In this document: positions 1 through 64,000 of the stretch, piece after piece
Layout: the number at the start of each line of letters is the position of its first letter
Numbering within the stretch: position 1 is the first letter of the stretch
DNA from: Trichomonas tenax
Lineage: Eukaryota; Parabasalia; Trichomonadida; Trichomonadidae
Length of the DNA stretch: 64,000 bases
Reading direction: 5' to 3'
Assembly (NCBI GenBank): GCA_023091735.1
Contig: JALKBU010000098.1
Coordinates: 22,160-86,159, forward strand
Notes under the pieces: generated by a model
The model's input: only the letters and a program-made list of their open reading frames with translations
What the model was told of the DNA's origin: nothing
The model's database searches: none
Translations under genes and position numbers: made by a program

Positions 1-207
1 CCAATATGGCGTTACTGCGATTAAAAATGTTTCGCAAAATTTTATTGGGACATCGAGAAGCGATCTGGCATTGCCAACAAGGAGGCAGGCCCACATATAT
101 TGGAAAGCCTCCCAATATGGCATCTGTTTCGTTTCAAATAAAGTATGATAAATGCTAAAAAGCATTTTTTAAAATAATTAAAAAGTGACGATATTTCGAA
201 AAGTGCT
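1..207. other. left-edge sequence, possible 3' end of an upstream gene
   Basis: Two plus-strand frames are open across the first 150 bases and both close before 170. One could be the tail of a gene that lies outside the window, but no family is recognisable. The word CCAATATGGC occurs at 1-10 and again near 112-121. No clear TCAYW initiator is visible directly before the ATG at 208. Confidence 0.25.
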
Positions 208-3200
208 ATGAAAGCGATTATTGTAAATCCCAAAATGTTTTTCATTCGAGATTTCGCAAATCCTCTTTTAGAGGAGATGCTGCTAAAAATTAAACAATCA
301 CCATTAGGATTTCTACTCACACGCGAGAGTAATTCGCAGTTTATTTATATAATGAATAATTATCCAAAACTTTTTCAGTATCCAGTGACAATTGATGACA
401 TATATGATAAGCTTGCTAATAGAAAATACCAATCTTACGAAGAATTTAGTAAAGAAATGAAAGAATTAAATCATAATCTCAATTTAATTTCTGATCAAGC
501 TCACGAAATCGGTGATAGTAATATAGACACTCGGGAAACTAAGTATTACAACTGTATATCATATTATATTGAAAAAATGTTGAAAAAATATGAATCGAAA
601 ATGAATTTAGATTTTTGGAAAACAGAATTGGACAAATACATAGGTAAAATTAACAATATTTTCAATAATTTACCAAGCAATCTTCGAGTAAATTACGTTC
701 TTGCTTGTTCATTAAGCAATGTTAAAGCAAACAAACAAATTTCCGCAATGCGTAATCAAAAACAAACAAGCACTGGTCAGCCAGTGAACTCATATGTTTG
801 CCCCTATATTACTGCCAAGCCAACAAATTTTGTCCCAAAATATGCCAAAAAATTGCCATCACCACCTGCTGTACCTGCACAGACATACCAACCGCCTTTA
901 GCAACGCAAATCTCAGTTCCGCAGCAAAAGCCTCAGGAAATTCTTCCAGAACCAAAACCAATTCCGCCATCGCCAGTTAAACTATTTCAACGAACAGCAT
1001 CGAAGGGGCTCCCGAGTAGAACGAACTCAACAGTTATTCACCCACAAGAAAATAAATCTTACGATAATTCTCAACAAAATATGCAAAAACAGTCATCATT
1101 GTATGACCAACAACGCACTCAAACGAATCAAGTTATTGCACAGCAGTTACAAACTCAATCTGATTATATTCCAAAGCCTTATTTCTCTAAAGAGTCGTAT
1201 AAGAACAAAACTGATATGTATGCAGATAGCAATCAACCAGTTACTCAAATGCAGCCACAAAATAAAATTTTGCCAAATTCTGACAAATCAATGCAGCAAA
1301 GTCCTCAAACACAGTATGGATATAATCAATATTCGCAGCAGAAACAAGTGTTTCATCAACAAACTCAACAATATTCGAATTCGCCTATTCAAAGTTCTAT
1401 TCCCGAGCAACATTCACCAATTATTCAATCATCAATACAGAATTCTCCAGTACCTCAACAAATGCTGTCAATGAACCAAAGCTATCAAACAAACACAAAT
1501 TATAATCAAAATATGTATCAATCTCCTAACAATCAACCGAATATGCAGCAAAATCAAAATTCGAGTATGAGTCAGCAGCCTTATAGCTATTCGAGTATCC
1601 AGCAACAGACACAGCAGACATTTGCAAACTCTAAATCCTCTCAGCAGCAATTTTCTAGTTCGAGTTTATCACAATCGCCGTATCAGAACCAATTTAATAA
1701 CTCAAATATGCAGTCTGGCTCAAACATGACACATTCACCATATCAAAATCAACTTAATACCTCAAATAGCTCCAATATATCACAGCCTCCATATCAGAAT
1801 CAATTTAATAGCTCAAATAGCTCTACTATGTCTCATTCTCCATATCAGAATCAGATGATGCAGTCTTCATTTTCAAATTCATCAAACATGATGAATTCTC
1901 CTCAATATTCAGGCATTTCACAGTCATCTTATAATAATACAAGCAATCAAAACTGCTTGAATAGCTCCTCAAGCATGTCTCAGCAGTCATTTAGTAATTC
2001 TTCGCAATCTTATCAAAACACAAAGCCTCAGGATTCATTTTCAAATTCTTATTCGAGCCCACAAAATCAACAAAATATTCCATATCAAAGATACTCATCA
2101 CAAAGCAGTCAACAATCAATTCATAATCAATATGGTAATTCCAATCAATACCAACCGACGACGCCTCAAAATTCCATGCAGATGTCTAGTCAACCCAGCT
2201 CAATGCAAATTCCAAATCAACAAAGTTCAATTTCTATGATTAATCAAACAAATCAACAGAGAACGATGCCTATGAACAGTTCCCAAAGTTCAATGCAATC
2301 TATGAACTCTCAAAGTTCATTAATGAAGAGCCCAATGAGTCAACAACCATCAGTGAACCAAACAAATACATTGAATTCAATGCAGAATGCTTTCCAGATG
2401 TTGAATCAACAGAATTCTATGCACAATTCTATGCAAATGGTGAGTCCAATGAACCAACAGAATATGATGCAGAACAAGAGTTTAACAAATCAGCAAAATC
2501 CAATGCAGATGATGAAACAGACAAATACATTAAACTCAATGCAATTCAAGCTTCAGGCAAATTCATTGAATTCAATGACAATGATGAGCAATTCAAACCA
2601 GAATACATCAATGTCAATGACTTCTCCAATGAATACTCAAACCTCAACGTTGAATCCTTCGATGAATTCACCAATGAATTCATTAAATTCAATGTCGATT
2701 AATACACAGAACTCATCGTCGATGAATACACAAAATACAATGAGCACACAAAATTCTTTATCCTTAGCAAGTAACCAGAAGTTACCGAATTCCATTCAAC
2801 AGACATCTATAATTAACTCATTATCTTCTCTTAATCAGCAGAGTACCAGCAGCTCATTATCAATGTCAGATCAGACAAGTTCGATGGCATTAGGAAGCAG
2901 ACAAAACTCATTGTCTATGGTCAGTCCAAAAAGCTCGATGTCAATGAATACCCAACAGAATCAACAAAGTCTGAGACAAACACCTTCTAATCAGCCGAAG
3001 CAGACGCAGTTTGCAACTACACCAACACAATCCCAACCTCAGTATGTTGGAGCCAAACCAAATCAATCACTCTATGGCCAGACATCAATGTCTAACCAAC
3101 AGATGCAAAAGAGTCCAACTACTCAGTCCCCATATAACTCATTTAGCCAGCAAACAAGTCCACCTTCTTCATATTCAAGTACTCAACCGAATCAATCATC

Positions 3201-4734
3201 ATATTCAAATCCACCATATTCCAGCAGTCTTCAATCAAGTGCTGCCAAGCCAGGCACTCCTTCATATACACAAGCTCCACAAAGCTATACACCTCAAATG
3301 ACCAACACACAACCTTCATATAGCAAACCTAGTGCGCAAACTTCTTTCATTAATCAACCTTCGAGCCCAATGAATGCCAACAGTCAAACAAATCTAAAGA
3401 ATAATTATAACTCATTCCAGCCACCACAGCAATCATCAATGATGAGCTCTACACCTAAAGCAACTCCTCAGCAACCTGTATCAAAGATGCAAAGCCCACC
3501 GCCAAATATTCATCATGATAGTTCTAGCTCTGCAGATGAATCTGTTTTCAGCCATGAGCAATCACCAGAGAAGCCTCCTCCACCTGTTCGAAGACCTCCA
3601 CTTCTCACACAAAAGAGATCCCCTGTTCCAGTTGTTGAAGAGGAAGATGATGAATATCTATTCTTCATCACGCCTTCAAGCAAGAAGAAAGAACAAGCTC
3701 CTGAAAAGGTTGAAGATGAGGAAGAAGAAACATCAGAATTTGAAAAGTCTGAGATATCCGATATCACTTCATCACCTGTTTCGACTCCACGAAAACCAGT
3801 AACTCCATCCACATCGCCAGTACAGAACTTTATTCAACCACCTCCGCGCCATGGTGAAAAGAGGCCTCCAGCACCAGCCCCACAACCTCAACAACCAATT
3901 GTCAGTGCACAACCTGTCCCTGCTCCGACGCCTTCTGTTGGTCGTGGAAAAACAAGAGGTAAAACAACAATGGGTGGTAAAGGAAAGTTTGCAGCAGTCA
4001 ACACATATTACACTCGTAATGATGATAGCATTAAATCACAAATATCAACACAGTTGCAGTCCCCACAAGATGCACAGCCTCCACCAAGAGTCGAAGAGAA
4101 AATTGAACCTCCAAAATCAGTTATCGTCAAAGAAGAACCGAGACCAATAGAGAAAGAAGAATCACTCGAAGATTTCGAGGAAACAAGAACATCACCACAT
4201 TACGAAGCTCAACGCTTAATTCCATCAACTCAATTACAAACACAGAAAGCATCGAAAGCAAATAAAGCATCAAAAGCAGCTCCAAAGAGAAAGCGTGTGA
4301 AGGATGATTACTACGATCTCGAAGAGAGCGATGATGACGATTTTGCATTCGATGAATATGATGAAGAGATCGACCGACCGAGAAAGAGAGGAAGGCCGAG
4401 AAAGAATGCTCTTGTTGATAAACCTAAACGTCCTGGACCTGGAAGACCTCCAAAGAATCCAGCAGCGAAGTTAAATAGCTTCAAGCCATTATCAAACGAA
4501 GATATGAACACTTTCTTATCTAACTTAGATAAAGCAAACACCATGCTCGATGAGAAGAAAGTCTTAAGAGTGATTAAGAAGATGGCCAAGATTATTCAAG
4601 AAAATGAAAAGATCGAAATAGAGGAACCTGACCCACAGATAAATTTCGAAGATTTATCGCCAGTTACTATGCATGCATTAATTGAAATGTTGCAAATGTT
4701 CTTTAACAAATGGCATATTCAATATTCTGATTAA
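208..4734 (+). CDS. BET-like chromatin protein: bromodomain-like N-terminus, Q/S/N-rich linker, AT-hooks, NET domain
   Basis: A 1508-residue protein. Residues about 18-130 are predicted helical and follow the bromodomain pattern: a YPKLFQYPVTIDDIYDKL stretch (52-69) sits where bromodomains have the ZA-loop and helix A, followed by YQSYEEFSKEMKELNHN (74-90) in the helix-B position. In my hand alignment the acetyl-lysine-binding Asn falls on Ser or an ambiguous residue, so reading ability is doubtful. Residues about 210-1170 are almost only Gln, Ser, Asn, Met, Pro and Tyr. Acidic and basic blocks follow, with an RKRGRPRK AT-hook at 1392-1399 and a second PGPGRPPK hook. Residues 1427-1508 fit the extra-terminal (NET) domain of BET proteins, including INFEDLSPVTMHALIEML. 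Bromodomain-then-NET order is the BET layout. A role in chromatin-linked transcription is inferred. NET is fairly secure; the bromodomain is tentative. It converges on the exonuclease gene with a 51-bp gap. Confidence 0.68.
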   Translation: MKAIIVNPKMFFIRDFANPLLEEMLLKIKQSPLGFLLTRESNSQFIYIMNNYPKLFQYPVTIDDIYDKLANRKYQSYEEFSKEMKELNHNLNLISDQAHEIGDSNIDTRETKYYNCISYYIEKMLKKYESKMNLDFWKTELDKYIGKINNIFNNLPSNLRVNYVLACSLSNVKANKQISAMRNQKQTSTGQPVNSYVCPYITAKPTNFVPKYAKKLPSPPAVPAQTYQPPLATQISVPQQKPQEILPEPKPIPPSPVKLFQRTASKGLPSRTNSTVIHPQENKSYDNSQQNMQKQSSLYDQQRTQTNQVIAQQLQTQSDYIPKPYFSKESYKNKTDMYADSNQPVTQMQPQNKILPNSDKSMQQSPQTQYGYNQYSQQKQVFHQQTQQYSNSPIQSSIPEQHSPIIQSSIQNSPVPQQMLSMNQSYQTNTNYNQNMYQSPNNQPNMQQNQNSSMSQQPYSYSSIQQQTQQTFANSKSSQQQFSSSSLSQSPYQNQFNNSNMQSGSNMTHSPYQNQLNTSNSSNISQPPYQNQFNSSNSSTMSHSPYQNQMMQSSFSNSSNMMNSPQYSGISQSSYNNTSNQNCLNSSSSMSQQSFSNSSQSYQNTKPQDSFSNSYSSPQNQQNIPYQRYSSQSSQQSIHNQYGNSNQYQPTTPQNSMQMSSQPSSMQIPNQQSSISMINQTNQQRTMPMNSSQSSMQSMNSQSSLMKSPMSQQPSVNQTNTLNSMQNAFQMLNQQNSMHNSMQMVSPMNQQNMMQNKSLTNQQNPMQMMKQTNTLNSMQFKLQANSLNSMTMMSNSNQNTSMSMTSPMNTQTSTLNPSMNSPMNSLNSMSINTQNSSSMNTQNTMSTQNSLSLASNQKLPNSIQQTSIINSLSSLNQQSTSSSLSMSDQTSSMALGSRQNSLSMVSPKSSMSMNTQQNQQSLRQTPSNQPKQTQFATTPTQSQPQYVGAKPNQSLYGQTSMSNQQMQKSPTTQSPYNSFSQQTSPPSSYSSTQPNQSSYSNPPYSSSLQSSAAKPGTPSYTQAPQSYTPQMTNTQPSYSKPSAQTSFINQPSSPMNANSQTNLKNNYNSFQPPQQSSMMSSTPKATPQQPVSKMQSPPPNIHHDSSSSADESVFSHEQSPEKPPPPVRRPPLLTQKRSPVPVVEEEDDEYLFFITPSSKKKEQAPEKVEDEEEETSEFEKSEISDITSSPVSTPRKPVTPSTSPVQNFIQPPPRHGEKRPPAPAPQPQQPIVSAQPVPAPTPSVGRGKTRGKTTMGGKGKFAAVNTYYTRNDDSIKSQISTQLQSPQDAQPPPRVEEKIEPPKSVIVKEEPRPIEKEESLEDFEETRTSPHYEAQRLIPSTQLQTQKASKANKASKAAPKRKRVKDDYYDLEESDDDDFAFDEYDEEIDRPRKRGRPRKNALVDKPKRPGPGRPPKNPAAKLNSFKPLSNEDMNTFLSNLDKANTMLDEKKVLRVIKKMAKIIQENEKIEIEEPDPQINFEDLSPVTMHALIEMLQMFFNKWHIQYSD
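1675..1860 (+). repeat. in-frame minisatellite in the Q/S/N-rich linker
   Basis: Four tandem units each contain PYQNQ followed by F/L/M and an Asn/Ser tract. The coding word TATCARAAYCA starts at about 1681, 1741, 1792 and 1843, so units are 60, 51 and 51 bp. All spacings are multiples of three, so copy-number change would keep the frame. Third-base differences between units show they are not brand-new duplications. Confidence 0.8.
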
Positions 4735-4785
4735 TGTATTTATTTATAGAAATTATATTGTATGTAAACTATTTCTTATGAATTG

Positions 4786-5484
4786 TTAAGCATATAATGG
4801 AGCCTTGTAGAAGTTTGGAATGCAGTTGTATAGTCCGACAACATCATAGGCAGCATAAAGCATCATTGGAGGATAAATTGTTTCATCCCATTGTGCAAAC
4901 GTGATTCTTTTATCCTTAAATACTCCTGTTGGCTTTTTTTCAGCAAACAGTGATATCATATAATCAAAGCCTTCTTTCAAATGATGCCTCTTTAACACTG
5001 TTACAGCAATATCTTCGATTTGAGCATCTAAATAAACACCGAAAGTTTGTCTGAGCATCTTAATGTCCATTCTGATGTCTTTCATGATGAATTGGTGACT
5101 CCAAAGGAAATCCAACAAAATGGATGATGGCTTATTATATTTAATGATCAAGCATCCCAGCGAACTGCAAATTTGAAATAGTGCAATTTGTTCGTGTTTG
5201 AATGCATCCCATTCCAAATCCATTGCTAATGGCAATCCATCATTTATCGCTTCCAATCGATCTGATAAATCAGGATCGCTGGACTGAACAAATGTTACAG
5301 GAGTGAACTGACCTTCAAAAAATTCAACTTCTTTAGTTTCTCCTGGTTTCCATGTTCCACCAATTTTCACAATTTCGTTGCGCAAAATTGATGCATCGAT
5401 TCTCTTAACATTTGTAATTATAATGTATTCGCCCTGCTTCTTCATTCCATTTGTGTTTTGTTGCATGTTATTAGTTGCTTCCAT
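4786..5484 (-). CDS. DEDDy 3'-5' exonuclease domain protein (RNase D/WRN-exonuclease type)
   Basis: 232 residues, close to a single DnaQ-like exonuclease domain plus a short N-terminal extension. Exo I is DLE (D89, E91), followed by the strand IALFQICS. Exo II holds D140 in IMKDIRMDIKML, where the family has a helix with the second metal-binding Asp. Exo III is Y210-AAY-D214, the Yx3D signature of the DEDDy group. All four acidic residues and the Tyr are present, so it should be active on RNA or DNA 3' ends. There is no HRDC or helicase domain. The ATG at 5484 is supported by TCATT nine bases upstream of the coding region. It could act in RNA trimming or in DNA repair; sequence alone does not decide. 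Confidence 0.78.
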   Translation of the reverse strand: MEATNNMQQNTNGMKKQGEYIIITNVKRIDASILRNEIVKIGGTWKPGETKEVEFFEGQFTPVTFVQSSDPDLSDRLEAINDGLPLAMDLEWDAFKHEQIALFQICSSLGCLIIKYNKPSSILLDFLWSHQFIMKDIRMDIKMLRQTFGVYLDAQIEDIAVTVLKRHHLKEGFDYMISLFAEKKPTGVFKDKRITFAQWDETIYPPMMLYAAYDVVGLYNCIPNFYKAPLYA

Positions 5485-5491
5485 ATGAATT

Positions 5492-5496
5492 AATGA
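5492..5496 (-). promoter_or_regulatory. initiator (Inr, TCATT) of the exonuclease gene
   Basis: On the minus strand TCATT matches the trichomonad initiator TCAYW. The A would be the transcription start, giving a 5' UTR of about 10 bases before the ATG at 5484. A second TCATA overlaps the start codon. Confidence 0.5.
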
Positions 5497-7170
5497 TTTG
5501 AAAATACCCAGATAAAAATTGAAAGTGACTTAGTAAATGTTTTGAATTTTTATGGCGGAAATTACCGTTATTGAAAAATTGAATCAATTTAACGGTGGCA
5601 CATATAAACTAAGTGTAAAATATTTTGAATATCCGATTATATAAATGTTACATCAAAAATAGTTTATATGCAATAAAACCACAAAGTTAGCATCTCATAA
5701 TTTATATTTTCCCGAGTAACTTTTTTCTTCAGAATTCTTGCGATTTCATTTATGGCATGCATATGCAAAATTATTCTATTATATTATCATGTTTTGTTGC
5801 ATAGTTGGGAGCACATATTGCAGTTAATTCAAAAATGTTTTCCTCAAATAGCATCACAATCAAGCAAATTGATGAAATCACTATCATTCGATTCATTTCA
5901 TGAAATTTCAAAAGATCCTTCATTAAATATCTATTATAATATCAATATCTATTAGATTTAAATTCAATAATTGGTATTTATTAATGAACTTAAGTAACTT
6001 AGAAAAAATTAGTGTACTATAATATGATTATTTGCATTTTTCTTATTACATGGATTGATGTTATGAATGCACTGTATAGAATCGATCCATGTAATACGTT
6101 GTTTCTTCTCCAACAAAATTATAAATGGATTTTATTGAAAGTTTAGTTATTCAATTGAACCATATTATTACAATCAACTCCTCAACAAATCATATGTCTC
6201 TCATGCCATTGTATTAATACATTTCCGTGCTTCTATATGTTTTGATGAAATCATATTAAAGCACTGAAATAAGGCAGAATTTGAGAATAATGATTGCCTT
6301 CACAACTTTATCATTACATAGATAGTCAACAGTTTATCTTTTCCGACATAGAAAAAATAAAAGGCCTTTTCACTCTTACTCTTATTGTAAAAGTGGTAAA
6401 AAGTGTTGGATTGAGAGGGACAGTAAGAATTCACATCATTGCTTGTACTATAGTGTGCATAAAGACTAGGGTCCTCATTCAATGAGATTGTTATTTTAAT
6501 TGAAATTACATATTCACCGAAATATTTCGAAATTAACAAAATTATGGAATTAAATGTCAGTTAGCGAGCAGAATGCAATAAAATCAATAATTATATATAT
6601 GTGCATTCTATTCTATAAGTTGATAACTGGGGAAAAATTGGCACTCGGATTTGGTTCAAAAATGAAATGGTATAATATGTGGCATACTGTGGAAGGATTA
6701 GTAATGTTTGCTAAGCGAAACTGACGAAGGACATTGAAATACTGAGCTCATTTCGAAAATTGATTAAACAAGGTATATGTTGATCATTAGCATTATTATT
6801 TCATTGAGATTCTGTAACAAAATCAGTTAAAATATTTCGATTTTATTTGAGATTTATCATATTTGTGTATAATTCGCCTAAATTTAGAAATTTGTCAATT
6901 GTCATAACTTAACGTCTTTGTCAAAAAATATAAAAAGTGACTAGCGATTTGAATGAAGGTTTGACACAAGTCCCCAAAATAGTACTAAACATTATTAAAT
7001 GAGACTTGTTATGTGGTTAAGATGCGTTATGTAAGAAGCGTTAAACCATTTTATTTCAGATTGACGAGGATAAAGAAGGAATTTTCATTCCTAATATAAA
7101 AAGTCACTCTGTTTTAGATAGAAAGAACATCAAAACATTCTATTCTTCAGAGACTGAACAATAAAGCAGC
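5497..7170. other. intergenic, no supported gene; one long hairpin at 6045-6095
   Basis: Open frames here are under 70 codons, mostly Ile/Leu/Lys/Asn from AT-rich DNA, and none resembles a family. The clear structure is an inverted repeat: ATTACATGGATTGAT at 6045-6059 and its near-perfect reverse complement at 6081-6095 (14 of 15 paired), with a 21-base loop. Confidence 0.6.
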
Positions 7171-7452
7171 GACAGCACTGTGATGGAACGATCTGCAGCA
7201 CTATAGAGATAGCACTCACACATGGGAGAGCAGCATTTTGAATCGATAAATTACTCGATTTCCAAAGTCTCTGTTTCAGGCTTCATTCTCAGTGTTGGTG
7301 CCACAGCACAGTTGCCTTAGTGCATTAGCACTGAGGATGAAGCCTGAAACATAGATTTTGGAGGTGTTTTTTGTTCACCACCGTATGTGTGTGCTATCTC
7401 GACGGCACTGTGATGAAACGATCCGAAGCACTATAGAGATATCGCTCACACA
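7171..7452. repeat. fold-back element framed by 52-bp direct repeats
   Basis: Two direct copies of a 52-bp sequence lie at 7171-7222 and 7401-7452 and differ at about six positions. Between them is a nested inverted repeat: outer arms near 7206-7223 and 7385-7400, inner 34-bp arms at 7261-7294 and 7329-7362, each containing the complementary words TTTCAGGCTTCAT and ATGAAGCCTGAAA. The whole could fold into a long imperfect stem. It carries no coding frame and looks like a non-autonomous fold-back or MITE-like insertion, or the footprint of a segmental duplication. Confidence 0.65.
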
Positions 7453-8224
7453 GAAAGCTTGTAAACACGAAAGAAATAAATTACCTCATTTTTATTTCTT
7501 TGTTTGTGATACATTCTAACGCTAAAGTAGTCACAGGATACTATAGCCAAGTGAAGTATGTGACGTACAAAGCTCTCAGACGCAATGATTTATGTTTTCT
7601 TGCACCAAAGTCAATGTGCTGCACGCTTGACTTCATGCATGATAAATATGAAAATAACAAATGAAACACATATGGCAACCATAGTAAAATATACATAACA
7701 CACATATAAACATATATACCTATACAACATATATCTTCTATCCTATGTTTTGATGAGAAATAGCTGAATCATTCATTCCTTGAGTCGATTATTTTTTGTA
7801 TACAAAAACATCACACAACTAGCTCAATATTGATAATCATTGATTGACACACATATTATTGCTATGTATGCAAGTTACACTATATGTTTATAACAATTAA
7901 ACTCAAAATAAATGTATTTTGTTTCACTAATTAATGGATCAAATTTAAAATATCTGTAGAAAACACAATCAACACCATAACACAGTTTACACAGACATGT
8001 GCAATATAAATCCATTGTGATATTGCACAATTATCAAGATTTTCAATCCTAATTATCTAATGCAATTAAACGGTTTCTTCCAACAGTATCATTTGACACC
8101 ACCACAGCATGTCCATGGATGCAGGCTATTAAACTGCACAATAAAAAAATATATGTTTACTCCAAATTTATCGAGGAAAAAATGGATAAATGATAAGGTT
8201 ATTCCAAAAAATGTGTTACCCTCC
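7453..8224. other. intergenic, nothing recognised
   Basis: AT-rich sequence with ACATATA-rich low complexity near 7680-7740. No credible coding frame or RNA gene was seen. Confidence 0.5.
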
Positions 8225-8412
8225 AGACTGAACATCAGGATAGTCTTCTCTACACAGCTTGAACATCAAGACAGTCTTCTCCCCAGTCACAATGTCATCT
8301 GAAGTAATTGACTAAATCATGAAGTTATCTGAAGTAGTTCACTCAATCTTCAAGTCATTTGAAGTCGTTAACCCCACTCAAAATGTCATTTTAAGTAGTT
8401 GATCCAGTCTTG
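8225..8412. repeat. degenerate tandem array, 30-31 bp period, about six units
   Basis: Two units carry GAACATCARGAYAGTCTTCTC (starting near 8230 and 8261). Four further units carry ATYTGAAGTMRTT-like words near 8297, 8327, 8357 and 8388. The steps are 30-31 bp throughout, so the two halves are probably diverged forms of one array. A short open frame across the first part is a by-product of the repeat. Confidence 0.6.
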
Positions 8413-8591
8413 CTTTCATTTTATTTTATTTTTAAATTGTTGTTATTAATATCTTTAATGCGCTTTAATTTTCAAATTTCTCAAATAATATCAATCAGTA
8501 GTGATAAATAAGTTTTTCAACGTTGCGAAATTTATAATTACATTTATTTCTTATAATTTAAATTTCACCAAAATTTATAAAAATTGACCTA

Positions 8592-9104
8592 CCTAAAATA
8601 AATTGAGAAGCTCTCGCCGGATATATGGCTCAATTGCTAAGTCTTGGAAAGATGGATAACAATCACAACATGGTTTGATTCAATCAATCCATCATTTTTT
8701 GAATATTTTCTTTCAAATCATTTTTTTATTGTATATTGTCATTATTAACATCAAAATATAACATGTATTAGCATGCACTTCATGCACACCTATTGTGTTA
8801 AATTAAATTTGGCACCGACTCATAAGTTCTTTCATGGTATATTCGACAACGAATATGAATCATTAAACTTGATTATGCGAATTTGATGGCCCTATACATG
8901 AGCAACATGATCAAGGAAATGTGTCAACCAATCAGGTATAATCATGAAGTTGGCTTCAGATAAAATATGTCGAAAATTTGAAACAAAAAAAGCAAAAAAA
9001 ATGATGGATTGATTGAATCAAACCATTTTGTGATTGTTATCTATCTTTCTAAGACTTAGCAATTGAGCCATATATCCGGCGAGAGCTTCTCAATTTATTT
9101 TAGG
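8592..9104. mobile_element. 513-bp MITE with 109-bp terminal inverted repeats and TA target duplication
   Basis: The left arm (8592-8700) and right arm (8996-9104) are inverted copies that differ at only three positions over 109 bp. Both termini begin CCTAAAATAAATTGAGAAGC. The element is bordered by the dinucleotide TA at 8590-8591 and 9105-9106, the target duplication expected of Tc1/mariner-type cut-and-paste transposition. The central 295 bp has no coding frame, so the element is non-autonomous and would need a transposase supplied in trans. The near identity of the arms suggests recent origin or pairing-driven homogenisation. Assignment to the mariner superfamily rests only on the TA duplication. 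Confidence 0.85.
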
Positions 9105-9106
9105 TA

Positions 9107-11209
9107 TTTAATCACCAGCATGGCTTGTGCTCTCTGAAATTGCTTGAATCTTATGTATGGACTACTGTCACCTATGGGGATGTCGCAAAATGAAAATTCC
9201 ACTAAGTTTTTAGACGAATTACTCAATACCAAGCAAAACAAGTTTATGATTTTTACAATTTCAAAGCTTTTTCCTCTAATTCTTTGTATAAAAGCTTTTA
9301 AATGCTATGCTGATTTCATATTTGGAGAAAAATTTTCTAGTGATGAGACCTGGCTGTCCGCACTTTGATTTTTGAGTTCAAAATTTTCCTCCAGAATTGC
9401 TATCAGGAACATGTTGTAATATGGATTTTGAACAAATTAAGCTTTTTTGAACGTTAGATCCTTTGAAATTTGCAAGCGACGATATGAAGGAAAAAAGTGA
9501 GAAAAATGCTCATTTTTTCATTTTTCATCAAAAGTCTTATTTTTCAGACCCGGTGTTCTCATTCGCTTGAGATGTTATAGAGGAAAGTATGCATGAAAAA
9601 TAGCTACGAGAAATGTTTTTGTATCTTGAAAAAAAAGTAACTTTTATAAGAGCACTTTGAGTAGTTTACATCAATAAGGTTAGTTCCCTGTCTGTCCCTT
9701 AAAGGTATGATGAATAAAAATTACTGATATTTAGAAGCTATACTTGCAGTTATACATTTTGGTGACTATGATCGACTTATACGAGAGATTTGAATAAAAT
9801 TGCTTCTACAGTATAGATATCCGACCACTCAGTTTTTGTTGCTCTGGGATACACTTTTTGTTTATACGTAGGGATTTGACACTTTTCTAGCAGATTTTTT
9901 ACAAATTACATGTCAAAATTAAGTTACATAAATTTTGCCGAAGTTAAGGCTATTCGTTAGGCCAAATCTTTAAAATCATGTTAATTATTGTATTTAAAAC
10001 ATGTCTATCTAATTTCATCAATTGTGTCACATTTTTAGGGATAGAAATCCCAAGAAATATTTTTTTAATTTGTAAATTATTCAATTTTTGTTAAGCTGGG
10101 ATAGGCTATCCCATCCCAAAAGCAGGATGATCTGACATGTTTTATTTACACGTCAGAAATTCACGTGCTTAATTAAGGGCTATCTAATATGCTTTATAAT
10201 GCGCGTTTTATTTTTCTAATTCCATTATTTGTCATATTGCAAAAATAAAAATTCAGAAAATCACGTTTTTTAAGGTTCGGGATACGGGAGGGATAAGTTT
10301 TTGGATCCCTAATACTTTGGGAAAAAGTCGAATCTATATTCTGCAGTTTTCGAGATATAAAAGTGCATTTAATTTGACATTAAAAGTTTTTAATTTGAAT
10401 TGTTTTCGAGACTTTTTGTTTTTAAAGACTTTGTAGATGAAATAGAAAGATTTTAAATAATAGGAGTGATTTTATAATATAAACAGTATAATAGAAACTT
10501 GACTGCAATCTTGTGTAAAGTTATAAAGCTGAAATCCCATGCATTAAAAAACAATCTTATATTTATGACAAATGAGAAGATATTACATTAATTTTCTTCA
10601 TTTTCATGTAATTCATTTAGCAATAATCGAAAAAAAGATATATTTTTACAAAATTTAATTTCATATGGTAAATAAAAGCAATGATTTGCTTAAAATAGAA
10701 GCATCAGCTGCAGTAACCAGTAGAAGGAAACACACTCTATATTCTTTTTTATGCGAAATTTTGTTTAAACGGAATATTAGAATTGAGACCTCAAAAATTG
10801 TAGACCAAATTTTCTCTGTACTATAACAGTGTCATTACTGTATGCTGTCGTTCATATTGCTTTCAAGCCATGGTCTAGATATCAGTAACTTTGGTGTTCA
10901 AAAAATCAAATTTCATGACGTACTTTTGGAATGTTAATTACGATGGTAGCATCGATGAGAACTTGCCGCCAGTCTAAAACGAGGAAATTAAACAAGTATT
11001 TTATTTTCGAAGATATCTTAGCAAAAAAGAAGGAAGCCAGACTAGCTAGAATACCCAATATTACAGTACACCCAGGGACTTATAGCGTCAGCCAAGGCTT
11101 GAGCAATGACAGTGCTATGATGCCTCGTTATGCTAACGTCTTTAACGTCTAAACTTGAAAATATAATAAGGTTATTAGTCACCATACCTTTTTTCAAAAA
11201 AATTATTGA
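9107..11209. other. intergenic, 2.1 kb, no supported gene
   Basis: Small frames at 9144-9368 and 10931-11152 have ATGs but no recognisable family and no good initiator. The second encodes a basic 73-residue peptide ending about 55 bases before the talin-like gene and is the only one I would not fully exclude. A short palindrome, GGGATAGGCTATCCC, lies at about 10098-10112. Single TTACATGTCAAAA-type words occur near 9906 and 10134. GTCACCATACC about 30 bases before the talin ATG is close to, but not, a TCAYW initiator. Confidence 0.5.
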
Positions 11210-14200
11210 ATGATTGAAAATATCGAAGTCTGCAAAACCTTCGACGGCAAACAGCCCGAAATTATCGCACTAGATGGTACAAAGACTTGCGGACAGATTT
11301 TGACTCAAATTTTGACCATTCTTGAGATAGAAGACGTAAATGATTATCGAATTTTGATTTATCGCGGAAACTTCGGTGCTGCGATTATGACTGACCTTGA
11401 CAGGCCATTGGAAGTTTACGCTAAACCTGGCGGAAGGCTTATTCCGTCTCGTGAAAGAGTCAGAGCAAGAATATCACGCGATGAGGAAGATACAGTGAAG
11501 GTAAAAATTGACCTCACGATTCCTGTTGCTGATGTACTTCAAAACATTGCCGATGACCTTCAACTTTATTGTCAACCAGATCAATATTCGCTCTGGTATT
11601 ACAATGAAGAGAGCTACAAGTTCCCACTCGAATCTACAAGGTGCATTGCTGTTCAGACATCCTTTGTCAAGAAATTCTACTTCAAACGCCGTTATTTTTT
11701 AATTTTCTCTTACGATTATGAAGATATGGATAGCTGTCTCCACGTTTTTAGAGATTGCAGATACAACTATACGCATTCATCGATCAATGTTACTGAAAAT
11801 CAGGCTTTTGAACTCGCAAAACTTATTCTTTACGGAACAACAACAAATCTCAAAGATCTTAACATCGAATTAATTTCCGAAAGATTCAAAGATTTCGTAC
11901 CAAAGCAATTCCGTGAATCCGCGATTATGGCAAGCAAAATTAAGAAATATATCATGCAGAGCGCTGCTATGGATAAGCTTCCTGCTATGATCCAATTTGT
12001 CAAGACAGTTCGTGAAATTCGTGGTTTCGGTGAAGAAATGTACAGTGCCACATTAACGGATAATACATATAAGGGCAAGAAGGTTGACTTATACTGCATT
12101 TCTCGCGGCCTCCGTATCTGTGAAAAGGGCAGCACACAAAACCTCTTCAATATTCACTCTTCATCAATCAAAGAATACGGTTATCACGGAAAGACAATCG
12201 ATGTTCGTTATGTTGATCCAAAGACGAGCAAGGAGAACACATGCCACTTCTCTGTCAAGACAAGCAAACTTTTCCATGTTCATACGTATATCATTGATAT
12301 CAACAAACTTTACATCAAGTTCGTCAAGAACAAGATGGACATGAGAAAGATTCGTAAGAAACAGAAGGCCCACATCGAGGTCACAACACTCGATCAGGCC
12401 AACGAAGTTATCAACGAGTTCTTGCAATCTGAAATCCTTAACAGAGCTCCAGAAACATCATCAGATCGTCTCCGTGTCGAAACAGAACCAGATCAACTTA
12501 AGCGTGATGACTACAGCTCATTCGATGAAATCCAGAACGTTTCATCGCTCATCGAAGATGAAGATTTCCAGGCAAGAATTGCGAAGTATCTTCCAAAGTA
12601 CAACCTCGACTACCACGATGTTCAAGGCACAATCCAGCGTCTCGAGAACATTGCCACATCTATCCAGGCTCAGGTTGATAACTCCTTCAAGATGACAATC
12701 AAGGATGCTTCTTATTCCATTGAATGCGCGTTATTCTATATCAACGCTATCAACGATGGTTTCCATGCTGGTGATATCAAGAAGGAAATCGACTCCGTTG
12801 TTAAAGTCATTCAGATGCTTTTCGTCATGATCAAGCAGAGTGATACAATGAAGCTCGGTATCACAGATATCAGGAAGAACGTTATTCAGGGATACCAGTC
12901 AATTGTCAACTCAATTCCAGCTGTTGTCGAGAAATGCAAGGAAATCCAGAAGGATATGAAGGAACCAGAAGAGGCCACAAAGGAGGAATTCACTAAGCTC
13001 CCAAGAGGCTCAATTTATCTTTCAGCACTTGTCGAAGCCATTTATCGTCTTATGGGTTACTTGTTCGACATCAGACTTGATCTCCTTAAGGTGGAACTCA
13101 ACATTCTCAAGCTCTTCCCTGTGTTATCAAAGTTCGCAATCAAGACATACAAGTTCTGGACAGAACTTGAATCCAACACATGCGACATCAAGAGCAACTT
13201 GAACGATTTGATTCTCACATACAGAGAAATTTATCCATATCTTCAGAATGCCTTCAAGTGCCTCAAGATGCCACCAGAGCTTCTCAACGATTTCCACCTT
13301 CACTTCAGAAGAGTGCTCAACTTCACATGGCTTGGTCTTATCTGCTTCGTCAATCCGGGCGAGACAGTTGGTATCAAGTTCTTCCCAGGTACCCTTTACC
13401 TCCGCCACAAGGCACTCAACGCTTTACAAGATGCTGTTAGGTACTTCACAGAGTTGATGAACTTGTCCAACATCCAAGCAGATACTAAGCTCATGGAACT
13501 CATTAGAAGAGCTTCAGCTGAGTTCGATAACACAACAAACGTCGCCCTCAAGGTTATGAACGATGTTATTGCACAGCCAACAAACGATGCTCTCAGATTC
13601 GTTATGATTCAGGCCATCAACGTTTCCAGGAGATACTTCATCGAAATCATCGATTACTGCATTAAGCTCGGTCCAAACATTCAGCCAGAAATTATCCAGC
13701 AGCTGAACTACTTCCTCGACTCAATCGACTCATTCCTTTACTCACTTTCACCAATGAACATTTCTACAACACGTGTCAGAACATTCTCCGAGTCTCTTAC
13801 TGCTCTCGTTTCAGCCATGAAGGATCAGCAGAGCGTCTTCGGCGATCAGTGGATCGACAGAATGTCAGAGTCTCGTGATCAATTCCTTGAGTGGAACAAG
13901 GTTCTTGCCAAGTCTCCAACAGACGGTGGCAAGCTCTTCAAAATTCATCAGAAGCTCCACAGCATCACACAGAACATCATGACACTCAGAACATACTTGG
14001 AAGCAGACAACCACAGAACAATTCCAATCATTATCGAAGTTATGATGCCATCAATTGCAAAGACACTTGCAAACCCAGAAATGAGAGATGACTACGAGAA
14101 GTGCACACACGTTTCAGCTTTCTGCCAGCTCCACATGAATGTTGCTAAGCTCATCACATATCTCACAAACGTTTCTCTCACACCACAGGTTGCTGTCCAA

Positions 14201-17200
14201 GAAAATGCTCTCGCTAAGCTTTATGTCAAGCTTGATAAGGCCAAGGAAGATTACAACAAGCTCACACAGATCAGACCACACTTGATGCAGAACCCATTCA
14301 ACTACACATTGTATTTGAACATCAAGGTTATCATCAATAGCTTGCTCATCAACCTTGCTAACATTGTCGAAGATGCCGAAAACATTTCTGCTGTCACATG
14401 CTCTAACGCTGCAGTCCTTCATCTTGCTGATGTCTTTCGCACAGCCAGACTCTACTTCGAGAAGTGTACAGAAGTCAACATCAGACCATACATGAAGGTC
14501 TATCCAAAGGAGTACATCATAGGCTTCAGAAAGGAAGTTATCGGACTTATGGCTCAGTTCAGAGAGTTCATCAGCACCAACCAAGACTTGAGACTTAACC
14601 CACTTATTGAGAAAGAAAACTCTGAAATCAAGGTCCTCATCAAGGATCTCATGAAGTTCGAAGCTGAACCATCCACTGCCTTCAACATCTACACAGTCAA
14701 GATTTACGAATGGCTCGATGCTATGTACAAGCGCACAAACGATATTCCTGAGATGTGGAATGAAAAGCGTAAGGCTGTCTTAGACCACCTTATCGAGCAC
14801 ACAGACAAAATTAGAGTTGGTGAGAAGCCAAATCCAACAATCTTAACAGGCGTTATCACAGAGCTCATCGAACTCATCAAGGACTATCCATCAAAGATCA
14901 TGCCAATTGCTACTTCTGCTGATGACAAGAATATCAACAAGTTCCTTTCTATCTTCAAGGGCATTTACCAAGTTCTCGAGAACGCTCTCAAGACATCCAA
15001 GTTAAAACCAAAGGATATCGAAGAGATTCGTCTTCAACTCGTTTACTACATGCACTTCTTCCCAGAGCTCACAGCCCAGGTTAAGGAGCACGCAACAACA
15101 AAGAAGCTCATGACATCATTCGATGATTTAGTCAACCTCATGAGACAGATGCTTATGCCTTCTTCCATCGACTACGTTTGGGAGCCAATTTTACCAGTCG
15201 ATTCCAACGATATTGGCGAACTTGCTGCTGCCCTTAAGAAGATGTTCCAGGATATGGCTCATATCTTCTCCGAGCTCGAGTTCCATCCAATCGTCGACGA
15301 CAGCACAAGAATCACAATGCTTATCAGACAAGTCAGTCAGTTCTATCAGACGAACGCATCCGTCCTCAACATGTCTCGTGAACAGCTTGAAAAGAACCTT
15401 CCATCCTTCTGCAGAGGTATCGAAGCCGAGTTAGAAGCTATGATCAACCTCATCAAGCTTCTCGGCCCAATCCTTACAGATAGACAACTCATCGAAACTT
15501 GCGAGGCCGTCCAGGAGACAGTTAACAACGTCATCAAGCTTTCCGACTCTCACTTCCTTACATCCGCCAAGGCTATGGAGTTCGCTTCTGTTACATACCC
15601 ACTTGCCCAGAAACTCGTTACTTTCATTCGCCAGGCGATTCAGAAGGGTGTCGTCAACGAATCAAAGTCATTCCTCGAGGAATTCGCTGCTGCAATCGAT
15701 GCTATTCCATCCAACATTGAGTCTATGAAGCCTCACGAAATCCAGGCATTGGCTAATAAGCTTTACGAGGTTGTCCTCAAAGGCTTTGCTAACTCACGTA
15801 CTGATATTGATCCAACAGATTTCGCTTCAATGATGTACGATTTGTACAACCAACTCGGCGGCTACATCTCGAAGGATCCAGTACCAATTGCGAAGACAGA
15901 AACATTATTGTTCCCACTTGATTACTTCAAGGGCAAAGATGTTGCAACGTTGCTTGCGAAGTACGTCGCAGCTATCAATGGCGAAGCTGCCGGCGAAGAA
16001 GCCGACAAACTCGCTATGGAGCTCATCACTGTCAAGCCAGAGCAGTCTAAGTCCGCACCAGCCATGTTCAAGTACTTCTCCAAGTTCGCTAACGAGGCAA
16101 AGAACCTCAAGAAGCCATTCGCATTCAGCAGATTCCTTGCTCTTGCACAGGAAGAAACATCTGCAAAGATCGATGGCATTTCTCAGATCATCATTCAGTC
16201 TTCTCTCAAGAGCGCTCAAATCATCGAGCAGATGCGTGATGAAATCAAGAATACAAAGATGAAGACAGTCTATCACAGGCAGCTTGTTGAATCCCTCAAG
16301 AACACCGATTTCTCCATGATTACATCTCTCAAGAACATGCCAGGTGTCGCATTCGTCTACTCTCCGCTTAGACTAATCAACCAACTTGTTGTCCTTTCAT
16401 GCATTAGCGAAGAAAAGTTTGTACAGTTCGCTAAGGATCTCAATGAGTCTCTCGTTTCCTGTGATGCAGCGATCCAGTCATTGCTTGCTAACATAATCGC
16501 ACATATTGCCAGAAAGTGCGAGAAGTTGAACATCTTCCCAGACTTCGCCAACAACGCTTGCAACTACTTAAGGAAGCCACACATCATGACTTCTTATGAT
16601 GCAGAGTTCACTGCCAAGCTCGTCAACTTGTTCATGACATTTGACAGTGCTTCTGCTTCCACAATCAACGAAAAGTCTGATGATAAGGAATACAAGGAGC
16701 TTAAGGCCATCATCGACTCAGTTGCACCAATCAGACCATTGATGCAACAGCTTACATCCCCAGCAGCTGCCAGACAAGTGGCAACGCTCAACACGCTCAT
16801 CCAGGCAATTGTTCAGATGTACAACTCTCCAAAGACAGACAAGAACGATATCGAAGAGTATGAGGTTCTCAGATCGCTCGCCAAAACAACAGCTCTCAAC
16901 CTTCACACCGCAACAGAAACAGGCGTCGACACAAAGAAGTTTGCAGAAGGAATCAAGCTTCTCGATGAAGCCATTACAGTTGCCGATGAGGCAGCACTCG
17001 CTATTTCAAAGGGCAATAGCACACTTTCACTCAAGTCTGGCATCGAGCTTCTCGATAAGGCATTTGCATCATTTGCTTCTGCCACAGGCGAGATCGAAGC
17101 AGACGAAGAGGAGGAAGTCAAGGAAGAAGAAGAGGAGAAGAAGGAGGAGGAAGAAAAGGTCGAATACGTCGATGTCTTTTCCGAGCTCCCGAACCTCTTC

Positions 17201-19333
17201 CAGTATGTTATGGTTCAGAACTGGGAGGCACTTGTCGATCTAACACACAAGTGCGTGTTTGCAATCGACGGAGACCACCAGGTTCCAGATCTTGCAGACA
17301 TGATCAAGGCTGTTATGGAAGGTGCCGATAACAAGGATCCATCGAAATTCGAGGCATTCATCGAATGGTATGCTGTCAAGGAAGAGAAGGAGATAAAGTC
17401 TATGAAGAAGCCGACTGCAACTGTCGCCAATATCGAGGCAGCCATGCTCGACACAATCGATGAGTTCAGAGCCCTCAGAGCAGTCTTCGGAAAGAATCCA
17501 GAAATGGATGGAAGAAACCTCGTCAACTTATGCGCTACAGCACAAGTCATTGCTGGAGAAGTCTTCAAGCATTTCCAGTACGTTTCATCTTCCATCTTCG
17601 AGTTCTACATCCAGACAGCCAATCAGTTGTGGCCAAACGTTGTTGCAGTTCTCAACAATCCAGATGCTCATAAGTCTGCTCTTCGTTCAATTGCAAGACT
17701 TATCTCTGACTTCTCGTATGTCCTTGAAGACTGCACACTTCAGGATACACAGCCACCATCATCAGCTCTTAACAAGTCACGCTTCACATATGGCAGCGCC
17801 TGCGCAACGATGATCAAGTCTGCAGGTGAACTTCTTGCTAATGTTGCTATGGGTCGCTATCCACAGCTCTACAAGAAGCTTGTGTTCCCACTCGGAGCCA
17901 GCTTCAATGCACCAATTTCAGATGCTGAAACTGCTTCATGTTACCTCCAGCAAGCTAACTTGAAGCCAGAGGTTGGCGAAGAATTCAAAGTTCACTTCCA
18001 GCAGCAAGTTGCCGCCTACAATGCTCTTATTCCAATCATGGATAAGTTCACAGCACTTGAAGAAGCACTTAACATCTCAGTTGGCTTCTTCAAGTCCATC
18101 TTTGCAGCCTTCATTGACACAAAGTTAATGAGTGACATTGTCGAGAAGAAGAAGGACCCAGAGTCAGCGAAGAAGCTGCCTATCAGGTTCACTATTCCTG
18201 TTGTTACAGCAGACAACACGACAATCGATGCAATATCCAAGGAGCTTCCACAGAACTACTCCGCTTATCAGGAACAGATCGACTTCATCAACAAAGCTCT
18301 TGCAGATGACACAGAAGTCACCAATGAGCAGCTTGTTGAAGCAACGATAAAGTTCCACGAGCGTGCGAAGGAGCTCATTGTCAATGTTCTCCGTGCATCT
18401 GCTGCTTGTATCGATGTCGGAGATCAGTCCAACCTCACGGCTCTTGCAAACAGCATCGTCATTACTGTCAACGATATCACAAAGGGTGTCAAGGCATTCT
18501 TAATGGTTGAAACAGGTTGGAAAGCAAATCTCGAAACAACAATCACAGAATCCACACATATCATCCAGAGCGTCAACAAGGTCATCGAGCACTCCATCGA
18601 AGTTGCCAATGCAAAGAGCATCGAGGAGGACTTGGTTCGCCGTGCAATCGGTGACCTCGCCAAGCCATTCTTCACGATCCAGCAACAGATCCAGGAGAAG
18701 CTCGAGGAAATCTCGAAGCTTGCTCCATCTGTCCAGCGCGAGTACGGAACATCCCTCGGCGAAGTTATAAGCACACTCGCTGCTACTGTCGCTAAGATCA
18801 TCATGTATCTCCGTGATCATCAACAAGATATCAACGTATCACAGGACTTCTTGAAGCAATCAGCAGTTTCCGGCGCTCAGATCCTCACACACGTTGTCGA
18901 AACAATGCTTTCAATCGCTCAGACACCAGAGAGCGAAGATATGCTTATCGAGTCTGCTAAGCACGTCGTCCAGACAGCAGAAGGATTCAAGAACACATTC
19001 AGAGCCCAGCGTGGTGAACTTCTTGCTCACAACGAGACTCTTAACGGTGTTATTAACATCGCTAAGAAGCTCATTGAAGCTGCTGAGGCTGCCAAGAAGG
19101 CTCGTGCTGAGCGTCTTGAAGCTATTCGCCACCGTGAAGAGGAAGCTGCTCGTCGCAAAGCTGCTGCCGAAGAACGCAGAAGACTTGCTGCCGAAAGAAA
19201 GGCAAACGCGCCTGCTCACCAGCCACCAAAGGAGCTCTTGATCAAGCTCCTCAAGCTCGAATCCGATATTATCAAGGCTAGACTTTACCTGAGACAACAG
19301 AAGAAGGTCGTTGATGAGCTCAATGCTGAGTAA
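11210..19333 (+). CDS. talin-like FERM / helical-rod cytoskeletal linker
   Basis: 2707 residues, about the size of animal talin (near 2540). Residues 1-390 follow the talin-head order: ubiquitin-like F0/F1, helical F2 around 170-280, and a PTB-like F3 around 290-385. The remaining 2300 residues are almost entirely amphipathic helix, as expected of a talin rod. A Glu-rich insert lies near 1958-1990. The C-terminus has a strongly charged coiled coil (about 2595-2650, repeated A-E-R-R-R pattern) and ends in LKLESDIIKARLYLRQQKK, which resembles the final helix of talin/Hip1R/Sla2 I/LWEQ modules. A role linking membrane to actin, for example in adhesion or amoeboid shape change, is inferred from family. 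Codon use is strongly biased to C/G-ending triplets, suggesting high expression. The stop is TAAA. Confidence 0.8.
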   Translation: MIENIEVCKTFDGKQPEIIALDGTKTCGQILTQILTILEIEDVNDYRILIYRGNFGAAIMTDLDRPLEVYAKPGGRLIPSRERVRARISRDEEDTVKVKIDLTIPVADVLQNIADDLQLYCQPDQYSLWYYNEESYKFPLESTRCIAVQTSFVKKFYFKRRYFLIFSYDYEDMDSCLHVFRDCRYNYTHSSINVTENQAFELAKLILYGTTTNLKDLNIELISERFKDFVPKQFRESAIMASKIKKYIMQSAAMDKLPAMIQFVKTVREIRGFGEEMYSATLTDNTYKGKKVDLYCISRGLRICEKGSTQNLFNIHSSSIKEYGYHGKTIDVRYVDPKTSKENTCHFSVKTSKLFHVHTYIIDINKLYIKFVKNKMDMRKIRKKQKAHIEVTTLDQANEVINEFLQSEILNRAPETSSDRLRVETEPDQLKRDDYSSFDEIQNVSSLIEDEDFQARIAKYLPKYNLDYHDVQGTIQRLENIATSIQAQVDNSFKMTIKDASYSIECALFYINAINDGFHAGDIKKEIDSVVKVIQMLFVMIKQSDTMKLGITDIRKNVIQGYQSIVNSIPAVVEKCKEIQKDMKEPEEATKEEFTKLPRGSIYLSALVEAIYRLMGYLFDIRLDLLKVELNILKLFPVLSKFAIKTYKFWTELESNTCDIKSNLNDLILTYREIYPYLQNAFKCLKMPPELLNDFHLHFRRVLNFTWLGLICFVNPGETVGIKFFPGTLYLRHKALNALQDAVRYFTELMNLSNIQADTKLMELIRRASAEFDNTTNVALKVMNDVIAQPTNDALRFVMIQAINVSRRYFIEIIDYCIKLGPNIQPEIIQQLNYFLDSIDSFLYSLSPMNISTTRVRTFSESLTALVSAMKDQQSVFGDQWIDRMSESRDQFLEWNKVLAKSPTDGGKLFKIHQKLHSITQNIMTLRTYLEADNHRTIPIIIEVMMPSIAKTLANPEMRDDYEKCTHVSAFCQLHMNVAKLITYLTNVSLTPQVAVQENALAKLYVKLDKAKEDYNKLTQIRPHLMQNPFNYTLYLNIKVIINSLLINLANIVEDAENISAVTCSNAAVLHLADVFRTARLYFEKCTEVNIRPYMKVYPKEYIIGFRKEVIGLMAQFREFISTNQDLRLNPLIEKENSEIKVLIKDLMKFEAEPSTAFNIYTVKIYEWLDAMYKRTNDIPEMWNEKRKAVLDHLIEHTDKIRVGEKPNPTILTGVITELIELIKDYPSKIMPIATSADDKNINKFLSIFKGIYQVLENALKTSKLKPKDIEEIRLQLVYYMHFFPELTAQVKEHATTKKLMTSFDDLVNLMRQMLMPSSIDYVWEPILPVDSNDIGELAAALKKMFQDMAHIFSELEFHPIVDDSTRITMLIRQVSQFYQTNASVLNMSREQLEKNLPSFCRGIEAELEAMINLIKLLGPILTDRQLIETCEAVQETVNNVIKLSDSHFLTSAKAMEFASVTYPLAQKLVTFIRQAIQKGVVNESKSFLEEFAAAIDAIPSNIESMKPHEIQALANKLYEVVLKGFANSRTDIDPTDFASMMYDLYNQLGGYISKDPVPIAKTETLLFPLDYFKGKDVATLLAKYVAAINGEAAGEEADKLAMELITVKPEQSKSAPAMFKYFSKFANEAKNLKKPFAFSRFLALAQEETSAKIDGISQIIIQSSLKSAQIIEQMRDEIKNTKMKTVYHRQLVESLKNTDFSMITSLKNMPGVAFVYSPLRLINQLVVLSCISEEKFVQFAKDLNESLVSCDAAIQSLLANIIAHIARKCEKLNIFPDFANNACNYLRKPHIMTSYDAEFTAKLVNLFMTFDSASASTINEKSDDKEYKELKAIIDSVAPIRPLMQQLTSPAAARQVATLNTLIQAIVQMYNSPKTDKNDIEEYEVLRSLAKTTALNLHTATETGVDTKKFAEGIKLLDEAITVADEAALAISKGNSTLSLKSGIELLDKAFASFASATGEIEADEEEEVKEEEEEKKEEEEKVEYVDVFSELPNLFQYVMVQNWEALVDLTHKCVFAIDGDHQVPDLADMIKAVMEGADNKDPSKFEAFIEWYAVKEEKEIKSMKKPTATVANIEAAMLDTIDEFRALRAVFGKNPEMDGRNLVNLCATAQVIAGEVFKHFQYVSSSIFEFYIQTANQLWPNVVAVLNNPDAHKSALRSIARLISDFSYVLEDCTLQDTQPPSSALNKSRFTYGSACATMIKSAGELLANVAMGRYPQLYKKLVFPLGASFNAPISDAETASCYLQQANLKPEVGEEFKVHFQQQVAAYNALIPIMDKFTALEEALNISVGFFKSIFAAFIDTKLMSDIVEKKKDPESAKKLPIRFTIPVVTADNTTIDAISKELPQNYSAYQEQIDFINKALADDTEVTNEQLVEATIKFHERAKELIVNVLRASAACIDVGDQSNLTALANSIVITVNDITKGVKAFLMVETGWKANLETTITESTHIIQSVNKVIEHSIEVANAKSIEEDLVRRAIGDLAKPFFTIQQQIQEKLEEISKLAPSVQREYGTSLGEVISTLAATVAKIIMYLRDHQQDINVSQDFLKQSAVSGAQILTHVVETMLSIAQTPESEDMLIESAKHVVQTAEGFKNTFRAQRGELLAHNETLNGVINIAKKLIEAAEAAKKARAERLEAIRHREEEAARRKAAAEERRRLAAERKANAPAHQPPKELLIKLLKLESDIIKARLYLRQQKKVVDELNAE

Positions 19334-19720
19334 ATTTTCATTTTTTATTTTTAAATATTAAATCAATATTATCGCCATCACTGTGAATTTCGAGAATAAT
19401 GGAATAAGGCATTTTTCATGAATTGTTTTGCAATTTTCATTAAATCTCAATTTTGGAATAGCAATTGATTTTTCTGCTTGACAATATGCAGTTGCAATGT
19501 GTGAAAGATCATTTTTAAACCTTTTTGAAGTGTCACTTTTGTTATGCACTTTATCATTTTATAAATCGAATTAAAGAATTTATACAATATTTCTACAGTG
19601 AAAATAATCAAAAAGCTCAGAAACTATTACTCGCACTCTATTTAAAATGTTTGGATTTTTAAAATTTAAAAATTTAGTCCCATTCTCAATCTGATCATGG
19701 AATTACGTTTTTGGTTTTAG
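19334..19720. other. convergent intergenic region
   Basis: Lies between the 3' ends of the talin-like gene and the small minus-strand gene. The only open frame, on the minus strand at 19358-19549, has no family signal. No RNA gene seen. Confidence 0.5.
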
Positions 19721-19984
19721 TTAAGTAATTAACTTTCTTTGCAGTTTTGTAATTCCAGTCAGAGCCTTTCCAATGACTTTCTCTGTTGCAGAATTACCGA
19801 GGATGTGCTTTGTCTTGAAAGCGTAGTTTAAAGCTTTGTAATTATTGCCAATGGGTCCAAGAGCTAATAAACCGCCTTCTATAAGGAGTTCCTTACCATT
19901 TCCACCTTCTGTGCAATAGGTGTAGGCTGATCTAGTGAAATTGATTATGCTGTATGCAGCAAGGAGTGTTGTAAGGATGACCAT
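19721..19984 (-). CDS. small hypothetical protein with N-terminal hydrophobic segment
   Basis: 87 residues. Residues 1-15 (VILTTLLAAYSIINF) can serve as a signal peptide or membrane anchor, and a second hydrophobic Gly/Leu stretch lies near 34-46. The C-terminal third is basic (KTKH, KLQRKL). I do not recognise a family. It is accepted as real because codon use resembles the neighbouring genes and a good initiator, TCACT, lies 14 bases before the ATG. It may be secreted or sit in an internal membrane. The start region is divergent from the LRR-PP2C gene across 720 bp. Confidence 0.55.
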   Translation of the reverse strand: MVILTTLLAAYSIINFTRSAYTYCTEGGNGKELLIEGGLLALGPIGNNYKALNYAFKTKHILGNSATEKVIGKALTGITKLQRKLIT

Positions 19985-19995
19985 TTTGAAAATGA

Positions 19996-20000
19996 AGTGA
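19996..20000 (-). promoter_or_regulatory. initiator (Inr, TCACT) of the small membrane protein gene
   Basis: Minus-strand TCACT fits TCAYW and lies 14 bases from the ATG at 19984. It is the main evidence that this short frame is a gene. Confidence 0.55.
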
Positions 20001-20488
20001 GAAGTCTTATCGAAATCCTTTGGTGACTTGTCTTACAAATTTATAAAGACTATCTTATGTAAAATAATGAATATTAAATAAATCCATATATGTTATCACT
20101 TTATAACGACAATACTCTATCGTGTGTTATTGTTTGTGAAATGAAAGTTTGATGAATATATTATTACCTCAGTCTAATATAAAAATCTATGTACTTGATG
20201 ATTTCTATGCTTAGGTGTCGGTAATTTTTTCGAAATTGATGAAATTGTCTCCGAATTTTATAATTTTGTCGGAAAGTGTTTAGTGAGTTGATTGAGGCCT
20301 GTAATGATACTTCTAATGTACTTAGGAGTATCTGCCCTAAAATATGTTAATATATAACGAATAAGCATCACATCAAAAATAGATTTGTTTTCCAACTCGA
20401 AAATTTGACAAATAATGAATTTGCATGTCAAATAATACAAAATAAACACAAGCTACTAAATTAGAGATGTTTTCAAATTCATTATAAG

Positions 20489-20538
20489 ACATCCCTTCAA
20501 AATTCTCATTATTGAAAGCAGTATCTTTGAAGGGATGT
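20489..20538. repeat. perfect 13-bp inverted repeat upstream of the LRR-PP2C gene
   Basis: ACATCCCTTCAAA at 20489-20501 pairs perfectly with TTTGAAGGGATGT at 20526-20538 across a 24-base loop. It ends about 165 bp before the PP2C start and just before the TTGACATGTAAA array. It could be a protein-binding palindrome or a remnant of a small element. The rest of the 19985-20704 gap holds no gene. Confidence 0.65.
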
Positions 20539-20547
20539 TAGGGAAAA

Positions 20548-20670
20548 ATGTCATGTAAAATTCAACGATAGAAATGTAATATCAAATTTTGTGTTAAAAT
20601 TGTTATGTAAAAGAATTTTGACATGTAAAATTTACGTGTCATAATTTTGTTGGAATTTTGACTTGTAATT
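20548..20670 (+). promoter_or_regulatory. TTGACATGTAAA-type array, about 18-20 bp period
   Basis: Related words start near 20600 (TTGTTATGTAAAA), 20618 (TTGACATGTAAAA), 20638 (TGTCATAATTTT) and 20658 (TTGACTTGTAATT), with an extra ATGTCATGTAAAA at 20548. The spacing is 18-20 bp. The array ends about 35 bp before the ATG at 20705, the position expected of a promoter element. Function is inference. Confidence 0.5.
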
Positions 20671-20704
20671 ATCTCAATATAAATTTTAGCCAGAAAATTT
20701 TATC

Positions 20705-22618
20705 ATGAGTGGAGAAGTTGAGATTACATCGCCTGAATATTTAATTCCAAAGCTTCAGAAAATAGCAACATCTTCTTCAGTTGTTGCTTCACACATTGGA
20801 TTGAACAATATACCCAATTTACTAATGATTTTCCAAAATATAACAAGTCTTGATTTATCATCAAACCCGATCAACTCGATTGACGTACTTTGGGGCAGTG
20901 CATTACTCAATCTTCACAGATTAAACCTGTCTGCGTGCTGGTTAACGCAGTTACCTTACGGACCACCATCATTCTTCAATACTCTGTTAGAATTTTACCT
21001 GGATGGTAATTTCCTGTCAAGGAATCCGCCAAATTTCTCCGTTTTTCCGCATTTGAAGAAACTTTCAATAATTGGAAACGATTTTACAGAAATTCCTGTC
21101 TTACCACGATCTTTGGAAACATTAATTTACAGAATGAACAGCTTCTCATGCATACCAGACTGCGGAATAACAACATTAGATGCATCATATTGCAACACTC
21201 CAAATAACATTAAAATATTAGCAAGACAACTGGGATACTTAGATATATCACATGGAACGCTAACTGGTGATATAGTTTTGCAGTCTGTTCCACTTCTTTC
21301 ACAAATTAATCTTTCTCATAACTCAATCACTTCAATAAACTTTGAAAGTTCACGTAGATTGACAGAAGTTGATCTTTCCTATAACGGACTCGAATCAATT
21401 CCTTCTGTTCTCTATACACTTCCAATGTTGAGAATTTTGAAGCTTCAACATAACGTTATTTCAGAAATAGATACAAAAATATCATCGCTGAGAAGACTAG
21501 AATATCTTGATATATCTCACAATTCAATTTTCACTGGAAAAATCCATCTTCCAGATAGATTGAAAGATTTCTTGGGATCGTTCAATATATTCTTAGCTTT
21601 CTCTTCTTTCCCGCTTTCTCTTGAAACATTTGATGCTTCTTTCTGCAAATGTCTTGTTATACCGTCATCAATCCATAAGATGAAATCATTGTCGCTATTC
21701 TTCGTCAACAAAATTTACTTCTCTCAGTCAATGCTTTCCATCAAGTTTACTTCGAATCAAGATGGTACAGATGGTACAGCAAATGAGAGTGAGAGACTCA
21801 TTCCTATCATAAGTCCACCGGTTCCTGAACAGTCACTTATTAATGATAGCCTTGGCAATGGAATTGGATGCAGTGCTACACTTGGACGATCTACAAAATT
21901 CGAGGATAACTTCATGTACTTGAAACATGGAAATGCACTGTTTGTTGGTGTGTTTGATGGGCATGCGGGACATGAAAGTGCTCTCATTTCAGCCGAATGC
22001 TTTACAAGAATATTGCCAAAGTTTGATTTCGAACAATTTGCATCAACTAAATTTAATCCAAAGACAGTCAAAAACTTCCTTAGAAGATCATTTGCTGAAG
22101 TCAATGATGAGCTCAGGAACAGAAAAGTTAAAGATGGTACAACAGCTGTAGTTGTATGCTTATTAGATAGCCATGGTGCTGTTGCTCATGTCGGTGATAG
22201 TTTAGCTCTTTTAGTTGGAGCCAAGAACTCAAAGCTTTTAACGAAAATGCATCGTCCAACAGACAAAGAAGAGTTCTCAAGCTTAAGAAAGAAGAATATG
22301 TTCGTCAGCTCTGACTGGCGTGTTGATGGAAAACTCTCTGTTTCGAGAAGCTTAGGAGATTTCTGGTGTTGTGGAGGAATGTATGATGATGCCGATGTTT
22401 CCTTCTTCGAGTTGGATGATGATTCTCTCTCCATTGTCCTTGGATGCGATGGATTATGGGATTATGTTGATGAAGGAACAGTTTGCAGCGTTGTTAGAGA
22501 AATAAGGGATCCTGTTAAAGCCTCTAAGCTCCTCCAAGATATTGCATTCGCTTCTGGATCTCATGATTCCATTTCAGTAATTGTCGTCAATGTTGACAAA
22601 AAATCTGTTTGTAATTAA
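20705..22618 (+). CDS. leucine-rich-repeat PP2C-type protein phosphatase
   Basis: 637 residues. Residues about 40-345 are leucine-rich repeats (LDLSSNPI, LRILKLQHNVISEI, LEYLDISHNSI). Residues about 385-637 form a PP2C (PPM) domain. Metal-binding positions are mostly kept: FED near 399-401, DGHAG at 418-422, DGTTAVVV, GDS near 497-499, SVSRSLGDFW, and GCDGLWDYV near 582. The last motif reads HDSISVIVV where most PP2Cs have DNITVIVV, so the final Asp is kept and Asn is Ser. It should be a Mg/Mn-dependent Ser/Thr phosphatase. LRR plus PP2C is the arrangement of PHLPP phosphatases and the neighbouring parts of fungal adenylyl cyclase, but there is no PH or cyclase domain here. The LRRs probably choose the substrate. 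Start chosen at the ATG 35 bp after a TTGAC array. Confidence 0.85.
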   Translation: MSGEVEITSPEYLIPKLQKIATSSSVVASHIGLNNIPNLLMIFQNITSLDLSSNPINSIDVLWGSALLNLHRLNLSACWLTQLPYGPPSFFNTLLEFYLDGNFLSRNPPNFSVFPHLKKLSIIGNDFTEIPVLPRSLETLIYRMNSFSCIPDCGITTLDASYCNTPNNIKILARQLGYLDISHGTLTGDIVLQSVPLLSQINLSHNSITSINFESSRRLTEVDLSYNGLESIPSVLYTLPMLRILKLQHNVISEIDTKISSLRRLEYLDISHNSIFTGKIHLPDRLKDFLGSFNIFLAFSSFPLSLETFDASFCKCLVIPSSIHKMKSLSLFFVNKIYFSQSMLSIKFTSNQDGTDGTANESERLIPIISPPVPEQSLINDSLGNGIGCSATLGRSTKFEDNFMYLKHGNALFVGVFDGHAGHESALISAECFTRILPKFDFEQFASTKFNPKTVKNFLRRSFAEVNDELRNRKVKDGTTAVVVCLLDSHGAVAHVGDSLALLVGAKNSKLLTKMHRPTDKEEFSSLRKKNMFVSSDWRVDGKLSVSRSLGDFWCCGGMYDDADVSFFELDDDSLSIVLGCDGLWDYVDEGTVCSVVREIRDPVKASKLLQDIAFASGSHDSISVIVVNVDKKSVCN

Positions 22619-23129
22619 TAAATGCTTATATTCGACTTTCACGAAATACAACCTTTTTTATAAATTCAAAGCAGAAAACAATAATTCCAAAATAATGAAT
22701 TGATATCGAGAATTATAAAAAAGATATATTATAAAAAGTGAAGCTGTACAAATAGGGATATTATTTTCAAGTTATAATTTGATAAAATGATTTTTGCCAT
22801 GTAATTTTTAATTTGGCATAAATATTTTTTATGAAAATAAATATGGATATGGTGTTCACTGACATTGTCTTTGATAAATTTCATAATAATGACAATTTTA
22901 TTCAAAGGAATCAAAGATATTCAATTTTTTTGACTAAGCGAGCGAAACCATGTTGAAATAGTCCACCGTGACATAGTTAAGCTATTACATTAGCCAAAAC
23001 AAGAGAACAATTATCATTTCAGATTGAATTTCTCCAGTCTTATAATTTTCCATTCACACACAATCATAAAATCCAAAATAAATGATATTCCTCGTTCAAT
23101 GTGATGTGAGGAATTTCCCGCCATTCCTG
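22619..23129. other. intergenic, no gene
   Basis: Spacer between two plus-strand genes. It holds one diverged TGCCATGTAATTTTTAATTTGGCAT pair near 22786-22815, spaced about 20 bp and related to the TTGACATGTAAA word. No open frame of note. Confidence 0.5.
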
Positions 23130-23134
23130 TCACT
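23130..23134 (+). promoter_or_regulatory. initiator (Inr, TCACT) of the UAP56-like gene
   Basis: TCACTTTT is a full TCAYW match; its A lies 19 bases before the ATG at 23151. The initiator sits inside the longer open frame, which argues for the internal ATG as the true start. Confidence 0.65.
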
Positions 23135-23150
23135 TTTATATAGTTTATTA

Positions 23151-24419
23151 ATGGCCGATCCACTTGAGGACGAGTTATTGAATTACGACGAAGACGAAGC
23201 AGTCGATGCCGCCCCACAGAAGGAAAAGGAGCAGCGCGGCCACTACGTCGGCGTCCATACAACAGGTTTCCGTGAATTTTTGCTCAAGCCAGAATTGATG
23301 CACGCTATCAGCGACTGTGGCTTCGAGCACCCATCACAGGTCCAGCAAGAGTGCATTCCACACGCTTTACTCGGCACAGATATCATCTGCCAGGGCAAGT
23401 CTGGTATGGGTAAGACCGCTGTTTTCGTTATTTCCGTTCTCCAGCAGCTCGATCCAGTTCCAGGTGAGGTCTCCTGCCTTTGCATTGCACCAACAAGAGA
23501 ATTAGCTTTCCAAATCACACAGGAATTCCAAAGATTTACAAAGTTCATGCCAGACGTCAAGTCTGTCTGCCTCTACGGTGGTATTCCAAAGCAGCAGAAC
23601 ATTGCCACACTTAAGGAAGATAAGCCATCAATTGTCGTCGCTTGCCCAGGTCGTTGCCTCGACTTAATCAAAGACAAGAAAGATAACGCTTTAGATGTTT
23701 CCAAGGTCAAGTTCTTCATCGTCGATGAGGCTGATAAGATCTTTGATCAGCCAGACATGAAGGATACAGTCAACAAGATTTACAAGGCCCTTCCAAAGGA
23801 CAAACAATGCCTTTTATTCTCCGCCACAATGCCAGATGCTATGAAGGACATATGCCGTTCATACACACACAATGCCACAGAAGTTTTCGTTGATGATGAT
23901 AAGAAATTAACACTCCACGGTCTCCAGCAATTCTACGTTAAGCTTGCCGAGAACGAGAAGAACCGCAAGCTTGTTGATATCCTTGAAAACTACAAGTTCA
24001 ACCAAGTTGTTATTTTCCTTGACAAGAAGGAGCGCGCAAGGAATCTTACCACCCTTCTCAACGAGTGCGGCTATCCAACAATCGCCATCTACGGTAACAT
24101 GAAGCAGGAGGACCGCATTCGTGCTTACAAAGAATTCAAGCAGTTCAAGCACCGTATCCTCGTCGCTACCGATCTTATCGCACGTGGTATCGATGTCGAG
24201 CGTGTTAACATCGTTATCAACTACGATATGCCAGATTCAACTGATACATACCTACACCGTGTTGGCCGTGCAGGCAGATTCGGAACAAAGGGCCTCGCTA
24301 TTTCCTTCGTTGTTACAGAAGATGATGTTGCTATGCAAAAGAAGATCCAGGATAGATTTGAACTCAAGATCGACCAGCTCCCAGCATCAATTGCTCCAGA
24401 CACTTACATGAATGCCTAA
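23151..24419 (+). CDS. UAP56/Sub2/DDX39-type ATP-dependent RNA helicase
   Basis: 422 residues, the usual length of UAP56/Sub2 (about 428-446). Motifs in order: Q-motif region with HPSQVQQECIPHALLG, Walker A GKSGMGKT at 82-89 followed by AVFVISVLQQL as in UAP56, PTRELAFQI, DEAD at 192-195, SATM near 224, RILVATDLIARGIDVE, and HRVGRAGRFG near 369. The SGMGKTAVFV signature is diagnostic of the family, which loads export factors (TREX) and acts in spliceosome assembly. Unusually, motif II is DEAD, not the DECD typical of UAP56/Sub2. The longer frame from 23082 was trimmed because 23151 follows an initiator and gives the expected N-terminus. Codon use indicates high expression; the stop reads TAAA. 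Confidence 0.92.
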   Translation: MADPLEDELLNYDEDEAVDAAPQKEKEQRGHYVGVHTTGFREFLLKPELMHAISDCGFEHPSQVQQECIPHALLGTDIICQGKSGMGKTAVFVISVLQQLDPVPGEVSCLCIAPTRELAFQITQEFQRFTKFMPDVKSVCLYGGIPKQQNIATLKEDKPSIVVACPGRCLDLIKDKKDNALDVSKVKFFIVDEADKIFDQPDMKDTVNKIYKALPKDKQCLLFSATMPDAMKDICRSYTHNATEVFVDDDKKLTLHGLQQFYVKLAENEKNRKLVDILENYKFNQVVIFLDKKERARNLTTLLNECGYPTIAIYGNMKQEDRIRAYKEFKQFKHRILVATDLIARGIDVERVNIVINYDMPDSTDTYLHRVGRAGRFGTKGLAISFVVTEDDVAMQKKIQDRFELKIDQLPASIAPDTYMNA

Positions 24420-25547
24420 AAAACAATAATTAATTTATATCCAAAAATTATGTCCAAAAAAAAATGAATTTTTCAGCCAACGAGTTTTAGCCATGATGGA
24501 AATCAAAAGATGATGATGACAACACAGTATCATAATAACTGTTATTGCCAATCTTGGTTTCTAAATAAATTTACGAAATTTACATGGCCAAAGGAATAAA
24601 TCTATATCCCAATCCTCGTAATCAATCCCTGAAAAACTCGGCTCTATAACTCATAACAATCATAATTTTGATATTTGAAATAATATTTGTTTGTTTTCTT
24701 TTAAATAAATTACCATGAATATTGATAATTGCAGATAGAGTGCACCTTTAACTCAGCTTTATACAACCCAAAAAGCATTTTATTTTTGCTTACAAAATCA
24801 TATTTTTAACAATTAAAGCGTATCTTTATGATAATTTGATATTGCTGAGGCAGCTTATTTCAATTCTGAATGTTCCTCTATCATTGTCCCGCTCCGATTT
24901 TATTATGTTTGATAAATCATTATTGAACTAAAAGTGATCATGATTAAGCTTTCATTATTAATTGAGAATAAAAATATCAATATAAAACATCGATAAATCA
25001 CAAATTTTGTAATATTTTAGGTCAAAATTCTTTCAATTCATTAACATTTCTTTGGAGAATCTAATTTCTCCATTTTAATCATGATGCTCATTTCGTTCTT
25101 TTATTAATTCAGGATAAATCAATTTCAATTCACAAATTGATTGAAATCTGCCCACATTTATGCACAAAATGCCACACTTCAAATTGTCATTGCAATTATT
25201 AAGTAAAACCACCTCATTAGCATAAAGAAGCTAATCTCAACGAATCAAATGTGGCATTTAGACCTATGGATGAGTGATTTATATATGAACATCGAAATAA
25301 TGATGTTCCGCTGGCGGGATTTTAATAATTCCTAATACAGGATAATAATTAAAATCTGTACGTTAAAAACTGGACGTTTAGATTGTATCAATTAAACGTC
25401 CAACTTCTCAATTTTTAAATTTAATAATTTATCTAAATAATGACCATCAGTGGCAATGCAGTCCCGTAGTCCACAAACTCTCTGAAGATGTAAAGAAATT
25501 ATTTTTCACAGAAAAGTTGAACGATAGATCCATACGTTTAAAAACAA
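24420..25547. other. intergenic, 1.1 kb, with a perfect palindrome near the Myb gene
   Basis: No credible coding frame. TGGACGTTTA at 25371-25380 and TAAACGTCCA at 25393-25402 form a perfect 10-bp inverted repeat with a 12-base loop, ending 145 bp before the Myb ATG. A smaller hairpin lies at 25287-25308. TCACA at 25506-25510, 38 bases before the ATG, fits the initiator consensus. Confidence 0.55.
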
Positions 25548-26474
25548 ATGAGTTCAGAGAAAGTACCGACAGGGAGCGAGCCCTTGGCACCAACACGTGT
25601 GAGGATGCGGTCTGCACCAACTCGCTTCTCATGGCGTAACAGTGATGGTGGAAAGTATAGAACACGCAGTGAAAAGAAAAATCGAAGAGACAAGAAGAGA
25701 CGCTATGGCTCCGAGAAGTGGGCTGATGCTCCGGTTACTGACTTCATCAACGGTTCCTGGACCAGAGAAGAAGACGAAGCGATCGTAGACTGGGTAAACA
25801 CACATGGACCTACATCATGGACGAAACTGGCTGAATCACTTCCAGGAAGGATAGGAAAGCAGTGCCGTGAGAGATGGCACAACTCCCTGAACCCTACATT
25901 GATCAAGACAGGCTGGACACTCAAAGAAGACCAAATCATATGCAAATTCCAGTTCAAGCTAGGAAATCGTTGGGCGAGAATAGCTGAGATGCTTCCAGGA
26001 CGTACTGATAACGCTGTTAAGAACAGATGGAACTCTACACTCAAGAAGAGAGCCGCACAAATTCTCGCAAACTTGCCACCAAGTCCAAAGAAGCACTCTG
26101 AATCATCAGAGGAGTCTGACCCAACAGATGAATCATTTGACGATGAGACAAAGACAGCATCTTCACCAACACATGCCCCAGAAGATGAAAAGATCATTGA
26201 AGACGAGAAAAAGAACATTGACGTCCCTTTGCTACCAGAAGACTTGCCGACATTGGTGATCCCAACACCAGCATTCGAAAAAAACTCTGTGGTTTTCACA
26301 ATGCTTTCTCCAATCTCTCCTACAATGAGGACATCCCCGTTCTTATCGACAATTGACAAGGATTCGCCAAAGGCTGATTGGATCGAATCGTGGGAGAATC
26401 AGGAACAGGAAATTACGGATAGTATTGGACAATCTAACATTGGGTTGTTCGACATATGCTGCCCAGAGTTGTAA
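25548..26474 (+). CDS. R2R3 Myb DNA-binding protein
   Basis: 308 residues. A basic N-terminus (residues 1-60) precedes two Myb repeats. Repeat 2 has W71, W91 and W110 with [15 protein letters not shown]. Repeat 3 has W123, W142 and W161 with [18 protein letters not shown]. These are the canonical recognition helices of c-Myb-type R2R3 proteins, which bind AAC-containing sites. The C-terminal half is acidic and Ser/Thr/Pro-rich, consistent with a regulatory region. Trichomonads have many Myb factors, some of which control adhesin and iron-responsive genes; the target of this one cannot be read from sequence. It is followed by tRNA-Gln on the same strand. Confidence 0.92.
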
Positions 26475-26691
26475 TCATATGTTTGAATGAATTAATATGT
26501 GTGTTGATTTAAAAATCTTTTTATTTTAACTTAATTGGGGACTCAATTTAGTCCAAGCATTTTCTTCCAAAACCAATATAAAACCATCGAATAATACTTC
26601 AACTACTATTTGAAATTAGCACAAAGCCTTAAAATGAAAAATTTGTTTGAAATTTTTATGTTATATTAGTAAAAAGAAAGATTAATGTATT

Positions 26692-26762
26692 GGTTCCATA
26701 GTGTAATGGCTATCACTGGGGACTCTGAATCCCTAAATCCAGATTCGATTCCTGGTGGAACC
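26692..26762 (+). tRNA. tRNA-Gln (anticodon CUG)
   Basis: 71 bases. The acceptor stem GGTTCCA pairs with TGGAACC at the 3' end. The A box TAGTGTAATGG and B box GATTCGATTCC are present. The anticodon loop CTCTGAA sits on a GGGGA/TCCCT stem with one G-U pair and gives anticodon CUG for codon CAG. No intron. CCA is not encoded as a full tail; the next bases are AAAA. Confidence 0.95.
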
Positions 26763-26766
26763 AAAA

Positions 26767-26771
26767 TTTTT
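26767..26771 (+). terminator. RNA polymerase III terminator of tRNA-Gln
   Basis: A run of five T residues starts four bases after the tRNA, with a second T run at about 26776. This is the usual Pol III stop signal. Confidence 0.7.
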
Positions 26772-26905
26772 CTCTTTTTCTTCAAAAAAAATTTTTAACC
26801 TTTTGTTTTAAAATCATTCAAGAAATAGGAAAAAAAACTCAAAATAATACAAATACAACAATATTTACTAACAATAAAGATATTCGATAAATATATTTTT
26901 CAAAA

Positions 26906-27934
26906 TTAAGATGAAAGGTAATTATACATATTTTGTGCTTGCAGCTCTTGTTCTTTCAACCATTGTATTGAGCACAAATCGTTAGCAGACATTCTTTGAT
27001 CTGGATTTTTCTCCAATAAACCAGCAATCACTTGTTTCAACTCATTTGGTATAGATGGTATATCTGGGAACTCTAATTCGCCTAAATCTAAACTCTTCGA
27101 AACGTTCTTCACATAATTTTGTTCAACTTGAACTAGACCACGTTCCAATTTGTATGGATAGCATCCGTACAGAAGGACAAAAACTGTAACGCCAAGACTC
27201 CAAAGATCTGGTGGACAAGGTTTATATAATGTTGGAGAAACTTCTGGCGCCATAAAAATGGGTGATCCTGTATATCCTGTAAGCATTTCATCGTCTGATT
27301 TTAATATTGCTGAAACTGAATAATCGCATAAAACGTAATTACCGTCAATAAGCAAAATATTTTGAGGTTTGATATCTCTATGAACAATCCTATGCGAATG
27401 CATATACTGCAAAGCATTTCCAATCTGGTTTAGTAATTGAATTGCTCCAGAAACAGATATTTCTGGTTTGTTAGATGGTGTGAGTGCTCCATGCTGTGCT
27501 AATGGCATTGTTACAATAAAATCGCCTGTTATCGATTTGAAATGCGAGTAAACTTTCAAACAAAAATTATTATCGAGCATTTTTGCAATTTCTACTTCCA
27601 ATGGAATGCCATCGCGAAGGTTATTGACTTTTTTATATCTTTTGAGTGCTACATGCTCAGCTCTATCGTCCTTAATTGCTTCATAAACAGCTGCTTCTGC
27701 ACCATCACCAATTCTCCGTATTATAGTGTAACCCTCGATTTCATCTTCCGCTGATTGGAAATATGTTTGTGACTGCTTCGTATTTTTGTTGTTTGCATCC
27801 TCGCATAGACTAGAAGCGAATTCATCGCAGAATCTGTTGATAGGATTTGAAATAACGGCCAACAATGGGTGTTCAGCGGTTTCGCCTGCACCGTTAACAC
27901 TCCTGTCGTCAACCTTTGAACCACTAATACCCAA
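26906..27934 (-). CDS. atypical Ser/Thr protein kinase without an ATG start
   Basis: 342 codons from TTG. Kinase motifs: Gly loop IGDGAEAAV (75-83), VALK with K98, HRDIKPQN (185-192), then D204-Y-S where the DFG motif is expected, GSPIFMAPE ending at E231, and DLWSLGV. The catalytic Lys, both Asp residues and APE are present, so activity is possible despite DYS. The general look is of the CAMK/CaMKK-like group, with no extra domain. The frame has no ATG before the Gly loop; the next Met is near residue 119. The first codons read TTG-Gly-Ile-Ser-Gly-Ser-Lys, exactly a myristoylation signal (MGxxxSK) if the first base were A. This could be non-AUG initiation, a start-codon mutation or a sequence error. 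I saw no splice signal upstream. Confidence 0.75.
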   Translation of the reverse strand: MGISGSKVDDRSVNGAGETAEHPLLAVISNPINRFCDEFASSLCEDANNKNTKQSQTYFQSAEDEIEGYTIIRRIGDGAEAAVYEAIKDDRAEHVALKRYKKVNNLRDGIPLEVEIAKMLDNNFCLKVYSHFKSITGDFIVTMPLAQHGALTPSNKPEISVSGAIQLLNQIGNALQYMHSHRIVHRDIKPQNILLIDGNYVLCDYSVSAILKSDDEMLTGYTGSPIFMAPEVSPTLYKPCPPDLWSLGVTVFVLLYGCYPYKLERGLVQVEQNYVKNVSKSLDLGELEFPDIPSIPNELKQVIAGLLEKNPDQRMSANDLCSIQWLKEQELQAQNMYNYLSS

Positions 27935-28456
27935 AACGAAGAAAAGCAGAAAAGTGTCACTAAATTTTCAAAAGAGTTCCGATTTTTTACCAATTACATC
28001 TTACATTGTCAAAAACATTTTTGAAATGTCAAATAACCCTTTTCTCCTCATCCAATGGTTTTTGATGCTCTTTTATTATGTCAATCTGCTAGCCAACATA
28101 ATTATAATCTTCCACATTAATACGAACCATTTCCAATATTATGACAAATTTTACATTACATGGCAATTATGAATTACTCAAAAACGCGTATCTCGAAAAA
28201 TAACAGATAAAATCAAAAGATATTGTAATAATATATTTTACATCTATAGCCTATTAAATTGGTAAAGTTGCAAGCTTGGAAAAGGACTATTCTGTGATTT
28301 TTCACTGGATTAAAATTCTTAATTCTAGTTTACTTGTCAAAAAATGTTATTACATTGCAGATTTTATTGAAGAGGAAAATCGAATGATCTTTAAGGATCT
28401 ATGATAAAGGATATATATTTTAACATAACATTTACTAGAAACAAAAAATATAAAAA
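27935..28456. promoter_or_regulatory. upstream region of the kinase with diverged 20-bp-spaced TTTACATGTCAA words
   Basis: TTACATTGTCAAAAA near 28001 and GAAATGTCAAATAA near 28023 are about 21 bp apart. TTTACTTGTCAAAAA near 28329 and ATTACATTGCAGA near 28349 are 20 bp apart. They match the array word found before other genes in this window. No gene is present; a frame on the plus strand at 27786-28172 mirrors the kinase and is not accepted. Confidence 0.4.
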
Positions 28457-29389
28457 TTATTCATTTGCCTTATTAAGCTCTTCGATCCTATCATATAGAC
28501 TGTTAATTGATTCTTTGAGTGTATTGATATTGTCGCGCAACTCTGCAACCATTTCATCAGAAGCTGGAATTCCTTCTGAATTTGTTGGATTTTCAACAGG
28601 TGTCGGGACATATTTCTTGTATAAGCTATCGATTGAATCCAATGTCATGCCATCCAATTTGTCAGCCAGTTCATTATGTCCATAAAACCTCGCTAATTCT
28701 GATGGAGTTTGTTCTTTGTCATTGAGAGTGTTCTTATCGGGTGTCGCCAACAACAATATCTGGCACATATCCCAATCATTTCTATAAGCAGCAATATGCA
28801 AAGGAGTGTTTCCGCTCATTGTTTTATGCATGCAATCAGCGGGCTGTTGTGGAGATTCATCACTTATCGGTGTATTTTTGAATAATATTCTTTCTATTTC
28901 GATATTAAATTCTGGTTGCATGAAATTTTGCGTTAAAAGAAGTGCCTGGCCGTGACGACAGAATGACACTGCGATGTGTAATGCAGTGAGGTTCATATCT
29001 TTCGATAATAATGATTGTACAGGATAATCAATATTTGCTTGAATATATTCTGTCTTTAGAAGAATTTGCATGCAGGAAGGATTCTCAATAATGGCAGTGT
29101 AGTGTATTGGTGCCCATCCGTTGCAGCAAATGCTTAAATCTGGTTTTAAATTCTCGATAAAATAGTAAAGAACTTCGCTTTTTTCACAAGCAATGGCGAA
29201 AATCACTGGAGTTGGATCTATTAATTCTGGAAATACGCGATTTAGTGCAGGATTCTTCACAGGAATTTTATGATGAATAATTAATTTGCGATTTACATCC
29301 ATATGAGTGAGCTGGAGCTTCTTTATTTCTTCGATTTTTCCTTCTTGAATTGCTTTTATCACTGATTCTTCGAAATCATACAAGCTCAT
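28457..29389 (-). CDS. ankyrin-repeat protein with C-terminal coiled coil
   Basis: 310 residues from the ATG at 29389. Ankyrin-type units include GWAPIHYTAIIENPSCMQILL, LTALHIAVSFCRHGQALLL and GNTPLHIAAYRNDWDMCQILLLAT, followed by TPSELARFYGHNELADKL. The last 35 residues (VAELRDNINTLKESINSLYDRIEEL) should form a coiled coil. No catalytic domain is visible. Ankyrin proteins are very numerous in trichomonads and act as binding modules; no partner can be named. The frame extends ten codons further to a TTG, but TCATT at 29411-29415 lies upstream of the ATG and supports the shorter start. Confidence 0.85.
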   Translation of the reverse strand: MSLYDFEESVIKAIQEGKIEEIKKLQLTHMDVNRKLIIHHKIPVKNPALNRVFPELIDPTPVIFAIACEKSEVLYYFIENLKPDLSICCNGWAPIHYTAIIENPSCMQILLKTEYIQANIDYPVQSLLSKDMNLTALHIAVSFCRHGQALLLTQNFMQPEFNIEIERILFKNTPISDESPQQPADCMHKTMSGNTPLHIAAYRNDWDMCQILLLATPDKNTLNDKEQTPSELARFYGHNELADKLDGMTLDSIDSLYKKYVPTPVENPTNSEGIPASDEMVAELRDNINTLKESINSLYDRIEELNKANE

Positions 29390-29410
29390 TGAAATTAATC
29401 TAATAAAAAA

Positions 29411-29415
29411 AATGA
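29411..29415 (-). promoter_or_regulatory. initiator (Inr, TCATT) of the ankyrin gene
   Basis: Minus-strand TCATT fits TCAYW. Its A lies 24 bases before the ATG at 29389, inside the longer TTG-opened frame. Confidence 0.5.
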
Positions 29416-29440
29416 ACAAAAAAAATGTTTTTTTGATAAG

Positions 29441-29850
29441 TGAATTTTATAGTCGTTTTCGACATTCATAAAAGTCTTTCATTTTTCAATATCTTTCTTT
29501 CTAACTTATAGCAAACATAATGCAGGATCTATAGTACCTATATTATTATTTAGAAGGAAATAATCAAACAAAAACAATCTTGTGTTATCTAACTCATAAA
29601 ATCAATATTCCTTAATTTTCTTTCTAATTTCTGGTGAACATAATAGAAGACATGTAAAATCTATTTTATTAGTTGACAGCAAATCATAAAAACTCATATA
29701 ATAGAATAATAATAGAAAAAAGAACAAACAAAAATTTATTTTTTGAATTTCTTGAATAGGAGTTTTCTATCTTCATGAAAGTCGTTCATTTTACGGTAAC
29801 TTTCTTTCTAAGTTCTATTTAACATAATGCAGGACCAATGTTCCTTATGT
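29441..29850. repeat. diverged direct repeats between the ankyrin and importin genes
   Basis: Three related stretches each contain TTTCTTTCTAA followed by AACATAATRSARGA: near 29495-29525, 29616-29650 and 29801-29835. The first and third are similar over about 100 bp (29441-29545 and 29745-29850), including TCATAAAAGTC/TCATGAAAGTC. No coding frame. Confidence 0.5.
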
Positions 29851-29909
29851 AATGTGTTAAAAGCGAATCTGTTATTTAAAATGAGTGAACAAATTTTAGA
29901 AACAATATA

Positions 29910-32840
29910 CTATTGTCTGATTATTTTCAAAGTTTGTATTAATGTTGAAATTTTTTCTTGATCATTATCAAGAAACATTGCTATTCTCTGCATCCAGTTT
30001 TCAGTACTCATGACTCTGTGCCAGAATATTCTTGTGAGAAAGCCAAGAGCGTCTCCTGGATACATTAGACTTGGAAATTCACTGATTGAATAACACAAAT
30101 GTTTAGTAATGCATGCACAGTACCTTGCAATAAGACTCTCTGGTAAACTATCATTTAATTTGATCAGATAATAAATTGCAAATGAATTAAAGAATAATTT
30201 TGATTGTAATGGCAAGAAGTTGAGAATTATTTCGTGTATTTCTTGAGTTAAAACATCACAAGGAGAGATGTAATATATGAAGCACATTAATGCAAGGAAT
30301 TCTTCATAGCTTGTATTGATTTCATCGGATTTCATTATATTAATAAATAATCTGCATAGATGCTCTATTAATGAGGGAATAATACCTGGATTTGATCTAA
30401 TAATAGAAATCATTAATTCGCATACAAAGAGGTTAGAATTTTCTATCTGCATCATGCAATAGTCTGCTAATTGAGATATCAGGTTCGAATCAATCAAATT
30501 ATTGGAAATAAATGCTGAAAATAAGTAAATTGCCAAATGAAAGTTTCCGTTTTCTGTATTAAGTGATTGAAATAAATATGGGATGTATTTTGGTATCAGA
30601 GAAGCTAAATTTTCAAGTTCTTCAATTGAAAAGATAATCATTTCAGCTATTTTTCCATATTTCATTATTAAATCATCCGTAAGAAAATAATTTGTGGATT
30701 GCTTTGATGCAATATCCATGATCGACTCGAAAATTGCAACTCCTTGACCAAAAAATTTGAAGCCTTTGAGAATGCTTAATGAGTCAAACATTAGTTCTAC
30801 GGCTATTTGTTGCTCAATATTTTTTGTTATATATATGAAAACTTGTTTAAATACTTCCTTAAGTTGCATAACATATGATTCATTTTCTTGAAACCTGGAG
30901 AGGAGAACTCGATAGAGCTGGAGAATAACTTGCATTTCTGAAGTATTGTTTTCTAACGAAACTCTGATTGCTGTATCTACTATATTTATTGAATGACCAA
31001 TAATTTCTTCATTTTCAAGAATTTCAATATTAGTAACGACTAAAAGCAAAAACATTCTAAGGCACGTTGAAAAATCCATTTGAGAATAAGGCCCATTAAT
31101 TGCACTTTGATACATTTCAAGTGTATTAGCAAATAATTCGTTTCTATAGTTAGTCACAAATTCTTGTGAAAAAGCATTGATCTTTTCAATCATCATTTCA
31201 AATGAATAGAAAAAGTGTGGATCCTTTGTTGATAAAGCTTGAATCATCACTTCATCGAAATAATCTTTGTGATCTCTGTAAAACTCTTTGGTGTTTGATA
31301 TGCAACACTGAATAAAGTGTAAATATGCATTGACTATGTTAAGATCTATAGTTCCATCAAATTTAACAAATTGACTCAAATAATCAAATATCGCCTGCTT
31401 GTTTTGTGATATAACATCTTTTGTTTTTTGTATCAGTGAGGATAGTATATTGATATAATCAACAATTACACTTGGATTTGATTCATTTTGAATCAAATGA
31501 TTTATTTCATTGAATAATGTTTCAAATATATCATCGGTGTTTCCATTCAAACGAAGAATTATTGCTGGAATAACTGATAATGCCTCAATGATTTGAAGAG
31601 CTGAATGAATCTCTAATAGTTTTTCAATTACATTGAGAAATGGAAATGTATCAACATTTATCTTCAGGTCAAAGAAAATACTCATATACAAATAAATAAC
31701 AGCAATCTTGATATTGATGTCACCCTGATCTAACATGGTAAACAAGCTATCATACAAAACTTGATAATGCTCATCATCAAAAATATCCAATCCATTGTCT
31801 GCCAATAGCCTTATCAAGTATATAGCCATATAATGGCAAGAAATATGTTCGGATATATACATTTCACCAAACTTAGTAAAGACAAGTTCTGCCGCTTGTT
31901 CATTTGGTAATCTCATGATTAGGGAATTAATTGGTTCATTAACACAATCCATGATTTGTTCGCCATATTCTTTTGAAGGATCATACATTTTGACACCTGT
32001 TTGGATTAATAAATCAATAATAACATCAATGTTCTCAATCTCTGCAGTAGGGTTCATTGATAGAAGTATATATAATATTTCACTAAGAACAAGTTTAATA
32101 GTATTTGATGTATCTGTATTCAATTGTTCAAGAATAAAGTTGAATAGTTGATCAATCTTAATTATCTCTATTTGGTTTTGGAAGAAAAGTGATATTTGAT
32201 ACGAAATTGCTTTCAAACACGCTTCATTTCTTTGTGTAACATTATAAATTATACAATCTCCAACAAGTGTTTGTATCTTTGTCATATCCTCATTTGCAGG
32301 GTGTACTGATAAAACTATTGCGTGTATTAATAAGAAAACATACATAAGCATTGTTGGATTTTCAGTTTTTATATTATTTTGAACTAATTCGAAAGCAAGT
32401 CGATAATTTGATGACATATCAAAACTAGGAATGATGTGTAATAAAATTAAGTGCATTGAGTCATTTCTTTGTATCAATTCTTGAATACATTCTAATAATA
32501 ATGGTTGGCAATCGAAGTATTTCGATAAGTTGTTTATAAAATTGAAAGTTAAATATGATAAATTCATCGAAAATGTTATAAAAATAGGTAAGAAAATATT
32601 AAAATATTGCGAAGCTAATTCAGGAGTCATTATTGGCTTAAGTCGATTGAACGAGACATTTAAAAGAATACATGCTTGCTGTTGAATGTATTGATCGCTG
32701 CTTTTTGATAATTCGATTAAAATCAGTACAAAATCTGGATTATCCATGAAGTTAGAAAGTCCAGTCGATGCACTTTGAACAAGTTCACCATCTGTGGACT
32801 GCAAATCATGAAAATACTTCTGGACTAATTCCAAATTCAT
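29910..32840 (-). CDS. importin-beta-family karyopherin (nuclear transport receptor)
   Basis: 976 residues, the usual length for importin-beta-like receptors. The N-terminus MNLELVQKYFHDLQSTD followed by ILLNVSFNRLKPIM fits the importin-beta N-terminal (IBN) region that contacts Ran. The rest is alpha-helical HEAT-repeat sequence without other domains, which is normal for the family. It should carry cargo through nuclear pores under RanGTP control; whether it is an importin or exportin and which cargo it carries cannot be settled. The longer frame was cut back to the ATG at 32840 because family alignments begin at this point; another in-frame ATG lies at 32912. Codon use is AT-rich, suggesting moderate expression. 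Confidence 0.72.
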   Translation of the reverse strand: MNLELVQKYFHDLQSTDGELVQSASTGLSNFMDNPDFVLILIELSKSSDQYIQQQACILLNVSFNRLKPIMTPELASQYFNIFLPIFITFSMNLSYLTFNFINNLSKYFDCQPLLLECIQELIQRNDSMHLILLHIIPSFDMSSNYRLAFELVQNNIKTENPTMLMYVFLLIHAIVLSVHPANEDMTKIQTLVGDCIIYNVTQRNEACLKAISYQISLFFQNQIEIIKIDQLFNFILEQLNTDTSNTIKLVLSEILYILLSMNPTAEIENIDVIIDLLIQTGVKMYDPSKEYGEQIMDCVNEPINSLIMRLPNEQAAELVFTKFGEMYISEHISCHYMAIYLIRLLADNGLDIFDDEHYQVLYDSLFTMLDQGDINIKIAVIYLYMSIFFDLKINVDTFPFLNVIEKLLEIHSALQIIEALSVIPAIILRLNGNTDDIFETLFNEINHLIQNESNPSVIVDYINILSSLIQKTKDVISQNKQAIFDYLSQFVKFDGTIDLNIVNAYLHFIQCCISNTKEFYRDHKDYFDEVMIQALSTKDPHFFYSFEMMIEKINAFSQEFVTNYRNELFANTLEMYQSAINGPYSQMDFSTCLRMFLLLVVTNIEILENEEIIGHSINIVDTAIRVSLENNTSEMQVILQLYRVLLSRFQENESYVMQLKEVFKQVFIYITKNIEQQIAVELMFDSLSILKGFKFFGQGVAIFESIMDIASKQSTNYFLTDDLIMKYGKIAEMIIFSIEELENLASLIPKYIPYLFQSLNTENGNFHLAIYLFSAFISNNLIDSNLISQLADYCMMQIENSNLFVCELMISIIRSNPGIIPSLIEHLCRLFINIMKSDEINTSYEEFLALMCFIYYISPCDVLTQEIHEIILNFLPLQSKLFFNSFAIYYLIKLNDSLPESLIARYCACITKHLCYSISEFPSLMYPGDALGFLTRIFWHRVMSTENWMQRIAMFLDNDQEKISTLIQTLKIIRQ

Positions 32841-32852
32841 TTTGCTGGAAAA

Positions 32853-32926
32853 TATGCCACGTAAAATATTACATGGTAGAAAATGATAAAATATGTCATG
32901 TAAAACTTTCATTTGACATAATTTTT
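32853..32926. promoter_or_regulatory. cluster of TGTCATGTAAA-type words before the importin gene
   Basis: TGCCACGTAAAAT (32855), ATGTCATGTAAAAC (about 32893) and TTTGACATAATTTT (about 32911) lie within 70 bp upstream of the ATG at 32840. Steps are about 38 and 18 bp, consistent with multiples of 19. The word also falls inside the longer open frame, another reason to prefer the downstream start. Confidence 0.45.
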
Positions 32927-33388
32927 TCAATTCTTATTGAAATTAGAAAAGTGCTTTTCCGATACTTTTCAATTCAATTTTATCTAAAAACAGAATTTAA
33001 AATAGGTGCAATAAATAAAGTTAAAATTGATCAAAATTTCCATATGCTTTCGTTCCAGTAAAAGTGTAATAAATAGACATTTTCAATTCAAAATTCTTTA
33101 GAATCAAATTTATGAAATTTTCACAACAATAAGATTTCATATCGAATATGGTTTGTAAATAATTTTATTTGACAAATTGGATATTTACGTGACAAAAATA
33201 TTTGTAAATTTGAGCGTGGCAAAAACAGTAACTTTTCCCAAAATCCGTTAATTTTCCACAAAATATGTCCATCATCTATTGTTGAACTCGAAAATGCATT
33301 AAAAATGAAAGGAATATCGTTTTTGCGGTTCTCATAATTGAGCGAGACGATGAAGACGGTTGAAGCGAAAAAAAATTAAAAATATCGC
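32927..33388. promoter_or_regulatory. divergent spacer with a second TTGAC cluster
   Basis: Lies between the importin and CAX genes. TTTGACAAATTGG (33168), ACGTGACAAAAATA (33187) and ATTTGAGCGTGGC (33209) are spaced 20-21 bp. TCATA at 33332-33336, 55 bases before the CAX ATG, fits the initiator consensus. No gene present. Confidence 0.4.
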
Positions 33389-35224
33389 ATGGCTGAAACA
33401 CCCGGCGATAATGTAAAGCTCGATGAGCGTCCTTTAGTCCCGAAGGTTCTAGAAGCCGACGACAGGCCGCTTGTCTTCGGTGTACGTCCAGCTTCCTACA
33501 ACAGAAAGCATTTCGTAACACCAGCGATCAGCTTTGACCATCTAAGCTACGTCAGCTTCCAGAACATCCTCTGGACACTCCTTTGTGGCTGGTGGGTCTC
33601 CCTCTTCATCCTTATCACAGCTTTATTACTTATTATTACAGGTTTCGGTTACAAGATTGGTATCAGACTGTTTGGATTGGCCAAATTCGTTTTCTACCCG
33701 TTCGGAAGATACGCATATCTCGACAATAGCGAAAAACCAAACATGTTAGGAAGAATTTTATTCTATCTTTTCGCATCCATTTTCATTGCCATCCCTCTCA
33801 TGCTGTCAATGACTCTCTCCTGGGAACTCATTTTCTACATCCCAATGGCCAAATTCTTGACACGTGTCATGTCACAGACATTTACAAACATCTGGCGCCT
33901 GAAATTTGCACGTCTGAAGCACCACAATGCTAAGTCCGGACGTCTTCCAGTCATTTTGACATACAGCTCCGGCTCATTCCTTTATTTCAAATTCTCTTTC
34001 TTCGGAATGGACGTTCCATACATCAACCTTTGGCCGTTCATCATCGCTACAGCTTATATTGGCTATGGTGCCTCTGAGCACGTCAAAGAGCACAACGCCG
34101 TTCTTTTCACATTTATCACCATCCTTGCAACAATCCCTTGCATGTATGTCATCGGCGTTTGCACAGAAATCATCTCCGGCCGCTGCGGACTCGTTCTCGG
34201 TTCCCTCATCAACGCTGGTTTCACCGGTTTAGTCGAACTCATTCTTTTCTACTTCTCTATCAAGAAGGGACTCGGACAGGTCGTTCAGTCCGCCGTCACA
34301 GGAGCTTTCCTCATGAACCTTCTCGTCATTCCAGGTCTCTCAATGTTCGCTGCCGGTATCAAGTGGAAGGAAGTCAAACTTAATAGGGCTGTCCAGTCAG
34401 TCTCTGGCACATTCTTGTTCCTCGCTATCATCGCTGTCTTCTTCCCAGCTGTCTTCTTCAACATCTATCATCGTCCAAATCTGGTCTGCAAGGAATGCAA
34501 TGGCCAGCAGGGCGTTTTCAACGTTAGAGCGGATTCTGGCCTCAACTGCACACAATGCAGCATGCAAAATCCATCCGTTCTCGATTTTGATCCAGTTTAC
34601 AAGACAATGGCCAAGCCATTGATGTACACAACATCAGTCTTGATGCCAATCGTGTACGGCGTCGGTCTCTTCTTCTCACTTCACACACACAAGTACATTT
34701 ATGATCAATTCGAAGAGGAACAGCGTGGTGAAGATTCTGTTGAAACAATGTCAACATGGATCTGCGTTGTTGTCCTTCTCGTCTCCTGTGTCATCTTCTC
34801 TATCGTCTGTGAAATCGTTACTGATGTTATGCCACCAGCTATCGACCAAATGCACTTAACAGAGCGCTTCGTCGGTCTCGTCTTCTACACAATGATTCCT
34901 GCTGTTGCTGAATTCATGAATGCTATCAGATTTGCTCTCGAAGGCAACATGGGTCTTTCTCTTGAAATTGGTAACCAAGGAGCTATGGTCGTCTCTTTGA
35001 TCCAGATGCCAGCTCTCGTTCTCATTTCCGCAATCATCGGAAATAAGACAATTGATGGATCTTTCACACTCATGTTTGAAATGATTGATGTCTTCGCTGT
35101 CATTATCTCTGTCCTTCTTAGGAACTTCATGCTTATGGAGAATTCCATCAACTACTTCACTGGTTTCGCATTCTTAGTCATCTTCACGCTTATCGCTGTC
35201 GTTTACTACTTCGACCCGTATTAA
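33389..35224 (+). CDS. CAX-type cation/proton exchanger with N-terminal YccF-like domain
   Basis: 611 residues and about eleven to thirteen membrane segments. Residues about 55-115 resemble the YccF (DUF307) module: two hydrophobic helices with ITGFGYKIGIRLFGLAKF and FYPFGR. The rest is a Ca2+/cation antiporter. The first exchanger repeat has GLVELILFYFSIKKGLGQVVQSAVTG split around E283; the second has AVAEFMNAIRFALEGNMGLSLEIG around residue 507. Each repeat keeps the membrane-embedded Glu, although the usual GNxxE is changed to TGLVE and VAE. A cysteine pattern CKEC...CTQC lies in a central loop near 370-395. YccF plus CAX is the layout of fungal Vnx1-type proteins, which move monovalent cations as well. 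Likely role: proton-driven Ca2+ or Na+/K+ loading of an acidic organelle. Codon use points to good expression. Confidence 0.82.
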   Translation: MAETPGDNVKLDERPLVPKVLEADDRPLVFGVRPASYNRKHFVTPAISFDHLSYVSFQNILWTLLCGWWVSLFILITALLLIITGFGYKIGIRLFGLAKFVFYPFGRYAYLDNSEKPNMLGRILFYLFASIFIAIPLMLSMTLSWELIFYIPMAKFLTRVMSQTFTNIWRLKFARLKHHNAKSGRLPVILTYSSGSFLYFKFSFFGMDVPYINLWPFIIATAYIGYGASEHVKEHNAVLFTFITILATIPCMYVIGVCTEIISGRCGLVLGSLINAGFTGLVELILFYFSIKKGLGQVVQSAVTGAFLMNLLVIPGLSMFAAGIKWKEVKLNRAVQSVSGTFLFLAIIAVFFPAVFFNIYHRPNLVCKECNGQQGVFNVRADSGLNCTQCSMQNPSVLDFDPVYKTMAKPLMYTTSVLMPIVYGVGLFFSLHTHKYIYDQFEEEQRGEDSVETMSTWICVVVLLVSCVIFSIVCEIVTDVMPPAIDQMHLTERFVGLVFYTMIPAVAEFMNAIRFALEGNMGLSLEIGNQGAMVVSLIQMPALVLISAIIGNKTIDGSFTLMFEMIDVFAVIISVLLRNFMLMENSINYFTGFAFLVIFTLIAVVYYFDPY

Positions 35225-35655
35225 GCTCAGGTTTTTATATATTTCTATCTTTTCAATTTTGATCGACTTTCGCAATTTCAAAATTGTGCAAATGTTAATC
35301 ATTTTAAAAATAAACAAATAGTTGATAAAGCAATACAAAAGATCATATTTACATTCCTCAAAAATTATAAAAATATCAAATTGATTTTCATTTCATAAGA
35401 GCAAAGATATAAAGAGCAGAAGTGTTTTTAAGCATATGCACATAATGTTAATTAAAGTAAAGTCAAAAATGAAGGAAATTATATAGCAAAAATTGTCAAA
35501 TTTTCTATTAAAATTAGGAAATTTGCTTGATCAGATATGATTTCCAACATTTTAAATAATAAAATCGATTTAATATTGGGTATAGAATGCAAATAACAAT
35601 AAATCACAAATTCGATATTTTTTTCGAAAATTTTCAAAAAAATATTTTTGTCCCA
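35225..35655. other. intergenic spacer before the exportin gene
   Basis: No separate gene. TCACA at 35604-35608 fits the initiator consensus and lies about 50 bases before the ATG at 35656, which is why the first in-frame ATG at 35587 is not used. Confidence 0.45.
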
Positions 35656-38600
35656 ATGCAAGAAAAAGAATTAATGAATTTTTATGAAGCGAAGGCAGAA
35701 CAGGCATTCGGTTCAGCGTCAACTTATGATACTGAGCTTACTGAGTTTTGCGCAAATCCCGAAAATATCGAGTTTTTCAGAAAAGCATTAGATTTGCCAA
35801 ATAGAAGACCGAAATTTTATCAATGTATGTCATTCGCGTTAAAAGAAACAGTTCCCCGCGAATGCACGAAGTGGGAAAAAAATATAAATCATCAAGTCAT
35901 AAATTGGGTTCTCGAAAAATTCAGATCTGTTGAACTCGACGATTACGTTTCTTCTAACCTTGCGATTATTATCTCAAAAATTATGACAACAGCTTTGGCT
36001 GCTTACGAAGATGTAAATACGATTATTATGCAAGACATTTCATCGCTATTTGATCAATCCCCTATACAAACAGTGCTCGGACTTAAGATTTTCATCAACA
36101 TTTATAACGATATAGATGAGAAAAATTGTATTTGCAGAGATTTCTTTACAACACGCTTCAGTGAAGCTATGTTCAGCATCGCTTTAACGAAAGCTTCACA
36201 GTTCTCACAGTTAAAAGTTATAAATTACGAAATGGCAAAAAATTTGTTAAAAACAGCTCTTGAATGCTGCAGAATCATTTTAAGCACGCCAGCAAAACGC
36301 AATGACAAATCTAAGACATCTGTTAACGATACTTGCCAACTTCCAATAAAAATGAATGAAATCGTTTCTCGACCAGAAACTCTCATTACTCTCTTCGAAA
36401 TATACAAAGAAGTACTTCCAGACGTTAAGGCAATCAATCCTGTTGTATTGGAAGCACATAATTGCATTCAAAAACTTTGCTTAGTTGCAACATCAAACTT
36501 CAAACCTAATTTAACAGAGTTCCTACGTGTTCTCACAACAGAAGTCAATTCTATCATTGGCGATAACTGGGGTGCTGAGATAGAGCCAGTTGATCACATA
36601 TCAAGCATTCTTTTTGCTGCAAGTCCGAAATTCACAATGAGAGATATGCCAAATCTTCTTAACTTCGAAGAATTCATCACAAGGTTTTCTCAGGCAACAG
36701 TCTCAATGCTGGTGAATGGAAATTATCCATTTGATAATGAAATATACTTGAAATTCGAGGGAAGCTTAGGATTTGCTGCGAAACTGTTTTCCACAGCGAA
36801 AGCAGGCACAGGATTTCCACAATTTGTCGAAGCTTTGGCTGGATGTGTTGCCCCAATTTGCCTTCAGTTCCTTGAATGGATAGCAAATGCCGACTTTCGG
36901 AGTCAAATAGACATCACAAACATTAATATTGCAAGCCACGTTCAGGTATTAATCGCTTCAGATCCTGTTCAAATCTCAGGCTTGATTATACGCAACATCA
37001 TGCACTTCACAGAAATGATAAAGAACAGAGCACAAGTTCCACCACAGGAGATACAAAAGGCTGAAATCAAACTTGCTCTTTTCATATCGATCATTGCAAG
37101 ATGCTTAGTCAACTCTCTTCCAGCCCAGAATAACATTTCCGAATCTAATTATCACATTCATCTGTTTTCTACAGCGATGAATGTCATCCATGAATCAGTT
37201 TCATGGCTCCAAGAAGGAGAAAGATATCCTTCTCTCGAGTTTATTATAATATCGTTCATCAGCAGTTTCTGCGATAACCCCAACTTCTCGCGTATGTCAA
37301 AGCTTCAGCAGATTTTCTTCCAGATGCTCACTGCCATCGGTTGCCCAATAAATACAAAAGATGCAGCTTCAGATTTGATGGCCAGTCGTTTGTATGTGAC
37401 ATTCCAATGCTATGGAAACGCTGGAAATCATATCGAAGACAAACTCATCAATGAAGCAATCAGAGCGATGTCAATTCTCTCACGCAGCCAGAGCCAACTT
37501 GAAGTATTCGTTAATAACTCGAATGAAGCAAACTTCCCATTCCAGCAAACAATGAGACGCGCTCGTTATCTGTTTTATCAGAAGCTTGTTTCTATTTTGT
37601 ATGAAGCTGATTTGACAGAAGGTATTGTTGCTTTGTTGAGATCAGTCGAAAGCCGCAAAGAATCTCCAGTCAATGAGGATATTGTTAATGGACTCGCAAT
37701 TGATATCAGAGGTTTGTTTATGGCCGCTAAGAATGACAAATTATGGGGAATCTTGTTTGATTGGTTCTTCAACGCTTATCTCCAATTGTTTGTTGATGTT
37801 ACACCAGATCTGCTCAAGAATCCTCCAATAATATACCAGATTCTTAAAATGTTTTCCATCATTGTCCAACAGAACAGCGGAAACAAGAAGATATCATTCC
37901 CTCCATCATCAGCACGCGGCAACATTTTGTTCGAAAAAGTTGTTCAAATCCTTAACCCTGTTTTGCAATTCGCAACAAACCAATTTGATGATGATAGAAT
38001 TCCTCTCAAACTCGTCTGCTATTGCGCAAGAGTCTTCTTAAGGATGGTTGAAGGTGGATATGTTTGCATTGATGCTTTCAAAGTTTATGGATTGTCAACA
38101 TTTACAGATACTCTCGGATCCTTCTTTAATCTCATTAGCTCCGAAAGATTTATGCCAATCCTCTTCTCATATACCCAATACATCAAAGACATTGCACAGC
38201 TTTTCCATGAGATTTGTTCCAAGCAGCTGAATACAATAACAGCTGCTCCAGGAATTATTGTTCTAATTGTTGATTTCTGCATCAATATATTGACAAGTGA
38301 AAATATATCCGACTGCAGAGATACTTGCTATTACATTCTTAAGGATATCGCACGCTATATAGTTGATGAGACATACATGGATAAAGAAGTTAACGAGGAT
38401 ATCAAGATCATCTGCCTCAAGGCAACTCGCGTTCTCTGGAATATGATTTTTGGAGGTCCAGGAACAATGAAACCAGATTCAATTCTTCTGATTGCTGATC
38501 CACTTAAGCTCTTCCTCATCTTATATAGTGATACGATCGAAGAGGCGCTTGAAGCAATCAACAACTCATTATCGGATGACAGAAAAGTTGCTTTCGAACT

Positions 38601-38739
38601 CAAGAGAGCTGAGTTCACAACAAATATTATGGATGAACTTGATGATGAAAGAGTCAGTTTGTCACCACGTCTTCAGAAGCTTACCAAATTTATACAGAGT
38701 GTTGGAGTGAAGGTTATCATTCCTTTCCAAACAGAATAA
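35656..38739 (+). CDS. exportin-7/RanBP16-like karyopherin
   Basis: 1027 residues, matching exportin-7 (about 1087) and exportin-4. The sequence is all-helical with no other domain. Resemblance to exportin-7 is spread along the N-terminal third: LTEFCANPENIEFFRKAL, then NPVVLEAHNCIQKLCLVATS and FLRVLTTEVNSIIG where exportin-7 has the SCLVQIASVRRSLF and HLVDGVKRIL segments. It probably binds RanGTP and moves folded proteins across the nuclear envelope. The family placement comes from remembered family features and is moderately sure; a generic importin-beta relative is the alternative. With the minus-strand karyopherin at 29.9-32.8 kb it flanks the CAX gene. The frame opens 23 codons earlier at an ATG that precedes the probable initiator. 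Confidence 0.65.
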   Translation: MQEKELMNFYEAKAEQAFGSASTYDTELTEFCANPENIEFFRKALDLPNRRPKFYQCMSFALKETVPRECTKWEKNINHQVINWVLEKFRSVELDDYVSSNLAIIISKIMTTALAAYEDVNTIIMQDISSLFDQSPIQTVLGLKIFINIYNDIDEKNCICRDFFTTRFSEAMFSIALTKASQFSQLKVINYEMAKNLLKTALECCRIILSTPAKRNDKSKTSVNDTCQLPIKMNEIVSRPETLITLFEIYKEVLPDVKAINPVVLEAHNCIQKLCLVATSNFKPNLTEFLRVLTTEVNSIIGDNWGAEIEPVDHISSILFAASPKFTMRDMPNLLNFEEFITRFSQATVSMLVNGNYPFDNEIYLKFEGSLGFAAKLFSTAKAGTGFPQFVEALAGCVAPICLQFLEWIANADFRSQIDITNINIASHVQVLIASDPVQISGLIIRNIMHFTEMIKNRAQVPPQEIQKAEIKLALFISIIARCLVNSLPAQNNISESNYHIHLFSTAMNVIHESVSWLQEGERYPSLEFIIISFISSFCDNPNFSRMSKLQQIFFQMLTAIGCPINTKDAASDLMASRLYVTFQCYGNAGNHIEDKLINEAIRAMSILSRSQSQLEVFVNNSNEANFPFQQTMRRARYLFYQKLVSILYEADLTEGIVALLRSVESRKESPVNEDIVNGLAIDIRGLFMAAKNDKLWGILFDWFFNAYLQLFVDVTPDLLKNPPIIYQILKMFSIIVQQNSGNKKISFPPSSARGNILFEKVVQILNPVLQFATNQFDDDRIPLKLVCYCARVFLRMVEGGYVCIDAFKVYGLSTFTDTLGSFFNLISSERFMPILFSYTQYIKDIAQLFHEICSKQLNTITAAPGIIVLIVDFCINILTSENISDCRDTCYYILKDIARYIVDETYMDKEVNEDIKIICLKATRVLWNMIFGGPGTMKPDSILLIADPLKLFLILYSDTIEEALEAINNSLSDDRKVAFELKRAEFTTNIMDELDDERVSLSPRLQKLTKFIQSVGVKVIIPFQTE

Positions 38740-38785
38740 TAGAGATATGTTATAAATATATAAATTTTAAAATCAATCAAAGATA

Positions 38786-38861
38786 TTTTTACTTGTCAGA
38801 TATCCAATTTACACATCAAATAATATTTACATATCATTTTTTAGTTTATATGTCAAAATCA
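38786..38861. promoter_or_regulatory. four-unit TTTACATGTCAA array, 18-20 bp period
   Basis: Words start at about 38788 (TTTACTTGTCAGA), 38808 (TTTACACATCAAA), 38826 (TTTACATATCATT) and 38845 (TTTATATGTCAAAA). The steps are 20, 18 and 19 bp. This is the reverse orientation of the TTGACATGTAAA word. The array ends nine bases before the chromo-shadow gene's ATG and merges with its initiator. Confidence 0.6.
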
Positions 38862-38863
38862 TT
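38859..38863 (+). promoter_or_regulatory. initiator (Inr, TCATT) of the chromo-shadow gene
   Basis: TCATTTTTTAAATG: the A of TCATT is nine bases before the ATG at 38870. It overlaps the last unit of the upstream array. Confidence 0.65.
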
Positions 38864-38869
38864 TTTTAA

Positions 38870-39151
38870 ATGAATATTAACTTTTCATTTGACAAAGTTG
38901 ACACTTGGGCACCTCCAGACCCGAGCGAATACACAGCACCGGAAATGACAGAGCATTTCGACGCGTTTTTGCCAAATAGATCGGGTTTCGAAATAAATAA
39001 AATTGTTGATATCAAAAAAGAAGACGAAAATATCATGCTTGCAGTCCAAATACCGAATGAAATCGAAATAAAGTGGATTGACATCAATTTATTAAGGGTA
39101 ATGTGTCCAACTGAAGTTGCTCGTTTTCTTGCGGACAAATACCTTGTTTGA
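38870..39151 (+). CDS. stand-alone chromo-shadow-domain protein (HP1-like C-terminus)
   Basis: 93 residues. Residues about 40-93 follow the chromo-shadow domain of HP1: INKIVDIKKEDENIMLAVQI for the first strands, IEIKWIDINLLRVMCP for the WxDxxLxxxKCP-like segment, and TEVARFLADKYLV for the closing helix, where HP1 has VVISFYEERL. The first 38 residues are acidic and aromatic but contain no chromodomain aromatic cage. In HP1 the shadow domain dimerises and binds PxVxL peptides, so this small protein may be a dimeric adaptor without histone-reading ability. The start is well supported by an initiator at nine bases. It could also be a degenerate chromodomain; the CP-x-V-x-x-F pattern favours the shadow type. 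Confidence 0.6.
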   Translation: MNINFSFDKVDTWAPPDPSEYTAPEMTEHFDAFLPNRSGFEINKIVDIKKEDENIMLAVQIPNEIEIKWIDINLLRVMCPTEVARFLADKYLV

Positions 39152-39392
39152 TCAGTTTCTTTTCAGCTGCTCCCAATGTTCTGTTATGGCTATCAATATT
39201 ACGCTTGTTATTTATTAAAATGAACTATATAGTCTACTTCAGTGTGACATTATGAACAATAATATAAAACTTCAAAATCTTGTTTTTACCAAATTTACAT
39301 ATTATATATTGCATATGTATAATTTTTTTTTGAATATATTTTCATATTACAACTTCATACTGAAATTGGAAACACAAAATAACCATTAGAAC
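39152..39392. other. intergenic, nothing recognised
   Basis: AT-rich sequence downstream of the chromo-shadow gene without open frames or repeats of note. Confidence 0.4.
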
Positions 39393-39832
39393 ATATTAAT
39401 AGCGTATAATTAAGAGAATGATTATTACAAATCAATCGATGAAAAAAATCTTTCATTTAGACTCTCTTATCAAATACATGCACGTAAAAATTCTCTGAGA
39501 ACATATTGATCATTCACTTAATCAATCTTTCATTAATATTCAATCTTTTTGATAATTATATTCTATTCAAGGACTAATAGCTATACAGCAAAAATAAAAA
39601 TTGCAAGGAAATATATTGGTAATGCAAAGGCTAATCAAATCATTAAACATCAATCTTCATAAGAAATATATTCGATTTAAAGGCCAATAGTGATATGCTA
39701 AAAACAGGATAAAGTTTGAAGCATATTGGTAATATTCGCAACTGATCAATCTCAAATAAAAATATTCATTGAAAAAATATGCTTCAAAAAGGCCAAATTT
39801 CGAAGAAAATAGACTCTCTAGGCTAAGTATAT
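39393..39832. repeat. four-unit tandem repeat, 110-bp period, upstream of eS6
   Basis: The anchor word ATATTRRT begins at 39393, 39503, 39613 and 39723, exactly 110 bp apart. Around it, units share CTAATCAA-like, TTCTATTCAAGGACTAATAG/TTCGATTTAAAGGCCAATAG and TTGCAAGGAA/TTTGAAGCAT stretches. The units are strongly diverged but the spacing has been kept. The array ends about 85 bp before the eS6 start. Confidence 0.6.
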
Positions 39833-39918
39833 AACAAATTTAACAATAAAAAACAAAAATGTTTTCGTGATGGTCGAACTTTAAATTGAATTACTCTGTC
39901 CGAATGTCTTTTTTCTAA

Positions 39919-40566
39919 ATGAGGATCACTCTCGCTTATCCAGAGAACGGCACACAGGTTGTTGTCGACATCGACGATCCAGCCGCCCTCAACGCACTCT
40001 ACGAGAAGCGCCTCGGCCAGGATATCGAAGGCGAAAAGCTCGGCGGCCAATTCAAGGGCTACATCTTCAGAATCGGCGGTGGCTTCGATAAGCAGGGCTT
40101 CCCAATGAAGCAGGGCGTTATCACACCACGCCGTATCCGCCTTCTCCTCAAGGCAGGCACATCCTGCTACAGACCACGCAAGGATGGTGAGCGCAAGCGC
40201 AAGACAGTCCGCGGCTGCATCATCTCCGACGAAATCTCTGCTCTCCACTGCGTCGTCCTCCAGAAGGGTGAAAAGGAAATCGAGGGCCTTACAACAACAG
40301 TTGTTCCACGCCGCTTCGGTCCAAAGCGCGCTTCCACACTCCGCGCCATGTTCGGCATCGAGGATTCCAAGTTCGATGCTTCCAAACTCGTTCTCAAGCG
40401 TGAGGTCAAGCCAGGCAAATTCACACAGCCAAAGGTTCAGCGCCTCATCACACCACGCCGTGTTGCCCGCAAGAACCGCATGCTCAAGGAGCGTAAGGAG
40501 AAGCGCGAGGCTACAAAGAGGAAGGCCGAGCAGTACCAGGCTATGCTCAAGCAGCAGAAGCAGTAA
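39919..40566 (+). CDS. RPS6: 40S ribosomal protein eS6
   Basis: 215 residues. The family core is present: GYIFRIGGGFDKQGFPMKQGV, TPRRIRLLLKAGTSCYRP, GERKRKTVRGCIISDEISAL, GLTTTVVPRRFGPKRAS and KVQRLITPRR. The protein belongs to the small ribosomal subunit and contacts 18S rRNA. It is shorter than human eS6 (249) and stops in YQAMLKQQKQ, so the terminal RRxSSLRxS cluster phosphorylated by S6 kinase in animals and yeast is absent. Codon use is extremely biased to C- and G-ending triplets, as expected of a ribosomal gene. The stop reads TAAA. Confidence 0.97.
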   Translation: MRITLAYPENGTQVVVDIDDPAALNALYEKRLGQDIEGEKLGGQFKGYIFRIGGGFDKQGFPMKQGVITPRRIRLLLKAGTSCYRPRKDGERKRKTVRGCIISDEISALHCVVLQKGEKEIEGLTTTVVPRRFGPKRASTLRAMFGIEDSKFDASKLVLKREVKPGKFTQPKVQRLITPRRVARKNRMLKERKEKREATKRKAEQYQAMLKQQKQ

Positions 40567-40638
40567 AATATTATTCTGATTGCAAATCAAATTAATTTCA
40601 AATCAAGACATAATAAATGACTCTACTCTTGATTTAAT

Positions 40639-40684
40639 TCTTTTCAATCTTTGTCCATATATCTTTTCAATCTTTGTCCATATA
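40639..40684. repeat. exact 23-bp tandem duplication downstream of eS6
   Basis: The 23-bp unit TCTTTTCAATCTTTGTCCATATA (23 bases; first base T40639) occurs twice without a gap, at 40639-40661 and 40662-40684. It lies between eS6 and the end of the VPS13-like pseudogene. Confidence 0.85.
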
Positions 40685-40725
40685 TAGACATACAAACAAT
40701 TTTTACAAACAAATAATATAAATAA

Positions 40726-43700
40726 TTAACTATTCAACTCTATCAAAGACCAAATAATGCGATAAGTGTACTGTACGTGTTCGAGTGTATCGAAATTTAA
40801 GACAAATTTCTTTCCATCTTCGTTCGGAATGAGGATTGATTTATCACGAAGAATTGGCTTTTTCAAGGAATGGAACTTGTAAGGAGTTGACAAGTTCTTC
40901 GATGTGTCAACAATGAAAAGTATTTGCAGCTCATTGCATATCAGTGAATTTCCTTTAAACTCGATGTAATAGAATATTTCTTAAACATAATCTTGCCAAT
41001 GGAAGTGTTTGGTCAATTATACTCAGACTGAGTTTATGAAGTTTGAGAGAAAGTTGAATCTTTCTTGAATTATCTTTTGTAATTTTTGTTCCAGTTTCAG
41101 AAACAATCATCGCAAGAGTTCCATTATCTAAGAACTGCGTTTCAATGGTAATATCGAAAGGCATTCTAACATCCATCTTCTGCTTAAGATTGAGAGGAAC
41201 AGAATATGTTGCACCAGGAAATTGGATATTAACAAATTGAGGTGAGATATTCGAATGAAAGCCAAAAGGAACAGCTCTCAATTTAGGAACATCAAGAGTA
41301 TATTCTTCGAAGAGCCTCTGAGAAGCAGTAAAACCAAATTCATTATTATTGATTATCATATAATTCGGTTGTTTTTGTGGTTCTATTGAAGTTATAAATC
41401 CTTTATTGGTTTTCTCAATTTGAAGATTAACAAAAATCTGAGATTCACCGAATAGAACAAAAGGTGAAATTGTTGGATATTCTAAACAAACTTCGAGAGT
41501 ATTATTAAAACCGTCGACTTTCAACTGAGCAGAACAGTTTTCGTCAACTACATTAATAATATATGATTCATGTGGCTTAATTTCGGCTGAATAAACATCA
41601 GTAACAAAAATTGTTATATTAGAATTCAAATTGTTCGTGAAAACAATCGCATCATCAAATTTTGTAGAATTATAATCAGACCTACAATATGTAATGTAAT
41701 TTATTAATTCTTTCTCAACAGATGGAAATTTTAAGATTCCATCATAGAAATACGGAATTTGAATTGGAGTCGTCAGTGATTGAATTGTTGCGGGTGATGT
41801 TTGAGGAAGAATTGCATAAGCAGAGTCCCGATCAGCATAAAAAGGTGGTGTTGATGGAAGCAACTTATCAAGATTGATTATTTTGTCTGACATATGTAAC
41901 GACGACACTTGTTTTACATAATTAATAAACTAAAACTTTGGCATGAATGTGATTTCTATTTGTCCTGATTTGTTTATCTGCCTCTTTGTAATAATTGGAA
42001 TTGAGCCATTATTAATCGGAACTTCTATTATGTTATCAATAGATTCAACATTGGAATAATTTTGTTCGATTTTCATGCTTGCTGAAAGTTGTGAAATGTT
42101 TGAAAATGGAATTAAAACTTTTGCTGAGTTGATGACTTCAATAAGCGTTGTTGCGCCTTCAGAATATATAATAGCTGTAAGTTTGGATCCAATTTCATTG
42201 ATAAACATTATTGCGGGGAATATATTGACAACATAATCAGTGCAATCAATTAATATCAAATTGTGGTTGTTTTGATATAAATACTTGAAGAAAAACTTTC
42301 GTGCTTGGTTGAGTATGATTTTTTTCAGCGAATTTTGCGGAAGATTGATTATCAGCTATTATAAACTCTTTGAAAACGAGTTTCTTTTCTTCGTTCGGAT
42401 TGAGTTTAAAGATTAGATTTCTATTTGGTATGAAAACGGAGATCGAAATTGGAAGGAAATTATGTATTTTCATTCTTGGAAGTAACCTGTAGAAATATGT
42501 TTCATCGGATATAACTGTTTTCAAAATTATATCGTTAGAGAGGATAAATCCATCGAAGAGCATTTTTAATGGAACAGGTGACATTTGCTCACTAAATTGT
42601 ATCGTTTGCTGATCATATACAATTAGATCGCCAGGATTTAATAACTGCTTCGAGTTTAAAATGATTTTTGATTCTGTGGAATTTTCGATGAAAATCTTCT
42701 TTGCTTTTTCCAGATCATGTGCATTTTCTATTTCTTTGATAAGCAGCAAAAAGTCAAGTGGAACAATTGTTCTTAGTGCTGAATCAGAAATTATATCAAA
42801 ATCAAGTTTTTCCGTTGATGAATGGATCTTAACTTTTGCTGTATAATCAGAAATCATTGGTTGGAAAACATAATAAAATTGCGAGAAGATTTCAATCGAA
42901 AATCGAATATCAAAATTATAAATTATTGTATTATTTTGATTTTCCCCAACAATGGATGATATATCAACAGTGCTTCTAATTTTTGGAGTAAATTCTATAT
43001 CATTTCTTATACCCAAATTAATATAACATATCGATATATTAATCTCAGCTAAATATCATTTTTCATCTTTTCGTCTGAATTTCAACATTGAATGAATGAG
43101 TTTGTGCAACTTCGGGATATCATCAAATGATACATTCATTGTTAGCGGCGACAAGAACAGTTTTAGTCTTTCAATTTCTTGTTTCTTTTGAATAATCACT
43201 TGACATATTTGATCAGATACAATTGGACATTTTTCGACAGAATAAAACAAAAACTGTGTTAAATTGTATGATTCAACATTCTTATTGATCGAGATTGTTA
43301 ATGAAAATTTAAATGACAGTCCGCAATAAAGATTCACTGTGATGTATTTCAATAAGAATTTTCCTATTTCGTCTTTGAACGAAGATTCAAAGAGAAAATC
43401 TAAACACATATTATTATGAATAACATCAACTAAAATACTAAATCTTCGATGCTAATATACAGCTCAAACGGAGAAACAACAATCTGTCCGTTTTCTCGAT
43501 ATATAAATGGAATATTATTCGAAATGAATTTGATTTGATGTAATGAATCGAATTCGAATTTGTTCAATGTGAAATTATCATCAGAAACCAAAGTATCATA
43601 AAATGTACATTGTAGCGATGATATTTTAACTATAAATTTGGAAATCGAAATTTTATTTTGGCTTCCAATTGTGAGTAGAATGTCTTCAATACTGAGAATA

Positions 43701-44395
43701 GTTTCAGATCCGAGAGTAATATCGATGCTGTGTATAGAAATCGTAAGTAAATTCGAAATGAAGTTTTTTCCTTGAAAAGAATTCCAAAGACTTATAAATG
43801 ATTCGAATTGCTGTGATGACAAGTTTAACGATACGATTTCAACATTGCTCTTAAAATAAAGATTTGAATTTTCTGGATTTATTAATAATTCACTATTTTC
43901 TTTTTCGAAAATTTCAGTGCAGCCAATGAACGAAGAGACTTTACTTGCAGCGAATTTCCCAGTTTTTGTATTATCGATGGTCCATGATATATTTTCAGCA
44001 GTAAATAATATGAAATCTTCTCCTGATGGAGGAACGAGAATAAGGAGTCTGAAATTCACGAACTCCAACTACAGGTCGTGTATTTTGAACTCCTGGCGTT
44101 CTTCGTAAAGGAAATTATCGAAAGGGAGAGCAGTGACACTAAAATCTGTGATAATGAGCTTAATCGTATTCCTTTCGGTCAAGGAGATGTCGATGTTGCC
44201 AATACTTCCCTCAGAAATGGTCAGTGGTAGTTCCATTCTCGCGAGAAAGAATTTGTCAAGTAATAAATCACGAATATACATTTTTGGTTCAGTAGAAAGC
44301 TTCAATATCGATGATATATCACCGCACCACGTGTTTAAACCGAAAAACTTATGTATATTGGCAACTATTGATTTTAGATTCATTAATTTTGACAT
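40726..44395 (-). pseudogene. VPS13/chorein-type lipid-transfer protein pseudogene
   Basis: Six successive minus-strand frames form one decayed gene. The N-terminal segment from the ATG at 44395 matches the chorein domain of VPS13: LLDKFFLARMELPLTISEG and SIGNIDISL where VPS13 has a VPFKVKVGHIGNL-like line. Later segments resemble its beta-rich SHR-binding/VAB part (NFLPISISVFIPNRNLIFKL, LILIDCTDYVVNIFPAIMF). Breaks: in-frame TAG at 44069-44071, frameshift near 43435, in-frame TGA at 43056-43058, frameshift near 42250, in-frame TAG at 41930-41932, and frameshift near 40975, after which an open frame continues to a stop at 40726. Codon structure between breaks is intact, so the loss looks recent. 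Even joined it would be about 1220 residues, far below VPS13 (about 3100). VPS13 proteins bridge membranes and move lipids. Confidence 0.75.
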
Positions 44396-44905
44396 ATAAA
44401 TTTAATTTTTATCAAGTAAACATTTTTGAACAGTGTAACCCCCTACTTTCCAAATCACAGAAAAAATCATTGTTGCACATCGATTTATATGTCTGTAATT
44501 ATATCTTGGCAAGATGCTTGCATATATGCAAGCACAACTTCAATATTTCCGAGGAACAATTGTCATGTATTTTTTTTTCAAAATCGATTTACTCTGTCAT
44601 TTGTTAAGATTTTCTGGGTGCAGTCGTTCATAATAAACATCCATATATAGGAGATTTTTTGTTTTGGGGAGTATCTCCCAAGGATTCTCAGATTTGGAAA
44701 TCTTATGAAAATGGCAATTTTTTGACACATAAACATGTTTAGGTAAAATAACACCAACGGTTTTTTGCCAATGTGGTTGACTTTTTGACATATCAATACA
44801 ATTTTTGTCATATAAACTTTGTTTTGACATAGTGACAGTCCCTGTTTTTCGAAAATTCAATGATTTTAGTGTTTCGAACGAGTGAAAAAAAAACGTTTTT
44901 TTTTG
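44396..44905. promoter_or_regulatory. divergent spacer with a TTGACA array, 19-20 bp period
   Basis: Words begin near 44721 (TTTGACACATAAA), 44765 (TTGCCAATG), 44785 (TTGACATATCAA), 44805 (TTGTCATATAAA) and 44824 (TTGACATAGTGAC). The last four steps are 20, 20 and 19 bp. The array ends about 70 bp before the ATG at 44906. One more copy (TTTTGACATATAAATT) lies at 44388-44403, directly at the start of the VPS13-like pseudogene. Short frames across this region are repeat by-products. Confidence 0.55.
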
Positions 44906-46579
44906 ATGTTTCCGCATGTTAAAAAATATTCATCATTAACGACATCATACAAAGTGATAAGCACAATTTTGTGCGTCCTGGTCGTAGTGTTCCAGGATTT
45001 CAAGTATAGAAGCAAAAAATCCGTAGCGTTTAATTTTGAAGCTCAAAATGATTTGATAATCCAACAGAGCAAGTGCTTAACGCAGATAGATGAAGATACT
45101 GTGATACCAAAAAACAGAGTTTGCTATGACAGATTTCAGCATTCAGAATATCTTCCTTGTTTTTTCAACATAGAGCCACACAATGAGACAAAATACGTAT
45201 TCATTGCTGGAACCTCAAATCCTATTGCAAGGATCTTTGTGGAAATGCTGAATGATAAAAGAATAAAATATCGAGATGTCACTTCCCATCTTCAATATGA
45301 CTTGCGACAGCCTCATCACGAATATTTCCTCAAAATTATTCATGTTACCCATATATTTGACTTCACTAGGCCTCATAATTATTCTCTTTTTCGAAATCTT
45401 ACGCGTGATGCTGGTGTTCCTGTATTCCACCTCGTATCAAAACCAATGGGCGATGCAAGAGTTTTCGAAATTATCATTCCACAGGTCATTGGGCCATATT
45501 ACATGCACAGAAATCCACCTGCGCTTTATAAGCATCTGATTAACATATTTGAAAACAAGACAGAGAAAATTAAGTTGAATGAAGCCGAAATGTTTGGTTC
45601 TGCATCTCAAATCGCAGAATATCTGTTTAACAATGTTTATATGGCCAAAAAACTAGAATTGAAACAATACAATCAAAGATTCACAACGCATACAGCCAAA
45701 TCAATCATTGATTTGGCACTTGGAAATACAGGTGAACCAAACGATTTTATTAAACGCGATTTATCATATATCAAAGCACTGAGAATGCAACCTGACATTC
45801 CATATGCATCTCTTGCAATTGTGGTCACAGACCATAAAAATATCACAGGAAGATTGCAGAAAATCTTGAATCTTTACGAAAAAGTTTTACCAAAATATCC
45901 TGAATTATCTTTGGAGATTATCTATATTTATGTTAAAACTACAGCAGGAGCACGTGATTTAGAGGAACTCGTTACCATTGGTCCGCATATGAGGAAGATA
46001 GTGAGGATTTATACAGTGCCATACATCGAATATACAAAAATATTACCATTCATTAATACAACAATGGTTCCTGATTATTTCTTTAGAAACTTCGGCTTTA
46101 GAATTTCACGAGGAGAATTTCTCTTCACAGGAAGTGGTGATTATCTTCCTTCTCCTTATTTCTTTGATGCGGCAACAAAAAAATTGTTCTTGACACATCG
46201 GATCCTTCTTTCTACACGCGTTGAAATTAATAATACGTCGGAAGAAGAATTCATTGTTAGTCAATATGACAAATTCTTGCCAGTTCAATCATTGGAGATT
46301 CTTGGTGCGGATTGGTCAGATGCATGGAGTTTCTCATCATGGATGCTCAAGAATTGGGGAGATCTTCAAGGATCTCATCGCACTCTTGTCGAGAAACTAA
46401 GAGGTTATATTAATGATAAATATTCATTACATGTTGACAGCATTTTCGCTATTGATCAAACATCATTTAAATATGTACCTCAAATATATGTTCTCCCAAG
46501 TGGTTATCATGTTCGTCACGAAATGGTTTCTCAGCTGACAAATGTTTTCCCACTTTATGAAACACCAAAATATCTTTAA
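44906..46579 (+). CDS. type II membrane protein with Rossmann-like and glycosyltransferase-A-like regions
   Basis: 557 residues from the ATG at 44906. A single hydrophobic segment (VISTILCVLVVVF, about 16-32) after a short basic tail is the Golgi type II layout. Residues about 95-240 start with KYVFIAGTSNPIARIFVEML, a degenerate GxSxxI nucleotide-binding turn of the SDR/epimerase kind, and include VIGPYYM. Residues about 280-480 start with YASLAIVVTDHK and include FGFRISRGEFLFTGSGDYLPSP (near 395-415), the shape of a GT-A glycosyltransferase donor site but with SGDY in place of a clear DxD. It may modify surface glycans; the reaction is unknown and the GT reading is tentative. The longer frame begins with GTG and is not used. 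Confidence 0.5.
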   Translation: MFPHVKKYSSLTTSYKVISTILCVLVVVFQDFKYRSKKSVAFNFEAQNDLIIQQSKCLTQIDEDTVIPKNRVCYDRFQHSEYLPCFFNIEPHNETKYVFIAGTSNPIARIFVEMLNDKRIKYRDVTSHLQYDLRQPHHEYFLKIIHVTHIFDFTRPHNYSLFRNLTRDAGVPVFHLVSKPMGDARVFEIIIPQVIGPYYMHRNPPALYKHLINIFENKTEKIKLNEAEMFGSASQIAEYLFNNVYMAKKLELKQYNQRFTTHTAKSIIDLALGNTGEPNDFIKRDLSYIKALRMQPDIPYASLAIVVTDHKNITGRLQKILNLYEKVLPKYPELSLEIIYIYVKTTAGARDLEELVTIGPHMRKIVRIYTVPYIEYTKILPFINTTMVPDYFFRNFGFRISRGEFLFTGSGDYLPSPYFFDAATKKLFLTHRILLSTRVEINNTSEEEFIVSQYDKFLPVQSLEILGADWSDAWSFSSWMLKNWGDLQGSHRTLVEKLRGYINDKYSLHVDSIFAIDQTSFKYVPQIYVLPSGYHVRHEMVSQLTNVFPLYETPKYL

Positions 46580-46800
46580 GCGTTTTGCCAAGGAAAGTCT
46601 ACATTATACTTCCAGGAGTTCCAGAGACCAAATTGGGGACTTGGATATGAATCTAGAAAAGGCAATTTCATGCTCAGTGTTCAATCAAATAATGAAGTTC
46701 ATGTCGACATCAAGAAAGTATATTATTGATATTTGTTTTGTAATATTAAAAATAAAAATTAAATTGTTACAAACACGTAAATTTATTAAAAACAAATTAT

Positions 46801-48309
46801 CTAAGTATAAGGACGCATTTTTTGAAGATTTGGATTGAACATTACGTTATATGAAGGCTTAGTCATCTCTGTTCTAATCTTCTTATACTTTCCTGGTCCA
46901 GGTGTTTCCTCTCCTTCTTTATCTACATGAGCGTTTCTGCTGATAACGCCGCCTTTAGTCTTATCTGTTCTTGCTGTGTTGTATAATGCTGGTGAAGGAT
47001 CATCGCTGATTTTAACACCGATGTATGTGCTATCTGTGAATCTGTTTGCTTTTCCAATTGTATTCTTTGCTTGAGATTTAGGTCTTGTGTTGTAAGCAGG
47101 ACCAGGACTGACAGCAGTTGAAATGATATCACTGCGCTGACTCTTATCTTTAAATGCTGGTGATCCGTGACGAAGAGTTTCCTTGCGACGGATTGTGTCT
47201 GGAATCGTATAATCATACTGATTAGGAGCTGGTGTATCATTAATTTTGAACAACTCAGGTCTCTTTGATGAGGAAGAAACAGATCTTCCAGTTGCAGACG
47301 CAGCACGACGTGAGGCAGACGTTGAAATTGAGTCAGAGTTTGCAACATTATAGAAACCAGGGCCTGGAGTGTCGCTTCTGTTATCTGGACGATTTGCTCC
47401 AAAGCCATTCTTCTGGCTCGTTTTGACTTTCATTCCTGTTGATGTTTCATATTGTCCAACGCCTGGTGTGTTAGGATTGAAAAATGCAATCTCACGCTTA
47501 GCTCCAGAACCAAATGCACGCTTATCCTGATGCACATCACACCAAGGAGTGTGCGCAACCATTGTTTCGTTATGATTGCCTTCTCCTGACCACAGAGAGT
47601 CCTTTGTCGTCGGGAAGAATGCCGGGGACTTTCCTTTTTTAACGGTAATTTCAACCTGTGTTTCATATGAAGCGGGGCCTGGAATTCCGTTGTATATCAC
47701 AGGTTCGCGCTGCGGTGCTCTGCTTCTGCTGAAATCAGCACAGCGACTTCCAGGATTCGCCTTTGGTGTGAGTGAAGTTTTGTAATTTCTTGGACGAATG
47801 AAAAGATCAGTTTCTTGCTTTTCGATTTTCCTACCGAAATTTGACTCTGAAATGTCAGCGTCTCTGTTTATTGTGTTGTTGCCGAGACCGGTGGGTATGC
47901 CATGCCTTGATTCGTCGGCGGCACTTCTTGCTCGAGAAGGATGAAGCCATTTTGATGGTTCTGAAGGTTTTTCTTTAATCCATTGACTAAGGTTCGAGTA
48001 ATCAGCAGGCGAAGGTGTTTTTTCAGTGTCAACGAAATATTCGCGTTTAGCTGATAATGAAAAATCGGCTTTTGGTGCCGATCCTTTCAATAAGAATTGT
48101 GGTTCGTAACATCCGGGGCCTATATCGTAGTTATCTGGTAGATTGAACAATTCACGACGTGTTGTTGAGCCAAATGGAATTTCTTGCGAAATTGCGCTGC
48201 GTAAACGTGTCTGTTTTGCAGTTGGATCGTAAGTTCCTGGTCCAACGTTGTTCGGTGTTTGAGTATTATGTAAAGCGACCACACGCTTCGATGTTGATGT
48301 GATCGACAT
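46801..48309 (-). CDS. STPGR/SHIPPO-repeat protein (ODF3/CIMAP-like)
   Basis: 502 residues made of about ten proline-glycine repeats: VGPGTYDP, IGPGCYEP, IPGPASYET, PGVGQYET, TPGPGFYN, PAPNQYDY, SPGPAYNT, DPSPALYNT and TPGPGKYKK. These are the STPGR (Pfam SHIPPO) repeats of sperm outer-dense-fibre protein ODF3 and related microtubule-associated proteins, several of which line axonemal doublets. Regions between repeats are basic and Ser/Thr-rich. The likely place is the flagellar axoneme or another stable microtubule array such as the axostyle or pelta. The ATG at 48309 is the first in frame. The gene diverges from the SAS-6-like gene across a 333-bp spacer filled by a 19-bp array. Confidence 0.85.
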   Translation of the reverse strand: MSITSTSKRVVALHNTQTPNNVGPGTYDPTAKQTRLRSAISQEIPFGSTTRRELFNLPDNYDIGPGCYEPQFLLKGSAPKADFSLSAKREYFVDTEKTPSPADYSNLSQWIKEKPSEPSKWLHPSRARSAADESRHGIPTGLGNNTINRDADISESNFGRKIEKQETDLFIRPRNYKTSLTPKANPGSRCADFSRSRAPQREPVIYNGIPGPASYETQVEITVKKGKSPAFFPTTKDSLWSGEGNHNETMVAHTPWCDVHQDKRAFGSGAKREIAFFNPNTPGVGQYETSTGMKVKTSQKNGFGANRPDNRSDTPGPGFYNVANSDSISTSASRRAASATGRSVSSSSKRPELFKINDTPAPNQYDYTIPDTIRRKETLRHGSPAFKDKSQRSDIISTAVSPGPAYNTRPKSQAKNTIGKANRFTDSTYIGVKISDDPSPALYNTARTDKTKGGVISRNAHVDKEGEETPGPGKYKKIRTEMTKPSYNVMFNPNLQKMRPYT

Positions 48310-48642
48310 TTATAAAATTTTGTATGTTAAAATCCAAATTGACAAATTCGAAATATTGACACGTAAATCTATTTTTGACAAGTAAAATATTTTTTGAAAT
48401 GTAAATTTATTTTTGACATGCAAAATCATCAAGTTGCCAAATCTGAGATCTTTGCTATTTTTCAACGCCATGTCTAATATAGAACAATGTAAACTTGTAT
48501 ATAACACTGCTATTGCATGAGCCATCCCAATCAGATTTGTTGAATGATTATCAAAATTCGCTTCTGACAACAGGTAATTTACATGCCAAAATTATTTCGT
48601 AAACTATTGAATTATTAAGACGTTTGAAATTTTGTCGACAAA
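48310..48642. promoter_or_regulatory. bidirectional spacer with exact 19-bp TTGACATGTAAA array
   Basis: TTGA words start at 48339, 48356, 48375, 48394 and 48413, with steps of 17, 19, 19 and 19 bp. The four full units read TTGACACGTAAATCTATTT, TTGACAAGTAAAATATTTT, TTGAAATGTAAATTTATTT and TTGACATGCAAAATCATCA. A related word, ATTTACATGCCAAAATTA, sits at about 48578, 60 bp before the SAS-6-like ATG. The array could serve both divergent genes. An 86-codon minus-strand frame through it is rejected. Confidence 0.6.
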
Positions 48643-49281
48643 ATGAGTAAGTTTAGTGAAACAGATTCATTTCTTGAAGAACAAGTTCGTGATTACGATC
48701 CAAGTGTTGCAAATGGTTATGAAATTAAATTCAATAAGGAAATCATCTATAAATGCTCAGGAAGAGATAAAATTTATCGTACAAGAATTTTAACATCAGT
48801 TGGAGAAGATTCAGTGCTCAACGAAGTTAGATTTGAGCTATTTGATGACGAAAACATAGATTTTCTTTACGAATGCAGTCTTACACAAGAAGAATACGAA
48901 GAATTCAAATCTACAAACCAGTTAACGATTCCATTTGATAATTTTGCAAATTCAGTTCAAATTCTCTTAGAAAACAGCGTTAAAAAGGCTGATGAATTTG
49001 AATGCAGATTCGCAGAAAATGCTGAAGATGAAACAGCGAGTATTAAGTTCTACCAGAAGCTCAGACTGAGAAAAGTAGACATCTTTGGTCTCGATTTTCA
49101 TCGGAGCGTCAAAGAATTTATTGAAGCACAAGCCCAGTCACGTTTTAATCGTCTTAAGAACGAATTATCACATAAGCGCCGCGAGTATAACGAAATGATT
49201 AAGAAGATACAGTCAAAGAATCCAACAATCGCAAAGCGTTTGAGCGATTCTGTCAAAGATGCTTTTCCTAAATCTAAGTAA
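48643..49281 (+). CDS. SAS-6-like centriole/basal-body protein, head domain with short coiled coil
   Basis: 212 residues. Residues about 30-160 follow the SAS-6 head fold (SAS-6/XRCC4 superfamily): VRFELFDDENIDFLYECSLTQEEYEEFKSTNQL parallels the SAS-6 line with TDDxDPFFLY and SEEDFxxLKxxQ, and IKFYQKLRLRKVDIFGLDFHRSVKEFI parallels the closing strand and helix before the stalk. Residues about 160-200 (NRLKNELSHKRREYNEMIKKI) give only about 40 residues of coiled coil, against several hundred in true SAS-6. SAS-6 head dimers build the ninefold cartwheel. A head with almost no stalk is the form called SAS6L in apicomplexans and kinetoplastids. It could alternatively be an XRCC4/XLF-type head. It is divergent from an STPGR-repeat gene. 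Confidence 0.62.
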   Translation: MSKFSETDSFLEEQVRDYDPSVANGYEIKFNKEIIYKCSGRDKIYRTRILTSVGEDSVLNEVRFELFDDENIDFLYECSLTQEEYEEFKSTNQLTIPFDNFANSVQILLENSVKKADEFECRFAENAEDETASIKFYQKLRLRKVDIFGLDFHRSVKEFIEAQAQSRFNRLKNELSHKRREYNEMIKKIQSKNPTIAKRLSDSVKDAFPKSK

Positions 49282-49591
49282 TTCTCAATAGTAAACTTAT
49301 TTATTTCTCATCATTTAAATCTTTCAAACACGCTAATTTAAAGGATATTCTAAATTCATTCTTTATAAAGAATAGACTGTAAAGCATCTCAAGTTTATAG
49401 AATGACAGCATATTAATTATTCTTAATTCAGTTTTATTTTTTTTGAATAATATATTTCAAAAACTGTGTTAGACAATTCGCCACTTTAAAATGAACATCT
49501 TTTTAAAGAGAGTAGTGCATTGTATAGTCAACAAATCAAAATATTATTAAAAATTTGAATTTGTTCATGAGATTAATTAAAATGTAGATAT
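49282..49591. other. convergent intergenic region, nothing recognised
   Basis: AT-rich spacer between convergent genes, without open frames, RNA genes or clear repeats. Confidence 0.45.
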
Positions 49592-50359
49592 TTATTCAAC
49601 ACAATTGTTAGAAATAAGTAATTGTTTGGTCTTTTCACTGGTGGTGCATTTGAGGGCTGTATTTCCTTCGTTATTTCTTGAATTAATCTGAATTCCTTTG
49701 AGTGAGCAAAGGTATTCAACAACTTCGTAGCGTCCCCATTTGCTTGCAGCCATCAAAGGTGTCCATCCATCTTCACGGGCTGAGTTAATGTTAACTTTTG
49801 GAAGGGAAGCAAAGTACTTAACAGCTGGAAGGTTGCCTTCGTAGCAGAAGAATCTAAGAACTGAACAGCCTGTTCCATCTGGTGAATTTGGATCGGCACC
49901 ATAATCAACAAGAAGTTTGGCTAACTTGAAGTTGTTCTTGTAGCCAGCATTTGTAACAGCATCAAAATTCCATGTGCCGCCTCTAACTTGATTATAACCA
50001 TTTTCGACAGCAAAAAGAATCGCATTCTTGTCACCTTCTTCGGCAGCTTTGACAAGAACGCGGTAAATCTTTTTGAAATCTTCTGAAGTCTTTGAAAGTT
50101 TCTTGAGTGCTTCGATGTTTTCGTTAATTTCGACAGGAGGAACTGTTTTTTCTGCTTCAAGACGTGCATTTTCTTTTTGCAACTTCATTATCGTGTCTAA
50201 GAGTGTTTTGACGGTTTCTTTATCTTCTGTATTTAATTTTGCTTCTTGCTGTGACTGTTGTTGCTGATTATTAAGTTTCCCATTCTTTATTAATAAAGTA
50301 AAGGCATAAAGGGCCGCTCCAAAAAATGCCAAAACAATGATAACAACACCTGAATCCAT
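49592..50359 (-). CDS. membrane-anchored ankyrin-repeat protein
   Basis: 255 residues. Residues 5-25 (VVIIVLAFFGAALYAFTLLI) form one N-terminal transmembrane helix. A Gln-rich stretch and a coiled coil (about 43-75) follow, then about four ankyrin repeats: YRVLVKAAEEGDKNAILFAVENG, YKNNFKLAKLLVDYGADPNSPDG, GWTPLMAASKWGRYEVVEYL and GNTALKCTTSEKTKQLL. Topology is probably a cytosolic ankyrin domain held at a membrane. No enzyme domain. The ATG at 50359 is preceded by CCACTTTTT, close to but not a strict initiator. Confidence 0.85.
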   Translation of the reverse strand: MDSGVVIIVLAFFGAALYAFTLLIKNGKLNNQQQQSQQEAKLNTEDKETVKTLLDTIMKLQKENARLEAEKTVPPVEINENIEALKKLSKTSEDFKKIYRVLVKAAEEGDKNAILFAVENGYNQVRGGTWNFDAVTNAGYKNNFKLAKLLVDYGADPNSPDGTGCSVLRFFCYEGNLPAVKYFASLPKVNINSAREDGWTPLMAASKWGRYEVVEYLCSLKGIQINSRNNEGNTALKCTTSEKTKQLLISNNCVE

Positions 50360-52066
50360 TTTTTATTTATTTACAAAAAGTGGTTATTTTAAAATAAATT
50401 CTTACATCAGCCCTTCGTTGATGTTGTTATTCAATTTTACACCAATGCTGTATCGCTGACACCAAAACGGCCATTTTTAATTAATATATTGAAATTCTTA
50501 TGTGAGATATATTGCTCATATACATAAAATAATCATGCTTATAAGCCAAACATTTGAATGGCTTGAATATAAAGGATGAAATTAACATTTGAATTTTGTA
50601 TAAAAATATTCCAAGATTTAAGATGTAACTATGCAAATCATTAACCCTTCCTTGGATTTTAATGTATCACAATGATCTCCACGTATATTTCAAAATTGAT
50701 TTTTTTAAACTTTTTTGATCTTTAAACCTTACATAATGGGAAGCCCAGTTATTCCTACACCATGGGCTGATTGAAATGACCAAAGATAGAGAAATGATTT
50801 TGATATGATTCAAAATATGAAATTCTTTTGGATGCATAATGAACAAATGATGAAAATGAGATAAATGATGATGCTACAAATGTAGGCTTTATTTCAAAAC
50901 AATATCATGATACAAAAGAATCTTGTTAAATATAATATCACATTTCATAGAGAGTTCTTTACACTTCGAACTCCATGAACTCGGTGCAAATAGTTTTAAC
51001 TGAATCCAAATATTCAAAATTTTGCATTTCAATGTTGCCTTCACAGCTTTCATTCAATACATCAACCAATGATATAAAATTATTCGTATCTTCGTTCTTC
51101 ACCTTGTTGAGTGTGTCATCTTCTTTTGTTATGTTAATAATGATATTTCTTTTGTAAAGTTTCCTCTGCGACACTCTCGGCTCATTATCTTTGCTTGGGT
51201 ATATGATTTTCTCGTTCGGAGTTCACTTGTTGATCTCAGCAAACAGTATTTTCATCTTGCAGCAATAATGACCACAAAAAATAGAAACGTTCAATTCCAC
51301 CTTTTGACATGTTGTCATTTTTTTGTTTCAATTGAAATCTTTACCATATCAAATTTCATGTGGACGACATCAAATGAAAAAGTTTATTTGTTGTAGAAAT
51401 CTATGGTAAAAATATTTCCCTACTAAACACAGAGTCTCATGAAGTGTGTTTGCCAAATGGTTCTTTTTTTTTGAAGAAATTGAAATTACAAAAATATGGT
51501 TTTATTTTAAAAGATATATCATTGCGAAATTACTTGAATCAATACACCCTTTTTATATCTTAATTTTTGATGTTTCTTCGAAGAATATTGATTCATAATT
51601 ATTACATTTCAATTCCTTCATTCATGAATTCATGTGATAAATTTGTTACATGAGAATAATATGAATCTATGATTTCATACAATGATAAAAAATATCTTTT
51701 GATAAAAGGATTTTATCAAATGATCATCTGTATTCGTATTTTAGTATTGTCAATAAATATGATTTAATGATCAGAATGATTCAAATCTTCCATTGTTTCA
51801 TACATTCAACAATTTTTTTGCTAATATTGTGATTTATGATCCAATTTTCTAACGACAACATTGTAAATGAAATTGATAATAAAATAGAAAATATATGATT
51901 TTGAAATTGGTTATATATTTGATGATCAAGTGAAACTCAATGAATCATATTTGGATTGAGGAACAAAGCAATATCAGTGAGCGTGATTATAATGATGTGC
52001 ATCGAAAGCATCTTTTTGTTTATTTTAATTTATTTTATGGTAGAAAATTTAAAAACTAAAAGTATC
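50360..52066. other. intergenic, 1.7 kb, with possible decayed gene fragment
   Basis: Mostly AT-rich sequence with many TGAT/ATGA words. A minus-strand stretch at 50959-51280 is the only coding-like part and is listed separately. No RNA gene, MITE or array was seen. Confidence 0.5.
50959..51280 (-). pseudogene. possible coding remnant with an in-frame TGA
   Basis: The minus-strand frame reads MKILFAEINK from an ATG near 51262, hits TGA, then runs on in frame for about 80 codons (EKIIYPSKDNEPRVSQRKLY and on, ending in EFMEFEV) to a stop at 50959. The composition is charged and less low-complexity than the surroundings, as in a broken gene. I do not recognise a family. It may be only a chance open frame. 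Confidence 0.25.
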
Positions 52067-52086
52067 GAGTTCAAGTCCCGTTAACC
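52067..52086 (+). other. tRNA 3'-end-like remnant
   Basis: GAGTTCAAGTCCCGTTAACC contains a near-perfect Pol III B box / T-loop and an acceptor-like 3' strand. No matching 5' half, D arm or anticodon arm lies upstream, so it is not a functional tRNA. It is 11 bases from the CDK20-like gene's first initiator. Confidence 0.3.
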
Positions 52087-52096
52087 TTAATATTTT

Positions 52097-52106
52097 TCAT
52101 TTCATT
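52097..52106 (+). promoter_or_regulatory. overlapping initiators (TCATTTCATT) of the CDK20-like gene
   Basis: Two TCATT words start at 52097 and 52102. Their A residues lie 26 and 21 bases before the ATG at 52125. Both fit TCAYW. Confidence 0.55.
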
Positions 52107-52124
52107 CAAAATCTAAAATCCAAA

Positions 52125-53099
52125 ATGAATATACAGTTAAAAGGTTATGGTAACTTATCATTAATTGGCGAAGGGCGTTTTTCTTTCGTATACAAGACCC
52201 AAAACCAAATGAACAGCCATCTCTATGCTATTAAAGTCATGTCTCCGAATTCTAAAATACCAGAACCGAGTGTAGCCTTTTATCGTGAAATTCAAGCACT
52301 TTCTGTCGCGAGCCATCCAAACATAGTCAAATTACATGAAGTAGTTCAAGTACAACCATCGATATCTTTAGTTATGGAATATCTTCCATACACGTTATCT
52401 CAAGTAGTTCAGCTTTCTATTCTTCCCGAAGCGATTGTCAAAGGGCTGATGCTAATGCTGCTACGAGGACTCGCGCATCTTCACGAGCTCGGCATTATTC
52501 ATCGCGATATTAAGCCTGCGAACTTGCTGATGAATTCACAGGGTGTGCTAAAGATATGCGACTTGGGTCTCTGCAGGATTCTTCCTGAGAAACTTGCCGG
52601 TATTGGTGGCGTTAAGACAGACGATGATACACACGCTTGGACATTACAGGTCGGTACTTCGTTCTATAGAGCACCGGAACTGCTTCTTGGAGATCGAGGA
52701 TATGGAGAGGCTGTCGATACTTGGGCTGTTGGATGTGTTATGGCGGAATTATTAAATGGAAAACCTTTATTTAATGGACAAGGTGATATTGAACAGCTTG
52801 GATTCATATCAGGAGTGTTAGGATCACCAGATGACAAGAAATGGCCAGGATTTTCTCAACTTCCAGGCAGCGGCCAAATTTTATTCAAAGAAAGAGAACC
52901 AGCAAATATAGCAGAACTGTTCCCTGCATGGAGTTCAGAAGCCGTCGACTTGTTTAAGCAATTTATTGTTTATGAACCAGGACAACGTATTTCTGCACGA
53001 AATGCAATGAAGCATAAGTGGTTTTTCATTGAGCCTGTTCCTATAATAGCTCCATTTGATGGAAAATCATTTGATTTATTGAATGCAACCCCCATTTGA
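52125..53099 (+). CDS. CDK20/CCRK-like protein kinase
   Basis: 324 residues, almost entirely kinase domain. Gly loop GEGRFSFV (15-22), K37, E55, HRDIKPANLL (126-135), D146-L-G in place of DFG, GTSFYRAPE (167-175), DTWAVGCVMAELLNGKPLF. The C-lobe line GDIEQLGFISGVLGSP...WP...LP...ILFKEREP...DLFKQFIVYEPGQRISARNAMKHKWFF follows CCRK/CDK20 closely. The αC segment (EPSVAFYREIQAL) lacks a PSTAIRE motif. The activation segment carries an insert of about 12 residues (EKLAGIGGVKTDDDTHAW). CDK20 controls flagellar or ciliary length and assembly in algae and animals (Chlamydomonas LF2), so a flagellar role is likely but inferred. It converges on GPN1. Confidence 0.78.
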   Translation: MNIQLKGYGNLSLIGEGRFSFVYKTQNQMNSHLYAIKVMSPNSKIPEPSVAFYREIQALSVASHPNIVKLHEVVQVQPSISLVMEYLPYTLSQVVQLSILPEAIVKGLMLMLLRGLAHLHELGIIHRDIKPANLLMNSQGVLKICDLGLCRILPEKLAGIGGVKTDDDTHAWTLQVGTSFYRAPELLLGDRGYGEAVDTWAVGCVMAELLNGKPLFNGQGDIEQLGFISGVLGSPDDKKWPGFSQLPGSGQILFKEREPANIAELFPAWSSEAVDLFKQFIVYEPGQRISARNAMKHKWFFIEPVPIIAPFDGKSFDLLNATPI

Positions 53100-53329
53100 A
53101 TTGTATTTTAATAAAATTGTTTGACATTTATCAATCTATCATATTTTCTTACATTGAACAATATAAATCTCATTTATAATAGCCAAACTCTAATTTCATA
53201 GTTTTGATAAATATATTTATGTAATTTTACAGATTTATGAAGTTTATAAATGAGAGCGTCGATCTATATATGTTTGTTTTTATTGTTATACTCTAATTCT
53301 ATCAAAAATAATCTCTAACAAATAATTTT

Positions 53330-54139
53330 CTACTCGTCATCTTCTATCGGTTGTTCTTTGTCATGAATTGGCTCCATTCTTGGCTTAGTCTTAAGTTCAT
53401 CGATCTTTTCAAGAAGTTGTTTGATACCTTCACCAGTTCTGCCGGAAACTGGAATAACTGGGATTGTATTGTAGAATTCGCTGAAAATAGATCCTGTTGC
53501 TTTGTTGAAATCCGAGAAATATGAATCATCTGCTTCTTTTTCGATGGCTTCATCAAATTTGTCTTCATCAGTCATCCATCCAATGATCTCATCAGCTGGC
53601 TTAACATCTGTCTTCGTCAAAGCCATAACCATTGGCAATCCAGAACGATACAAAATAGAGCAAGCATAGAGCATTGTCGAAATGAATGTTGGCGTCTTGG
53701 AGCAACGTGGAACGTCGACAACAAAGACAATGACGGTTGGGAATGTGCTCGCAAGCTCTTGTGTGATCATGCCTCCAGATGCAGACCATGCAAAGGCCTC
53801 AATTTGTCCTGGAGTGTCGAAAATGGCGTATTCTAAGTCCTTTCTCTTCTGAATCAAAGCTACGACTTCGTGGAATTTTGTTGAGAATAAATTTAATGAT
53901 GTTAAAATAGCGCCGTTTGGTCCTAAATTGAATTTTTGCATAACTTCAGGGTACTTGACTGTATCCCTGATATCGACGTTAGCTGAAAAGTCAACATCTG
54001 CTGTAGCCGGATCGAGATTGACGTAATAAGTCATCTTTTTGTTATCGTAGGTGTACTGGTTCAAAGCGTTGAGGAGTGTTGACTTTCCAGAGCCAGCAAG
54101 ACCAACAACAAGAACAGCAGCTGTTTGTTTTGCTTCCAT
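53330..54139 (-). CDS. GPN1: GPN-loop GTPase 1 (XAB1/Npa3-like)
   Basis: 269 residues. P-loop GLAGSGKST (13-21), NLDPATADVDF switch region, the diagnostic GPN tripeptide at 73-75 in LGPNGAI, DTPGQIEAFAWSASG (108-122) and TKTD (175-178). The QIEAFxWSASG line separates GPN1 from GPN2 and GPN3. GPN1 works with GPN3 in assembly and nuclear import of RNA polymerase II. The protein is shorter than human GPN1 (374) and ends soon after the GTPase domain in a Glu/Asp tail. The ATG at 54139 gives the expected N-terminus. Confidence 0.93.
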   Translation of the reverse strand: MEAKQTAAVLVVGLAGSGKSTLLNALNQYTYDNKKMTYYVNLDPATADVDFSANVDIRDTVKYPEVMQKFNLGPNGAILTSLNLFSTKFHEVVALIQKRKDLEYAIFDTPGQIEAFAWSASGGMITQELASTFPTVIVFVVDVPRCSKTPTFISTMLYACSILYRSGLPMVMALTKTDVKPADEIIGWMTDEDKFDEAIEKEADDSYFSDFNKATGSIFSEFYNTIPVIPVSGRTGEGIKQLLEKIDELKTKPRMEPIHDKEQPIEDDE

Positions 54140-54620
54140 TATTTTTTTTGTGTAGGAACAATTATTAAAATTTTGTCTTTTGATTTTGTATTTAAACTCT
54201 AAAAGCTATACAATTCAATATTTCATTAAAAATGACTTCCAAAACTCATTATTTTAATATTTGACATGTAACATTTTAATATGTCAAAAAAATCAAAACT
54301 CCTCGATTTTTCTATCATAATCTCAGCACTAAACAGAAATTCTATTTTCATAATGTATAATAAAATTTCAAGTTTTTTCAATATTTTTCCAACATTTTTC
54401 ATCGACAACAAACGTTGATTGTATCTTTGTTAATTTACAAAACTTTTCTTCTTATGCGTATTCATATCTAGTTTAGTTGGATTTGTATATATGATATTGT
54501 TGAAAATATATTTTTGAAAAGAACAAAACAGTTTGTATGAGGGGTAGTATAGATCGTAATTTAGCTACAATAGACGAACTTTTTATTCAAAAAAATTGTT
54601 TCATTTAATTTTGACGCATT
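54140..54620. other. intergenic; two TTGACATGT words about 20 bp apart
   Basis: TTGACATGTAACATTTTAA at 54261 and TATGTCAAAAAAATC at 54280 lie about 120 bp before the GPN1 start and downstream of the Rab gene. No other signal or gene. Confidence 0.4.
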
Positions 54621-55220
54621 TTAGCAGTTGCAGCCACCATCACTCTTCGGCTTCTGCTGAGTTGTTGTGGATGTCTTACTAACAATTTGTCCATTTTCAG
54701 CTCTTTCAAAGACAGACTTAGTTGCACGATAGAATGCTTCTTGAACGTTGTCACCACCGCGGGCTGATGTTTCAAGATAAAGCAATTGATGTGTATTTGC
54801 GAATGATGTAGCTTCTGATGTTGTAACCGCACGAGAAGATGCCATATCGAGTTTATTGCCGATTAATGTGACAGCAGCATTGGGATCGCAAAGGGTATGA
54901 ACATCGTTCAACCAGAATGCAAGATCATCGAAAGATTTACGATCTGTGATATCATAAACCATAATAACACCAACAGCATGCCTGAAGTATGATTTTGCGA
55001 TAGATCTAAATTTCTCCTGACCCGCTGTATCCCAAATCTGAAGCTTGATTGGGTTACCATCAACTTCAATCACTGTAGATAAGTATTCAACACCAATAGT
55101 TGACTGATTTTCCGGTGAAAATGTGCCATCAATGAGACGGGCAAGAAGCGATGTCTTTCCGACACCACTCGAACCAATGACGATGAATTTGAAGTTGTAT
55201 TTGTAATCGACACCTATCAT
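54621..55220 (-). CDS. Rab family small GTPase
   Basis: 199 residues. GSSGVGKTS (16-24), effector STIGVEY (40-46), WDTAGQE (63-69), GNKLD (121-125), ETSAR (150-154) and a C-terminal GGCNC that ends in CxC for double geranylgeranylation. The RSIAKSYFRHAVGVIMVYDITDRKSF line is typical of the Rab2/4/14 branch. It should direct vesicle traffic as a membrane switch. The longer frame opens with GTG at 55232, but TCACTTTTA immediately before the ATG at 55220 is the initiator, so the transcript would begin seven bases before this ATG. Confidence 0.95.
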   Translation of the reverse strand: MIGVDYKYNFKFIVIGSSGVGKTSLLARLIDGTFSPENQSTIGVEYLSTVIEVDGNPIKLQIWDTAGQEKFRSIAKSYFRHAVGVIMVYDITDRKSFDDLAFWLNDVHTLCDPNAAVTLIGNKLDMASSRAVTTSEATSFANTHQLLYLETSARGGDNVQEAFYRATKSVFERAENGQIVSKTSTTTQQKPKSDGGCNC

Positions 55221-55224
55221 TAAA

Positions 55225-55229
55225 AGTGA
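55225..55229 (-). promoter_or_regulatory. initiator (Inr, TCACT) of the Rab gene
   Basis: Minus-strand TCACTTTTAATG: a strict TCAYW match whose A lies seven bases before the ATG. It overlaps the GTG-opened extension of the reading frame and settles the start. Confidence 0.7.
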
Positions 55230-55525
55230 CACTTTTTAAAATTTTGAGGGAAATATTTTATACATCGACTTTTTTGGATTTTTGGGCTTTCCATTTATCA
55301 CATTGCCTTAAAAAACAAAATTTTGCATAAATTGAGGGAAATGTCACGTTTCTCAACTTCAATTTTCAGTTTTTGTTTGATTTTTCGCATTTTATTATGT
55401 CAAAAATCCTAAAATTAAGAAAAATTCGATTTTTAATCTTTGGCCAAACAATTTTGTTTTGTTTAATGATGTATAGTCATCTAAGGCATAAATAAACCAA
55501 ATCCCTAAAGAAAGTGAACAAAATA
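55230..55525. other. divergent spacer between Rab and the PDI-like gene
   Basis: About 300 bp of AT-rich DNA. ATTATGTCAAAAATCC near 55394 is one lone copy of the TGTCAAA word. No gene. Confidence 0.4.
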
Positions 55526-56935
55526 ATGATTGCGTTGTTTGCTATTTTATATTTAAGTGATGGTGTTGTTTATGACACTGACAATGTCGTTTACGTCACC
55601 GAATCGAACTTTTCGAGCGTTATGAAAGAAAAAGCGGCGGCAATTTTGTTTATTCAACAAGGAAATTATCAAAGATATCGATATTTATCAGATTTTATCT
55701 CAGCAGGTTCATATCTCGGAACAAGATGCTATTTTGCAATCATGGACGGTGACAGAAACAAATATTTCGTTCAACAATTAAATCTCAAACACACAAAAGG
55801 GTATTATTTCTATCGCTATGGAGAATTCATTGAAGAATATAAAGGAGAAGTGTCTCCCGAAGCTATAACGAAGTATGCAATGGAAAAAACCGGTCTTCCG
55901 TTCACAACATTCGATGATTATACAACAGCACAAGAATTGATTGAGTCACACCAAACTGTTGTTGTTTTATACTTGAAGCAAGTTGGTGGAGAGTTATTTG
56001 AGCGATTTTCTGAAATTGCTGAAAATAATCGTGATATCTATGCATTTGGAGTCAGCCCGGATCCAGACGTTAACTATGAGCTTAGGATTCGCTACATGCC
56101 TTCTATTGTCCTCTATAGAAACGTTGATAAATCAAAAGTTTTTTATCCATACAACTTGACCACAGCAACAAACGAAAATATCACAGAGTGGATTGAGCAA
56201 AACAGAAAGCCGAATTATGAAGTTTTTAGCATCAATAATCAGCAAATTTATGCACATACAAAAGAATTAGGTCTTTTCTTCACTCCTGTTGAACAGGATG
56301 ATCTAGAAAAAGCTTTAAGGACAGTTTCACAAGTTACAAATCAATACAAGGATAAAATTAGATTTGCTGTGATTGACGCTGTTAACGGAAATCGCTTCAT
56401 GCAGAGTATCGGATTCAGTCGTTATGCTGATCCTGCATTCTGTATTCTTAATTACACAGGAAAAAGAATGATTAAGTATTTATACACAGAGGGAAGTGAC
56501 TTTAGACCAAAACCAATTCTTAAATTTATTGACGATGTATTTGCTGGAAAGATTAACCAAACAATTCGCTGCTCAGACATTCCTGAAAATAATTCAGATA
56601 TTATCAAAGAAATGAATTCTAAAATGATGAAGTCCATCATTCAAGGATTCAAAGGACAAACGGTTTCTTTGTTCTATGAAGAGTGGGATCGATTATACAC
56701 AGATTTTCTCCCAACATTCAGAGAATTAGCACAAAAATATCCACAGTTACAGTTCGTTAAAATGGATGCAAGCAAGAACGACATTTTATATGGTAATATG
56801 CTTCCTTCGACTCCTTGCATCAAAATCTTCAACTCAGACCCAACAGCGAAGACATACACATACTCCAAGAAACTCACCAGGGAACTTGTAGAAAAATGGA
56901 TTCGCCGTAAGTGCAAAATTCAAAAGGAACTTTAA
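55526..56935 (+). CDS. PDI-like ER protein with four thioredoxin folds and no CxxC site
   Basis: 469 residues. Residues 1-14 (MIALFAILYLSDGV) are a signal peptide. The length and secondary structure fit the a-b-b'-a' layout of protein disulphide isomerase. In the first thioredoxin-like domain the active-site loop reads FIQQGNYQRYRYLSDF, and in the last FYEEWDRLYTDFLPTF, where PDI has FYAPWCGHCK. Both redox Cys pairs are therefore absent. Cis-Pro positions (YMPSIVLY, STPCIKIF) remain. The C-terminus is QKEL, close to KDEL, suggesting ER retrieval. It is probably a redox-inactive chaperone or ER receptor, comparable in logic to ERp27-type proteins. The frame opens four codons earlier with GTG; the ATG at 55526 is used. 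Confidence 0.75.
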   Translation: MIALFAILYLSDGVVYDTDNVVYVTESNFSSVMKEKAAAILFIQQGNYQRYRYLSDFISAGSYLGTRCYFAIMDGDRNKYFVQQLNLKHTKGYYFYRYGEFIEEYKGEVSPEAITKYAMEKTGLPFTTFDDYTTAQELIESHQTVVVLYLKQVGGELFERFSEIAENNRDIYAFGVSPDPDVNYELRIRYMPSIVLYRNVDKSKVFYPYNLTTATNENITEWIEQNRKPNYEVFSINNQQIYAHTKELGLFFTPVEQDDLEKALRTVSQVTNQYKDKIRFAVIDAVNGNRFMQSIGFSRYADPAFCILNYTGKRMIKYLYTEGSDFRPKPILKFIDDVFAGKINQTIRCSDIPENNSDIIKEMNSKMMKSIIQGFKGQTVSLFYEEWDRLYTDFLPTFRELAQKYPQLQFVKMDASKNDILYGNMLPSTPCIKIFNSDPTAKTYTYSKKLTRELVEKWIRRKCKIQKEL

Positions 56936-57144
56936 TATTGAAATTATATGTTTATGCGATTGAGCTCATTCGAGTTATGTTTATTTAAACATCTATTTGC
57001 ATTGAGTTTTTATACAAACGAATGCTATTATAAAAAATCTATTTATTCAAATATATATTATATAATTAAATTAACACTCTGTAACCATATAACAAATATT
57101 AATATACGAATCAATACATGTACCCGTGGAAGCAAATCCATGAA

Positions 57145-57765
57145 TTAAAGGTCTTCTTCTTCAAGAGATTCTTCTGTTGGCTGCGGATCTTCAATTTTGA
57201 ATCCAAACAGCCTCAATTTCATCGAGTTCGTGGATTCTGTTGGAAGTTTATCTCGAAACGAATGAATAAATACCATTAAATAGCTGTGACCGAAATAGGC
57301 GCCATCAATTGTGTCCATTGGAGACTCCGCAGTATATGCTTCGTGGCAGCACGGACAATAGACGCATAAAACCTGTTGTCTGTGCTGTTCTGAGATTCCA
57401 TAAGGCAAACAATGCGTTCCATTGCACGAAACAAGTGGACAATGACCGTAAACGCCGTTCTTGTAGTGCTCATACAGCTCTTTGCATCCTTGTTGCGATT
57501 GAATATATCTTTTATGTAGTAATCCGTATAAATGATAGGCAGATCGCTCCAAATCTTGGCTTCTCGGATCATCGGGGTTTGGTGGTTTATATTTTCCTTG
57601 TATTCTGTCGAAAGCTGCTTTAAAATTTTCAATATCTGCCTTGAGGCCGTAAGAATTGAACTGATCTTTGATGTAATTCCGATCTATGCGGACAAAGTAA
57701 CTGCCAATCTTAGTTTTGAGGAAATTGTCGACCCACGTCTCATTTTCTTTACTTTGCACATGCAT
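57145..57765 (-). CDS. CSNK2B: casein kinase II regulatory (beta) subunit
   Basis: 206 residues (human 215). The zinc-finger cysteines C109, C114, C137 and C140 fall at exactly the human numbering, in CPLVSC and CVYCPCC. Other family marks are YIKDQFNSYGL, LYGLLHKRYIQSQQG, DGAYFGHSYLMVF and FGFKI. It forms the dimeric core of the CK2 holoenzyme. The N-terminus lacks the SSSEEVSW autophosphorylation segment and instead has MHVQSKENETW; the acidic loop around 55-64 is replaced by a basic KYKPPNPDDP. The tail is acidic (EESLEEEDL). Confidence 0.93.
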   Translation of the reverse strand: MHVQSKENETWVDNFLKTKIGSYFVRIDRNYIKDQFNSYGLKADIENFKAAFDRIQGKYKPPNPDDPRSQDLERSAYHLYGLLHKRYIQSQQGCKELYEHYKNGVYGHCPLVSCNGTHCLPYGISEQHRQQVLCVYCPCCHEAYTAESPMDTIDGAYFGHSYLMVFIHSFRDKLPTESTNSMKLRLFGFKIEDPQPTEESLEEEDL

Positions 57766-58080
57766 CTTTTTTTGATTTTTTGAGCTATCATTTTTCCTTC
57801 AGATATATATTCATTATATAAAATATTTCACTTTTTCTAATACAATTATATCTTTAAAATCAATATTTGAAAAATGATTTTAATATCTTCAAAAATTTCA
57901 ATAGATAATAACTTACAAGCCTTTTCAATTTCGATATTTTGTAAAATGTCACTTAAAATCCTGGTAATAAAAGTAAAATATTGAGATTTGAGGGGCGACT
58001 TTCATGTGTGGTAAACTATTCAAAATATAACCTTATGCATCGAAATTTTGCTATTGCAGTTTTTTCGAAATCTAGAGTGT
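57766..58080. other. intergenic, nothing recognised
   Basis: AT-rich upstream region of CK2 beta; no strict initiator, RNA gene or coding frame. Confidence 0.4.
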
Positions 58081-58180
58081 CCCGAAAAACCTGTCGAGAA
58101 CCGGACAAACCTGTCGAGCGATGGACAAACCTATCGAGAACCGGACAAACCTGTCGAGAACCAGAAAAAGTTGTCGAGAT
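58081..58180 (+). repeat. 20-bp tandem repeat, five units (left iterons)
   Basis: Five units of exactly 20 bp, consensus CCGGACAAACCTGTCGAGAA, begin at 58081, 58101, 58121, 58141 and 58161. The middle units are nearly identical; the last drifts to AAAAAGTTGTCGAGAT. Diverged inverted copies occur at 59041-59100. Confidence 0.9.
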
Positions 58181-59040
58181 AGCCATTTAAATTTTTTTAG
58201 GTTTTTATTGCCGTTTAGAATTTCATCATTTCCATCACTGTCCAATACCATGTTGCTCCAGGGAAAGATGCAGCGCACAAAATGTTGGAGAGCGAAAGGG
58301 CTAAAGTGTTAGGTGTTTACTGAGGGACCGCCACATGAAAATCCAATGGAAACACCCGTTCTGATTCCACAAAAGGATGAAACCCTTGTGAGAATACGAG
58401 AAGCAAGTAGTAGGATTAAATTTACTTGCATTGAGCTTAAGTTACTTTCTTAGCATTGTTGGGGCAAGAACTCGAAATACAAAACAAGAAAGTAAGAATG
58501 AATAGTTTGTGCACCAAGCAACAAAGAAATAGATGGGTTGGCTGATTCATGCATGATTTCAGACGACCATAAACACGAATCTCACAATCGTGAGAATGAT
58601 TTTGACGGTATTTCACAAAAAACACCTGACATGCATGCAGGAACACAAGAAGAAGCATCCTTTCATTACAACATTGAAGAAATAGCTCGCTTTTAAAAAA
58701 GATTCTGAAATGTTTCGATATTGAACGATTTCTAGCATTATTCTTATATCCTAGTCCATACAATTTATGAAATACTACGTTTTAGGGTACGAATTTCGAA
58801 CATTCCGTTTATTTTTGCTACAAGTCAGATACTCTCAACATTTTTTTCCCTTTTTTATAGCTCTTACAGATTAGAATGATCACATAGCTGATTGTTAAGA
58901 TATCTGAACTGTGAAAAACGAAATCTAAAAAATTATATAATATTTTTATCAAAATAGCATTATTTTTACTTCCAATCAACTAAACAGTATCAGCCTAAGT
59001 CGAAGTGTTATTAAGCTATGTTTTCATTTCTTTATTCCTT
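58181..59040. mobile_element. probable decayed mobile element between inverted 20-bp iteron arrays
   Basis: 860 bp enclosed by head-to-head 20-bp arrays. On the plus strand there are short coding-like patches broken by stops: one reading VAPGKDAAHKMLESERAKVL near 58250-58310, one with PVLIPQKDETLVRIREASS near 58355-58410, and an acidic 63-codon stretch at about 58505-58697. I cannot assign them to a transposase or other family. Inverted arrays around broken coding DNA suggest a degenerate transposon or virus-like insertion. Confidence 0.4.
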
Positions 59041-59100
59041 TTCTTGACAACTTTGTCCGAATCTCGACAACTTTAGGCGCTGACCGACAGGTTGGTCCTC
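59041..59100 (-). repeat. 20-bp tandem repeat, three units (right iterons, inverted)
   Basis: Read on the minus strand, three 20-bp units carry ACCAACCTGTCGGTCA, TAAAGTTGTCGAGAT and CGGACAAAGTTGTCAAGAA. They match the array at 58081-58180 in reverse orientation and keep its 20-bp period. Confidence 0.75.
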
Positions 59101-59711
59101 CCCCTCTATATTTTATATGAAAACTTGACTTTACATTAATACAAACTCTCAATATAATGCATACTGAACATATATTGATCATAATATTGAAGATGACGAT
59201 TATTTGGTCTAAAAACCCTACGATGTTCAATTTTCAGATAGTTTGGTTGGATTTTTGAGAGTGGTCTTCATTTCAGACAATAGAAAGTTCTTCAAGAACT
59301 TGATTAATATCACATCAATAGCTTAGGGCATAGTCTATCTATGTCCACAAAACATCTCGATTGTTGAAGCCTCAATCATCTAATAAATGCATTTTTTTGT
59401 AAAATTGGCAAACCTTTCAAACATATCCCCTAAAATGTAACCGTTTGGGGTTACGCTTGCTTTATTTTCTCTAATTTAAAATAGAGCTTCTATCTTTAAT
59501 ATGTTTTATGATAGCCTTCAAAACACAAAAATATAGCAAAATGGAGTCTATCTAGACAAAAATTTCAAAATTGCGACCGAAATTCGGACTGATTTTTGAG
59601 GAATTTTGAGAGGTTAACCTCTACCATAGGGTTTCAACTTTGATTTTAAAAGGATTTGGACTCTTTTTGAGCTCAAAAATGGTGAATCTATTGTGTTTAA
59701 TATATTATGTT
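59101..59711. other. intergenic, nothing recognised
   Basis: AT-rich sequence downstream of the surface protein gene. No gene, RNA or repeat supported. Confidence 0.4.
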
Positions 59712-62700
59712 TTAGATGATTGGTGTTGCGATATCTTGAGAAAGGACAGACTGGGACATCTTGTGTCTCCTTCTCTTGACAACAACGATAACAATAATCA
59801 CAACGAGGATGATAATGAAAATAGAAATGATAGGAACACCAATGATGACAAACCACTTAGCTTTAGACCAAGCAGATTGATCTTCTGGCTTATATTTGAT
59901 GATGACGCATTTATCTTCAATTTCTGCGCCAATGTCACCTTTAGTATCAATCTTCTTAATATCTAAGCCGCTATCGCAGCAGAAGACTTTATGCGTTTCA
60001 TTAGAAGCAATTCCGTGAAGAGAATCAATAGTAAACTGATTAACCGAGCAACTTCCTGATGTTGAAACAAATGGAATCTCAGATCTATGGCTGAGCTTGA
60101 CATTAGAATTCTCGAAGTCTGCCATATATCCTTTGACTTCAGCGTCTTCAAGGAAAAGATCATTAATAGTGATTGAAGTAAATTCAACACGAGTGTGCTT
60201 CAATGATTTTTTACCGTCAACGAATACATTCTTAATTGTGAACTTTTCGCTCTTGCTTGGGAAGAAACCGATTCCTGTTGAGAAATGTGCTGTGAAGTTC
60301 TTTAAGTTAATATTTGTCTGACTCTGCGAGAAGAAATACGGATTCCAGTATTCTAATGGTGAAACGATATCATAAGTGAACTCCATATCGTTTGAAGAGT
60401 TGACGAAGACATTTCTACCTTCAAAGAAAGCAGGAATCATAGCAGGAATTGCGCCATCTGTTTGAATGTAAATGTTAAGATTAGCGATATCAAAAATATC
60501 GTTAGTGAAGACAAGTGGGTTAGAAGAATGTGGGAACTTTCCTTGGAAAACATACTTTGGGACATTGATCAATTGAATCTGAGCAACAGAGAATTTATCG
60601 TCTGTAAGATTCGTTGTTATCACCGGAGGAACGCTGTTACTCAAATGAAGTTGAACGAAGCCAGAAGGTGCTTTAAGATGCTCAACTCTGTTATCAGAGG
60701 TGATGAGGTCGAATCCACCATCATATATGTGAATCTTATCGAGTTGAATATCAAGGATCACAAGACAGAGAGATGGCTTTGATGTGAAGTATTTGATTGT
60801 TTTGAGATCGCATATGAATCCTTTAACATTTTCGAAGTTTGCTTCTCCTTCAATAATAGCAGTAACGAAGTTAACCCTTGTGCAGTTAAAGTTCGCTTTT
60901 TCATCAAGAATGAGCTTAGATCCAGAATCGAATATCATCTGTCCCTTTAATGATGATGCAAAATTGCGAGAGTGTTTGACATCAACAATAGCTCCTTGTT
61001 CTGCATCGAACTCAGCAAAATATTTAAATCCAGAAGCATCAACAACCGAATAACCAGAGAAGAAAACTAATGTATTAATATTAGTATTTTCATCTGTGTT
61101 TTTGATTGTAACTTTGGACTCTGAATATGATTTTGATGATGTTTGATTGATAATTAAAACATATGCTTTTTGAAGCTTAAGATCCTTGATGTCAATATCA
61201 AGTTGAAGGCTATCAATATTGAATTTAACTTCCGTTGTGTATGGCTGAATTATGCTTGTGAATGAATAATCGAAGTCTCTGAAATAATAGCGCTGTGGCT
61301 TACCGTTGCATGCTGAAGATTCATAGTCGCCACCAAAGCATAGACGAAGTTTGAATGACAGCGCAGATGTTTGGAGAACTAAAGAGAATTGGTCGCCATC
61401 TTTCTTTGTGGCGAATGAGTGAATATTCTGGAATGCAGTTATTTCTTTAGATTGGTCGGTCTTAGTTAAGTCCATATTAAATTTGATTTTCTCGATTGCA
61501 AGTGGGGTGATGATTGCTGGAATAGTCGTATTCTTATCATAGAAGAGATTGTCGAAAAATATTTCTCTTATTGATGAATTTAAGTTGTAATCAGATCTGA
61601 ATGTGAAGTATATAACATTGGCCTTGTTAACAGTTATTGGTTGATGGGATCCTATCACATAGACCTGCTTGAGAACTGCAGTTTTTTCCATGTTAAGTTC
61701 TGTGATAGTGACAGGGCAATTTCCGTGGACGAAGTTGCCCCAAAGATGAAGTGGAGCGTCAATCACAATAGCTTCTGGTTTGCTCTTCGGATGCAGTTCT
61801 ACTGTTATGGCGACAACTTCGAGTGAATGCGTTGATGTGACTGTTGTCTTTGGCATAATAGCCCACTGTTTAAACATGTTCGTTGGGCAGTCGAATACGA
61901 TTGATGAATCATATGATGAAACAAACGGTGTTCGGAATTCTTTTTTAACTGTGATCTTGTTGTCGTGATGGCGAATGTCTAACTCACTCAATATGAGGTC
62001 ATCTTCAGTGTAAACTTCTGCATTACCATTCAAAATGAAATACATATTAGGAATGGCTTTGTCAGCCTCATTGTTGATTGTAAGTTTGCATCCATAAACA
62101 AAAGCTCTTAAAACAGGAGGCTCCCACTCAACGTGTGTTGGATACATGTCGAGCTTTGCGTCCGCACGGAGTTTCATCAATACTTCAGATGATCGCTTTC
62201 TTTCGCCTTGAATAAATGGGACCGTAAATTTCTTGAAATTGGAATAAGTAATACTGAGTTTTTGGTTCTGTATCAATATGCCTGTCTTGTCTGTGATGGA
62301 ATCCATGTAAATTTTTGGATATTTGTTTGACTTTATCTCTATATCTTTCTCAGGTATCTCGTTGCTGTTGATTTCGATCGATGTAATAACGAAAATGTCT
62401 TTAAGACTGTACAGTGAATTGTATGGACACTTTATTAACGATACTTCTAACGACGGCGTGTTTTTGAAGTTAACTTTCGTTTCATTAGCGATGATAAGAG
62501 AATTTAATTGAAGGTTTGCAACAGAGTCGATCTCAAGATGGATTTTTTCGACATTAAATAGATTTAACTGCTTGAGGTTCAAAATATTAAGTTTTTTATC
62601 ACTTAATGTTGGACTTTCAATAGTAAAATTAGTATTTGTGTGATGGCCATTGAGATCTAATTGCAAATTATCTGTATCTACGTTCAGAAGAAGATGAAAA

Positions 62701-62846
62701 TCGGATTCTTGATTTTTATATTTCGCAATTTCAGCATTCATTGCTGTCCAATCCGTGAAATTCGTGTAATTAGATGTACAAAAACCTTCTGTGCTGGAAT
62801 AACAGAAAAATAATCGCTCTGTGGCGATTAAAGTGAACAAATACAT
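59712..62846 (-). CDS. large type I membrane surface glycoprotein, unknown family
   Basis: 1044 residues. The first 21 residues form a signal peptide; sequons begin at once (N26 and N29, NYT and NFT). The ectodomain of about 975 residues is rich in beta-prone, alternating hydrophobic segments, as in solenoid or beta-helix adhesins, but I see no BspA leucine-rich repeat or Pmp signature. A single 25-residue transmembrane helix (VPIISIFIIILVVIIVIVVV) precedes KRRRHK and a tail of about 20 residues with no clear NPxY; it ends in SQDIATPII. It is probably exposed on the cell surface. A similar layout is common among trichomonad surface proteins; adhesion is only a guess. TCATA directly before the ATG supports the start. 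Confidence 0.75.
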   Translation of the reverse strand: MYLFTLIATERLFFCYSSTEGFCTSNYTNFTDWTAMNAEIAKYKNQESDFHLLLNVDTDNLQLDLNGHHTNTNFTIESPTLSDKKLNILNLKQLNLFNVEKIHLEIDSVANLQLNSLIIANETKVNFKNTPSLEVSLIKCPYNSLYSLKDIFVITSIEINSNEIPEKDIEIKSNKYPKIYMDSITDKTGILIQNQKLSITYSNFKKFTVPFIQGERKRSSEVLMKLRADAKLDMYPTHVEWEPPVLRAFVYGCKLTINNEADKAIPNMYFILNGNAEVYTEDDLILSELDIRHHDNKITVKKEFRTPFVSSYDSSIVFDCPTNMFKQWAIMPKTTVTSTHSLEVVAITVELHPKSKPEAIVIDAPLHLWGNFVHGNCPVTITELNMEKTAVLKQVYVIGSHQPITVNKANVIYFTFRSDYNLNSSIREIFFDNLFYDKNTTIPAIITPLAIEKIKFNMDLTKTDQSKEITAFQNIHSFATKKDGDQFSLVLQTSALSFKLRLCFGGDYESSACNGKPQRYYFRDFDYSFTSIIQPYTTEVKFNIDSLQLDIDIKDLKLQKAYVLIINQTSSKSYSESKVTIKNTDENTNINTLVFFSGYSVVDASGFKYFAEFDAEQGAIVDVKHSRNFASSLKGQMIFDSGSKLILDEKANFNCTRVNFVTAIIEGEANFENVKGFICDLKTIKYFTSKPSLCLVILDIQLDKIHIYDGGFDLITSDNRVEHLKAPSGFVQLHLSNSVPPVITTNLTDDKFSVAQIQLINVPKYVFQGKFPHSSNPLVFTNDIFDIANLNIYIQTDGAIPAMIPAFFEGRNVFVNSSNDMEFTYDIVSPLEYWNPYFFSQSQTNINLKNFTAHFSTGIGFFPSKSEKFTIKNVFVDGKKSLKHTRVEFTSITINDLFLEDAEVKGYMADFENSNVKLSHRSEIPFVSTSGSCSVNQFTIDSLHGIASNETHKVFCCDSGLDIKKIDTKGDIGAEIEDKCVIIKYKPEDQSAWSKAKWFVIIGVPIISIFIIILVVIIVIVVVKRRRHKMSQSVLSQDIATPII

Positions 62847-62847
62847 A

Positions 62848-62852
62848 TATGA
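62848..62852 (-). promoter_or_regulatory. initiator (Inr, TCATA) of the surface protein gene
   Basis: Minus-strand TCATATATG places the initiator A only four bases before the ATG at 62846. This would give one of the shortest 5' UTRs in the window. Confidence 0.55.
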
Positions 62853-64000
62853 CAGATTGACGTCAAAAAAATTGATTGAAAAAAGATTTAAAAAATAGTT
62901 TCACCACCATTCACAAAAACATTTGGCGGTGCAATAGCGCGATTTTCGCAAAAAAGAAATTAGAAAATGAAGAAATTTGCTATTATTTTAGTTCACAGAC
63001 TATAACATATGCTAGACATCGACTAGAGATTTCATTGTTACGTGTTAGAAACGTCAAACACAAAAATCAACATCTTTCATTCTATTTTTATTTTATCACA
63101 AAACAACATCAAAATATACTAAACACATCATTACAGTTATGGTGAAGAAGTTACAGGTTTTGTCTTCAAATTTTTATAAAAATAATTTCATCATCTCATA
63201 TTTTTCATTAATAATCATATGCTTCGTTACATTGTATCTATAATATTATCTATGTTCTAAGCATAAAAAAGAATACGCAAAAGCTTAACAGCACTTGTAC
63301 GAAGCACAATCACTTAAGAAAGCACTTCTTGTTGGGGGTTTTTCGTCGGGGACGCTGAAGTTCATTTGGAGACGCGAAGTCTTGAAAAAAAAAACGTCGG
63401 GGACGCCCTGAAACCCCGTGGCAAAACAACACAAAAATTGCAGCCACCTTCCACCAAAAACTGACAGCTATACCATCATTGAGCAAAAAGAGGAGGACTC
63501 TGCAATCTCGAAGAATAGGTCTAATAGAGTGTCATATAGCTCTGCTGATCTTGTCCAAAACATCAGTATGATTAGCTTCATAATTTGAAATCCAAAATAA
63601 AACTTCAAATAACGATGCACGTCATAGCAATATATATGAATATAGTCAAAATGCCGGTATTTATCGATGAAAACAAAAAGAATTTATGAATTTAATCGAG
63701 CAGATCTGTTTCATCACATTATCTGCGTAAGTTTATGTAGCATTTCGATTGCTTATCGATTGTTAAAGTCGTAGGGAGAAAAGAAAAGCATATGAAAGGA
63801 TAATTTATAGAGCAATTAAATTTTTATACGCAAAGTCGGCGAAACTCGTTTTTTAACTCATTGGATTAACTTTTTGCTAAGTTATTGAACCTCAATGTAC
63901 AAAATCCTGTTGTGCATGATATATTAAAGAATTAGCTAACAAAGTCTATATTTCATTAAAATATTAGATATATCTTGCATCAAAAACATTGATTTGCCAT
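62853..64000. other. right-edge intergenic region with a GC-rich repeated word
   Basis: No credible gene. The striking part is 63330-63420, a GC-rich island in AT-rich DNA. It contains CGTCGGGGACGC twice, at 63344-63355 and 63395-63406, with GGAGACGCGAAG between them and a CCCTGAAACCCCGTGGC end. It could be a fragment of an inserted element. Confidence 0.45.

Follow-up and report, generated by a model that had tools for sequence, protein, structure and literature searches.

A polar array of a 12-bp word at a 19-bp step between divergent genes of Trichomonas tenax, predicted to be a promoter-proximal element

The array between the STPGR and SAS-6-like genes

The window, a 64-kb stretch of Trichomonas tenax DNA with a GC content of 35.5%, contains a 333-bp spacer (48310–48642) between two genes. 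One, on the minus strand (46801–48309), encodes SHIPPO (sperm-tail PG-rich, STPGR) repeats (E = 5.5e-10), and the other, on the plus strand (48643–49281), encodes a SAS-6_N domain (E = 2.3e-21); the genes are divergent, as an earlier reading of this DNA from its letters alone (the sequence-only reading) had described. Relatives of the STPGR protein in Tritrichomonas foetus, T. musculus, T. vaginalis and Histomonas share 30–33% identity with it, and its closest relatives share 87 and 78%.

Direct reading of the spacer places four plus-strand units of TTGNCANGTAAA at 48356, 48375, 48394 and 48413, with a step of exactly 19 bp. Units 1 (TTGACACGTAAA, 48356–48367) and 2 (TTGACAAGTAAA, 48375–48386) match exactly, while units 3 (TTGAAATGTAAA, 48394–48405) and 4 (TTGACATGCAAA, 48413–48424) are each one letter off. 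Tandem Repeats Finder reports 48356–48424 with period 19, 3.6 copies and a score of 80. The row is flanked on the same strand by two degenerate left half-units, each with 8 of 12 matches by manual count: TTGACAAATTCG (48339–48350), at a step of 17 to the first full unit, and TTGCCAAATCTG (48434–48445), at a step of 21 from unit 4. A single minus-strand unit, TTGGCATGTAAA (48578–48589), lies about 54 bp ahead of the SAS-6-like ATG. The plus-strand TTGA words listed in the sequence-only reading do start where it placed them, at steps of 17, 19, 19 and 19, so that its exact 19-bp spacing holds for the four good units only. That reading lacked the degenerate word at 48434 and the minus-strand unit, and it described an array filling the spacer, which proved wrong: the array is confined to the STPGR-proximal part.

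When 48310–48642 was shuffled 5,000 times with dinucleotides preserved, counting as a unit any word with at least 11 matches, the longest run was 0 units in 4,663 shuffles, 1 in 337 and 2 or more in none, against the 4 observed. The array is therefore confirmed as real and beyond chance in AT-rich DNA. The whole spacer is single copy, and the genome otherwise holds four short matches to it (84–89%), all within the array part. The STPGR gene, whose ATG is 46 bp from unit 1, is the likeliest target of the array, and the SAS-6-like gene may share it.

Other rows are found in the window. A second array of two plus-strand units at step 18 (20600–20629) lies 75 bp ahead of an LRR-PP2C gene (20705–22618), with additional units on both strands around it (20405–20669), and a third, of two minus-strand units at step 20 (33164–33195), lies 193 bp ahead of a Na/Ca-exchanger-domain gene (33389–35224). 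A weaker minus-strand array of four degenerate units (38788–38856, steps 18–20) is not at a gene start and follows the stop of an ORF (35587–38739) by 48 bp; degenerate plus-strand units at 44722, 44785 and 44805 (44722–44816) stand upstream of an ORF at 44906–46579. The window also carries a 20-bp tandem repeat (58087–58179; 4.7 copies, score 123) with a sequence unlike that of the 19-bp array, and encodes a two-repeat Myb protein (25548–26474), with c-Myb and B-Myb as its best solved relatives, as well as ribosomal protein S6e, for which the best solved chain is 5xyi (444 bits; next 230), presumably that of Trichomonas vaginalis.

Core, step and polarity across the genome

We scanned the genome of this single species (53.4 Mb in 1,528 contigs) for same-strand pairs of the unit. 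The strict pair TTGACANGTAAA-N4-10-TTGACANGTAAA occurs in 20 places and the relaxed pair of TTGNCANGTAAA, with a gap of 1–31, in 399, against 0 in each case for the pattern read backwards. A sample unselected for arrays was formed from 20 stretches of 10 kb picked by contig number, which together with the window cover 264 kb; 7 of the 20 stretches are on contigs with known arrays, though away from those array places. In the 200 kb outside the window, exact TTGACANGTAAA was found 11 times, whereas five shuffles gave 0–1; allowing one mismatch raised this to 44 against 9–13. Shuffles and reversed-pattern controls thus rule out chance in AT-rich DNA and show that the arrays recur non-randomly across the whole genome and are no peculiarity of this spacer.

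The consensus core has 12 bp. The search patterns left its positions 4 and 7 open, and there G makes up only 9 and 3 of 196 letters, respectively, in 98 distinct listed pairs, so that the unit can be written as TTG-H-CA-H-GTAAA, where H is not G. T-rich DNA precedes the unit in the array loci, where the core positions were fixed by selection. At position 8, 97 pairs have G and 4 have A or T, although A and T are commoner in the genome; by eye, one repeat accounts for about 35 of the 97, and some 60 remain without it. From these base counts, G at position 8 is predicted to be required. The longer pattern TTGACATGTAAA-N5-10-TTGNCANGTAAA, which fits at least 8 of the strict-pair places of this genome, matched once in a prokaryote collection of 257 Gb, inside an ORF read as an ABC transporter, and had no match in a viral collection, and a prokaryote or viral origin of the word was rejected on these results.

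Spacing was measured on 100 listed pairs of the 399 relaxed ones, which have AT-rich spacers between their units. None is less than 17 bp apart, though the pattern permitted 13; 47 are 17–21 bp apart, 29 of them at 19–20, and 11 form a second peak at 39 bp. Five of the 14 listed pairs at step 20 are, by eye, one dispersed repeat, without which 24 of 95 pairs fall at 19–20 bp. In the 26 distinct pairs that are 36–42 bp apart, the middle position, which the search had not selected, carries a weaker unit, scoring at least 10 of 12 in 15 of them, compared with 3.0% of shuffles. Over the array loci, where the rule admitted steps of 15–23, the mean step is 19.25 bp (sd 1.3, n = 72). With 10.5 bp to the helical turn, such a step spans about 1.83 turns and rotates each site relative to the one before; the sites would therefore not share one face of the DNA, contrary to the suggestion of the sequence-only reading. 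Phasing by helical face was rejected on this mean and on the missing peak near 31 bp; packing by protein size fits better, given that no listed pair is closer than 17 bp and that there is no pile-up near 31 bp.

In the unselected sample, same-strand neighbours (score of at least 9) of 26 exact wider-form units numbered 14 over the 12 offsets at 17–22 bp and 41 over the 106 offsets elsewhere, which is about three times the density, while opposite-strand neighbours were not denser at 17–22 bp (5 versus 48 elsewhere). Convergent opposite-strand pairs occur in 40 places genome-wide, ten of them by eye near-copies of one sequence. Divergent pairs occur in 160 places; the 50 listed consist largely of copies of two repeated sequences, and this count was left out of the evidence. 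Given that opposite-strand pairs are rarer genome-wide, the row is polar even though its core is almost palindromic.

Position relative to genes and repeats

Placement was assessed at 37 array loci outside the window: 13 distinct loci from the strict searches, 14 picked with a preference for several units from the listed relaxed pairs and the pairs with G at position 8, and ten more of the latter pairs outside the repeat family. The strict search contributed 8 of its 20 places and its companion all 10, two of which are in the window, and the ten-locus set omitted one place that qualified but lay on a contig chosen before. Under a fixed array rule, 34 of the 37 loci qualify (L054, L057 and L067 do not). 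Many of these loci are short and some were picked because they hold several units, and ORFs serve to place the gene starts. It is within these bounds that an ORF start (at least 80 aa) lies no more than 150 bp away in 26 of 34 loci, versus 16.7% of the 5,193 non-ORF segments drawn at random (binomial test, p = 2.6e-14). The median distance from array to ORF start in the 26 is 33 bp. With longer ORFs the result is 26/34 at a minimum of 100 aa (control 13.6%) and 24/34 at 150 aa (control 10.9%), whereas an ORF stop is found within 150 bp in 3/34 (control 14.5%). Eight loci have no ORF start at this distance (L001, L003, L015, L016, L049, L053, L060 and L065). In the second locus set, of ten loci, the fixed rule gave 7/9, with L067 lacking a qualifying array and L060 and L065 missing. 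According to PMC7370421, T. vaginalis mRNAs have short 5' UTRs; if this is true here, the median distance of 33 bp to the ATG would put the arrays at the core promoter.

Single units follow a similar profile. In the 1–100 bp ahead of an ORF their density is 1.7 per kb (16 observed, 1.6 expected); further upstream it is 0.43–0.63, on the 3' side 0.36–0.94 and at more than 1 kb from any ORF 0.52. Inside ORFs it is 0.11, near chance (16 seen, 10.3 expected). Units are thus in excess throughout intergenic DNA, and most so beside starts. Among the 77 ORFs sampled (minimum 150 aa), 11 have a unit with at least 11 matches within 150 bp upstream, compared with a mean of 1.3 and a maximum of 5 in shuffles. 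Enrichment within 150 bp of starts was the test that the sequence-only reading had set for itself, and both the 26 of 34 loci and the near-chance level inside ORFs bear it out.

We consider it probable, from the sequence pattern and its placement, that the array is a cis-regulatory element close to the promoter and consists of a homotypic row of predicted sites for one polar DNA-binding protein. Two marks of a homotypic array were found, namely a core repeated with free spacers and enrichment at ORF starts, which stand in for gene starts. Several observations count against a promoter role. Every intergenic class, regions downstream of genes included, holds more units than expected by chance; units also occur in dispersed repeats; one array of the window follows a stop by 48 bp; eight of the 34 loci have no ORF start within 150 bp; and the unselected sample, window included, holds only 4 arrays under a similar rule. 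Of these, the ones in the window lie 75, 193 and 46 bp from an ORF start and that of L023 lies 302 bp away, so that 2 of the 4 are within 150 bp.

An element of chromatin or replication at promoters (a nucleosome-free region, a boundary or an origin), comparable to yeast Rap1 arrays or plasmid iterons, would fit the AT-rich spacers, the mixed functions of the neighbouring genes, the units in many intergenic places and a placement independent of orientation, with 15 arrays in the same direction as the gene and 11 in the opposite one in the 26 loci. The bias to starts over stops (26 versus 3 of 34) suits transcription better, and we regard this explanation as unlikely.

Just as doubtful is a spread of the units by mobile elements, in which the arrays would derive from dispersed repeats that carry the word, either as their regulatory ends or as remnants, with host genes later retaining some of them. 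In its favour, an 801-bp query from one dispersed repeat, which carries a unit pair at step 20, has 57 matched stretches (some of them pieces of one copy), about 35 of the 97 pairs with G at position 8 are by eye copies of this same repeat, and other repeats hold units. The repeat with the unit pair, present at L039–L044 and further places, exceeds 800 bp, with 73–95% identity in the longer matches. Another dispersed repeat with an internal unit, the TGCCTCCATGAGATTT... family, occurs in L020, L030, L034 and L036, and one more unit-bearing repeat in L033 and L036. The window array, however, is not embedded in a multi-copy element; its spacer is single copy, so that single-copy arrays of this kind are not accounted for by mobile elements. 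Moreover, similarity among the 37 loci and the array region of the window is confined to the arrays, except for 56 bp shared by L006 and L060, and spacers differ as much within arrays as between them. Repeats could nevertheless be the source of some promoter units, or the elements may have taken up a host word.

The genes that arrays front are of mixed kinds. In 18 loci outside the window we scanned 20 array-fronted ORFs, of which 13 have no Pfam name and seven do: two Ras-family GTPases, VPS11, ankyrin repeats, an MSC domain, SAC3/GANP and a RING finger. In the window, the genes are the STPGR and SAS-6-like pair, the LRR-PP2C gene and that of the Na/Ca-exchanger-domain protein. A site specific to a cilium and centriole programme, like the animal RFX X-box, is suggested by the STPGR and SAS-6_N genes flanking the window array and by the core, which we take to resemble an X-box half. 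None of the seven named ORFs elsewhere, a small sample, is cilia-specific, and the RFX domain profile (PF02257) has 0 matches in this genome, but the control genomes gave none either. A dedicated ciliary-gene element was dropped on account of the mixed named genes, and we hold it to be very improbable.

Spacer identity is 0.51 within and 0.47 between arrays (p = 0.08; 19 arrays with at least three units), and core identity, partly fixed by selection, is 0.83 within and between alike: the core and step are kept and the intervening sequence is not. A decaying, functionless minisatellite, its 19-bp unit tandem-duplicated by slippage, would give head-to-tail units at a nearly constant step, but we reject it as almost certainly wrong, and a young one likewise, because the cores are conserved but the spacers, and thus the whole unit, are not significantly more alike within arrays, the steps differ by whole bases about a value of 19–20, and the same core, with its G at position 8, recurs in unrelated places.

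Predicted mechanism and comparison with known elements

Under the promoter-proximal reading, each unit would hold one asymmetric protein with a footprint of about 17–20 bp, adjacent proteins would be packed against each other, perhaps binding cooperatively, and the row would open or mark the promoter, allowing transcription of one or both flanking genes. The first candidate proteins would come from the expanded initiator-binding-domain (IBD) and Myb families. The IBD profile (PF10416) has 110 genome matches over the family cut-off, a few of which contain stops, a large expansion of a transcription-initiation domain; Myb domains number at least 150 (150 of 809 candidates were scored). An IBD relative would be the first to test, given that the central H-CA-H of the unit recalls the Inr, a lead and not a result.

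If the main reading is true, a strictly spaced, orientation-locked array, present at perhaps one promoter in ten, would be a new trichomonad cis-element and would point to a candidate DNA-binding protein, possibly self-assembling. The 12-bp core, the 19–20-bp step and the predicted need for G would offer a handle for catching this protein, and the array would also allow one to ask whether the protein's sites spread with mobile elements. More speculatively, and with low confidence, the lineage might run a sizeable share of its promoters on a novel core-promoter code. A polar protein, perhaps an IBD relative that moved from HCAHW to TTGHCAHGTAAA, would sit head to tail with a footprint of 19–20 bp ahead of the start site, the number of units would set promoter strength, and mobile elements would seed new promoters.

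PMC9203502, PMC7370421 and PMC4223856 treat trichomonad transcription in terms of the Inr, the M motifs and the Myb sites of T. vaginalis. The strings quoted there are Inr, M3 and Myb (PMC9203502), M5 and Inr (HCAHW) (PMC7370421) and M2 (AAAGTGAC), which is called non-functional (PMC4223856); other motifs are named in a 2024 T. vaginalis chromatin preprint (PMC11702783). Compared by eye, the unit differs from all the Inr, M2, M3, M5 and Myb strings quoted in the first three sources, in line with the sequence-only reading, which had not recognised it among the trichomonad promoter elements that it considered (Inr and Myb-recognition sites); none of the quoted Myb, M2, M3 and M5 strings equals TTGHCAHGTAAA. 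Word and phrase searches found no publication describing the array, which does not establish its absence from print.

The M2, M3, M5 and Myb sites resemble the array units in being short motifs just upstream of genes; a fixed-step, head-to-tail row is a feature of the array and is described for none of them in the passages compared. Closer in kind is the T. vaginalis Inr (HCAHW, bound by IBP39), which also lies near the start codon and shares the H-CA-H of the unit centre, and the IBD family is present in the genome. The unit differs in having G in place of A/T after H-CA-H (97 versus 4 pairs), and on this ground an array of canonical Inr was rejected. It further differs in its 12-bp length, its rows of two or more and its occurrence in both orientations. 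Upstream of the 77 sampled ORFs, neither the Inr (63 in the last 50 bp versus 63.7 in shuffles) nor M5 (2 versus 3.3) is in excess, so that both are unusable for placing start sites. Of the 77 ORFs, 10 have the M2-like word AAAGTG[AGT]C, which matches AAAGTGAC, on either strand no more than 50 bp from the ATG, compared with 0.2 in shuffles (examples are in L027, L028 and L032). M2-like words are present in only 2 of the 34 listed array promoters (last 80 bp) and together with the unit in 1 of the 77 ORFs.

Outside trichomonads, yeast Rap1 and other general regulatory factors occupy directional rows of sites at the promoters of functionally varied genes, the protein being polar with a footprint close to 19 bp. 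The array is similar in its directional rows at mixed-gene promoters and differs in its core, the likeness being one of layout. Plasmid iterons are direct repeats at a step of about two helical turns that are bound by a polar protein; unlike them, the arrays belong to a nuclear genome, occupy hundreds of places biased to gene starts and have spacers that are not conserved.
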